46,509 nt of DNA. It comes from Parcubacteria group bacterium GW2011_GWA2_43_11 (GTDB taxonomy: Bacteria; Patescibacteriota; Minisyncoccia; Phycocordibacterales; UBA12088). A model generated the notes under the pieces. That model saw nothing but the letters and a program-made list of their open reading frames with translations. It did no database searches and was not told the origin of the DNA. Both the position numbers and the translations under genes were made by a program. This document shows positions 1 through 46,509 of this stretch, one piece after another. The stretch's first letter is position 1; each line of letters begins with the position of its first letter. The DNA is taken from NCBI GenBank assembly GCA_000998805.1, contig LCFC01000001.1:1-46509 (forward strand). The letters are read 5' to 3'.

Positions 1-116
1 AGAGTAGTATTTCCCCCACAGTTAATTCTGAAAAGACGAACCTTTGTTCGACATTTCTTGTGGTGGATTTCATTACAAATGTTCTTTAGAGATGAAGTTC
101 ATCTCTTAGGTATATT

Positions 117-150
117 AATATGCCGCCGCTTCCAAGTGGCGGTATATTTT
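117..150. terminator. Hairpin with T-rich tail upstream of the U32 peptidase gene, probable terminator of the preceding gene
   Basis: atgccgcc-gcttccaagt-ggcggtat followed by attttat. Confidence 0.5.
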
Positions 151-226
151 ATGCCCATGTTTTTTGGAATTAATATAAATCAAAAATAAGCAGACTCATA
201 TATCGCAATGTGCTATATTCATGTGT

Positions 227-1486
227 ATGAAAAAACCAGAAATACTTTCTCCCATACAAGATTTTACGTCCCTTACCGCTGCCATATCTGCCGGAGCGGA
301 TGCAGTTTTTTTTGGTGTGATAGGTTTTAATATGCGTGTCACTGCTAAAAATTTCACCGTTGACGATATCCCGATTATTACTAAACAAGCTCACACAGCG
401 GGCGTGAGGGTGTACTTAGCACTTAACACTATTGTGTACCAAGAAGAGCTTGAGGAGGTCCGTGGGGTCCTAGAGGCGTCCCTAAAGGCTGGTGTAGACG
501 CAGTGATATGTTGGGACCTTTCCGTGGTGCAAATAGCCAAGAGTATTGGATTACCTATACATTTGAGTACGCAGGCGAGTGTGGCAAATGCTGAAGCGGC
601 ACTTTTCTATAAAGAGCTTGGTATATCCCGCATCGTGCTCGCTCGTGAATGTGATATTGAACAGATTAAGAAGATAAAGGAAAAAGCGGACATTGAGATT
701 GAAGTTTTTATACACGGTGCGATGTGTGTTTCTATTTCTGGACGGTGCTTCATGTCACAGTTTAGTACTTGTCACTCTGCAAACCGTGGCGAGTGCCGTC
801 AACCGTGCAGGAGAAACTACATGATACGAGACGTGGAAGGTCAGTATGAATTTGAAGTTGGTCCGAACTATGTCCTCAGTCCCAAGGATATCTGTACCCT
901 GCCGTTTATAGAGGATCTCGTGTTTGCGGGAATTGATTGTTTTAAAATTGAAGGAAGAAATAAAAGTGCTGAGTATGTTGCTCAAGTCACTTCTGTCTAT
1001 CGTGAGGTAGTGGATTTTGTATGGGACAATAAAGATAGGATGGAAACTGCGGAGTTTAAAAAAGAACTTGCTGAACTAAAAGAGAAACACATGAAGAACC
1101 TTGAACGTGTCTTTACGCGAGGTTTTTCAAGTGGCTTTTTTATGGGAAAACCGCTCAATGAATGGACCGAAAAATATGGCAATGCAGGGACGGAGCGAAA
1201 GGTCTTTATTGGTAAGGTTGTTAATGTCTACAAAAAGATTGGAGTTGCGGAGGTGCAAATACAAACCAATGAACACTTGAGTATAGGTGATGAAATATAT
1301 ATACAGGGTGAAAAAACGGGTATACTTCGCGCTACAGTAAGCTCAATGGAGATAGAGCATGAGAAAGTAACTACAGCTTCCCAAGGAGAGATGGTCGCGA
1401 TACAGGTAGAGGGAGAAGTGCGAAAGGCTGATGAGGTTTATCGAATAGATCCTATAGAGCATGCTAACCCAAAAAACATCCAATAA
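227..1486 (+). CDS. U32 family peptidase / TrhP-like protein
   Basis: ORF with U32 motifs (ISAGADAVFFGV; EVFIHGAMCVSISGRCFMSQ...NRGECRQPCRR...DICTLPFIEDL...DCFKIEGRNKS). Start taken at MKKPEIL. Confidence 0.9.
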   Translation: MKKPEILSPIQDFTSLTAAISAGADAVFFGVIGFNMRVTAKNFTVDDIPIITKQAHTAGVRVYLALNTIVYQEELEEVRGVLEASLKAGVDAVICWDLSVVQIAKSIGLPIHLSTQASVANAEAALFYKELGISRIVLARECDIEQIKKIKEKADIEIEVFIHGAMCVSISGRCFMSQFSTCHSANRGECRQPCRRNYMIRDVEGQYEFEVGPNYVLSPKDICTLPFIEDLVFAGIDCFKIEGRNKSAEYVAQVTSVYREVVDFVWDNKDRMETAEFKKELAELKEKHMKNLERVFTRGFSSGFFMGKPLNEWTEKYGNAGTERKVFIGKVVNVYKKIGVAEVQIQTNEHLSIGDEIYIQGEKTGILRATVSSMEIEHEKVTTASQGEMVAIQVEGEVRKADEVYRIDPIEHANPKNIQ

Positions 1487-1494
1487 AAGATGAA

Positions 1495-1518
1495 GCGCCC
1501 TGACGTGGGTCAGGGCGC
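1495..1518. terminator. Intergenic hairpin between convergent genes
   Basis: Perfect 10-bp stem GCGCCCTGAC-GTGG-GTCAGGGCGC. Confidence 0.6.
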
Positions 1519-1528
1519 AAGGTAGAGG

Positions 1529-2095
1529 TTATTTATTATACATACGGTATGTTCTGAGGGTGTGTTGCACCCCCATCTCATTTTTTTTAAGGGTTATATG
1601 GCCCATTCTTTTTGCGCCAATTTTCTCGAGAATTTTTATTCCGGGAAAGTTTCTCTCGGCTACCACAGCTACCATAAAATCATAGCTTAGGCATTGATTC
1701 GCATACGTTTCCAATGCTTTGAATACTTCAATCCCGTACCCTTGGCGCTGCCACTTTTCTAATAGCCAGAACACCGGCTTGGGTCTGTTATTCGAGTGTT
1801 GTAAATTTGCGCACCCGATAAACTTACCTGTTGCGTTGTCACGAATTTGAAAATTGGACTGCAAACCTTGTTCCATTTGTGCTATCGCAAACTCAATCCT
1901 CTTAACCGTGTCCGAGTATTTTTTACACCGCTGTGCGTATAAAAATTTTGCGACCTTGTCAGTGTACCCCTCATGAATGTCAGGGATAAACTCTCGAGAT
2001 ATTGGTTGCAAGGTTATTCGTGGTGTGTCGATTACCCTGTTGAAGGGAAAAGATGATAGTAGCCCTGCGTTTTGTCCTACTGTACTTTGTTGCAT
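1529..2095 (-). CDS. GNAT family N-acetyltransferase (RimJ/RimL-like)
   Basis: ITLQPISREFIPDIHEGYT...GKFIGCANLQ...FWLLEKWQRQGYGIEVFKAL; start at MQQSTVG preceded by an AAAGGGGGG-type RBS. Confidence 0.75.
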   Translation of the reverse strand: MQQSTVGQNAGLLSSFPFNRVIDTPRITLQPISREFIPDIHEGYTDKVAKFLYAQRCKKYSDTVKRIEFAIAQMEQGLQSNFQIRDNATGKFIGCANLQHSNNRPKPVFWLLEKWQRQGYGIEVFKALETYANQCLSYDFMVAVVAERNFPGIKILEKIGAKRMGHITLKKNEMGVQHTLRTYRMYNK

Positions 2096-2301
2096 TGAAG
2101 CCCCCCTTTCTAAAAGTTTACATACTGTGTATCCTCTACTTTGAAGGATTGCACAAGGTACGGGAGTTGTCAACACTTCAGGCCTAAAGAGGGTAAAGGT
2201 ATACATTTGTTTCAACTTGTGATATTACTACGTATAGATAGGTATAAAAAATACAAAAATTCATCATATATTCATAAAAGAATAGATTAGGAGGAAAAGT
2301 A

Positions 2302-3135
2302 ATGAGATTCTGTGCGATTTGCATAATGGTATTGTTGGCATTTATGGACCCCTTGCCGACCAGTTCTGCAGAAAAGCTAACATATGTTCCGCAGCTGGAA
2401 CTGCGTTTTGCTCCAGATTTCACAAAGGACGATATAGATTCTTACCGTAAGATACTTGCAAAAATACAGGGACAATCCAACATCTGTGATTTTACTGAGA
2501 TGCAACGTGCCCCCCAAATCTTTGTTGGTCAAGATGGGGTAGAAAAGATGACAGAAGCAATGCTTGCATTGGTTCTTCAACTTCATAAGCAGTTGTTATA
2601 TGACAGATCTTTTGTCGAACATATTGCAAGTATGGTTGAGTATGATTATGCGGATGTGAAGAACACATATGTTGCACCTACGGAGTGGGGAGGAATAGGC
2701 ATAACAACAAGCAATGGAATTGAGCTGTTACCAATACCATACGGAGGGAGATTACAACTTAGGGTTGAAAATAATCCTTCGGTTCACACGGCACAACATT
2801 TTTCGTTATCATCCAGACAGCAACTGCTTAATGGTAGCTATATGTTGCCGGATTGGTCGAAGTACATTTCTCGCGTGTTTGAATTTCATATTCATACAGA
2901 TCCTTATAATAAAGAAGGGGAGGAATGTATTCCGAGTTATTCTAAGATAGATGGTGTTCATGGAAAAGATCTTGGTATGGCTATCAACAGTGCTATTGCA
3001 GGGGTGCCACACAACCACATCATCTTTGGAAAGCAGCCTAACCGTGAATTTAGTACTGTCTTCGTTGGGAGTAACAGAGACCAAGAAGGAAACTGGTTTG
3101 TCGTAGTAATCTCCCTTGAGAATGTTAAGTACTAA
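2302..3135 (+). CDS. Secreted hypothetical protein, weak JAB/JAMM-like motif
   Basis: GGAGGAAAAG RBS, signal-like N-terminus MRFCAICIMVLLAFMDPLPTSSA, C-terminal FEFHIHTDPYN...PSYSKID. Confidence 0.6.
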   Translation: MRFCAICIMVLLAFMDPLPTSSAEKLTYVPQLELRFAPDFTKDDIDSYRKILAKIQGQSNICDFTEMQRAPQIFVGQDGVEKMTEAMLALVLQLHKQLLYDRSFVEHIASMVEYDYADVKNTYVAPTEWGGIGITTSNGIELLPIPYGGRLQLRVENNPSVHTAQHFSLSSRQQLLNGSYMLPDWSKYISRVFEFHIHTDPYNKEGEECIPSYSKIDGVHGKDLGMAINSAIAGVPHNHIIFGKQPNREFSTVFVGSNRDQEGNWFVVVISLENVKY

Positions 3136-3150
3136 TGTTCCTTTGAATCT

Positions 3151-3176
3151 CACAGCCGTCTTCAGAGACGGCTGTG
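3151..3176. terminator. Intergenic hairpin terminator
   Basis: CACAGCCGTCT-TCAG-AGACGGCTGTG, perfect 11-bp stem, followed by TTTATTTATTC. Confidence 0.7.
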
Positions 3177-3181
3177 TTTAT

Positions 3182-4861
3182 TTATTCTTTACCCCAAGGG
3201 CGTAAGAACAAGCGCGCAAAACGAAGCTCTTCAAAAGAGTATTTGTTCTTCAGCGTTATACGTACCGGTGACAAATTCCATGTTTTCTCCTTGGCAAACG
3301 CTCGTGCAATCGACGCAAACTTTGCGTCAGAAAGTTTTGAATCGTCCCGTACATGCTCTAAGTGACTTTTGGTAATACTTCCCTTTTCAAGCAGTTTTTC
3401 GATATGCGAGAGTATTGTTTCAGGTGTAAATTCTCGTTTTTTCACTATCGCGTCTAGTGATGCACCCTCAATTAGCAAACGCTTGGTTTTCTCATAGGTA
3501 GATATGTTTTCTTTTGCCGTGAGCTTTTTTGTTGGTTTTGTGTGGTCCGGCTCATGTCCGCCTACGCGAAAAATAAATTCTTTTGAGACTTCTGAAATCC
3601 TCTCCACGGGAGTTTTCTGAAGTCTCAATTGTGTACGTGCGGAGTGTGCAAGAAAACGTTCGTTTGCCTCTGCAACATCCGGATGACGTGCGTACGCCCA
3701 ATCGTTGATACCTTCAAGATAAAGTCCCGTAAATGTTTTTACCCTTGAGAGTGCTACGTATCCTTGACCGCCGACAAAGGTTTTTGTCAGGTCGATGTAC
3801 GCAGCATCGAGCGTCAGACCTTGACTCTTATGCACTGTTACTGCCCACGCAAGCCTCAAAGGTATTTGAGTAACCTCGGCGAGGACTTTCTCACCATCTT
3901 CAATCTGCCAACTCGCGGGCTCAGTTTCTATGGTTTCTCCACTGTGTGTTTTAACAAGTGGATTTTGTGAAGTAAATCCTGTTACAGTTCCAAGTGTGCC
4001 GTTTACGTACAAGCCTTGGGGGTGATTTTTGACAAACATGACGACTGCCCCCTTCTTGAGAGTAAGTTTTTCAGGGACTAGTAATCCTTTTTTAAGCATC
4101 TCCACACGCTTCTTACTTCCCTTCCCTTTCATTGAAAATATGCGCGAGGGGGTCGAAAGTGCCTCAAGGCGTTTCGTGTTGAGTTCGTCGACATTTGCAT
4201 TGTGTGTATATAAATGTGGAATGTCTTGAGGAACGGTGTGTCCGATTCTTTTTTCGACGAGTGCTCGCAGAGGTCTTGTTACATTTCCCTCACGTATCGC
4301 ATTGAGGAGTGCCAAAAGGTCGGTGTCATTTTGTCGGTACTGGTCCGTAAGGTAGCACGTGTGTAGTGCAAGCTCGTTCCAAGTTTTACTTTGAAATGCA
4401 TACTGAATCTTTTCTGACCCCCTTGTCACCGGGGGAAGTTGAAAAAAATCACCACACAAGATTACTTGCATCCCTCCAAAGGGCTCGTACGTCTGAAGTC
4501 CCGCCTGAATGGACTGGTTGACCATGGTAAGCGTTTTAGCACTCAACATGGACACTTCGTCAATTATAAGCACATGCGTGCGTTGAAAGCGTTTTACCAG
4601 TTTTTCGTTTTGCTCTATTCGATCTAGGTCGTAGGGAGAGAGTTCATCTTTAATACCAATTCCTGACCATGCGTGAATAGTTTGTCCGCCAATATGCGTG
4701 GCCGCAATACCAGTAGAGGCAGTGACTGCTGGCTCAATTCCTCGCTGACGAAGCCACTGTATGTATCTGTTGAGGACGTACGTCTTACCACTTCCCGCGG
4801 CACCAGTAAGAAACACGTTCTTTCCCATCGTGAGCACCTTGAAAGCTTCGTCTTGCGTCAT
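3182..4861 (-). CDS. Pif1/RecD-like AAA helicase with C-terminal helix-turn-helix-like region
   Basis: Walker A GAAGSGKTYVLNRYI, LIIDEVSMLS, QFxLPPV-type motif FFQLPPVTRG, C-terminal AVTVHKSQGLTLDAAYIDL / YVALSRVKT. Start at MTQDEAFKVL. Confidence 0.9.
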   Translation of the reverse strand: MTQDEAFKVLTMGKNVFLTGAAGSGKTYVLNRYIQWLRQRGIEPAVTASTGIAATHIGGQTIHAWSGIGIKDELSPYDLDRIEQNEKLVKRFQRTHVLIIDEVSMLSAKTLTMVNQSIQAGLQTYEPFGGMQVILCGDFFQLPPVTRGSEKIQYAFQSKTWNELALHTCYLTDQYRQNDTDLLALLNAIREGNVTRPLRALVEKRIGHTVPQDIPHLYTHNANVDELNTKRLEALSTPSRIFSMKGKGSKKRVEMLKKGLLVPEKLTLKKGAVVMFVKNHPQGLYVNGTLGTVTGFTSQNPLVKTHSGETIETEPASWQIEDGEKVLAEVTQIPLRLAWAVTVHKSQGLTLDAAYIDLTKTFVGGQGYVALSRVKTFTGLYLEGINDWAYARHPDVAEANERFLAHSARTQLRLQKTPVERISEVSKEFIFRVGGHEPDHTKPTKKLTAKENISTYEKTKRLLIEGASLDAIVKKREFTPETILSHIEKLLEKGSITKSHLEHVRDDSKLSDAKFASIARAFAKEKTWNLSPVRITLKNKYSFEELRFARLFLRPWGKE

Positions 4862-4982
4862 ACACAATAGCTTACCGCGAAGAGCGCTCTTGTGAAAGTT
4901 AAAAGTTGAAAGTTCAAAGTACTTTCGCCTTTGGCAAACACACAAGTCCGCATTTGCGGACTTGTGAACTTTCAACTCGCTT

Positions 4983-6782
4983 CTAACTTCTCTTAGATCG
5001 TGTGCGTCCTATTTCCGTAAGATGTTGTTTTCTAAGGCGTACTGACTTTGGGGTAATTTCCAAATACTCGTCACCTGCCATCAGCTCAAGACCGTTTTCT
5101 ATGGTCAAAAGTTTTGGGTGTATGAGCTTAATTGCTTCGTCGGTACCACTACTGCGTACGTTGGTAAGGTTCTTGCCTTTTGTTGGATTCACCACCATTT
5201 CTTCACCTCGTGACGTATTGCCGATTACCTGTCCTTCGTATACTTCTACGTTTTCTTTAATGTACAGCGTTCCACGAGTCTGTAGGTTATCGAGTGAGTA
5301 AGCGAGCACCTTGCCAGTCACTTGTGAAATCATAGATCCCTCTTGACGTTTTCGTAGTTCACCGGCGTATGGTCGGAAGCCTACGACGCGCGTAGAAATA
5401 ATACCTTCACCTTTTGTGTCTATCACAAACTGACTTCGATACCCAAAGAGACCTCGAGTAGGACCATCGAATACAAGGCGTACATGTCCGTCCTTTTGTT
5501 CCATAGAGAGCATGCGTGTTCCTCGAGTCCCAAGCTTTTCTATAACGGATCCTTGGTATACCTCAGGTGTATCAATAGTCACTTCTTCATAGGGCTCTAG
5601 TTTTTTACCATCTTCTTCCTTGAAGATTACCTGTGGCTGGCTTACTTGCATTTCATATCCCTCACGTCTCATGTATTCAAGGAGGATAGCAATATGTAGT
5701 TCTCCACGTCCGCGGACGATAAATCTATCTGCACTTGTGGATTCAAAATCAATTTTAAGTCCAACATTGACTTCAAGCTCTTTTTCCAGTCGTGAACGAA
5801 GTTGTCGACTGGTGACAAACTTCCCTTCTCTTCCAGCAAATGGAGAATCGTTGATAAGAAATGTTAACTCGATAGTTGGTTCATCCACTGCTATCATTGG
5901 AAGCGGTTCAGTGTCAGGTGACGTCGAGAGTGTTTCCCCGATAAATATATCCGGTAGTCCTGCAACTATCGCAATATCACCGGCGCACACTTTTTTTGTT
6001 TCTACACGAGTGAGTCCCTCAAATGAAAAAAGTTTTGTAATTTTTCCTTTCGTTGTCTTTCCCTCTTGTATCGCGAATATTGTATCGCCCTCAGAAATAG
6101 TCCCATCGTACACACGCACGATTCCAAGCCTGCCGAGGTAGTTGTCATACGCGAGGTTAAATGGTTGCGCTCGAAGTATTGCGGTATCATCACCCTTTGG
6201 TGCAGGAACATGTTCAAGAATAAGGTCGAGAAGTGGGGTAAGGTCGGTTGACACATCCTCAAGGTTCTTTTTCGCAATGCCTTCTCTCCCAATAGCTAGA
6301 ATGGTTGGAAAATCGAGTTGTTCGTTCGTAGCTCCGAGTTCAGAGAAAAGGTCAAACACTTGATCGTGTGTGCGGTCAATATTTGCCGCAGGTTTATCTA
6401 TTTTATTGATGACCACAATAGGTCGATGCCCCAGTTCCAGAGATTTTTTGAGTACAAACCGGGTTTGAGGCATTGGACCCTCCTGCGCATCTACGACAAG
6501 GAGTACAGAGTCAATAGAGCGAAGGACTCGTTCCACTTCAGAACCGAAGTCGGCGTGACCAGGTGTGTCAACAATGTTTATTTTTGTATCTTTGTATATA
6601 CACGCTGCGTTTTTGGAGTAGATAGTAATACCACGCTCTTTTTCCAGTGTGTTGCTATCCATCGAGACACCTTCGCCCACGGCATTCGTTTGTCGTAGAA
6701 GTGCATCAGTAAGTGTTGTTTTTCCGTGGTCAACGTGGGCAATAATTGCCACGTTTCTAATATTTTTTGCGGTTGGTTCCAT
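4983..6782 (-). CDS. typA: Translational GTPase TypA/BipA
   Basis: NVAIIAHVDHGKTTLTDALLRQ, NIVDTPGHADFGSEVERVL, GRGELHIAILLEYMRREGYE; start at MEPTAKNIRN. Confidence 0.97.
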   Translation of the reverse strand: MEPTAKNIRNVAIIAHVDHGKTTLTDALLRQTNAVGEGVSMDSNTLEKERGITIYSKNAACIYKDTKINIVDTPGHADFGSEVERVLRSIDSVLLVVDAQEGPMPQTRFVLKKSLELGHRPIVVINKIDKPAANIDRTHDQVFDLFSELGATNEQLDFPTILAIGREGIAKKNLEDVSTDLTPLLDLILEHVPAPKGDDTAILRAQPFNLAYDNYLGRLGIVRVYDGTISEGDTIFAIQEGKTTKGKITKLFSFEGLTRVETKKVCAGDIAIVAGLPDIFIGETLSTSPDTEPLPMIAVDEPTIELTFLINDSPFAGREGKFVTSRQLRSRLEKELEVNVGLKIDFESTSADRFIVRGRGELHIAILLEYMRREGYEMQVSQPQVIFKEEDGKKLEPYEEVTIDTPEVYQGSVIEKLGTRGTRMLSMEQKDGHVRLVFDGPTRGLFGYRSQFVIDTKGEGIISTRVVGFRPYAGELRKRQEGSMISQVTGKVLAYSLDNLQTRGTLYIKENVEVYEGQVIGNTSRGEEMVVNPTKGKNLTNVRSSGTDEAIKLIHPKLLTIENGLELMAGDEYLEITPKSVRLRKQHLTEIGRTRSKRS

Positions 6783-6929
6783 AGTGAAATAGGTACTCTT
6801 TGAGCACGAAAAATGATTATGCCACATCCTATCAAAAAAAGCTAGTACGGCTTTGTGCTACGAGGTATGCGTGTAACTAATGTACGTCTGGTCCTAGTAT
6901 CAAAATGTTCTCATGCTACTATGTATTTA

Positions 6930-7892
6930 ATGAAGAAACATGGTAGAAGTTTGACTGCATTCATAATACTTATTGGGATACCAGTGTATGTCCTCTGTGT
7001 CTTTGTCTCCGAAGTGTTTGCGCCAGAAATGGAAGTGGTTCAAGATGACCATACAGTTGCACGTGTCACCTTTGTTGGAGACATGATGTTTGACAGGTAT
7101 ATACGAGAGAGCGGTCATGCCCGTGGTTACGATAGTATTTTTACAGATGTGCTTCCTATGCTTGGCAAAAGTGATGTACTTGTCGGAAACCTTGAAGGTC
7201 CGATAACTTCACTTACTCCGGTGTCAGACTGGCGTGACGGTGGTCCTGACCACTACCGTTTTACTTTTGCAACGACCGTCGCAGACACTATTGCACATAC
7301 AGGTTTTGATGCCGTTTCCCTTGGAAACAACCATATTTTTAATTTTGGCGAGGAAGGAGTAGCTCAAACAAAAACATGGCTAGCACAAAACAACCTAGGA
7401 TACTTTGGAGCACCCGATGAAGTGTATGTTCCATGGAGATATGCCTCCAGTTCCCCGACAATGGTTATCTATGCATTTGACACTTGGCATTCTCGGGATG
7501 TTGTGCGCTTAACCGAACGTATTGCGGGAGAGTCGGAAGATGTTTTTGTCGTTGTGTATGCCCACTGGGGTAACGAATATGAAATAACTCCCACTAGTGG
7601 ACAACGAGAGCTTGCACACCGTTTTATTGACGCAGGGGCTGATTTTGTTGTAGGGTCTCACCCTCACGTGATTCAAACCAAGGAAATGTTTCAAGGAAAA
7701 TGGATATATTATTCTCTGGGAAATTTTGTATTTGATCAATATTTCAGTCCTAAAGTGCAGTGTGGTGCCATTGTGAACTTAACAATACAAGAGGATTTGA
7801 CGTATACGGTTGAGGAAGGGTTTGTTGAGTTAGCACGAGACGGTACTACAAAAATGGGTGACTGTACTGTCTCTGTTCCGCTTGATGAGTAA
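6930..7892 (+). CDS. CapA family protein (poly-gamma-glutamate capsule synthesis type)
   Basis: VTFVGDMMFDRYI...VGNLEGPIT...SLGNNHIFNFGEEG...VYAHWGNEYE...VVGSHPHVIQ. Confidence 0.9.
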   Translation: MKKHGRSLTAFIILIGIPVYVLCVFVSEVFAPEMEVVQDDHTVARVTFVGDMMFDRYIRESGHARGYDSIFTDVLPMLGKSDVLVGNLEGPITSLTPVSDWRDGGPDHYRFTFATTVADTIAHTGFDAVSLGNNHIFNFGEEGVAQTKTWLAQNNLGYFGAPDEVYVPWRYASSSPTMVIYAFDTWHSRDVVRLTERIAGESEDVFVVVYAHWGNEYEITPTSGQRELAHRFIDAGADFVVGSHPHVIQTKEMFQGKWIYYSLGNFVFDQYFSPKVQCGAIVNLTIQEDLTYTVEEGFVELARDGTTKMGDCTVSVPLDE

Positions 7893-7961
7893 GGGTGCGT
7901 TTAGGCTATTACTTGCACTGTGGTACAGTGTGTGATATTTGTAGCCGATACAATATATATT

Positions 7962-10151
7962 ATGCAAACACTTGTAATTGTTGAGTCCCCTGCAAAAGCA
8001 AAGACTATAGAGAAATATCTCGGTAAGGGATATGTAGTCAAAGCATCTGTTGGTCACATACGTGATTTACCAAAATCGAACAAAAACGCCATCGATATAC
8101 AGGCGGGTTTTGTGCCGAACTATGAAGTTGTTCAAAAGAAGCAGGATATTATCAAAGAATTATCCGCCTATGCAAAAAAGTCTGACAAAGTTCTTCTTGC
8201 TACTGACCGCGACCGAGAAGGTGAAGCTATCGCTTGGCACCTCGTAGAGGCATTGAAGCTGCCCAAAGAAAAAACAAAACGCATCGCTTTCAATGAAATT
8301 ACCAAAGAGGCCGTGCAGGAAGCTATTAAGCATCCACGAGATATTGATCAAAACCTACGTAAGGCGCAAGAAGCAAGACGAGTACTCGATCGTTTGGTCG
8401 GGTATGATCTCTCAGGACTTATCTGGAAGAAAGTGCGTTATGGTCTTTCAGCGGGACGTGTTCAGTCACCGGCACTTCGCATACTTATGGAGCGAGAGAG
8501 AGAAATTCGAGCGTTCATACCGGAGGCGTATTGGGTGCTCACTGCGAATGTCGTGTCTCACGATTACACCTTTTCTCTCACCTGTACCGAAGAACCCAAG
8601 GAAGAGGCAGAGGCAAATCGCATCGTTGCTGTGGCAAAAGAAGGTTTATGGTCTGTAAAAGAAGTAAAAGAATCTGAACAAAAGCGTGCTCCTCGACCGC
8701 CGTTTACTACCTCAACATTGCAACAGACCGCTTCAACCCGTCTTGGTTTTTCTCCATCAAAAACCATGGCTGTAGCACAGAAACTCTATGAAGCAGGACA
8801 CATTACCTACATGCGTACGGACAGTTTGACTCTCTCTGAAGCCGCACTTGGTATGTTGTCTTCCGTTATTGAAAAGAATTTTGGAAAAGCATTTATAGAA
8901 ATCAAAAAGTATAAGACAAAATCAAAAAATGCTCAGGAAGCTCACGAAGCGATTCGCCCCACAAACCCTGTCAAAATTCGTGCTGGTAGTACAGATGAAC
9001 AGAAGCGTTTGTACAACCTGATTTGGATGAGGACAGTCGCTTCGCAAATGAAGAGTGCTCAACTTGCAAAGACAAAAATTCTTGCAAACATTGCAGGTGG
9101 TACTATTCCTGACTTTGCGGTGCGAGGTTCACGTGTGGTATACGATGGATGGCTTAAAGCCGATCCTGCGGCACGGGGTGAAGATATTGAACTGCCTCAA
9201 GTACATAAGGGTGACTCGCTTACACTGACTTCAATAGAGAGTGAAGGAAAGTACACCACCCCACCCAACAGGTTTACCGAGGCGGGTCTGGTGAAGGAGC
9301 TTGAGAAGAGTGGTATCGGACGCCCTTCAACGTATGCAAGTATCATGAAAAACCTCGCTGACCGTGGGTACGTAGAAAAACAAGGCAAGACGCTCATCCC
9401 GACGGACACTGGTGATGTGGTGAGTAGTTTTCTTGAAAAATATTTTAAAGAGTACATCAGTAATTCCTTTACTGCAGATATGGAGAACGAGCTTGACGAA
9501 ATTGCCAATGGCACGAGGGAGTACGCGGCGACACTAAAAAATTTCTATACGACATTTAGCGAGGAAGTAAAAAGCAAAGAAAACATTGAAAAACTTACAA
9601 ACCTTGGCCCGGTATCAAAAGAGTTTACTTGTCCAAAGTGTCAGGCACTCATGGAGTTTAAGCTAGGTCGTGGTGGCAAGTTTATGAGTTGTACGAAATA
9701 CCCTGAATGTGATGGTGCACGCACCAATACTGGAGATATTGTAGAACCAGATAAATCATTGGGTGTATACCCTGAAACGGGTGAAGAAATTTTTGTGCTT
9801 AATGGAAGATTTGGTCCTTACGTACAAGTTGGTGATCCGAAAAAAGCGAAAGAAAAGGGTAAAAAAGAAAAACCTCGACGTGCAAGTTTACCAAAGGATA
9901 AGGATCCTAGCGAGGTCACACTAAAAGATGCTCTAACGTACCTGACGCTTCCACGTATGTTAGGGGTACATCCAGTCACAAATGAGCCAATTACCGCGTC
10001 TGTGGGCCGTTTTGGGCCGTACATCGTACATGAGAAGGACTTCCGTTCACTCAAAAAAGATGATGTGTACACTATTACCTTGGAGCGAGCACTTGAAATT
10101 CTTGCGGAAGAAAAAAAGGTGCGCAAAGGCCGCTTTGCAAAAAAGAAATAG
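7962..10151 (+). CDS. topA: DNA topoisomerase I
   Basis: MQTLVIVESPAKAKTIEKYLGKGYVVKASVGHIRDLP, DRDREGEAIAWHL, YMRTDS, C-terminal zinc-finger CPKCQALMEFKLGRGGKFMSCTKYPEC. Confidence 0.98.
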   Translation: MQTLVIVESPAKAKTIEKYLGKGYVVKASVGHIRDLPKSNKNAIDIQAGFVPNYEVVQKKQDIIKELSAYAKKSDKVLLATDRDREGEAIAWHLVEALKLPKEKTKRIAFNEITKEAVQEAIKHPRDIDQNLRKAQEARRVLDRLVGYDLSGLIWKKVRYGLSAGRVQSPALRILMEREREIRAFIPEAYWVLTANVVSHDYTFSLTCTEEPKEEAEANRIVAVAKEGLWSVKEVKESEQKRAPRPPFTTSTLQQTASTRLGFSPSKTMAVAQKLYEAGHITYMRTDSLTLSEAALGMLSSVIEKNFGKAFIEIKKYKTKSKNAQEAHEAIRPTNPVKIRAGSTDEQKRLYNLIWMRTVASQMKSAQLAKTKILANIAGGTIPDFAVRGSRVVYDGWLKADPAARGEDIELPQVHKGDSLTLTSIESEGKYTTPPNRFTEAGLVKELEKSGIGRPSTYASIMKNLADRGYVEKQGKTLIPTDTGDVVSSFLEKYFKEYISNSFTADMENELDEIANGTREYAATLKNFYTTFSEEVKSKENIEKLTNLGPVSKEFTCPKCQALMEFKLGRGGKFMSCTKYPECDGARTNTGDIVEPDKSLGVYPETGEEIFVLNGRFGPYVQVGDPKKAKEKGKKEKPRRASLPKDKDPSEVTLKDALTYLTLPRMLGVHPVTNEPITASVGRFGPYIVHEKDFRSLKKDDVYTITLERALEILAEEKKVRKGRFAKKK

Positions 10152-10292
10152 CTAGACTAACAACCTTTACTGATTTTATTAATATAGAAATTAAAACCTG
10201 TTCCTTGATTTAATTCGAAAAATATGTTTAAATATAAAAAGGATATATGAGGAAGGTTAAGGGGATAACCACAACTTTGTAAGGAGAACACC

Positions 10293-10577
10293 ATGAAAAC
10301 TTGTGAATACTGTGGTCAAGAAAATGTCCCCGGAAATCACACCTGTGCAAAAATGCCAATCGAAGCACGAAACATGACTCGTTCAGTTAATCGTCTGTGT
10401 CGGGAGAATGAGAAAAGTAGCAGAAGATTTTTTAAAGACTGTGGATTGGGGCTATATTTTCTTATATTGATTGTTCTCGCTGTAGTTCTGTACTGGACTG
10501 ATTCAAAATGGAGAGGAATTCCTGAATGTATTATTTTTCTGTCCTTCTTATTTGTTCATTTGAATGCGGATGAATGA
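10293..10577 (+). CDS. Small hypothetical protein, N-terminal zinc-ribbon-like CxxC and two TM helices
   Basis: AAGGAGAACACC RBS then MKTCEYCGQENVPGNHTC; hydrophobic C-terminal half. Confidence 0.65.
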   Translation: MKTCEYCGQENVPGNHTCAKMPIEARNMTRSVNRLCRENEKSSRRFFKDCGLGLYFLILIVLAVVLYWTDSKWRGIPECIIFLSFLFVHLNADE

Positions 10578-10640
10578 TGACCATTGCAATAACTTAGCAC
10601 GACGCTATTTCCGGAGTAAATCTGGTCACTAAGCAGACCG

Positions 10641-10670
10641 AAAGGGGAGATGATGCACATCTTCCCCTTT
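10641..10670. terminator. Hairpin terminator
   Basis: AAAGGGGAGATG-atg-CACATCTTCCCCTTT followed by CTTTGTTTGTT. Confidence 0.6.
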
Positions 10671-10686
10671 CTTTGTTTGTTATTAT

Positions 10687-10806
10687 GGACTTACGCAAAC
10701 GGATGCAGTTCGAGGCGCCCAAGCAAAATGGAATGAGTTGTATGAACAATACTATGAGAGACATTTTGCGCAGGGCAACAAAGAAATGCGCCGTTTCCGT
10801 AAGTCC
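10687..10806. repeat. Foldback repeat element E1 (MITE/REP-like)
   Basis: Terminal inverted repeat ggacttacgcaaacgg / ccgtttccgtaagtcc. Shares a 47-bp core with E2 and both ends with E3. Confidence 0.7.
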
Positions 10807-11273
10807 TACTCCACTGAGATGATAAGATATTTTTGTTTACCACTTGGAGTTTCAAAAGTGAACTCACTACCTTTTTTCTTTCCCATAAGTGCTTCTCCGA
10901 GTGGCGATAGATATGAAAGTTTTCTTTCGAGCATATTGGTCTCTTCCGAGCCAACAATAATATAATCGTGAGGATCTGTACTTCCCTGTTTAGTAATAAT
11001 TACCCGAGAGCCAAGAGTGACCTCATCGCTCTTTTTTTTCTTTAAGATTTTTGCAGAAGCTAGAATACTTTCGAGATGACTTATCCTCTCTTCAGTCGCA
11101 GCTTGGAGATCTCGAGCCTCTGCGTACTCTGCGTTTTCAGAAAGATCACCAAGTGAGCGAGCATACTCAAGGCTTTCAGCTATTTTTTTTCGACGAGTTG
11201 TACTTAAAAATTGAAGTTCTTCTTTAAACTCATCAAATTTTTCTTGGGTAAGATATTGTGTGTCATCATTCAT
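10806..11273 (-). CDS. greA: Transcription elongation factor GreA
   Basis: YLTQEKFDEFKEELQFLSTTRRKKIAESLEYARSLGDLSENAEYAEARDLQA...SPLGEALMGKKKGSEFTFETPSG. Confidence 0.96.
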   Translation of the reverse strand: MNDDTQYLTQEKFDEFKEELQFLSTTRRKKIAESLEYARSLGDLSENAEYAEARDLQAATEERISHLESILASAKILKKKKSDEVTLGSRVIITKQGSTDPHDYIIVGSEETNMLERKLSYLSPLGEALMGKKKGSEFTFETPSGKQKYLIISVE

Positions 11274-11374
11274 ATTTCAATGGTGTTTTAGTCAGGCGAG
11301 TATACCATGATGTATGAAGTCCAACAAATACAGGATTATTTACACACCCCTTTTAAAAATCGCTCAATAGAAGA

Positions 11375-13072
11375 TTATTTTTCAAGGTATTCGGGTGCAT
11401 TGATATGGAGCCAATCTAGAAAGTTACGCATAACATATACACCACCAAGAACGTTTTTTCTTGGCCCATACTCCATAAGTACTGTAAAGGCGTACTTTGG
11501 TTTTTCGTACGGAAAAAATCCTGTTACCCAAGAGTGTACATGGTCTTTACTTGTCCCAACCTCCGCTGTACCCGTTTTTCCTGCAATTGTAGTGTAGGAA
11601 ACGTTCAATCCCTTTGCTGTACCCTCAAGCACACCATCTCGCATACCTGCTCGTACTATACGAAAGTATTCCTCAGGGATATCAATTTTTTTTGAAGTAT
11701 ACGGCGTATACTGAGTTTCAATTCGTGGGGTAAGCAAGTTTCCGCCGTTTGCTACAGCAGCTATTGCTCGTACTGCTTGAATAGGGGTGACTTGAAATCC
11801 ATACTGCCCGATTGAGGTGTTATAGGTATCTCCTATTCGCCACGTAGGGTCTGTAGGAAATGTTTCCTGTTTCCATTTAGGTGAAGGTATGGTGCCTGAT
11901 CGTTCTCCCTCGAGCACTATTCCTGTTGGACTACCGAAACCGAACATTCGCATGTATTTTTCAATTCTTGAAATACCCAATCCCTCTTGTTTACCAAAAC
12001 CTCCCCCAATGTAGTAGAAGTAGACGTTGGAAGAAACCGAGAGTGCTCTTCGAAGGTCAACAACCCCGTGTGCTTTCCAGTCTGTAAAGACAGAGTATTG
12101 TCCAGGTGTGTATGGGTTTGCTAGACGCAACGAGCCTGTAGAGACAAAGCTCGTTTCAGGTTTGACGATACCTTCATTGAGTGCGGCAGAAGCCATGTAC
12201 GGTTTAACAATAGACCCTGGGGTGTATTGCCCAGCGAGTGTCCGGTTCAGGTACGGCGTTCGTGAGTCACTGTTGTACAAAGCTATTTTCTCACTATCGC
12301 CTGAGATAAGTGCACTAGAGCTGTATTCTGGATAACTTGTCATTGCTAGTATTTCACCTGTTTCGATATCCATAATGACACCAGCACCACCTCGAAATGG
12401 TACCTGCTCGGCAAGTTCCCCAATAAATCTATTGAGTGCTTCTTGTAGTCGTATATCAATCGTCAGGTGAAGCGCTTCACCTGAAACAGGCTTTTCAAGA
12501 AGGCCTTCACTTACCACGTCCATACGCGCATCAGTTTCAACTATTTTAGTACCGCTTTTCCCTCTAAGAATTTCATCAAAAACAAGTTCTGCGCCACTCA
12601 CACCTTCAATACCTTCTCTGAAAAGTATTCCACTTGAGTCCCGTGCAGGCATACGAACGTACCCAAGGATGTGCCCTAAACCTGTTGTAGTTGCGTACGA
12701 GCGTTCATCATACTCTTCAAACTTTCCATCGGTAAGGTGTGGGATGTTCCAAGCGAGCTCTACATTATTTCTGTCGTAAATAATTCCACGTTCAGCAAAG
12801 AGAATAGAGTGCCCAAGTCGGTTGTCTTCAGAAAGGCTTTTGTAATGTTCACTCCCGAGCACCATGAGTTGTCCTGTCCGAGCGAAGAGTACAATACCAG
12901 TGAGTACAATCAACAAGATAAGCGGCTTTAATGACTGTGGCCCAATAGGTTTGTTGAGTTTCCCTTCAAGAGTGTTTGGTCCAAAGGAAGGCAGGTTGCT
13001 CGCGTCAAGTAGAATTTCTTCTGGAGAGATAAGTGTATCTTTGTGTTGTTTTTTTCTTCTCGAAAACATCAT
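11375..13072 (-). CDS. mrdA: Penicillin-binding protein 2 (transpeptidase)
   Basis: PBP dimerisation domain, GSIVKPYMASAAL (SxxK-type), SSN, AGKTGTAEVG (KTG). Confidence 0.93.
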   Translation of the reverse strand: MMFSRRKKQHKDTLISPEEILLDASNLPSFGPNTLEGKLNKPIGPQSLKPLILLIVLTGIVLFARTGQLMVLGSEHYKSLSEDNRLGHSILFAERGIIYDRNNVELAWNIPHLTDGKFEEYDERSYATTTGLGHILGYVRMPARDSSGILFREGIEGVSGAELVFDEILRGKSGTKIVETDARMDVVSEGLLEKPVSGEALHLTIDIRLQEALNRFIGELAEQVPFRGGAGVIMDIETGEILAMTSYPEYSSSALISGDSEKIALYNSDSRTPYLNRTLAGQYTPGSIVKPYMASAALNEGIVKPETSFVSTGSLRLANPYTPGQYSVFTDWKAHGVVDLRRALSVSSNVYFYYIGGGFGKQEGLGISRIEKYMRMFGFGSPTGIVLEGERSGTIPSPKWKQETFPTDPTWRIGDTYNTSIGQYGFQVTPIQAVRAIAAVANGGNLLTPRIETQYTPYTSKKIDIPEEYFRIVRAGMRDGVLEGTAKGLNVSYTTIAGKTGTAEVGTSKDHVHSWVTGFFPYEKPKYAFTVLMEYGPRKNVLGGVYVMRNFLDWLHINAPEYLEK

Positions 13073-13380
13073 AGTGAACTTATGCTGCGAAATCTTTGGA
13101 GGAATAGTAAAGAAAAACTTATCATAAAAAGAAGTATTATAGTAAACAAAAAATCCCCTACGGCCAAAGAAAAACCTTCACCTGCAAACAGTATGTCGAG
13201 TATGAGTCCGCCGAGCACAACCTCGTAGTATTTAAAAAAAATCAGGAGTACTACTGCTAACCCAAATGAAAACCACCATGGACCAATAATGGCCGTGAGT
13301 ATCACAGTACAAAACAGCAGTATTCTCACTAAGAGTGAAGTGGTTTGTGGATGTTGTTTGAAAAGTGTACGTGTACTCAT
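13069..13380 (-). CDS. Small membrane protein in the MreD position
   Basis: 103-aa multi-TM ORF between mreC and the PBP2 gene; assignment mainly by synteny. Confidence 0.5.
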   Translation of the reverse strand: MSTRTLFKQHPQTTSLLVRILLFCTVILTAIIGPWWFSFGLAVVLLIFFKYYEVVLGGLILDILFAGEGFSLAVGDFLFTIILLFMISFSLLFLQRFRSISSL

Positions 13381-14255
13381 GGTGTTTCGGTATCCTGTGC
13401 TTCTTTATCCCCTTCAGTATCTTCCTCTGCTTGGGGTTCAATATTCCAGATACTCGTTGTGTCAACAAGGACATGACGAAGTCCGTAACTGTTCGAAGGA
13501 CTACGCACGTACAGAGTTTTATATGCATCTTCTGGTGCAACTTCTATTGAAGCGATGGTGCCAAGAGTGTATGTCGTAAAACTGGGTAGTGTGACACTGT
13601 CCCCTTCATGTACTTCTACGTCGCGAGGAACAGTTATAAGCATGGTGCCTGAGCCGATGCCGTTAATTGTGGTATGCACGCTTGTAGTCGTTGCCCCAAG
13701 GAGTACATCAAACGTCTGTCCTGCTGCGGAAAATTGTGTGACAATAGCAGTATGCTCAAGTGTCTTCGTTACCCTACCAAAGGCAATATTCTCAGGTGTG
13801 AGTACAAGCATAGCATCACGGACACCTTCGTTTGATCCTATATCAATAAAAAATGTGTCATAAGGGGAAAAGGCCCCACCATGAATCACTGCAGCAGGAA
13901 GTAGTTCTGGACGAGCATCAACTCGGTGGAGGAGCTCACGTAAGTGTTCATTCTCAAGTGAGAGCGCTCTCGTTGTATATGTTTCTCGAGTCCTTTGTAA
14001 CAAGGCATTCTTGAGTATCAAATTTTGTTCGGCTAGATATCTTTTGCTTGCAAACAGTGAAGTAGTGTTAGTTATTGTACCAAATATCGCATCACGAGCA
14101 GACCATAACGGAGTCGCTAATTCATGGGCACCGTTTGTTACAAATGCAGGCACCTCAGCTTTTGTGAGTATAAACACTACTGCAATAAGAATCGGTACGA
14201 TGGGTACAAGAAATGCATGTATTTTTCTAGCTGTTTTCAAGTGTTGGTAACGCAT
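13377..14255 (-). CDS. mreC: Rod shape-determining protein MreC
   Basis: ENEHLRELLHRV...AAVIHGGAFSPYDTFFIDIGSNEGVRDAMLVLTPENIAFGRV; next to mreB. Confidence 0.9.
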   Translation of the reverse strand: MRYQHLKTARKIHAFLVPIVPILIAVVFILTKAEVPAFVTNGAHELATPLWSARDAIFGTITNTTSLFASKRYLAEQNLILKNALLQRTRETYTTRALSLENEHLRELLHRVDARPELLPAAVIHGGAFSPYDTFFIDIGSNEGVRDAMLVLTPENIAFGRVTKTLEHTAIVTQFSAAGQTFDVLLGATTTSVHTTINGIGSGTMLITVPRDVEVHEGDSVTLPSFTTYTLGTIASIEVAPEDAYKTLYVRSPSNSYGLRHVLVDTTSIWNIEPQAEEDTEGDKEAQDTETP

Positions 14256-15288
14256 CTTCGTCTATCAGTATATCATTGAAATCTTCTAGTTTCTCAACTA
14301 TGGCGCCTGTACCACGAACCACTGAGGTAAGGGGGTCATTTGCAACGTTAACCGGTAGGTCGAGCATAGATGTAAGTAATTCCGGAATTCCGTGAATGAG
14401 CGCACCACCACCAGTGAGGTTAATCCCTTGTTGCATGATGTCAGCTACGACCGTTGGTGGGCTTTCTTCAAGTACATTTCGTATACCCTCAATAATAGAA
14501 TCTATACTCGTAGCAATTGCTTCTCGAATGTCTTCATCAGTGATACTGACTTCTTTTGGTAGACCCGTAACAAGGTCACGTCCGCGGACCGGTGCCTCAA
14601 ATGGTTTTGCTTGTTCAAGGAGTGAACATATTGCAAATTTCAAATCTTCCGCAGTGCCTTCACCGATGACGATTTTAAATTCATCACGAAGGTGTCTGAT
14701 GATATCTGCATTAAGACGGTCACCTGCCACATGAAGGTTCCTTGAACGAACAATGCCATTAAGTGAGAGCACTGCTATGTCAGTGGTTCCTCCTCCGATG
14801 TCTACTATCATTGTTGCACGGGGCTCATGTATAGGGAGTCGCATACCTATCGCCGCTGCTACCGCTTCTTCAACAATATATACTTCACGAGCGCCTGCGT
14901 TTCGAGCAGCATCTCGGACTGCGCGAGATTCCACATTGGTAATGCCGGAAGGAACTCCTATAACGACACGTGGTCCAATAAGTGAGCGTGTGCCACTTTG
15001 AGCTTTGGTGAGGAAGTAGCCAAGCATTTCTTCGGTCACTTCAAAATCAGAAATAACACCATTTACCAAAGGACGTATTGCTTTGATATGCTGTGGTGTT
15101 CTACCTAACATTTCTTTCGCTTTTTTACCCACAGCAACCACCTGCCCTGTTTTTTGATTGAGTGCTACCACAGACGGTTCGTTGATAATAATGCCTTTGC
15201 CACGTAGGTATACCAAACTGTTAGCAGTACCCAAATCAATACCGATATCGTTTGAGAATGAAGAGAATAGACGTGAAAAAAGTGACAT
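14227..15288 (-). CDS. mreB: Rod shape-determining protein MreB
   Basis: DIGIDLGTANSLVYLRGKGIIINEPSVVALN...MIVDIGGGTTDIAVLSLNGIV. Confidence 0.97.
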   Translation of the reverse strand: MSLFSRLFSSFSNDIGIDLGTANSLVYLRGKGIIINEPSVVALNQKTGQVVAVGKKAKEMLGRTPQHIKAIRPLVNGVISDFEVTEEMLGYFLTKAQSGTRSLIGPRVVIGVPSGITNVESRAVRDAARNAGAREVYIVEEAVAAAIGMRLPIHEPRATMIVDIGGGTTDIAVLSLNGIVRSRNLHVAGDRLNADIIRHLRDEFKIVIGEGTAEDLKFAICSLLEQAKPFEAPVRGRDLVTGLPKEVSITDEDIREAIATSIDSIIEGIRNVLEESPPTVVADIMQQGINLTGGGALIHGIPELLTSMLDLPVNVANDPLTSVVRGTGAIVEKLEDFNDILIDEDALPTLENS

Positions 15289-15299
15289 ATGTGTGAGTG

Positions 15300-16586
15300 C
15301 TAGGCAGAAAGTTCTTCAATAAGCTCGCTTTCTGTCTGCATCTTCTTTTCGCCTGTGGCGCGTAGCACAACTTCAAGCATTCCCTCAGTGAGGGTGTTTT
15401 GACTAATAATAATGCGGACAGGAATACCTAGAAGATCACTATCGGCAAACTTTTCTCCTGCTCGTACATCTCTATCATCGTAGAGTGTTTCTATACCTTG
15501 TTCGGTAAGTGTTTCGTAGAGTGCATCTGCATGAGCAACAACTTCCTCCACCTCACCGAGCCGTACAATGTGTGCTCTAAATGGTGCAATACTTTTTGGC
15601 CACACCAAACCTTTCTCATCTGAATGTAGCTCAGCAACAGTGCCCATGAGTCTGTTTGGACCTATACCGTAGCAACCCATGATTGGGAACTGGTCCTTCC
15701 CGTCCTCATCCTTAAACGTGAGCCCTATTGATTTAGAAAAACGCGTTCCAAGTTTAAAAATATTCCCCACTTCTATTGCTTTCTCTTCTACCAGTGAATC
15801 CCGAGTAATACCTAAATCTTTTAACACCTCATCGGTGTATACTTCTTTGTTAATAGCGATACCCTTTTCCTTGCTCACGTAGATGATGTCTTCACCTGCA
15901 TCAGAAATTGTTTGGAATTCATGGCTATATTTTGAGAATGCGCCACCGCTTGCAAATGTTTTGTACGTAACGTCTCCTAAGTTGAGGCGTGTAAAGACGC
16001 GCATGTATGCAAGTGCCGCTTCCTCATAAAATGCATCTAGTGCTTCTTGGTCGCGACTGAATGAGTAGAGGTCTTTCATTAAAAACTCCCGTGTCCGCAT
16101 AATACCGCTTTTTGCTCGTACTTCGTTTCTAAATTTTGTTTGAATTTGATAGACATACCGAGGTAAGTCTCGATATGAGTTTATATGATCTCGCATGAGA
16201 TTGGTAACTGGCTCTTCGTGCGTCCAGCCTAGGCCGAGCTCTGTGCCATTTTGTAACTCTGTTTTGAACCACACGTCGACATCAGCACTGCTCCATCTTC
16301 CAGATGCAGACCATGGACCTTGATCCTGGAGCGTAGAGAGACGAATCTCTTGTCCACCGATGCTGTTCATTTCCTCTCGAATAATCGAGATAATCTTTTC
16401 GAGAACCCGCAAACCGAGTGGTAGGTAACTATAGACGCCAGCCATCTCCTTGTGGAGGTATCCGGCTCGAATCAAATACTGAGCATTTTTTGAGATTTCA
16501 TCAGAAGGTGCTTGTTTGCGTGTTTTTGTGAATAGTTGTGTTTGTCTCATCCCTAAGGTTGTGGATGCTGTGTGTGTGGTGTTCAT
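15300..16586 (-). CDS. proS: Prolyl-tRNA synthetase
   Basis: LIRAGYLHKEMAGVYSYLPLGLRVLEKI, GWTHEEPVTNL, SGIMRTREFLMKDLYSF, FPIMGCYGIGPNRLMG. Start may be at 16550 (MRQTQLF). Confidence 0.96.
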   Translation of the reverse strand: MNTTHTASTTLGMRQTQLFTKTRKQAPSDEISKNAQYLIRAGYLHKEMAGVYSYLPLGLRVLEKIISIIREEMNSIGGQEIRLSTLQDQGPWSASGRWSSADVDVWFKTELQNGTELGLGWTHEEPVTNLMRDHINSYRDLPRYVYQIQTKFRNEVRAKSGIMRTREFLMKDLYSFSRDQEALDAFYEEAALAYMRVFTRLNLGDVTYKTFASGGAFSKYSHEFQTISDAGEDIIYVSKEKGIAINKEVYTDEVLKDLGITRDSLVEEKAIEVGNIFKLGTRFSKSIGLTFKDEDGKDQFPIMGCYGIGPNRLMGTVAELHSDEKGLVWPKSIAPFRAHIVRLGEVEEVVAHADALYETLTEQGIETLYDDRDVRAGEKFADSDLLGIPVRIIISQNTLTEGMLEVVLRATGEKKMQTESELIEELSA

Positions 16587-16669
16587 GATGTGTACGTAAA
16601 AACAAGTCTTTATAAAGATGAGTGATATCTATGAAGCAATCGTACTGTATTATCACGTAATGGTCAAAA

Positions 16670-17782
16670 CTAGAAGAGTTTTGCGACATCATTAAACGTT
16701 ACAATTGCCATAAGGGTAAGAAGAGCAATAAAACCGATTTGATTTAGCCGTGTTGCAATCTTGGGGTTTATCGGTTTTCGTGTTATTGCCTCAATTCCTA
16801 CTAAGACAAGCCGGCCTCCATCAAGTGCAGGAAATGGGAGGAGGTTAATGACCGCAAGGTTGAGAGAAATAAAAGCACTAAAGCTGATGAGCCATACAAA
16901 GCCCAAAGCAGCAGCATCTCCAACAAGTCCTACGATACCTACGGGTCCTGTTACGTCTGAAAAATCAGAGCTACCGGTGACTATCCCGGTGAAGAAGCCA
17001 TACAAACCAATCGTGATATCTATAAATGCGAAGTATGTTTGTTTTGCCCCTTCAACTATTGCAAGGTGTATGGGAAGGCTTTGAATGCCCACAAGCGACA
17101 TGGAAAAGCCTGCTCCGTAACGCGTAGGGTCATCCTTAAAAATACCCTGGATTGGTTGTAGGGTAAGGGTGTGTGGATCGTTTTGTCGTATCACTTCAAA
17201 AGTTACCTCAGCACCATTACTTGAGGAAATAAATTCAGAAACTTCTTGAGAGGTAAGTTGTTCGTTCGATGAAAGTGATGCGCTGCTAGTGTGGAGCGCT
17301 ACAATTTCGTCGTTCGGTAATAGTTGGTCTAAAGCTGGTGACTCGGGTAGTACAGATGTGACAACGAGGCGTACATCATGTACATTTCCTGCTGTCTCAA
17401 GACTTTCTATGGCCGTTGGCATACCAATCATAAACGCGACGACATAGAGGACAAATGCAAATAAGATGTTCATGGCGACTCCAGCGACGAGTACTGCTGC
17501 TTGGATATATTTTGGTTGTTGTACAAAACTCCTACTGTTATCTCCCGAGTCTGTGTAGTTTTCGTCAGTTGGGTTTTCTCCCCAGATGCTTACAAATCCT
17601 CCCAGAGGTAGCCAATTGATGGTATATTCCGTTTCGCCAATTTTTTTCCCTATGATTTTAGGAGGAAAACCAATACCAAACTCATCAACACGAATACCTG
17701 ACTTTTTAGCAACAAAAAAGTGGCCAAATTCATGGACTAAAATGAGCACTACGAGAACAGCTAAAAATATAAGAATGGTCAT
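16670..17782 (-). CDS. rseP: RIP metalloprotease RseP / site-2 protease
   Basis: LVHEFGHFFVAKKSGIRVDEFGIGFPPKI, INLLPFPALDGGRLV. Confidence 0.95.
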   Translation of the reverse strand: MTILIFLAVLVVLILVHEFGHFFVAKKSGIRVDEFGIGFPPKIIGKKIGETEYTINWLPLGGFVSIWGENPTDENYTDSGDNSRSFVQQPKYIQAAVLVAGVAMNILFAFVLYVVAFMIGMPTAIESLETAGNVHDVRLVVTSVLPESPALDQLLPNDEIVALHTSSASLSSNEQLTSQEVSEFISSSNGAEVTFEVIRQNDPHTLTLQPIQGIFKDDPTRYGAGFSMSLVGIQSLPIHLAIVEGAKQTYFAFIDITIGLYGFFTGIVTGSSDFSDVTGPVGIVGLVGDAAALGFVWLISFSAFISLNLAVINLLPFPALDGGRLVLVGIEAITRKPINPKIATRLNQIGFIALLTLMAIVTFNDVAKLF

Positions 17783-17798
17783 GAGTTGTAAGTTACAC

Positions 17799-18347
17799 TT
17801 AGGCGTTTAATTCAATTTCTTTTTTCTCTGCAAGTTTTTCGAGTGCATCGTTCCCTGCTTTAATGAGTTTCTCCATCTCATCTTTTGCTCTGAACTTATC
17901 ATCCTCAGACATGTCCCCAGCCTTTTGAATCTTTTGGATATCATCCCACACGTTTTCGCGATGTTTGCGTACTGCTATGCGAGCCTCTTCAAGTTTGGTA
18001 TTCGTGAGTTTTATAAGCTGAGTTCGTCTATCACTGGTGAGTTCTGGAAATGTTACTCGCACACCTTTTCCGTCTGAACTTACCGATACGCCAAGATTCG
18101 CATCACTGATAGCTTGGCGAATTTGATTCACTGCATCTACTTCCCAAGGTGTTACACGGAGTGACCGTGCGTCTTCAATAGTGACACTTCCAACTTGGTT
18201 AAGTGGTACTTTGGTACCGTATGAGTCTACTCGCACAGCATCAAGTAATGCTGGTGCAGCTCGACCAGTGCGAATGCTTGCAAGTTCGTTTTTAAAGTGT
18301 TCCGTGGTTACTTCTATTTCTTTTGAAAGTTTTTTAAAGTCGTACAT
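17799..18347 (-). CDS. frr: Ribosome recycling factor
   Basis: LASIRTGRAAPALLDAVRVDSYGTKVPLNQVGSVTIEDARSLRVTPWE; start at MYDFKKL. Confidence 0.96.
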   Translation of the reverse strand: MYDFKKLSKEIEVTTEHFKNELASIRTGRAAPALLDAVRVDSYGTKVPLNQVGSVTIEDARSLRVTPWEVDAVNQIRQAISDANLGVSVSSDGKGVRVTFPELTSDRRTQLIKLTNTKLEEARIAVRKHRENVWDDIQKIQKAGDMSEDDKFRAKDEMEKLIKAGNDALEKLAEKKEIELNA

Positions 18348-18401
18348 AGTGTAAGTTTTGTTTAGTATTTTAATTGTAACAGATGACGTCAAGTGCGGAA
18401 A

Positions 18402-18450
18402 GCTGCTTGCCCGCACACTTAAACTCGTAGCCATGAGTTTAAGTGTGCGG
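18402..18450. repeat. Long perfect inverted repeat upstream of frr
   Basis: 18-bp arms GCCCGCACACTTAAACTC / GAGTTTAAGTGTGCGGGC, loop GTAGCCAT. Confidence 0.7.
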
Positions 18451-18532
18451 GCTTGACATACAAAAGGAAGGGTGTTTTTCTTGAAGAAGAGAGATTACTT
18501 GAGAATCAATAAGAAATTCAAGGAGGTGAGGC

Positions 18533-18913
18533 ATGGTTTCTTCATTTAGGTTTCAGAGAATATCGTTAAAGAATTTTGTTGTTAGGCCAGTCTCAAAAGA
18601 CTGCGAAGTGTTTGTAGGATGTTTATGTCCTACTTGTGACGATGTCTATGTATTAGGTTACTACTATGTAGATGATGCTGGGGTTCAAAATGGGCCTGCG
18701 TACTACGTCAGCGATGAGACAGTAACCTGTATAAATTGCGGTGAAAGCAACCTGCAAAGACCGCTTGTATTTCTGACTACCGAGGAAGCTTCAAATTATG
18801 TCACGGAACATGATTCGGAAACCTTTTTCAAGGTTACCGGTAATCAGTGCAAGTTGTGGCGTATGAATGCTCAAATGTATCTGTATTCCCAAAGAGAGCA
18901 TACAATTCAGTAA
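18533..18913 (+). CDS. Hypothetical protein with paired cysteines (zinc-ribbon-like)
   Basis: AAGGAGGTGAGGC RBS; CLCPTC...CINC. Confidence 0.65.
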   Translation: MVSSFRFQRISLKNFVVRPVSKDCEVFVGCLCPTCDDVYVLGYYYVDDAGVQNGPAYYVSDETVTCINCGESNLQRPLVFLTTEEASNYVTEHDSETFFKVTGNQCKLWRMNAQMYLYSQREHTIQ

Positions 18914-18923
18914 CTTTCTTAAA

Positions 18924-18952
18924 AAATAATGACCCTGAGAAGGTCATTATTT
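18924..18952 (+). terminator. Hairpin terminator
   Basis: AAATAATGACC-ctgagaa-GGTCATTATTT. Confidence 0.65.
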
Positions 18953-19014
18953 AGTTATCATGCTAAGGTATATGCAGAATACTGTTTTTCAAATCCACAA
19001 CTTGAGGAGATGTA

Positions 19015-19368
19015 ATGGAAACTATTACTTTGATTTTTTCTACGTACCAAAAATTATTTTGCTTGTGGTGGTGGATACCGCTTGCAGGTGTCACATTTCT
19101 AGCGCGTTTTGTGTATCTTCTAAAGGAGGATGATGCTACCCTAGCAATTCGGGATGCAATAGAATTTGTGTTTATTGGATTACTTAGTTTATTCCCTTAC
19201 GCACGGAATCGTATTTCACCTTTGAACTGTATCGATTTCAACATGCGCTGGAAGGCAGTGGGCGTATGTGATTTTTGGGTGTCAGCTCTCACTTTCTTAC
19301 TGTTCTGCTTGTTTCTGTTGCCGATTGCTTTTGTACTCACCTTTCTGGCAATAATGAAACATAAATAA
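19015..19368 (+). CDS. Hypothetical membrane protein
   Basis: TGAGGAGATGTA RBS, multiple hydrophobic segments. Confidence 0.55.
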   Translation: METITLIFSTYQKLFCLWWWIPLAGVTFLARFVYLLKEDDATLAIRDAIEFVFIGLLSLFPYARNRISPLNCIDFNMRWKAVGVCDFWVSALTFLLFCLFLLPIAFVLTFLAIMKHK

Positions 19369-19376
19369 CTGTTTGC

Positions 19377-19416
19377 CACCACTTGGTAGTTCTATTACTA
19401 AGTGGTGTTGTTTTTT
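19377..19416 (+). terminator. Intrinsic terminator
   Basis: CCACCACTTGGTAG-ttcta-TTACTAAGTGGTG followed by TTGTTTTTT. Confidence 0.7.
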
Positions 19417-19443
19417 CTGTACGCATATATTTAGGTCTGTAAA

Positions 19444-20070
19444 TTATATGACTACAGCAAGATGTTCAAGAAGCATCTTAAGTGAGCTTGAGGTGTCTCG
19501 AAGGTAGGTTCTTACAAAACAAATTTCTGAGAGCGATTGCTCGTGTTTCTGTACACCTTTTTTATGTACTGTCGCTTCGAGCGCGTCGATGAATGCCCTT
19601 GCCTGTTTTCTATCTTTATCTTTGAGAATTGGTTGAAGGATAGATATTCTATCAGCTACGGTGGTTTGAAGAAATTTTTCTGCAAGAAGCATTTCTGTTG
19701 GGGTGCTCTGAAGTCGGCCGCGGTACGATAATCTTGATAATATGGTGGGTAACAAACCTTTTCGTGTGGGGAGGATAAGCACGAAATGTGTATGGGGAGC
19801 AGGTTCTTCAAAAAGCTTCAGGAGTGCATTCTGAGCCTCGAGTAAAATACTTTCGCATACAATAATGAACACCTGTGCGCTCCCGAGCGGTGTTTGGTTT
19901 GCTCGTGCGGTGAGGTTTCGGGCGTCATCTATGGTATAGCGTTCTCGTTCAATAGTTTCTATATCAGGGTTTCCATGAAGCGGAAGATGAAGCTCTTCTT
20001 CTACGTACGTACGAGCCCATGCAAGACCTGTTTCTCGCTCTGCTTCTATCAACGACGCATGGTGATTCAT
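19444..20070 (-). CDS. DNA polymerase III delta'-like subunit
   Basis: VFIIVCESILLEAQNALLKLFEEPAPHTHFVLILPTRKGLLPTILSRL; start at MNHHASL. Confidence 0.8.
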   Translation of the reverse strand: MNHHASLIEAERETGLAWARTYVEEELHLPLHGNPDIETIERERYTIDDARNLTARANQTPLGSAQVFIIVCESILLEAQNALLKLFEEPAPHTHFVLILPTRKGLLPTILSRLSYRGRLQSTPTEMLLAEKFLQTTVADRISILQPILKDKDRKQARAFIDALEATVHKKGVQKHEQSLSEICFVRTYLRDTSSSLKMLLEHLAVVI

Positions 20071-20175
20071 AACAAAACTATACCATATGAAAGACATAAA
20101 TCTGTGGTATACACAGGCTTTCCACCACTTAGCAAGACTCCACACAACTTACTTGGGTGGTACAATGTAGCCTAA

Positions 20176-21567
20176 ATGGCTTTATCACCAACACATGTAC
20201 GCGTGCCACCTCAATCTCTTGAGGCTGAGAAAGCACTTCTTGGGGCGATAATGATAAAACCTGAGTGCATGTACGACATATCGGACGTGGTTTCTGCCGA
20301 CAGCTTCTATGTTGACAAGCATCGACTTATTTATAAAGCGATGCGTGATTTGTTTAGTAAGAGTGAGCCGATAGATGTACTTTCCGTATCAGCACGTCTC
20401 AAAGCCAATAAGGCTATTGAACGCATCGGCGGTGCGAGTTACTTAACGGAGCTTGTAAATACCGTACCTGCAACGGCGAATGCGCATCACTATGGAGATT
20501 TGGTGCAAAGGGCTGCAACACTTCGATCCCTTATTGATGCTGCGGAGTATATCGCTGAGCTTGGTTTTGATGAAGGAAACGACCTTGAAGAAGTACTTGA
20601 TGCAGCTGAGAAGAGGATGTATGAAATTACCAACGCTCCAGGTCTTCACAAATTTGTCTCCATGCAAGAGTCACTTGGGGAGGCTTGGGAAAGAATTGAC
20701 CACCTTCACAACTCAACTGATGAGATGAGGGGTATTCCGACTGGGTACAAAGATCTAGATAACCTACTTGCTGGTCTTCAAAAATCAGATTTGATAATTC
20801 TTGCTGCACGACCTTCAATGGGTAAAACAGCCCTCGCACTTGATATCGCCAGACAGACAGCGGTCAATCATAATACCGCAGTAGGTATATTCTCTCTTGA
20901 AATGAGTAGTCAGCAGTTGGTAGATCGTATGCTCGCATCCCAAGCAAGGGTAGATGCGTGGAAACTAAGAACAGGAAAGTTGACCACAGATGATGAATTT
21001 GCAAAAATACGCGAAGCTATCGATAAACTTTCTACGGCGCCTATTTACATTGATGACAAGCCTGCAAACAATATTCTAGGTATGCGTTCGGTAGCAAGGA
21101 GGCTGAAGCGAGAGCATGGACTTGGACTTATTATAGTTGACTATCTCCAAATGATGGCGCCTACGGGCAAGCACAGCGGAGATTCTTTGGTGCAACAAGT
21201 TACAGAAATTTCGCGTTCGCTAAAATCACTAGCACGTGAGCTTGAAGTACCGGTACTGGCACTCTCACAGCTCTCTCGTGCGGTGGAACAGCGACGTGGC
21301 AAACCAAGGCTCTCTGACCTTCGTGATTCAGGAAGTATTGAGCAGGATGCTGACGTCGTTATGTTTATTCATCGAGAGGACAAAATGAATGACACTTCAG
21401 ACAGACCAAATATTGCAGAGATTATGGTTGAAAAACACAGAAATGGCCCCGTGGGTAAAATTGATCTCTATTTTGATGAAAAGAAAGCAAGTTTTCTCTC
21501 AATAGAAAGATCTAATTATGGATCAGTGGATGAAAAAGTAGGTGCTGAAGCTGATGAAGATTGGTAG
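20176..21567 (+). CDS. dnaB: Replicative DNA helicase DnaB
   Basis: PPQSLEAEKALLGAIMI, LIILAARPSMGKTALALDIARQ, GLIIVDYLQMM, LSRAVEQR...LSDLRDSGSIEQDADVVMFIHRED. Confidence 0.97.
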   Translation: MALSPTHVRVPPQSLEAEKALLGAIMIKPECMYDISDVVSADSFYVDKHRLIYKAMRDLFSKSEPIDVLSVSARLKANKAIERIGGASYLTELVNTVPATANAHHYGDLVQRAATLRSLIDAAEYIAELGFDEGNDLEEVLDAAEKRMYEITNAPGLHKFVSMQESLGEAWERIDHLHNSTDEMRGIPTGYKDLDNLLAGLQKSDLIILAARPSMGKTALALDIARQTAVNHNTAVGIFSLEMSSQQLVDRMLASQARVDAWKLRTGKLTTDDEFAKIREAIDKLSTAPIYIDDKPANNILGMRSVARRLKREHGLGLIIVDYLQMMAPTGKHSGDSLVQQVTEISRSLKSLARELEVPVLALSQLSRAVEQRRGKPRLSDLRDSGSIEQDADVVMFIHREDKMNDTSDRPNIAEIMVEKHRNGPVGKIDLYFDEKKASFLSIERSNYGSVDEKVGAEADEDW

Positions 21568-21574
21568 AGAGGTA

Positions 21575-21626
21575 AGCTTGCCCCGCCACGGGCGGGGTGA
21601 AAGTGATGAGTAAAGCGAGTACTGAG
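21575..21626. repeat. Dispersed repeat T2, copy 1
   Basis: agcttgccccgccacgggcggggtgaaagtgatgagtaaagcgagt; matches 26346..26443. Confidence 0.65.
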
Positions 21627-21696
21627 CTAAAAGTTTATAAAGTAAAATGTTTATAAAGTCTGTCCCCGCCTTGGCGGTGTAGGATTTCAATAAAAA

Positions 21697-22332
21697 TTGA
21701 AAATTAAAAATTACCGAATCATGGACGCACTTTCACAACTTACTGAGCTTTTAAAAAAGTTGCCTGGAATTGGTCCACGGCAGTCACGACGACTTGCGTT
21801 TTGGTTTGTGAGACAGGATCAGGCGTTTATACAATCGTTTTCAAAAACGCTTCTTGAAGCGCGAAGTACGATTACAGTGTGTCCGAGGTGTAAACGACTT
21901 CACCCAAAAAATTCTGCTCGTGAATTCTGTGCTATTTGTTCAAGTGAAGCGCGTGATGCAACGACCGTGATGTTGGTAGAAAAAGATGTTGATCTGGAAA
22001 ATATTGAGCGCACTGGTACCTATACAGGACGGTATTATGTTCTTGGTGGTACCACGAGTCCTCTTGATGCACATCCTGAGAAAAAAGTTCGCATAGAGAG
22101 TTTTCTGGCACTCCTTGCAAATACAAATGAACCCGTTAAAGAAGTCATTATTGCACTTTCTGCTACAACCGAAGGTGAGGATACGTACACCTACATTGAG
22201 GAAAAAATAAAACCCATTATTAAAGAGCGAGCCATTACTATCACAAAACTTGGTCGTGGGCTCTCCACAGGAACAGAGCTCGAGTACGTTGACAAGGATA
22301 CTATGGTGCATGCGCTGAAACGCCGAAGTTGA
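21697..22332 (+). CDS. recR: Recombination protein RecR
   Basis: LTELLKKLPGIGPRQSRRLAFWF, CPRCKRLHPKNSAREFCAICS, TOPRIM YYVLGGTTSPLDA; start could be at MDALSQL (21721). Confidence 0.95.
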   Translation: MKIKNYRIMDALSQLTELLKKLPGIGPRQSRRLAFWFVRQDQAFIQSFSKTLLEARSTITVCPRCKRLHPKNSAREFCAICSSEARDATTVMLVEKDVDLENIERTGTYTGRYYVLGGTTSPLDAHPEKKVRIESFLALLANTNEPVKEVIIALSATTEGEDTYTYIEEKIKPIIKERAITITKLGRGLSTGTELEYVDKDTMVHALKRRS

Positions 22333-22336
22333 CATA

Positions 22337-22639
22337 GGACTTGCACAAACGGTGCACCACCCCAGTACCACAAAGCTCCGCAATGGGTACGGGGCAGGCA
22401 GGAGTACTTCATTTTTGTAAAGCCTTCGGCTAACAAAAATTGGTCGCATTTCTTCGTTGCCCGCCCCGTACTGAAGCTTCGCTCTAGTACAGGGCCCGTC
22501 ACAAAATGTCTCTCGTAGTATTGTTCATACAACTTGTTCCATTTTGCTAGGGCGCTGATGAAGTGCAACCTAATTTTTAAGGAGCAAAGCGACTATAAAA
22601 ATGGGAATGCCCTTGTGGCACATCCATTTACGCAAGTCC
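22337..22639. repeat. Foldback repeat element E2
   Basis: Inverted termini ggacttgcacaaacgg / ccatttacgcaagtcc. Core 22502-22548 is the reverse complement of the E1 core (44/47 identical). Confidence 0.65.
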
Positions 22640-22647
22640 CGTACTAT

Positions 22648-24477
22648 TTAATCGCCTTTGGCGAAAATTTTCACAGTATCGCGAACTTTTTCTTCATTGA
22701 AACCGCGTAAAATACCTGTGTAGTATGCAAAGAGTTGCAAGGGTATGTTTGCGAGAATTGGAGTTAAACAATGCTTGGTATCAGGAATATAAAAGACATC
22801 GTCGGCAAGTACTTTGACGTTCATGTTTCCTTCAGTTGCGATAGCAAGAATACTACCGTGTAATTTTTTGAGCTCCTCAACATCTTTGTGCATGGCACTA
22901 TATGTAGAATCACTCGGCATAATGGCAATGATTGGAAATATCTCGTTTATCATCGCTATAGGACCATGTTTTATTTCCCCACCAGGGAAACCTTCTGCGT
23001 GTACATAGGATACCTTTTTGAGCTTGAGAGCCCCCTCGTATGCGGTGGCTATGTTGTATTCCCGACCCATAAAGAGGAAGTCATCATACCCAAGGTACTT
23101 TTCTGCAAGCTCTTTAATCTTGTCTCTTTTTGAAAGGATGGATCGAGCTTTGTCAGGAAGGCGTTGTATTTCCACAACTAACTCCGCACCTTGTGCTTGC
23201 GAAACACCTCGTAATCTACCTAAAAACAAGGCAATCAGTGTAAGTATCTCCAGTTGACTCACGAACCCTTTCGTTGACGTGATACCTATTTCCGGTCCTG
23301 CGTGGTTAAATACGCCAGTATCAATTTCTTTTGCTATGGTGCTACCTACGACGTTAACTATACCAAGGGTGAGCATGCCGACTCGTTTTGCTTGTTTAAG
23401 GGCAGTAATAATATCAGCTGTTTCTCCAGATTGTGAAATTGCTAAAAATACGGTCTTGTTGGGCGTGGCGAGTATCGGTCTGTTACAAAACTCTGATCCA
23501 TACTCCACATCAACTCGTATACCTGCGTGATCCTCAATAAGCAGTTTTCCGATGAGTCCAGCATAGTATGACGAACCGCATCCAACAATAACGATGTGGT
23601 CAATCTCTTGCAGTTCACGTGCGTAGTCTTCAAGTCCTTTAAGTTTTGTATTTCCTTCATTAATAACAATTCTTCCACGCGCTGCGTTTTCAAGTGCTGA
23701 AGGTATTTCAAGTATTTCCTTAATCATGCTGTGGGTGTGCTTGGAAGCAGTTTGAAACTCCTCATATTCTTTCTGAAGCAGTTTAGGCTTACGGGTCATC
23801 TTGCGGTGATCTGTTGAGTATATAGAGTACCCCTCTTTGTTAACGACCGCGTACTCACCATCCTTTAAATAAACTACATTGCTCGTGTGTCGACGCATCG
23901 GGGTAATATCTGAAGCCATAATATACTCTCCTTCCTTTACCCCTATTGCCATAGGGCTTCCAAGTGAGGCTAGTACAATTGTTTCTGGATCATCGGTAGC
24001 GATGACTGCTATACCGTACGACCCTTGAACCTGTGCAAGTGCGGATGATACTGCGTCAGATAGTTTTTTTTCAACCTCGTACTCCTTTGCTATTAAGTGT
24101 GCTAGTACTTCTGAGTCAGTGTCGGATGTAAAAACATTTCCTTTTTTTTCTAACACGTCACGCAACTCTTGATAGTTTTCTATCATCCCATTATGAACCA
24201 ACCAAATTTTTTGTGTTGGATCTGTGTGTGGGTGGGTGTTTTTTTGTGAGGGTAGTCCATGTGTTGCCCACCGTGTATGTGCAATACCTGTCGTACCAAG
24301 GAGAGAGTTCGGTAAAGAGTCAGCAAGATTTTGAACTGTCCCGACAGTACGAAATGCACCATATCCAGAAATATACATTCCCACCGAGTCGTACCCTCGA
24401 TATTCGAGTTCTCGCAGGCCATCTAAAAGAATCGAACTTGCAGGTTTATTTCCTGTATATGCAACAATGCCACACAT
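22648..24477 (-). CDS. glmS: Glutamine-fructose-6-phosphate aminotransferase (isomerizing)
   Basis: MCGIVAYTGNKPASSILLDGLRELEYRGYDSVG, AHTRWATHG, SQSGETADIITALK. Confidence 0.97.
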   Translation of the reverse strand: MCGIVAYTGNKPASSILLDGLRELEYRGYDSVGMYISGYGAFRTVGTVQNLADSLPNSLLGTTGIAHTRWATHGLPSQKNTHPHTDPTQKIWLVHNGMIENYQELRDVLEKKGNVFTSDTDSEVLAHLIAKEYEVEKKLSDAVSSALAQVQGSYGIAVIATDDPETIVLASLGSPMAIGVKEGEYIMASDITPMRRHTSNVVYLKDGEYAVVNKEGYSIYSTDHRKMTRKPKLLQKEYEEFQTASKHTHSMIKEILEIPSALENAARGRIVINEGNTKLKGLEDYARELQEIDHIVIVGCGSSYYAGLIGKLLIEDHAGIRVDVEYGSEFCNRPILATPNKTVFLAISQSGETADIITALKQAKRVGMLTLGIVNVVGSTIAKEIDTGVFNHAGPEIGITSTKGFVSQLEILTLIALFLGRLRGVSQAQGAELVVEIQRLPDKARSILSKRDKIKELAEKYLGYDDFLFMGREYNIATAYEGALKLKKVSYVHAEGFPGGEIKHGPIAMINEIFPIIAIMPSDSTYSAMHKDVEELKKLHGSILAIATEGNMNVKVLADDVFYIPDTKHCLTPILANIPLQLFAYYTGILRGFNEEKVRDTVKIFAKGD

Positions 24478-24546
24478 AATATTATACTTATATATACTAC
24501 TCTATCAGGTTTTAGGTTTGATTGTTAGAAAGTAATGTAGTACTAG

Positions 24547-24756
24547 ACTTTCATAAACGGATGCAGTTCGACAAGTCCACACACATAGCTTATGTGTGTG
24601 GACTTGTCCGTGCTCCGACGCTAAAGCTTTGGCGCAAGAGTCCATAGCTTTAGCGAAGGTGGAGGCACTCAAACAAAATAATACGAGGAGGCGTATAAGT
24701 AGCACGGTGAGTATTGTTTTGTGAAGTGCACGAAGGAATGCGCCGTTTATGAAAGT
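24547..24756. repeat. Foldback repeat element E3
   Basis: Perfect 14-bp TIR actttcataaacgg / ccgtttatgaaagt; aaacggatgcagttcga shared exactly with E1. Contains perfect 18-bp hairpin GACAAGTCCACACACATA-gct-TATGTGTGTGGACTTGTC. Confidence 0.7.
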
Positions 24757-24759
24757 ATA

Positions 24760-24790
24760 AAAAAACCGTCGTAACATATGACGGTTTTTT
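24760..24790. terminator. Bidirectional intrinsic terminator after rplU
   Basis: AAAAAACCGTC-gtaacatat-GACGGTTTTTT. Confidence 0.85.
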
Positions 24791-25103
24791 ACTTGATTTT
24801 ATTAACAGAAACTTTGGCAAACGGTTGACGGTGTCCTAAACGGCGTTTATACCTGCTTTTTGCCTTGTACTTCATTATGTGTATTTTCTTCCCTTTTCCT
24901 TCCTCAGTAAACTTTACCTCAACTGTAGCTCCCTCAATATAAGGAGTGCCGACCGTTGTGGCTGAGCCAGTATCAACGACTAAAATTTTATCAAAAATGA
25001 CCGTATCTCCAGTTTTGTGGTCCTTAAGTTTCTCAATCGAAAAAATGTCGCCTTCAGCAACTTTGTATTGTTTTCCTCCTGTTTCTATGATTGCGTATGC
25101 CAT
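24789..25103 (-). CDS. rplU: 50S ribosomal protein L21
   Basis: MAYAIIETGGKQYKVAEGDIFSIEKL...YKAKSRYKRRLGHRQPFAKVSVNKI. Confidence 0.95.
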   Translation of the reverse strand: MAYAIIETGGKQYKVAEGDIFSIEKLKDHKTGDTVIFDKILVVDTGSATTVGTPYIEGATVEVKFTEEGKGKKIHIMKYKAKSRYKRRLGHRQPFAKVSVNKIK

Positions 25104-25138
25104 AATCGGATGCATTATGCACTATTGTCTTAATCTAC

Positions 25139-25218
25139 GCAAGTCTCGTTAGACGCAAGTTGCAGAGCAACTGCGTCCCGATGCGAAAGAATCGGGACGA
25201 GCCTCTAACGGGACAAGC
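25139..25218. repeat. Y-shaped inverted-repeat element (outer stem plus two hairpins)
   Basis: Outer arms gcaagtctcgttaga / tctaacgggacaagc enclose ACGCAAGTTGC-aga-GCAACTGCGT and TCCCGAT-gcgaaaga-ATCGGGA. Confidence 0.6.
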
Positions 25219-25234
25219 CCTGTAATGTAGTAAT

Positions 25235-26287
25235 TTAATCCTTGTTTTCTGTAGGTTTTTCTAGGGTAAGTTTCTCAAACTCTGGTGAATCACCCGTAAT
25301 TTTTAATACATCTTTTTCGATTTTACCCAGTTCTTTTTGAGCAGTGTTAAAGTGATTAACTGTGGTGCCAAGTGCATTTCCAAGTTTTGCAAAATACTCA
25401 TCATATGCTCGTAAGTGTCTCGAAAGTGACTCAACTTGTTTCCCTATTTGTTTTGCCGATTCTTCTATTTTAAAAGCTCTGAAACCGTATAGCACCGTCT
25501 GAAGGTAGGCTGCGAATGTTGTTGGGGAAACAATAATGACATTTTTATCTTTGTACGCATAGTCGATAAGTGAGCGCGTGTTTACTTTTACCGCACCCAC
25601 TTCGTTGACGAGCAGGTCGTAGTATATCGCCTCGGCTGGAATATACATGAATGCAAAAGGAAGAGTATTGTCCTTGGGTCGAATATATTTAGCAGTTTCT
25701 TCTATACGTTTTTTTAAATCTTTTTGAAACTCCTTTTCTAGTTCTATGCGCTGCACTTCATTGGTTTCATCAACAAGTCGTCGATAATTATCAAGTGAGA
25801 ACTTGGCATCGACTGGTATCATTCCATCTTTAGTAAGTATGACCGCATCTACCGTGTCCCCACCTGCAAATTGATATTGTAGTTTGTAGGAAGTTGGAGG
25901 TAGCATATTTTCAATAATAAGCTGTAAGGAAGCTTCACCGAGGTTGCCACGTTGTTTTTGATGTTTTAAAACTTTTTCAAGATTTTGAAGTTGCTCTGCA
26001 ATTGAGAAAACTTGTTTTGAAGATTCAGAAACCTCAGTCACTTGACGCACGACATTTCGAAGTTGTTCATTTACTTCTTTGTTAATACCTTGAACAAGTT
26101 CTCTACTTTCTTGAAACTGTATATTTGAACTCTCACGCATCGTTCTCGTAAGATCTTGAATTTGTTGTTGGAGTAGGAGTGTATCTCTTGAGGTATCTTC
26201 TTTTTTGGGTTTTTTCAGAAAGAACCACAAAATAAAACTGTTTCCGAGAATTAGAAGAACTATTACCAGTATAAAAAATGTTTCCAT
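25235..26287 (-). CDS. rmuC: DNA recombination protein RmuC homolog
   Basis: N-terminal TM, coiled coil, GNLGEASLQLIIENMLPP...VDAVILTKDGMIPVDAKFSLDNYRRL...AFMYIPAEAIYYDLL. Confidence 0.93.
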   Translation of the reverse strand: METFFILVIVLLILGNSFILWFFLKKPKKEDTSRDTLLLQQQIQDLTRTMRESSNIQFQESRELVQGINKEVNEQLRNVVRQVTEVSESSKQVFSIAEQLQNLEKVLKHQKQRGNLGEASLQLIIENMLPPTSYKLQYQFAGGDTVDAVILTKDGMIPVDAKFSLDNYRRLVDETNEVQRIELEKEFQKDLKKRIEETAKYIRPKDNTLPFAFMYIPAEAIYYDLLVNEVGAVKVNTRSLIDYAYKDKNVIIVSPTTFAAYLQTVLYGFRAFKIEESAKQIGKQVESLSRHLRAYDEYFAKLGNALGTTVNHFNTAQKELGKIEKDVLKITGDSPEFEKLTLEKPTENKD

Positions 26288-26345
26288 ATCAATATACTAA
26301 AGTCATTAGTGTTGTTTGGCAAACCAAACGAGGTAAAAATTAGCG

Positions 26346-26443
26346 AGCTTGCCCCGCTGTGAACTGTACCCCATTTAGTAGACACTAAATGGGGTACAGT
26401 TCACTGTGGCGGGGTGAAAGTAATGAGTAAAGCGAGTTACGAG
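26346..26443. repeat. Dispersed repeat T2, copy 2, with nested 46-bp palindrome
   Basis: agcttgccccgc...gcggggtgaaagtaatgagtaaagcgagt; nested perfect 21-bp arms GTGAACTGTACCCCATTTAGT-agac-ACTAAATGGGGTACAGTTCAC. Confidence 0.7.
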
Positions 26444-26518
26444 TAAAAGATGTGGGTTGTTTCACTTCTTCACTTCTATGGAAGCTACGGCAGGACAAGG
26501 CGCAATGACAAAAACAAG

Positions 26519-29218
26519 CTACGAAGGCAGTTTCTCCGCAACCAGCGTTTTTTGGAAATCCCGCTCAAACAAAAAGAACTTCATGAGCTCAATCGTGGCG
26601 AGATTCATAATACCCACACCAACGAGAAGGAGTTTTTCAAAAGAAGTAAGTGGAGTGATAGAAAGAAGTGTCATGAGCGGGTTCCATGTAAGCGCCAGCA
26701 ATAACAGAGATATACTGGTCAAGAGTGCAAAAAGTAAATATTTGTTTGAAAACACATTAATCTTCCAGACAGGGGTGTCGAGTGATTTGAGTGAAAAACT
26801 AAAGAAGATGGCGTCAAGAGAGAGTGCGACAAACATCACTGTACGCATTTCTTCCTCAGGAAGGCCAATACTGTTGAGCCAGTAGTACAAGCCGACGAGC
26901 AGTAGTCCTGTGGTAAGTGATACTAGGATGATAAGTTTACGAAGTTCCTTGGTTAGAATGTTTTTGGAAGCGGCACTGCGAGGATCGCGCTTCATGGCGT
27001 GCGGGTCTCTGCCCTCAAAAGCAAAAGAAAAACTCATAAGCCCTTCCTCAACAATGTTTGCCCAGAGTATTTGTGTTGGCACGAGGGGGAGAGGTCCTCC
27101 TATTGCCAATGCACCTCCGATAACAAAAATTTCACTGAAAGAAGTAGAGAGAAGGTAGGCAATAATTTTCTTGAGGTTGTCTATGATGCGTCGTCCTTCT
27201 TCAATTGCTGAGACAATAATAGAAAAACTATTGTCGATTAATACAAGGTCACTCGCTTCCTTTGCCACTTCTGTACCAGAGCCTACCGCTACACCTATAC
27301 TTGCGGCGCGTAGAGCTGGTGCGTCGTTAATACCGTCACCAGTCATGGCGACGACTTCTCCACTACTCTTCAAAACCTGAGCTATTCTAAGTTTGTGAGC
27401 CGGTGTAGCACGTGCAATGACACGAACTCTTTGCAGTTTTGTATACAAACCAGCATCATCCAATTCTTCAATCTCATCTCCTCTGATAACAAGCTCATCT
27501 CCAGGCTGGGTAATACCCACTTGTTGTGCGATGTAGTGTGCAGTCTCGGGATTGTCACCAGTGAGCATGATTACCTGTGCACCTGCTTCTTTTACTTCAG
27601 CTATTGCTTTGGCAACATCAGTACGAATAGGATCTTCAAAAGCTATGAATCCAGCAAACACAATGCCATCAAGTAAGTTTTGTGCATCAGTTGTTTCTTC
27701 AGGAATAGAATCAATACTGACATCTCGATATGCAAGACAAATAAGACGCTTACCCTCGAGGGTTCGTTCTCTGAGAACATCTGAGAGACGCTTTCGCTCG
27801 TGGGGAGTCACTTTTACCCTTTTTCCATCCACTCTGATGTACTGCGATGCCTCGAGTAGCTTTTCTGGTTCACCACTGAGAATCAAACGGTTTGTTTTCT
27901 TTGCTGGGTTTTTATGGAGTGAGGCCCCAAAGCGACGTGTCGAAGTGAACTGTAAGTAGTCGAGTCTGGGGTAGGCTTCCAAAACCTTCTCTTGTGAAAT
28001 ACCTGCTTCAAGTGCTGAAAGTACGACAGCTTTTTCTATTGGTCTACCATGTACGACGAGCTGTGCAGATGCGTCAGTAGTCTCCTCAATAAACGCGTCA
28101 CTCATAAGTGTTGCTTGTTCAAGAAGAAACTTATTATCGTCGTCAGGACCTTCTCTATGATCTCGGATACCCGAATAGCTGTGTAGCGATGCAAGCTTCA
28201 TACGAGCTTCAGTCAGAGTTCCTGTCTTGTCAGTCAAGATAACAGTGGTAGCACCCAATGTCTCAGCGGCCAGCAGGTTTCGGACTAACCCGCCACGTTT
28301 CAAAATAGACTCCATGCCCACGGCAAGTACGACGGTCACCGCAGCAGGAAGTCCAGAGGGTACTGTGGCGACGGCAGTTGCAATAGCAACAAGGAGCATG
28401 TCGAGAAGGTCGCGTTGTTGTATGAAGCCGATGAATAAGATACACGCCAGAGCTATAACGACCACATAGGTCAAAAAACGTGTTATGTTTTTAATATTTT
28501 TTTGTAGTGGCGTAGTTTGTTCTGAGATAGTTTGAAGTGACAGAGCAATTTTTCCTATTTCTGTTTTTTCTCCTGTAGCCACCACGACACCTCTCCCGTG
28601 GCCGGATTCAATAAGGGTCCCCATCCAGAGCATGTTGGTTTGCTCGGCTAGTGGTGCGTGTAGTGCTATCTGATCTTTAGACTTGGAGACAGCAAGCCAC
28701 TCGCCTGTGAGAGCTGCTTCGTTTACCTTCAAGTCTTTTTCCTCCACAATCCGAATATCCGCAGGAATAAGGTACCCACCCTGCAGTGCGACTATATCTC
28801 CTGGTACTAGATTCTCAGCGAGTATGTTGAGTTTTTTTCCTTCACGAAAGACAAGTGCATGTCGTTCTTGAGAAGTGTTTAGTTTCTGAAATGCCTTACT
28901 GGCGCGCTCTTCCTGTAGCGTTCCGATAATCACATTAATAATGACGGCAATAAAAATTACGAGCGAGTCGATATATTCTTCAAGTAACAGTGTCACCATC
29001 CCGGCACCGATGAGGATATAACTCAACGAACTCTTGAATTGTAATAGTACTTTGGCAAAAATACCTGTTTCTTTTGACCCTATTAGGACATTTTTTCCAT
29101 AGAGCGCCAACCGTCTATCCACCTCTTCGAGGGTGAGTCCGTTCTCAAAATCAACAGCAAGAAGTCTTCTAACCTCGTCTGTCGACATACTTTCCCATGC
29201 CTTTTGTGAAAAATCCAT
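26519..29218 (-). CDS. Cation-transporting P-type ATPase (PacL/P2-type-like)
   Basis: DKTGTLTEARM, TGEWLAVSKS, MLTGDNPETAHYIAQQVGI, VAMTGDGINDAPALRAASIGVAVG. Confidence 0.95.
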   Translation of the reverse strand: MDFSQKAWESMSTDEVRRLLAVDFENGLTLEEVDRRLALYGKNVLIGSKETGIFAKVLLQFKSSLSYILIGAGMVTLLLEEYIDSLVIFIAVIINVIIGTLQEERASKAFQKLNTSQERHALVFREGKKLNILAENLVPGDIVALQGGYLIPADIRIVEEKDLKVNEAALTGEWLAVSKSKDQIALHAPLAEQTNMLWMGTLIESGHGRGVVVATGEKTEIGKIALSLQTISEQTTPLQKNIKNITRFLTYVVVIALACILFIGFIQQRDLLDMLLVAIATAVATVPSGLPAAVTVVLAVGMESILKRGGLVRNLLAAETLGATTVILTDKTGTLTEARMKLASLHSYSGIRDHREGPDDDNKFLLEQATLMSDAFIEETTDASAQLVVHGRPIEKAVVLSALEAGISQEKVLEAYPRLDYLQFTSTRRFGASLHKNPAKKTNRLILSGEPEKLLEASQYIRVDGKRVKVTPHERKRLSDVLRERTLEGKRLICLAYRDVSIDSIPEETTDAQNLLDGIVFAGFIAFEDPIRTDVAKAIAEVKEAGAQVIMLTGDNPETAHYIAQQVGITQPGDELVIRGDEIEELDDAGLYTKLQRVRVIARATPAHKLRIAQVLKSSGEVVAMTGDGINDAPALRAASIGVAVGSGTEVAKEASDLVLIDNSFSIIVSAIEEGRRIIDNLKKIIAYLLSTSFSEIFVIGGALAIGGPLPLVPTQILWANIVEEGLMSFSFAFEGRDPHAMKRDPRSAASKNILTKELRKLIILVSLTTGLLLVGLYYWLNSIGLPEEEMRTVMFVALSLDAIFFSFSLKSLDTPVWKINVFSNKYLLFALLTSISLLLLALTWNPLMTLLSITPLTSFEKLLLVGVGIMNLATIELMKFFLFERDFQKTLVAEKLPS

Positions 29219-29296
29219 TTGGACTAAGTATACCGCATGAAGCTTGTGCCTATGAAGCCGTTTCCTAACAGGTGCGTCTTTTTCAGCACAACGAAA

Positions 29297-29381
29297 CTTG
29301 CCCGCACACTTACATTCACACTGTGTTGCTTTGCAACACGCACACCGCGGTGTGCAGTGTGAATGTGAGTGTTCGGGCTTG
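29297..29381. repeat. Y-shaped inverted-repeat element
   Basis: 27-nt outer arms (23/27 paired) enclose TGTTGC-TTT-GCAACA and perfect palindrome CACACCGCGGTGTG. Confidence 0.7.
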
Positions 29382-29434
29382 TAAAGATTCGAAGCATGGT
29401 ATAATCAAAATACTCTATAAAATAAAATTACCGT

Positions 29435-29890
29435 ATGACACTACAACAAACAGTTCGTGCAGATATGGTTGAGGCAATGAAGGCAAAAGAAGAAGTTCGT
29501 TTGCGAGTGTTACGCAGCCTTCTTACACTCTTCACACTTGAACTCACGGCAACTAAGCGGACTCCGCAGGATTCGTTGTCCGATGAAGAAGTGCTTGCTT
29601 TAATTCGTCGATCAGTCAAACAACGTGTAGAAGCTGCAACCCAGTTCCGAAGCGGTAAGCGAGAGGACTTGGCTGAAAACGAAGAGGCGGAGGCGAAAGT
29701 CCTAGAGGTATATCTACCCACCATGATGAGTAAGGAGGACATACAGAAGGTGGTAAATGCTAAAATAGAAGAAATGAAAATTGTTGATAAGAGTGGTATG
29801 GGGCGACTTATGGGTGCAGTGATGCAAGAGCTTAAAGGAAAAGCAGACGGTAAGGATGTGAAAGAAGTTATTGAACAAGCGTTAAATTAA
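29435..29890 (+). CDS. GatB/YqeY domain-containing protein
   Basis: MVEAMKAKEEVRLRVLRSLL...LSDEEVLALIRRSVKQRVEAATQFRSGKREDLAENEEAEAKVLEVYLP. Confidence 0.93.
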   Translation: MTLQQTVRADMVEAMKAKEEVRLRVLRSLLTLFTLELTATKRTPQDSLSDEEVLALIRRSVKQRVEAATQFRSGKREDLAENEEAEAKVLEVYLPTMMSKEDIQKVVNAKIEEMKIVDKSGMGRLMGAVMQELKGKADGKDVKEVIEQALN

Positions 29891-29900
29891 GATTTGTTGT

Positions 29901-30191
29901 ATGGGATATGAAGGACGATCAAATAATGATAATATTTTACGTGCTATGGAAGGTGCGAGCGCAAAGGGAGTAGAAGTACATAAAAAGAAAGAAGAGCACA
30001 AAGAAATCAAAGAAAATCACAACAAAGAAGCTCTTTGGAAAGAGCTTTACACAAGCGAGTTTAATCGTCTTCGAAGAGAGTATCCAGTCAAGAATGACTT
30101 GGGAGAGGATGTAGATGATGAGTGGTATAAGGAAACTGCTTCTGTCTATGCTGATTCCATACTTAAACTTAAAGAGAGGATGCAAGGCTAA
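29901..30191 (+). CDS. Hypothetical charged protein
   Basis: ORF immediately downstream of the yqeY homolog, same strand. Confidence 0.55.
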   Translation: MGYEGRSNNDNILRAMEGASAKGVEVHKKKEEHKEIKENHNKEALWKELYTSEFNRLRREYPVKNDLGEDVDDEWYKETASVYADSILKLKERMQG

Positions 30192-30332
30192 TCTCTGGAG
30201 TTTAAAGTACAAAGTTAAAAGTTCAAAGACACAAGCCCGCAACATGCGGGCTTGTGTATTTTACTCGTATTTGCTAACAGATATCATCCTTTTACTCACG
30301 GTTCTGGACTCTAAGCTCACGGCTTTTAACTT

Positions 30333-31040
30333 TTAACTTTCAACATTTAACTCGCGTGCTTGTTCCACCCTAAAGTCTCCTACCTGTACTCTCCGTAAGT
30401 TTTCTAGACGTGCTGGATAGCCGAGACGTCTCCCTAGTTCCTCTGCGAGCGAGCGTATGTATGTACCTGAGCCAACAGAGAATGTTACCCTGAGGTACAT
30501 ACGCTCATCTCTTTTTTCACACACTTCTACGAGGTTGGCTTCAAAAACCTCCATGTCACGTACAGGTGGTACAGGATGCTCACCTCGACGAGCTTTTTTA
30601 TAGAACTCTTCACCACCTTTCTTCATAGCTGAGTAAATAGACACAGGGAGACGTAAGACACCCTGCATCTCGTGTAATTCTTTTTTTACAATCGTAGTGT
30701 CTAGTTCATCTACCACACAGGATTCAAGTACCTTACCTTCCTTATCACTTGTCGTCGTTCGTTCACCAACACATATTTCAGATTCATATATTTTAGGAAG
30801 CATTTGGTACGCATGGAGGAGTTTTGTACCTGCTTCCACACCTAGTATCATGAGACCACTTGCAAGCGGATCGAGCGTACCTGCGTGACCAATTTTCTTC
30901 ACTTTAAGCTCTTTTCGAAGACTACGTACGACGTCAAAGGAAGTAATCCCGAGTGGTTTATCTATGAGGATTATACCTTGTGGAATTTCAGGCATGTTGA
31001 ATGTGGATATGTCATATACTACCGTAGAGTTTGTTTCCAT
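30333..31040 (-). CDS. truB: tRNA pseudouridine(55) synthase TruB
   Basis: GIILIDKPLGITSFDVVRSLRKELKVKKIGHAGTLDPLASGLMILGVEAGTKLL, SGTYIRSLAEELGRRLG. Confidence 0.95.
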   Translation of the reverse strand: METNSTVVYDISTFNMPEIPQGIILIDKPLGITSFDVVRSLRKELKVKKIGHAGTLDPLASGLMILGVEAGTKLLHAYQMLPKIYESEICVGERTTTSDKEGKVLESCVVDELDTTIVKKELHEMQGVLRLPVSIYSAMKKGGEEFYKKARRGEHPVPPVRDMEVFEANLVEVCEKRDERMYLRVTFSVGSGTYIRSLAEELGRRLGYPARLENLRRVQVGDFRVEQARELNVES

Positions 31041-31070
31041 GCTAAGTCTAAAAATATAAAAACTCAACTC

Positions 31071-31100
31071 CAAACAAATGACGTTTGGAGTTGTTTTTTA
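31071..31100. terminator. Bidirectional hairpin terminator
   Basis: CAACTCCAAAC-aaatgac-GTTTGGAGTTG with flanking A/T tracts. Confidence 0.7.
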
Positions 31101-31120
31101 CAAGACTATGTCCAATTGCT

Positions 31121-31555
31121 TCATTTTTTGAAACAGTATACCAGTGTTGCCACAAATAACCCTAACAGGAGTCCTTTTACCGCAGTTCCCCAGTTGGTTT
31201 TTTGTCGAAAATCAGCAAGAAAATGTACAACATATTTACATACTTCTTTAAACATGTCGTCGCTCCATGGAATCCACTTTCTGATTATTCCATGACTCTC
31301 TTTGATAGCGAGGTATACTGTATCAGATTTTAAGGGAGCTGATGTCATCATGACAAGTGTATCCTTTTCACCACCTCTATTTTTGTAGCTCACCATGACG
31401 GCTTCGACGAGCAAACCGTTTCCCAAGGGAGATTCAATAACTTCTCTGTGTATGCGGAGACGGCGTTCATTGCCAAGTAGTTCTATGAAAATTTGTTCAA
31501 CGTAGTCGCAATATTTTTTTGAATAAAATGCTTTATGTTTTGCCCTGATAGTCAT
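31121..31555 (-). CDS. Hypothetical protein, paralog A, C-terminal TM
   Basis: AGGAGGCGATGCA RBS, start MTIRAKHKAF; shares VIESPL..G..VEA.VV / TSAP.KSD.V / FLADF with 31821..32207. Confidence 0.7.
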   Translation of the reverse strand: MTIRAKHKAFYSKKYCDYVEQIFIELLGNERRLRIHREVIESPLGNGLLVEAVMVSYKNRGGEKDTLVMMTSAPLKSDTVYLAIKESHGIIRKWIPWSDDMFKEVCKYVVHFLADFRQKTNWGTAVKGLLLGLFVATLVYCFKK

Positions 31556-31598
31556 TGCATCGCCTCCTATGTGATTGGTGAGAGTTGTATAATCTACT

Positions 31599-31652
31599 AG
31601 CAACGTATCAGTAAATGACAAGATAGCAAGTGAATTGTTCACCTATCAGCCT
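31599..31652 (-). promoter_or_regulatory. Duplicated upstream regulatory block, copy 1
   Basis: 54-bp block, 49/54 identical to 32238..32291; contains perfect dyad GTGAA-CAA-TTCAC. Confidence 0.65.
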
Positions 31653-31820
31653 ACGACGTCTTTCAAACGTACACCCCAGCTACGCTGGGGGTTTATAGGT
31701 ACTATACAATCCCGAGCATACGATGCTCGGGATTGTTATCGAGAGTGCGAAGCTGAGAGTACAAAGGTTTCGTCCGTGTTTTTAGTTACTCCTCTGGGTA
31801 ACAGAGCACGGATTCTTTCA

Positions 31821-32207
31821 CTACGAAATTGCTTTGCGTTTTTTGAAATCTGCAAGAAATTGTATGACATAATCTCCGAACTCTCGAAGTACCATTTTGC
31901 CATAAGGGATCATTTTTTCGACTAACCTCTTCTGATCTTCTTCTATGGTGATGTGTACAAAGTCAGATTTAAATGGTGCTGATGTTGTAATAATAAAAGC
32001 CTTTCCTTTTACAGACTGAGAGTTACTCATGACACAGGTCACCACGATTGCTTCAACAAATGAACCGTCGCGTAAAGGTGATTCAATGACAGTTCTCACT
32101 ATATGAAGCTCTTCTCCCCCATACATTAAAAGTGTTTTGAAATGCTCTTCCGCATGCTTAAGGAATAATTCTACAATGAACAACTTATCATTTCCTGACA
32201 TTCCCAT
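31821..32207 (-). CDS. Hypothetical protein, paralog B
   Basis: AAAGGAGGTGTCGAA RBS; alignable to 31121..31555 across most of its length. Confidence 0.7.
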   Translation of the reverse strand: MGMSGNDKLFIVELFLKHAEEHFKTLLMYGGEELHIVRTVIESPLRDGSFVEAIVVTCVMSNSQSVKGKAFIITTSAPFKSDFVHITIEEDQKRLVEKMIPYGKMVLREFGDYVIQFLADFKKRKAIS

Positions 32208-32237
32208 TTCGACACCTCCTTTTAGGTATATTCTATT

Positions 32238-32291
32238 AGCAATGTAACAGTAAGTAACAAGATAGCAAGCGAATTGTTCACCTATCAGCCT
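32238..32291 (-). promoter_or_regulatory. Duplicated upstream regulatory block, copy 2
   Basis: 49/54 identical to 31599..31652, dyad GTGAA-CAA-TTCGC. Confidence 0.65.
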
Positions 32292-32317
32292 TTATAAAAA
32301 TATGTACAAATGAAATG

Positions 32318-32339
32318 CCGCCTTGAAGGGCGGCATAGA
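32318..32339 (-). terminator. Hairpin terminator of the 32360 gene
   Basis: ATGCCGCC-ttgaa-GGGCGGCAT. Confidence 0.55.
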
Positions 32340-32359
32340 GGTGTTTTTGAGTCGAGGAT

Positions 32360-32920
32360 TTAACAGGAAACGTACTGGTATATCCCTTCCCCAGTGATGT
32401 GAATGTTGTTGGGGAACTTTATGTCAGGGTCGTCAGCAAGAATCCTTTTAATTTTTTCCAATGAATGATCAACAACAGAGTACGGTTTATTGCCGCAACA
32501 TTTTTCTGGAACCCCAAACACCTTCGCATGATATGAGTGCGCTGTCCCGTCGGGTGCCTTAAGAGGGTTTACAACCACAGTAATTTTTCTTTCCCTGTTT
32601 TTTTGTACTGGTATAAAGGTTTCTTTTTCACCAGTGTCAATTTTTACCCCAGCAGGTAAATTAACCTTTTTATGTCCTACTATTGCTTGGTACAGGTCGC
32701 TACCGTTAGCTTCCTGTATAACGCACAGTAATTCTGTAGAACCATCTTTCTTAATCTTGCAAACGGTCGCACGTTTTCCTGTCTTGTTTGGACGACCAGC
32801 ACATTTCGCTGGTGCTCGTTTTTTTCTTGGCGTAGACATGATAATCAACGTCCCGGGTCCGCGTTCGGCATACTTAGCTGCAAATTCATCTAACCTCTCA
32901 ACAATCGGAGTACCTTCCAT
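32360..32920 (-). CDS. Hypothetical protein, Lys/Arg-rich N-terminal half
   Basis: 186-aa ORF with GGGAGGTTCAA upstream (RBS). Confidence 0.6.
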   Translation of the reverse strand: MEGTPIVERLDEFAAKYAERGPGTLIIMSTPRKKRAPAKCAGRPNKTGKRATVCKIKKDGSTELLCVIQEANGSDLYQAIVGHKKVNLPAGVKIDTGEKETFIPVQKNRERKITVVVNPLKAPDGTAHSYHAKVFGVPEKCCGNKPYSVVDHSLEKIKRILADDPDIKFPNNIHITGEGIYQYVSC

Positions 32921-33425
32921 TTGAACCTCCCGTTAAAATTGGCTACTTTGGGAAAAACACATGTACTATTACTTCTAATAGAATTTGTATTTTGTACCCA
33001 CTCAAAAAACTGAACAAATGTTTAATCTATGTAGATAGTACAGATTCATCCAAAAATTACAAATTATTTTTCAAGTGTTTTAAAGTTTTTTTAAATACAG
33101 CCTTAGAGGCACGAATTGATATTCGCGAGTTTTCTTACTTCAGCAAGTTACTGGGAGGAACGCAAGGCCTTGTGTAAAAAGCTTTTCAAAAGAGCCATAT
33201 TATTGTAGAATCATGCTTGCTACCTAAATGTGTAGGTAACAATACGGGCTTGCCCGCCGTAGCTTTAGTGAAGGAGGGCCCCACCTCGCCCGCAGTAGCA
33301 GAGCACCGCGAAGGCGGGTCGTCTTCCTCCCGCGGGAGGAAACGGTTAGGTATTTGGTTTTGAAATGTGTCTATGAGGGAGTAAACTCACGAACACATTT
33401 CAGGGTCAAGCCCTGAAAAATAATA

Positions 33426-33497
33426 GGCCCCATCGTCTAACGGTTAGGACATCAGGTTTTCATCCTGGAAATCGGAGTTCGATTCTCCGTGGGGTCA
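33426..33497 (+). tRNA. tRNA-Glu (anticodon TTC)
   Basis: GGCCCCA acceptor / TGGGGTC, discriminator A, anticodon loop TTTTCAT, T-arm CGGAGTTCGATTCTCCG; no encoded CCA. Confidence 0.95.
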
Positions 33498-33587
33498 CAG
33501 TTGACAAAACAGAAAAACATTGTTTTATTAAAAACAATGTTTTTCTGTTTTAGCGCACAAACTGTTTTGTGCGCGGGTCAACTGTGA
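33495..33587. repeat. Y-shaped inverted-repeat element overlapping the tRNA-Glu 3' end
   Basis: Outer TCACAGTTGAC / GTCAACTGTGA (11 bp); inner perfect 21-bp hairpin AAAACAGAAAAACATTGTTTT-atta-...; inner 9-bp hairpin GCGCACAAA / TTTGTGCGC. Confidence 0.75.
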
Positions 33588-33802
33588 AGGCGGAGATATA
33601 ATTTCTTCGCATTTCCTAGCGAAGAAATTAGTCGAGCCTAGGTCGAAGAGCACTTAGTATTTTGGAAACGAAGTGAACCAAAATACTTAGTGACTCATGA
33701 CCACATCATATAACTTAGAATGCGAAGCATACAACTTGCCCACCTCTATAAAAACAAGGAGTGGAGCGACTATGTTTTTAAGAGAAGGGTAATTCTCCGT
33801 GG

Positions 33803-34465
33803 TCACCGCTTAGATTTGATATCCAAGAAAGCTAAATTAAGGTAAATCTCTTGAAACATTTCTATGGTGTCTTTTCTTACTGTTGTCTCAAGTCTATCTA
33901 TAAAAAAATTAATATTTGAAATTATTTTCTTAAAATCTTCAATTTGTTTCATGTAAGATTCTTCGTTTAGTTTGGATTTTAGAGGTGATTGGTTTTTGTG
34001 TTGCCCAGAAGAAATTTCATTAACAGGATGTCCGTGTACAATCATATTACGAATGTTATTAAAATTTTTGATTAACCCAGTTATCTCATTTACTTTTTTT
34101 CGATTGATACTTAAATTTTCTCCATTCTTGAGTGTAAACTTATTTTCGTTTAAAAAAATGATAATTTTATCCGAAAAGTTTATTTTGTCGATTTCCATAC
34201 CCCCTTTTAAAAAGTCATAATTGGTAAAACACTTATAGTAATTTCTAAAAAAAGTATTAATACCAACCTCAAGAACAAAATGTAAGTTTAACAGAAATTC
34301 TAATATGTCTGCTTCTTCATGCTTTTCCATTTTTAAAAACTCAATACACTTGTTTTTTCTTGAAGTGAAGAAGTAATTCGATTCAGTTTTTATAGTTGGA
34401 TTGTTTACAGTAAAAACCATTTCTAATGGTTGAACTTTAATAACTACGTCCTTTTGTTTTTCCAT
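33803..34465 (-). CDS. HEPN-like hypothetical protein
   Basis: 220-aa mostly helical ORF with R139-NMIV-H144 (Rx4H) in FNNIRNMIVHGHP. Confidence 0.6.
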   Translation of the reverse strand: MEKQKDVVIKVQPLEMVFTVNNPTIKTESNYFFTSRKNKCIEFLKMEKHEEADILEFLLNLHFVLEVGINTFFRNYYKCFTNYDFLKGGMEIDKINFSDKIIIFLNENKFTLKNGENLSINRKKVNEITGLIKNFNNIRNMIVHGHPVNEISSGQHKNQSPLKSKLNEESYMKQIEDFKKIISNINFFIDRLETTVRKDTIEMFQEIYLNLAFLDIKSKR

Positions 34466-34789
34466 ACTAATAATTTATCATATTATAAAAAGACGCACGA
34501 GAAGTGAAAACTATTTTTTGATATATCATATAGAATTACCACTCTAATTTTAGTTTTAAAGTGATAATTCTTTTGATCAATCGGAGCTGTTTTTGTTATA
34601 TAATACACATTATGGACAGTTGCTGACCCATTTATGGGAACTGCGTCATTAGGGAAAACAGTTATCTCTAAAGGAGGAAAATTTATCGGGTATGAACTTG
34701 ACCAAACCATTTACGAGACGACCGAAAGATTTTAAGCAGTCATTAACACAGACAGGGGTAGTATGCTAGTATTACAGTATTAAGGTGTA

Positions 34790-35035
34790 ATGCATAATAC
34801 TATGAATAACAAAAATATTGCTGTGGATTCAGGTTTTGATTCTGGAGATGACAATAGATTACAGAATGCAATGCTCGAAAACCTAGAGAAAAGTTACAAA
34901 GAAAAACTTGCACTCGGTCATATGGATGAAGCAAAGCAAATACAAGAAGACATTGAAGCGCTACGTGCTCACCAAACGCACGACAGTGAGCGGGATCCGC
35001 ATGACGTAACTCCTGATGACCTTGATGTTGAGTAA
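34790..35035 (+). CDS. Small acidic hypothetical protein
   Basis: Coil-like ORF with biased composition; no recognised domain. Confidence 0.45.
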   Translation: MHNTMNNKNIAVDSGFDSGDDNRLQNAMLENLEKSYKEKLALGHMDEAKQIQEDIEALRAHQTHDSERDPHDVTPDDLDVE

Positions 35036-35090
35036 GATACGAAACCATGCATAACTTTAAATTTTAAAATTTAAAGTGTCATCGTAAACT

Positions 35091-35873
35091 ATGAAAATAT
35101 TTTTAATAACAGATATTCATCACGGAGAAGATTCGAACTACCCAAACTACCCAGTCAATAAGGGGTTAGAATATATAAATGTTTTTGGGGGACAATTTCA
35201 AAAACTGATATCGAAACTTAAACCTGAGATGGATGCCTGTGATCTTGTTGTTAATCTAGGTGACCTTATACATGACAATAGTCTTGAGAAAGATATTGAG
35301 AACTACAAGGACGCCCTAGTACTGATGTCATCAAAAACTCCTACTAAACATGTAATTGGAAATCATGATTTAAGAAATCTCACCAAGGAAACACTTGCAT
35401 CCCTCATAGGTGAAGAAAAATGCTACTACTCTTTCGATGCGGGAGGTTACCATCAGGTTGTTCTTGATGGAAACAGAACAGAGCCACGAGGTCCTAACTA
35501 TGTCAGTGAGGAACAACTAGTGTGGCTTGAAGAGGATTTAGAGAAAACGCAGTATAAAACAATACTCTACTGTCACTATCCTCTCGACAGACAGAGTATG
35601 AATGATAATTATTATTTTAGTGTAAATCCGGAACTTGCGTCTGTAAATAATAAGTATTTTGTTAGAAAGGTGTTAAACAAATCTGGGAAAGTACTCGCTG
35701 TTTTTAGTGGTCACACACATTTCTTTTGTAAACAAATAATTGACGGGATTACATACTTCACCGTTCCCTCTTTTTTGGAAAATGACGGAGAAGGTAAACC
35801 ATCAGCAAAATACGGCATTGCGACTATTGACGGTGATACTGTGTCACTGGAAATAAAGAAAATGGTTGTGTAG
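35091..35873 (+). CDS. Metallophosphoesterase (calcineurin-like)
   Basis: ITDIHHGED, VVNLGDLIHD, VIGNHD, YCHYPLD, VFSGHTHFFCKQ. Confidence 0.93.
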   Translation: MKIFLITDIHHGEDSNYPNYPVNKGLEYINVFGGQFQKLISKLKPEMDACDLVVNLGDLIHDNSLEKDIENYKDALVLMSSKTPTKHVIGNHDLRNLTKETLASLIGEEKCYYSFDAGGYHQVVLDGNRTEPRGPNYVSEEQLVWLEEDLEKTQYKTILYCHYPLDRQSMNDNYYFSVNPELASVNNKYFVRKVLNKSGKVLAVFSGHTHFFCKQIIDGITYFTVPSFLENDGEGKPSAKYGIATIDGDTVSLEIKKMVV

Positions 35874-36020
35874 GTAACACTAATAATCCTAAACCGATTC
35901 TTCAAACTTCTTTACTGAAGGTGTGCTTATGGCACTTCTCGTAAATAGCATTATTCTCTTCATGAAAACATATAGACCCCTGATTGCGGGGTCTATAATG
36001 TACGGTTATGAAATATTGTT

Positions 36021-36389
36021 TCACTCTTTACATCGGATGATAATGTCAAAACCTCCTCCGAATGATTCTCCATCTGGTCTATTGATGACACCGCCAGAAT
36101 CAACAAATTTTTCAAGATTATCAAGTTGTCCGGTAGCTTCCAAAACTCTGAAAAGTAAAGAACGTATGTGTCCTTCGTTAAAGATAAATCGTTTTGCTGG
36201 TATCATTTTTTCTTGTTCGCAGAGGCGACCTTCTATTTCCACTATCTCATTTATTGGTACTGAGACTGTTTCCGACATCATGTGAAGGTTTCTGAGATAA
36301 ATCTCGCTAAGTTCTATTTGAAATGTATCTATATTTGCAGGTAATTCAATACGGCTTGCTTCGTCAGCTCTCAATTCTTTACCATACAT
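36021..36389 (-). CDS. Hypothetical protein
   Basis: 122-aa ORF bounded by intergenic hairpins. Confidence 0.5.
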   Translation of the reverse strand: MYGKELRADEASRIELPANIDTFQIELSEIYLRNLHMMSETVSVPINEIVEIEGRLCEQEKMIPAKRFIFNEGHIRSLLFRVLEATGQLDNLEKFVDSGGVINRPDGESFGGGFDIIIRCKE

Positions 36390-36539
36390 GTCTGATCTCC
36401 AGTGTTGAATTTAGTTGAAGGAAGAGATTTCTAAGCCTTAGAATACAATAATAAAATTTATTTACAAGGTGGTGAGCATGTCCTGCTGGTATACAAAAGG
36501 TGTCGAGTCATAATGATTCCCGACACCTTACATTACTCA

Positions 36540-36857
36540 TTAACCGAGTAAGCAAACATAGCTCCGTAGCAAAGTATTGTGAAGAGTGTCTTTTCCGTCC
36601 AATTCCATACTTAAAACTTTTTGACGCCTTTTTTCTGCAACAGATCTTGCAATGCTGAAAGAGCATATTCGTGAAAATCTGTTCCAATCGTCAATCGCAT
36701 CGGTCCTCATCTCACTTAGATTAGGTAATTCAGAATCATCCAAGTACCTTGTTCCATCATTGTCAGTTATGCTGCAGGTTGCAAAAAAACCGGATAACCA
36801 GTTCTTACGCTCCCTCCCTCCTCCAAGCGTGATAAATAACATGGCTTGATTGTTCAT
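36540..36857 (-). CDS. Hypothetical protein
   Basis: GGAGGAGAAAA RBS before MNNQAML; hairpin AAGGTGTCG...CGACACCTT downstream. Confidence 0.55.
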   Translation of the reverse strand: MNNQAMLFITLGGGRERKNWLSGFFATCSITDNDGTRYLDDSELPNLSEMRTDAIDDWNRFSRICSFSIARSVAEKRRQKVLSMELDGKDTLHNTLLRSYVCLLG

Positions 36858-36927
36858 TTTTCTCCTCCACAAAAGCAGATGTTATTTTTCCCCTTCAGGC
36901 CTACGTATAGTATAGATGGTTTTTATG

Positions 36928-36955
36928 TTGACAAATCACATACTTTGTGTATAAA
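36928..36955 (+). promoter_or_regulatory. Sigma-70-type promoter
   Basis: TTGACA - 16 bp - TATAAA, about 75 bp upstream of the 37028 ORF. Confidence 0.65.
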
Positions 36956-37027
36956 TATTAACCAGTATTGGTTCGTTTTAACTTACTGTTTTGGGCTGTA
37001 CTAAACAATCCTAAAGGAGAAAACCAG

Positions 37028-37660
37028 ATGGAAAAAAAATCCGCACTCACTATCTCTACGGTAAACCCTGAAACTCAGAAGAGTGACGACCTCATCGCTA
37101 CAGCACGTGCCGCTGTGAGACACCTCAGCACTCTGTGCACGAAAGATGAGTTTGGAAGATTTACTGGTCGCTTCCAAATCCATAAATCACTTGAAGAGGC
37201 GGGTTTCCATGTAGGATTGCCTCAGTTCATCCTCTTCCTGAAGTTCATGGGCCTTGTTCGAAAGCTTACCAAGGATGGAAATGGAACCTGCTATAAGTTT
37301 CTGGTGGTTGATCCGACCTTCTTTGACCTCCTTGTTACGGAAGAAAGTGTTTCAGCTGTTTTAAAGCAAATGTACGAACGGTTAGAGGTTCAAAGGCTGT
37401 GTAACGATTATCAGAGACGAATCGCCGACCTTGAGGAGCAATTGAAACGACAACCGAGTAATGAAGAATACCTCGGTACGTTGAACGAACATCTTGCAGA
37501 GGTCATTGCCCAGGTCGAACACCTGAGTGCTGAAAACTCGGAAAAGACTGCGAAAATCTCTGAGCTTGAGGCAGAGCTGAAATGCACCACAAAAGTTGAC
37601 GCAAAGCAGGTCACAGATGAACTGATGGCTCGGTTCCGGCAGACGCAATCTAAGAACTAA
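37028..37660 (+). CDS. Hypothetical protein: N-terminal winged-helix-like region, C-terminal coiled coil
   Basis: AAAGGAGAAAACCAG RBS before MEKKSAL; coiled coil QRRIADLEEQLKRQ...LSAENSEKTAKISELEAEL; terminator AACACCACC-tactcac-GGTGGTGTT follows. Confidence 0.65.
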   Translation: MEKKSALTISTVNPETQKSDDLIATARAAVRHLSTLCTKDEFGRFTGRFQIHKSLEEAGFHVGLPQFILFLKFMGLVRKLTKDGNGTCYKFLVVDPTFFDLLVTEESVSAVLKQMYERLEVQRLCNDYQRRIADLEEQLKRQPSNEEYLGTLNEHLAEVIAQVEHLSAENSEKTAKISELEAELKCTTKVDAKQVTDELMARFRQTQSKN

Positions 37661-37764
37661 GTAAATGTGACAACCAAAACCCTTCACAACACCACCTACT
37701 CACGGTGGTGTTTCTGTTTTATGAACTATCCGCGTCATACCAATATTAAAAATGGTATAGTCTC

Positions 37765-38069
37765 TAAAAAAATCACACCCCCCAAGGCATTGGAGGGTGG
37801 TTGGATGCGGCGAGGCCGTTATGTAGCTAGTCCGTGAAAGGAGAGCCTAGTACTGGCCGTGCATCCGGGCCGGCGGCGAAGGTGTCAGAACGTATTTTGC
37901 GGTTGCGGGCGCGGGGTACTTGCCGAATAATTTTGGGTGCCACTCTGGGCGATCGTGGATTGATGGACAATGGAGTTTTTCATCGTTGCACCTGTGATTG
38001 ATTTTTTGATCTGAAATAACGTTTTTGCCTCTCACTTCTACTACAAACAACTATATTTATACGTTTCTA
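37765..38069 (-). ncRNA. Predicted structured small transcript, copy A (contains sORF)
   Basis: Promoter TTGACA(38103-38098)-16-TATAGT(38081-38076). 3' terminator CACCCTCCAA-TGCC-TTGGGGGGTG then T7. Conserved with copy B. Confidence 0.7.
37885..37983 (-). CDS. 32-codon ORF in copy A: MKNSIVHQSTIAQSGTQNYSASTPRPQPQNTF
   Basis: AGGTG SD 5 nt before ATG; peptide aligns with the copy B sORF (13 of the first 26 residues identical). Confidence 0.5.
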   Translation of the reverse strand: MKNSIVHQSTIAQSGTQNYSASTPRPQPQNTF

Positions 38070-38203
38070 ATATACACTATATTCAGTTTATTTAATTTGT
38101 CAACTACCTGAGTGGTAGCTGAAGAAATTATGTAATATACTGCAAATACACACACCACTGTACGACATACTGATTACAGTATCTATATTTCTAATTAGTA
38201 AAG

Positions 38204-38503
38204 ATGAGAAAAGTTACCGTACATGACAAAATGTAAGTCGGGTATGTATATACATGTTCTGAACCCATAGGTAAAAACTTTGACCCAGAGTTCAAACCCA
38301 TGCTGACACCGAAAGAAATGCTTGAGCTTGGTGTGTTTGATGGCGTATACATGCGTGACTGTACAAGAGAAAAGGGTGGATATACCCAGATGATCCGTGA
38401 GGATGGTTTCAGTGGTATTGTCGCTACTACATGGGGAGACGGTTACCCGATGAAGATCAAAGACAGATACGTCGATGGAAAGCTTTTTCTCGGCACCTAG
38501 CAC
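38204..38503 (+). pseudogene. Small conserved-type ORF interrupted by in-frame TAA
   Basis: Same frame reads MRKVTVHDKM*VGYVYTCSEPIGKNFDPEFKPMLTPKEMLELGVFDGVYMRD...; TAA at 38234-38236 approx.; no start codon between the stop and Met38300. Confidence 0.5.
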
Positions 38504-38695
38504 AGGTCACAAAGAATTGTTGAAGTGGAGATGTGTTTTGTAGACGCAAGCAAAGGCAAACATTACTCCATTGGGCATATGACTCAAGAGAAATTTAAAA
38601 CTTTCCAGAATACTAGTAACAATACTAGTATTCAATTAACACAATACGTAATGCTGAATGCAAAACACCGCTTGAATGCAGTGTTTTGCTAAGAG

Positions 38696-40936
38696 CTACA
38701 AGTTCTTCCCTTCCTTATACGTCAAAGTCCGCATCTTTCGTCGTCTGCCAATAAGCACAACTCCCACACCTACAAGTGCGATGAGTATTCCCAGCATGTT
38801 TCCATATCGTACCCATACGGTTTGCTTCGGGTCAGTAAATGAAAGTGGGTGCGATGCCTCTTGCTTAAGTTTGATACCTGCAAGAGAATTTTCTTGTGCT
38901 AAGTATGAGAGTGTCTCCATCCCGAAAGCAATATTTTCTGGTGCCCCTTGTACATACTCGTCTGTAAGAAAGTCAGAATCACCTATCACGATAATGTGGG
39001 GTAGGTTTTTACCCGCCACATCCTCTGCGGGTTTTAGCAGTACACCAAGTAGTTGTTGACTTAAATTGTTTTGAGCAAAGGTACCTTGTGGGTCAAGCAC
39101 AAAGTTTTCTTTCTGTAGCCCTCCAAACGGTGATGTTTGTATAAGCGGGGTGCTTTGTAGTTGTTTTGCTGCAACAGTGTTGTCGTTGATAGACATACTG
39201 CTACCCCATGGAATAGTCACGTTTGTTAATTCTGAGCCCACAAACACGCCTTCTGTTACGAGTGCTCGAATATATGCTGGGTATGGAAGGAAGTATGTGA
39301 CACCACCACCTCCCATTTGTACCGTTTGGTTCGAGCGAAGATCATACGCCATGTCTTGATGTACTGTTACACCATACTCCTCAAGAAGTGTATCCGTACT
39401 GGTACTGTTTGGAAGCACCACCATGTACTGCGTATTTACTTCAAGGCCATCTACAAGGAACAAGGCATTCCTTCCAGAAGCGAGATAAGCACGCAACGAC
39501 TCTTCATGCAATGAGTCAAGTGGTCCTGTCGGCTTTGAAACGACAAGTGTGGTGACGTCCTCTCTAATAGTAGAGGTAGCTGAGTCAAGAACAATGTCTT
39601 CAATAATGAATTGCTTTCCCATCTCTTGTGCGAAGAGTGTGTAACCTTGTTTTGAAGATTTGCCACCCATATCAAGAAAACCGATTTTCTTTTTCTCTGT
39701 CTTAGTAAGCTCGCTAATAAAGCTCGTGAGTTGATACTCAAGGTCTGAAGTGTTCTGGATTAGTGGAATTGCCTTATGTTCTTCACCTACTCGTATTGCG
39801 ATTCCAAAGTACGCTTGCTTGACTTGAAATTCTCCGTTACCGGATATGTTGAACTGCACAGGTCGTACACCATTCTCTTGTGCCTCAGTGGCTACAGCCT
39901 CATCGGTTTCTGGATTTTTGTAGGTTATAGAGAGATTTGAACCACTATACGTGCCGTAATCTTTAAGAATATCTTTTACCGTCCGAGAAATTGGCTGGAA
40001 CTGCGCAGGAAGATTTGCAGACTCATACAACACGATTTCTACTTCACTTGGAATGTTTGCAAGTATATCTTTGGTTGAGTCTGTGAGGGTGTAGATGTTT
40101 CCTTCAGTCAGGTCTAGACGAAAGCTCGGGAAAAAAGCAAAGCCAGACGTTGCCACCAAGACCCCGAGTAGTACGAGCACAAGTGTTCTCTGCTGTAAAA
40201 CTTTTTTTGAATATCGACTGGTCCTTCTTGCAATGAGCTTCATGTGTCCCAGTTCCAAAAAAACAACAGTAAAAAGTATGAAGTACCACACATCACGTAT
40301 ATCAAGCACACCTCGTGCAATAGCTTCATAATGAGGAAGTACTGAGAGACGAGAAAAAATAGTACCGAGCCATGTGGGTAAGCTTATGGTTACAAGCTCA
40401 TACCCCATAATGATAAGCATAAAGGTACCAAGAACACTTACCATAAGTGCGGGAACTTGATTCCTAAAGAATGTTGAGACGGCAATACCAAGGCTCACAA
40501 GCGCACTTGCGAGCAGGACTCCTGCTACGTATTGTCCGAGGTAGACACCAAGGTCTAGTTCACCGAAAAATCGTAGTGTAACGGCTATTGGAAGGCTAGC
40601 GAGTAGTACCACCGCAGAGAAGACAAGTGCGGAAAGGTACTTTCCTAAAATGAGCTCTCGGTCGCGTATCGGGTGTGTGAGTAATATCTCAAGTGTTTCT
40701 TTGTTTGTTTCTTCTGCAATACTTCCCATAGTGATAGCGGGGATGAATAGCAGGAAAAACCATGGTAAAAGAGCAAAAAGACCTTGTACTGACGCTTGTC
40801 CAACCAAAAATACATTTTGGAAAAAAAGAAACTCCCATACTGCTATAAACACTCCGGCAATGATGTAGGTTGTTGGGTTGTAGAGGTACCCGCGCATTTC
40901 TTTTTTAAAAATTGCGCAAATGTTTCGTGTATCCAT
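38696..40936 (-). CDS. ABC-2 permease fused to GldG-like auxiliary domain
   Basis: N-terminal six-TM ABC-2 permease (IPAITMGSIAEETNKETLEILLTHPI), then GldG-like extracytoplasmic region, C-terminal TM; start at MDTRNIC. Confidence 0.85.
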   Translation of the reverse strand: MDTRNICAIFKKEMRGYLYNPTTYIIAGVFIAVWEFLFFQNVFLVGQASVQGLFALLPWFFLLFIPAITMGSIAEETNKETLEILLTHPIRDRELILGKYLSALVFSAVVLLASLPIAVTLRFFGELDLGVYLGQYVAGVLLASALVSLGIAVSTFFRNQVPALMVSVLGTFMLIIMGYELVTISLPTWLGTIFSRLSVLPHYEAIARGVLDIRDVWYFILFTVVFLELGHMKLIARRTSRYSKKVLQQRTLVLVLLGVLVATSGFAFFPSFRLDLTEGNIYTLTDSTKDILANIPSEVEIVLYESANLPAQFQPISRTVKDILKDYGTYSGSNLSITYKNPETDEAVATEAQENGVRPVQFNISGNGEFQVKQAYFGIAIRVGEEHKAIPLIQNTSDLEYQLTSFISELTKTEKKKIGFLDMGGKSSKQGYTLFAQEMGKQFIIEDIVLDSATSTIREDVTTLVVSKPTGPLDSLHEESLRAYLASGRNALFLVDGLEVNTQYMVVLPNSTSTDTLLEEYGVTVHQDMAYDLRSNQTVQMGGGGVTYFLPYPAYIRALVTEGVFVGSELTNVTIPWGSSMSINDNTVAAKQLQSTPLIQTSPFGGLQKENFVLDPQGTFAQNNLSQQLLGVLLKPAEDVAGKNLPHIIVIGDSDFLTDEYVQGAPENIAFGMETLSYLAQENSLAGIKLKQEASHPLSFTDPKQTVWVRYGNMLGILIALVGVGVVLIGRRRKMRTLTYKEGKNL

Positions 40937-40940
40937 AAGC

Positions 40941-41867
40941 CTAAGCTGTAGTAGTGAGTTTATAAAAGACATCCTCAAGTTTTACCTCTCGTTCTGCGCA
41001 TTTCCAGATAGTCCAAGCATGACTACCTGCAAGCTTCGAAAGTTCAGGGGGAAATGGAGTTCCAGAAGAAACAGTAACAGCAATAGTACTCTTCTTCCCC
41101 TCTTTCTTTGTTACCTCCACCTTTTCGACGCCAGAAATTTTTTGGAGAAGTTTTTCTACATCATCACCTTCCACTTCGATATCAAAGACCTGTTTTTTGT
41201 CGGTATTTTGTGAAAGCTCTCTGGTAGTACCTTGGGCGACAAGTGAGCCTTTTGAAATAATGTACAAATAGTCACACACTGCCTGCGCTTCCTGCATCAC
41301 ATGCGTACTCATAATAACCGTTCTATCTTTTGCCAAATCACGTATCAATGCACGAATATCAGTACGTTGGTTGGGGTCAAGCCCTTCTGTCGGTTCATCG
41401 AGAATAAGTACGTTTGGTCGATGTAAAAGTGCCATTGCAAGTCCTGTGCGTTGTTTATAACCCTTAGAGAGTTCTTTTACGGGTTTGTAAAATACCTCAT
41501 CAAGGTGCACCGAGTCCACCACAAAATCAAACGCATCGCGCCTTTTGCTTTTTGGAATGTTCTTAAGGTCAGCAGAAAAGTCGAGGGCTTCAGAAACAAG
41601 CATGTCTCCATAGAGTGGGTTTGTTTCCGGCATATACCCAATTTGTTTTTGTGCTTCTTGAGGGTGGGTGATAACCGACACATCGTCAACAGTTACTTCC
41701 CCACTGTCAGGTAGAAGGTACCCTGTCATTAAGCGCATGGAAGTCGTTTTACCCGCACCGTTTGGGCCTAGTAATCCGACCACAATTCCCTTCCCTATCT
41801 CAAATGACAGCTCTTTGACGGCGTACATGTCATTAAATTTTTTTGAAAGTTCTTTAACTTTTATCAT
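40941..41867 (-). CDS. ABC transporter ATP-binding protein (Gld/drug-export type)
   Basis: LGPNGAGKTTSMRLMTGYL, LSKGYKQRTGLAMALLHRPNVLILDEPTEGLDPNQ. Confidence 0.95.
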   Translation of the reverse strand: MIKVKELSKKFNDMYAVKELSFEIGKGIVVGLLGPNGAGKTTSMRLMTGYLLPDSGEVTVDDVSVITHPQEAQKQIGYMPETNPLYGDMLVSEALDFSADLKNIPKSKRRDAFDFVVDSVHLDEVFYKPVKELSKGYKQRTGLAMALLHRPNVLILDEPTEGLDPNQRTDIRALIRDLAKDRTVIMSTHVMQEAQAVCDYLYIISKGSLVAQGTTRELSQNTDKKQVFDIEVEGDDVEKLLQKISGVEKVEVTKKEGKKSTIAVTVSSGTPFPPELSKLAGSHAWTIWKCAEREVKLEDVFYKLTTTA

Positions 41868-41917
41868 AAGAATGCATAACTTTTACAAAACAACACCCAA
41901 TAATTTTTTACTTCGTA

Positions 41918-41947
41918 AGTATACAACAAAATAGTCGTTGTTTTCAA
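41918..41947 (-). promoter_or_regulatory. Putative promoter of the ABC operon
   Basis: TTGAAA - 18 bp - TATACT on the minus strand. Confidence 0.5.
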
Positions 41948-42026
41948 AACCAAAAGTCTCAGAAAAAATTACGGTATATGTCGAGTGTAATCAAAAAATA
42001 GGATTAAAAAACAAAAATGTGGTACA

Positions 42027-42334
42027 CAAAAAAATCACACCCCCAACGAATTGGGGGTGGATGGATGCGGCGTGGCCCGAACTGTATATGTGGCTAATCC
42101 TTTGAAGGAGAGCCTAAGTGGCCGTGCATCCGTGCCGGCGACGGGTGTTTCAGAAACTGCGGCGGCAAAAGATCGGCTCCGATGATGTTGCAATATAATT
42201 TAAATTACCACTTTGGGCGGTTTGAAACAGAAGCACACTGGAGTTTTTCATCGTTGCACCTTTTTTTGGATTTTTGATCGGGGAAAAACAGTTTTTGCCT
42301 TTTTTTTCTTCTACCTACTATATTAACAATTCTG
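42027..42334 (-). ncRNA. Predicted structured small transcript, copy B (contains sORF)
   Basis: Promoter TTGACA(42368-42363)-16-TATTGT(42346-42341). Terminator CACCCCCAA-TTCG-TTGGGGGTG then TGATTTTTTT. Confidence 0.72.
42150..42251 (-). CDS. 33-codon ORF in copy B: MKNSSVLLFQTAQSGNLNYIATSSEPIFCRRSF
   Basis: AAGGTG SD 5 nt before ATG; conserved MKNSxV / AQSGxxNYxA with copy A. Confidence 0.5.
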   Translation of the reverse strand: MKNSSVLLFQTAQSGNLNYIATSSEPIFCRRSF

Positions 42335-42724
42335 CTTACTACAATATTTCTATTTTTGAATTTGTCAAGGGTTGGAATACATTGACAAATGTCATATACG
42401 TGTCATAAAGAACTGTTCTTAATGCGTATAACAATGTATGCGGAAAGGAATATACATAGAAGTGCGATAGTGTACTGCCACCATGAAAATGAAAATGGCT
42501 GGAGTGCTGGTACAACAACGACTCGTGAGTTACCAGCATTGTCAATAACTTTGATGTACACAGATTTTTTTGTGCTCGTGTGTCTTAGGCATCGAATATG
42601 TTTTTAACGGAAACAGGGTGTAGATGTACTTTTTGTCACCTGTACACCTATAATTGGCAACTGGTATAGTGGTAGGATAAAACGCTTTGTGCGTTGCGTC
42701 TATTATTACTACGTATTATTTTGT

Positions 42725-43183
42725 ATGAAATATCTAAAACAAAACACACTTAAATTAAGTATTGCTTGCTTGGTACTTGTTGCAGGAATTTTTGCAATTC
42801 AAACAACTAACGCTTCACGCGGTGTTGGTTCCAATGAAGGTAATGTGCGCACTTATACGGACGATAGGGGTGAGTGGACAGAGACACCGACATCACTCAA
42901 TTTCACAAGTGACACTATGCAATGGGAGCTAGCTCCAACATCGTTTACTTACAATGACGGAGTGCATTCATGGGAAGAAACGCCCAACACCATCACTTAC
43001 AAGGGTCCAGCTGGTAGTTGGGAACAAACGCCTACCACACAGTCATTCTCAGACGGTGAAAAAAGTATGAATGAAACTCCTACCACGCGCTCATACACAG
43101 GAAATGATGAAGACCTTCTTGAAACACCGAACACGCGAGAGTATGAGGATGAGGAAGGTTCTTACGAAGCCCCTATTGATTAA
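42725..43183 (+). CDS. Secreted protein with seven ~16-residue tandem repeats
   Basis: Signal peptide MKYLKQNTLKLSIACLVLVAGIFAIQTTNA, then repeats of type xYxxxxGSWEETPTTx. Confidence 0.8.
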   Translation: MKYLKQNTLKLSIACLVLVAGIFAIQTTNASRGVGSNEGNVRTYTDDRGEWTETPTSLNFTSDTMQWELAPTSFTYNDGVHSWEETPNTITYKGPAGSWEQTPTTQSFSDGEKSMNETPTTRSYTGNDEDLLETPNTREYEDEEGSYEAPID

Positions 43184-43200
43184 TTGATACTATTGAAAAT

Positions 43201-44295
43201 ATGAAAAAAATTGTCCTCATTATATTTATTATCATTGTCGTTGTATTTGCATTTGTGTTAATGACAAATTCACAAGATTCTGTAAAGGATGCTATCAATG
43301 ATATTGCAGGCTCCGATACTCGTGTATTTTCCAAAACTTGTATCAACGAGTTTAATGAGTTGTATGCTGTGAACAAAGCTGATTTGACACAATGTAGCAG
43401 TGCTATTCGGGCTGGTTCATTTGCGGGCACCGAACCAACTCCAAAGGAAAATAATGTCGTGCTTATTTTTGATGCTTCCGGTTCTATGGCAGGCAAAGTT
43501 GGTGACGAGCGTAAAATAGACATGGCGAAAAAAGCGGTGGAAGATTTTGTTGCACAGTTGAGTGGCACAAACATACAGGTGAGTGTTGTGGTTTATGGCC
43601 ACAAAGGTGACAACACTGATGCAAACAAAAAAGCATCTTGTGCAGGTATAGAAGAGCTATACACGTTTGGTTCTGCGGACGGTGCTAAGATGGAGAGGAC
43701 ACTTAAAAGTTTTGAACCAACAGGATGGACTCCTATTGCGGATGCACTTGAAAAAGCATACGCAATTCTGAAACCATACAACACTGATACGTACAACAAC
43801 TCCATCGTTCTTATCTCCGATGGTATAGAAACATGTGATGGCGACCCTGTGGCGGTGGTACAAAGTATGGAAGAGCGCGGGTTGTCTGTAACGGCAAACG
43901 TTATTGGCTTTGATGTCGATGATGAGGCGGCCGAACAACTTAATGCTATTGCTGAAAACGGAAACGGATCATACTTTAGTGCTGCATCTCAATCTGAACT
44001 CGATTTTGCTCTCCAAAAACAAATTGACTTTATGAAAAAGTTTGATTACCGGATGCAACGAGTTTCTGAGAACTTGCAAGATATAAACAGTGCTACTGAA
44101 CTGCACTTCGGTTGTGTAAAAGCAATTGAAGTAGAGCGTGCAAAGATTCTTCTTGATATCTATGCTGATGAGAGGGTGACAAAAGAATGTGCAGAACAGG
44201 TTGATGCTATGTATTCCGAAAAATATGAAGAGGTACAACAATCTCTCTGGAACTCCTTTAATGCAATGGTGAAAGACTTCAAGCAAAAAAGTTAG
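43201..44295 (+). CDS. VWA-domain protein with N-terminal membrane anchor/signal
   Basis: MKKIVLIIFIIIVVVFAFVL; MIDAS-type DASGSMAGK; GWTPIADALEKAY; VLISDGIETCDGDP. Confidence 0.93.
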   Translation: MKKIVLIIFIIIVVVFAFVLMTNSQDSVKDAINDIAGSDTRVFSKTCINEFNELYAVNKADLTQCSSAIRAGSFAGTEPTPKENNVVLIFDASGSMAGKVGDERKIDMAKKAVEDFVAQLSGTNIQVSVVVYGHKGDNTDANKKASCAGIEELYTFGSADGAKMERTLKSFEPTGWTPIADALEKAYAILKPYNTDTYNNSIVLISDGIETCDGDPVAVVQSMEERGLSVTANVIGFDVDDEAAEQLNAIAENGNGSYFSAASQSELDFALQKQIDFMKKFDYRMQRVSENLQDINSATELHFGCVKAIEVERAKILLDIYADERVTKECAEQVDAMYSEKYEEVQQSLWNSFNAMVKDFKQKS

Positions 44296-44325
44296 TAACT
44301 TGACACCCTATAAACTGATACAAAC

Positions 44326-44350
44326 AGAGCCATGGGGGGTCCATGGCTCG
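44326..44350. terminator. Intergenic hairpin
   Basis: GAGCCATGG-ggggt-CCATGGCTC. Confidence 0.5.
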
Positions 44351-44380
44351 TAGTAAGCGATTGTTTGTGAGTAGTGATAT

Positions 44381-44758
44381 CTACATCACCTTGAAAGAAC
44401 ATGGGGTGAATTCGTAAGCGCCGTCTATGGAGTTCATCTTCAAAAGAAGTTTAGACATCCACCGGAAAATGACAAGATCAGGATATTTTTTTTCCTCTTC
44501 AGTGTCGAGAAGTGTAACTAGTTCGCTGTAAGCTCGGTGCATGTCAGGACTATCCAAAGACGGGTACAGTCTGAAAATATGCGGAGTGCATGCTGTTCGA
44601 AGCTGCTCATAATTTTCCGCAGTGCAAATTAGACCCGTAAGGAAAGTCAGAAAATTATAAGCTTCTTCAATATTTCTTGACAAAGTGCGCCCAAATACAA
44701 CAGTAAGTACTACCCGTAGCGAAAATACTACGGATTCCGTAGTTGCTTTTGTTTTCAT
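44381..44758 (-). CDS. Hypothetical protein
   Basis: 125-aa ORF with AGAGGGGAATCAA RBS. Confidence 0.55.
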   Translation of the reverse strand: MKTKATTESVVFSLRVVLTVVFGRTLSRNIEEAYNFLTFLTGLICTAENYEQLRTACTPHIFRLYPSLDSPDMHRAYSELVTLLDTEEEKKYPDLVIFRWMSKLLLKMNSIDGAYEFTPCSFKVM

Positions 44759-44844
44759 TTGATTCCCCTCTCTGTTTTGGTAAATTTCGTGATGAAATCA
44801 CCCAGTACTTTACACTGTATATAATAGTTATTCATCCCCGTCAA

Positions 44845-45555
44845 TCAGTTGGTTTGATTTAGGTCAATTTTCTCACTACCTAGCACCCACTTGTTCAGGT
44901 ACATAAAAGGTATGTTTATCAAACCAACAAGCCACTTGATGATTGTTTGTCCGACAATAAGAGGCCATAGAGGAATGACGCCGGCAAAAGCTATTGGTAG
45001 AAATATGAGGCTATCAAGAGTCAGTGCAGGAATTGTACTAAAGACATTTCTAGCCCATAAATGTCTTCCGTGTGTTTTTGCCTTAAACCAACTAAAAACG
45101 TATGCGTCTATGTTTTCTGTTATAAGAAATGCTATCCAACTTGCGACGGTAATACGAGGAACTGTCCCAAATATAGTTGCCCACATGTCTTGCGCTGTCC
45201 AGAATGGTGCTGGTGTTAGCTGTATGCTTAACCAAAAGAAAAACACCATTGCAACCTGTGTAATGAAAGCAATGAGAATCATTCTTTGGGTTTCTTTTCT
45301 TCCAAATCTCTCGTTTACAATATCAGTAAAAAGATATGTCACTGAGAAGAGTAGAACTCCACTGGGTCCGTATAGTGTCGTAAATCCTAGGTCAAAAGCA
45401 GAAATCTTCACAGCAAGTAGTTGTGCGGTTAGTGTAAATGTTACGTACAAGGCTATGAGGAGGTCTGGTTTCTGTACTTTTTTAGCGTACACACTGCCGA
45501 GGAGTGTGAAGCTTGTTATGCCTATAATCCAGATGAATATAAGAAAGAATGACAT
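44845..45555 (-). CDS. YhhQ/VUT family queuosine-precursor transporter-like
   Basis: Multi-TM; VSYLFTDIVNERFGRKETQRMI-like motif (TYLFTDIVNERFGRKETQ), FLITENIDAYVF. Confidence 0.88.
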   Translation of the reverse strand: MSFFLIFIWIIGITSFTLLGSVYAKKVQKPDLLIALYVTFTLTAQLLAVKISAFDLGFTTLYGPSGVLLFSVTYLFTDIVNERFGRKETQRMILIAFITQVAMVFFFWLSIQLTPAPFWTAQDMWATIFGTVPRITVASWIAFLITENIDAYVFSWFKAKTHGRHLWARNVFSTIPALTLDSLIFLPIAFAGVIPLWPLIVGQTIIKWLVGLINIPFMYLNKWVLGSEKIDLNQTN

Positions 45556-45980
45556 GGATGAGGATATAAGTATTACGTATTTATTTGGAGATGTAAAGTA
45601 CTGTGTTCTTATAGAAATAGTACCTATATAAGCACGATTAAAGAGTAATCAACTAATTACGCAATTTCATACAAACTTCATCATATATGTGCATAGTGTT
45701 TGAGCCCTGAGTACAAAACTCAGGATTCGTTGTTTTATTAAACATCACTATTTGTGTCGGTTTTAACAATAATTTAATTGAATTTTATCTTGTAATAAAT
45801 ATGATCATTCCTCGTCTGTAGCATTCATCCTGTGGTTGTTATTCCCTGAATTGTTGAGGCGAACTCGTAATGAGTTTTTCTTTAATATTGTGTGCATAAG
45901 GTTTTACTTCTAACATGTGTTCTTGTAAAGGAACAAGTGCTTTGTTGTGGGTGACATTATTAGTATATGCCCTATCTATC

Positions 45981-46235
45981 ATGAACTTTATAATTTGGAT
46001 TATAGTAGGAACGATAACGGGTTGGATTATTTCTTTATCCGTGAGATACGATACACGACAAAACAAGGTACTATATGTCATTCTAGGCATAGATGGTGCT
46101 GTTCTTGGTGGATGGTTCGTGTGTTACTTTGGTCGAAGTTCAATAAGCGTCTTTAACATCTACAGTACTATAGTTGCCGTTCTAGGTGCCTTCATTTTAA
46201 TTAGTTTTGTGCGCGAATTGAAAATCATTAAGTAA
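45981..46235 (+). CDS. GlsB/YeaQ/YmgE family-like small membrane protein
   Basis: MNFIIWIIVGTITGWIISL...VILGIDGAVLGGWFV. Confidence 0.65.
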   Translation: MNFIIWIIVGTITGWIISLSVRYDTRQNKVLYVILGIDGAVLGGWFVCYFGRSSISVFNIYSTIVAVLGAFILISFVRELKIIK

Positions 46236-46259
46236 TAACATTCGCTTCTTCTATTATTA

Positions 46260-46280
46260 AGGAGGGGTCCGACCTCCTTA
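46260..46280. terminator. Bidirectional hairpin between convergent genes
   Basis: AAGGAGG-ggtccga-CCTCCTT. Confidence 0.6.
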
Positions 46281-46290
46281 ATAGCATAGC

Positions 46291-46509
46291 TAAACAATAG
46301 CAAATACAAGAAGTGCGAGGAGTATTCGGTAGACTACAAATACATATAATGTATGGTTTTTAAGGAACTTGAGTAGATAGTGGATACTTGCAATGCCGGA
46401 GGTGAAGGCAACGAGTGAGGCTACGAGTATGGTTGTCCACTCACTCTCAAATACCCCTGCCTCTTTGAGTTCAAGAATTTTTTTTGCCCCAGATCCAAGG
46501 ATAATTGGA
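46291..46509 (-). CDS. uppP: Undecaprenyl-diphosphatase C-terminus (partial, runs off the window)
   Basis: Manual translation ...ILGSGAKKILELKEAGVFESEWTTILVASLVAFTSGIASIHYLLKFLKNHTLYVFVVYRILLALLVFAIV*, UppP/BacA-like C-terminal pattern; not in the supplied ORF track. Confidence 0.8.

Follow-up and report, generated by a model that had tools for sequence, protein, structure and literature searches.

Two units flanking an ABC transporter operon

The window, a stretch of 46,509 nt from Parcubacteria group bacterium GW2011_GWA2_43_11 (contig LCFC01000001.1), carries two short related units, A and B, on the strand of an ABC transporter operon, with unit B located upstream and unit A downstream of the operon. 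The features at the locus are as follows (SD, Shine-Dalgarno motif):

38103-37766, minus strand: unit A as a whole, from the -35 box to the T-run
38076..38103, minus strand: unit A putative sigma-70-type promoter, TTGACA-16-TATAGT (from sequence; 11/12 promoter match)
38000..38030, minus strand: unit A A-rich leader blocks, AGGCAAAAAC at 38030-38021 and GATCAAAAAATC at 38011-38000 (alignment)
37972..37993, minus strand: unit A 22-nt initiation block AGGTGCAACGATGAAAAACTCC, with the SD AGGTG at 37993-37989 and the ATG at 37983-37981 (alignment)
37885..37983, minus strand: unit A micro-ORF of 32 aa, MKNSIVHQSTIAQSGTQNYSASTPRPQPQNTF (ORF translation; no Pfam match)
37803..37866, minus strand: unit A three-tier stem, GGAUGC/GCAUCC, GGCC/GGCC and GGCU-UCC/GGA-AGCU (RNA folding with column-shuffle control)
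37766..37799, minus strand: unit A putative intrinsic terminator with T7 tail (promoter/terminator scan)
42368-42028, minus strand: unit B as a whole, from the -35 box to the T-run
42341..42368, minus strand: unit B putative sigma-70-type promoter, TTGACA-16-TATTGT (from sequence; 10/12 promoter match)
42269..42300, minus strand: unit B A-rich leader blocks, AGGCAAAAAC at 42300-42291 and GATCAAAAATC at 42279-42269 (alignment)
42240..42261, minus strand: unit B 22-nt initiation block AGGTGCAACGATGAAAAACTCC, with the SD AGGTG at 42261-42257 and the ATG at 42251-42249 (alignment)
42150..42251, minus strand: unit B micro-ORF of 33 aa, MKNSSVLLFQTAQSGNLNYIATSSEPIFCRRSF (ORF translation; no Pfam match and no phage match by tblastn)
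42063..42131, minus strand: unit B three-tier stem, with the unit A pairing and one G-U to G-C change (folding with column-shuffle control)
42028..42059, minus strand: unit B putative intrinsic terminator with T7 tail, its pairs changed on both sides with the pairing kept (promoter/terminator scan)
38696..41867, minus strand: ABC-2/Gld-like transporter operon, as context and not part of the units (Pfam: ABC_tran; ABC2_membrane + DUF7088 + ABC_transp_aux)

A blastn search of the window with unit B returned unit B itself (42027-42380) and 37766-38103, the remainder being at background; the identity between the units was 69.7% (E 5.3e-33). The homology spans from the -35 TTGACA through the terminator T-run, and the flanks are unrelated: when the alignment was extended by 150-250 nt into either flank, the identity per 20 nt dropped to background right outside the promoter and the terminator. 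This confirmed the two real, diverged paralogous units with a common gene architecture first described in the earlier note, every sequence element it had quoted being found in both copies. Its statement that the interior had diverged while signals and structure were kept also held in alignment, blastn and folding, with promoter, initiation block, 3′ fold and terminator retained. The most conserved parts are the A-rich leader, the initiation block, the three-tier 3′ hairpin and the terminator, and the least conserved is the interior of the micro-ORF.

No promoter match within 37200-42800 scores above those of the two units, although a third site equals unit B at 10/12. Downstream, both leaders contain the blocks AGGCAAAAAC and GATCAAAAA(A)TC, followed by AGGTGCAACGATGAAAAACTCC, which is identical at 22/22 positions, covers the SD, the ATG and the first codons, and matched only the two units in its own genome (at most 3 mismatches, both strands). 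By sequence signals, both copies thus have the own promoter and own terminator (for a transcript of roughly 50-500 nt) characteristic of a dual-function sRNA. Both copies would also allow the leader to pair with the terminator (AAAAATC with GATTTTT) and a post-stop ACACC to pair with the SD or a terminator arm, but these pairings are too short to count.

An SD-like motif was found at only 2 of the 20 gene starts surveyed in the window (e.g., genes 26519-29218 and 22648-24477 on the minus strand and 20176-21567 on the plus strand), and several of the surveyed genes have a TANNNT box 7-15 nt upstream of the ATG. This suggests that leaderless or non-SD starts may be common in the window. Since SD-like motifs are that rare among the surveyed starts, the SD of units A and B stands out.

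Micro-ORFs and the 3′ structure

Both micro-ORFs have the SD AGGTG placed 5 nt ahead of the ATG, their start and stop codons align between the units, and their lengths are one codon apart despite indels; they are likely to be translated. Evidence for selection on the ORF was weak, with P values of about 0.05-0.12, and the encoded peptide is under weak constraint. In particular, dN was ~0.38 vs. a dS of ~1.1 (NG86, 26 codons), and 13 residues were identical between the peptides vs. 9.7 expected (P 0.048), the signal losing significance upon removal of the four invariant codons at the start (P 0.115). The differences by codon position (6, 11 and 11) had no excess at the third position over the second, and an ORF of the same length was open by chance in ~21% of shuffles. 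Within the peptides, a segment AQSGxxNY is common to both, with synonymous changes. Their GRAVY values are -0.98 and -0.07, and neither has a hydrophobic stretch of the membrane type.

The 3′ domain is better conserved than the peptide in the alignment of the two units. Both have the series GGATGCACGGCC...AGGCTCTCC...GGCC...GCATCC, followed by the terminator hairpin with seven T, and the third tier pairs across the units as GGCU-UCC/GGA-AGC(U/C). In the two-sequence alignment, the consensus fold of this domain reached -21.7 kcal/mol vs. a shuffle mean of -9.8 (z -4.1), a value attained by none of the 1,000 column shuffles, and the 5′ part was unremarkable (z -1.5). Folded as single sequences, the full 300-nt RNAs did not outperform shuffles (z -0.9 and -1.3). 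Compensatory changes were confined to two pairs, both in the terminator. As almost all other pairs are invariant and only two sequences were compared, the result supports the 3′ fold as a structure that both copies can adopt, rather than as one proven by covariation.

The weak signal in the coding frame leads to the question of whether the ORF is a working part of the RNA at all. If the pair were purely non-coding sRNAs, the ORF would be incidental and the initiation block would be the place where a target mRNA or a protein makes contact. The poorly conserved ORF interior, the unconvincing frame-specific constraint and the appreciable probability of a chance-open ORF (about 0.21) agree with this; however, the well-placed SD, the aligned start and stop, the nearly equal lengths and the weak dN/dS signal speak against it, and it is considered an unlikely, albeit serious, alternative. 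At the other extreme, the units could be ordinary mRNAs for paralogous short secreted or regulatory peptides, whereby the 3′ stem would be a mere mRNA stabilizer. Both units do have the promoter, SD, ORF and terminator that this would demand, and the common AQSGxxNY segment fits as well. But conservation of the 3′ domain exceeds that of the peptide, and the peptides have neither a Pfam match nor a membrane-type stretch, nor peptide B a match in phages, which makes this explanation rather improbable.

Short ORFs in duplicate, each behind a long leader and followed by a 3′ structure, also recall duplicated type I loci such as zorO/orzO (PMC3919570), and the pair might represent a type I toxin-antitoxin-like locus in which the mRNA of a small peptide is held off by an antisense RNA. 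However, the peptides are not hydrophobic, no conserved plus-strand promoter reads over the leader, and a search of the genome (at most 3 mismatches) found no complement of the 22-nt block at a separate place, so this is very unlikely.

Genomic context and distribution

The tie of the units to the ABC operon looks positional only. A congener (G002) has the operon at 90% amino acid identity within the same neighboring stretches and lacks both units; therefore, a functional tie is not supported. At the site of unit A, G002 passes from within the homologue of the neighboring gene straight into the ABC gene's end; since this junction looks like a deletion in G002, it says little on unit A as an insertion. 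At the site of unit B, about 860 bp of other sequence replaces about 2.5 kb. The earlier note had placed the units on both sides of an ABC exporter operon: the flanking position and the ABC transporter (by Pfam) were borne out, with "exporter" corrected to an ABC-2/Gld-like transporter. The least probable explanation takes the units as remnants of a miniature mobile element, or as an attenuator leader of the operon. It could draw on the position of both copies within stretches missing or replaced in G002 and on unit B lying upstream of the operon on its strand. Against it, only two copies were found in the genome, the homology ends at the gene signals without matching flanks, no gene on the same strand clearly follows directly after unit A, and the operon has its own promoter-like site (41947-41918) and occurs without a unit in G002.

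Several neighboring genes are worth recording. The plus-strand gene 36968-37660, whose homologue in G002 is the one cut short by the junction with the ABC gene, has a putative promoter (TTGACAAAT...TATAAA) and starts at an internal ATG preceded by an SD (MEKKSALTIS...), in a style like that of the units. The predicted product of the gene 42689-43183 (plus strand) has 164 aa, a hydrophobic stretch near the N-terminus, repeats of the WE-TP-T--Y type and no Pfam match; the gene adjoins a VWA-domain gene (43201-44295). Farther away, 3182-4975 (minus strand) encodes a PIF1-like helicase whose C-terminal part contains an HTH_40 domain.

No third copy was found in the own genome by sequence or model searches; as the assembly is 77% complete, further copies could be absent from it. 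Searching by sequence and with a model of the 3′ domain (R1, built from the two sequences) added no member from 5 congeners, 4 others of the family or 118 relatives, nor from samples of 397 order, 384 class and 380 phylum genomes, these relative, order, class and phylum sets overlapping. There was also no member among GTDB contigs and viral contigs (exact patterns), phages or plasmids. For the large samples the filters were stricter and the models were built from two sequences, which means that relatives with strong divergence could have escaped these searches. The wider family in Patescibacteria that the earlier note had envisaged was not recovered, and its "functional family" survives in part: no homologues were found in the related genomes, yet the retention pattern still favors function. 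Since no other genome searched yielded them, the units are most reasonably regarded as a gene for a small RNA or a small protein that is specific to this lineage.

The matches that did arise were rejected. R1 matched three genomes (G084, 29.9 bits; G573, 24.1; G001, 18.7) essentially with the terminator hairpin alone, and in the first two the promoter, the SD-ATG block and the GGATGC stem were missing. In G084, the unit-like terminator (L018, 1501-1624) has a 25-codon lysine/arginine-rich ORF, MAKRRKAPAAKKVAPKRKTSSKRRK, just upstream, which was judged unrelated. A leader model (R2) gave many matches at 13-21 bits over 88 genomes, which are A-rich noise; the contexts inspected look like coding sequence and have no other unit elements. 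The pattern scans of viral contigs (9 matches for the initiation block, 11 for the 3′ stem) led to unrelated contexts or to no model match, and a single GTDB contig match lies in a high-GC Neoroseomonas sequence that looks unrelated and has no model match.

Among known RNAs, no Rfam 15 family reached the gathering threshold for the units, with tRNA-Glu as the only family in the window; a lax Rfam scan of the region gave one meaningless 12-bit match. Moreover, ARAGORN found neither tRNA nor tmRNA in the units, and literature searches turned up no described match to them. This agrees with the earlier note, in which tmRNA, RNase P, SRP and 6S RNA were not recognized.

Proposed function and comparison with known systems

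We interpret units A and B as diverged copies of one small gene that would be restricted to its lineage and transcribed on its own, most likely a dual-function sRNA or a small-protein mRNA, a reading to which we give an even chance. We infer transcription, translation and a target, and the steps would be as follows. An RNA of about 300 nt would be made from the strong sigma-70-type promoter, with an unstructured A-rich leader of ~90 nt, the SD-led ORF of 32-33 codons, the three-tier 3′ stem and the intrinsic terminator. The ORF would probably be translated, the leader and the SD recruiting ribosomes or a trans partner, whereas the 3′ stem and the terminator would protect the RNA and may act via base pairing. 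Being conserved, the initiation region and the structured 3′ end are probably functional. An Hfq-dependent mode is unlikely: a search of all six genomes of the genus did not detect Hfq, whereas the five control genomes gave a response. A more specific version is tentative: a lineage-specific dual-function RNA family, in a bacterium with a reduced genome and undetected Hfq, may have its start region and 3′ stem as working parts and the peptide as a variable passenger, and the role of this peptide may differ between the paralogues.

If transcribed, the units would make a well-delimited candidate for a regulatory RNA, or a dual-function one, in a bacterium with a reduced genome in which Hfq is undetected, and the pair would allow a natural contrast to be drawn between the constrained parts (initiation block, 3′ stem) and the free one (peptide). 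As a two-member orphan, its general importance is limited as it stands.

By the tests run, the units match no known family and are most like a known kind of gene. As in type I toxin mRNAs (hok, ldr and zor, with duplicated loci in PMC3919570), they are duplicated and have a short ORF, a leader and a 3′ structure, but their peptides are not hydrophobic and neither the promoter scan nor the search for the 22-nt complement found an antisense partner. They resemble tmRNA in their length of ~300 nt, in having a short ORF and in the structure of the 3′ end; however, they end in a terminator after a short stem and have no tRNA-like fold, in line with the negative ARAGORN and Rfam results. Dual-function sRNAs include SgrS/SgrT and RNAIII/hld. 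Another is VcdRP of Vibrio cholerae, which encodes the 29-aa VcdP (PMC8672173). Although no sequence relation of the units to these three was found and Hfq is undetected in their genus, they are like them in combining a short RNA predicted to be independently transcribed with a micro-ORF of ~30 codons and an intrinsic terminator.
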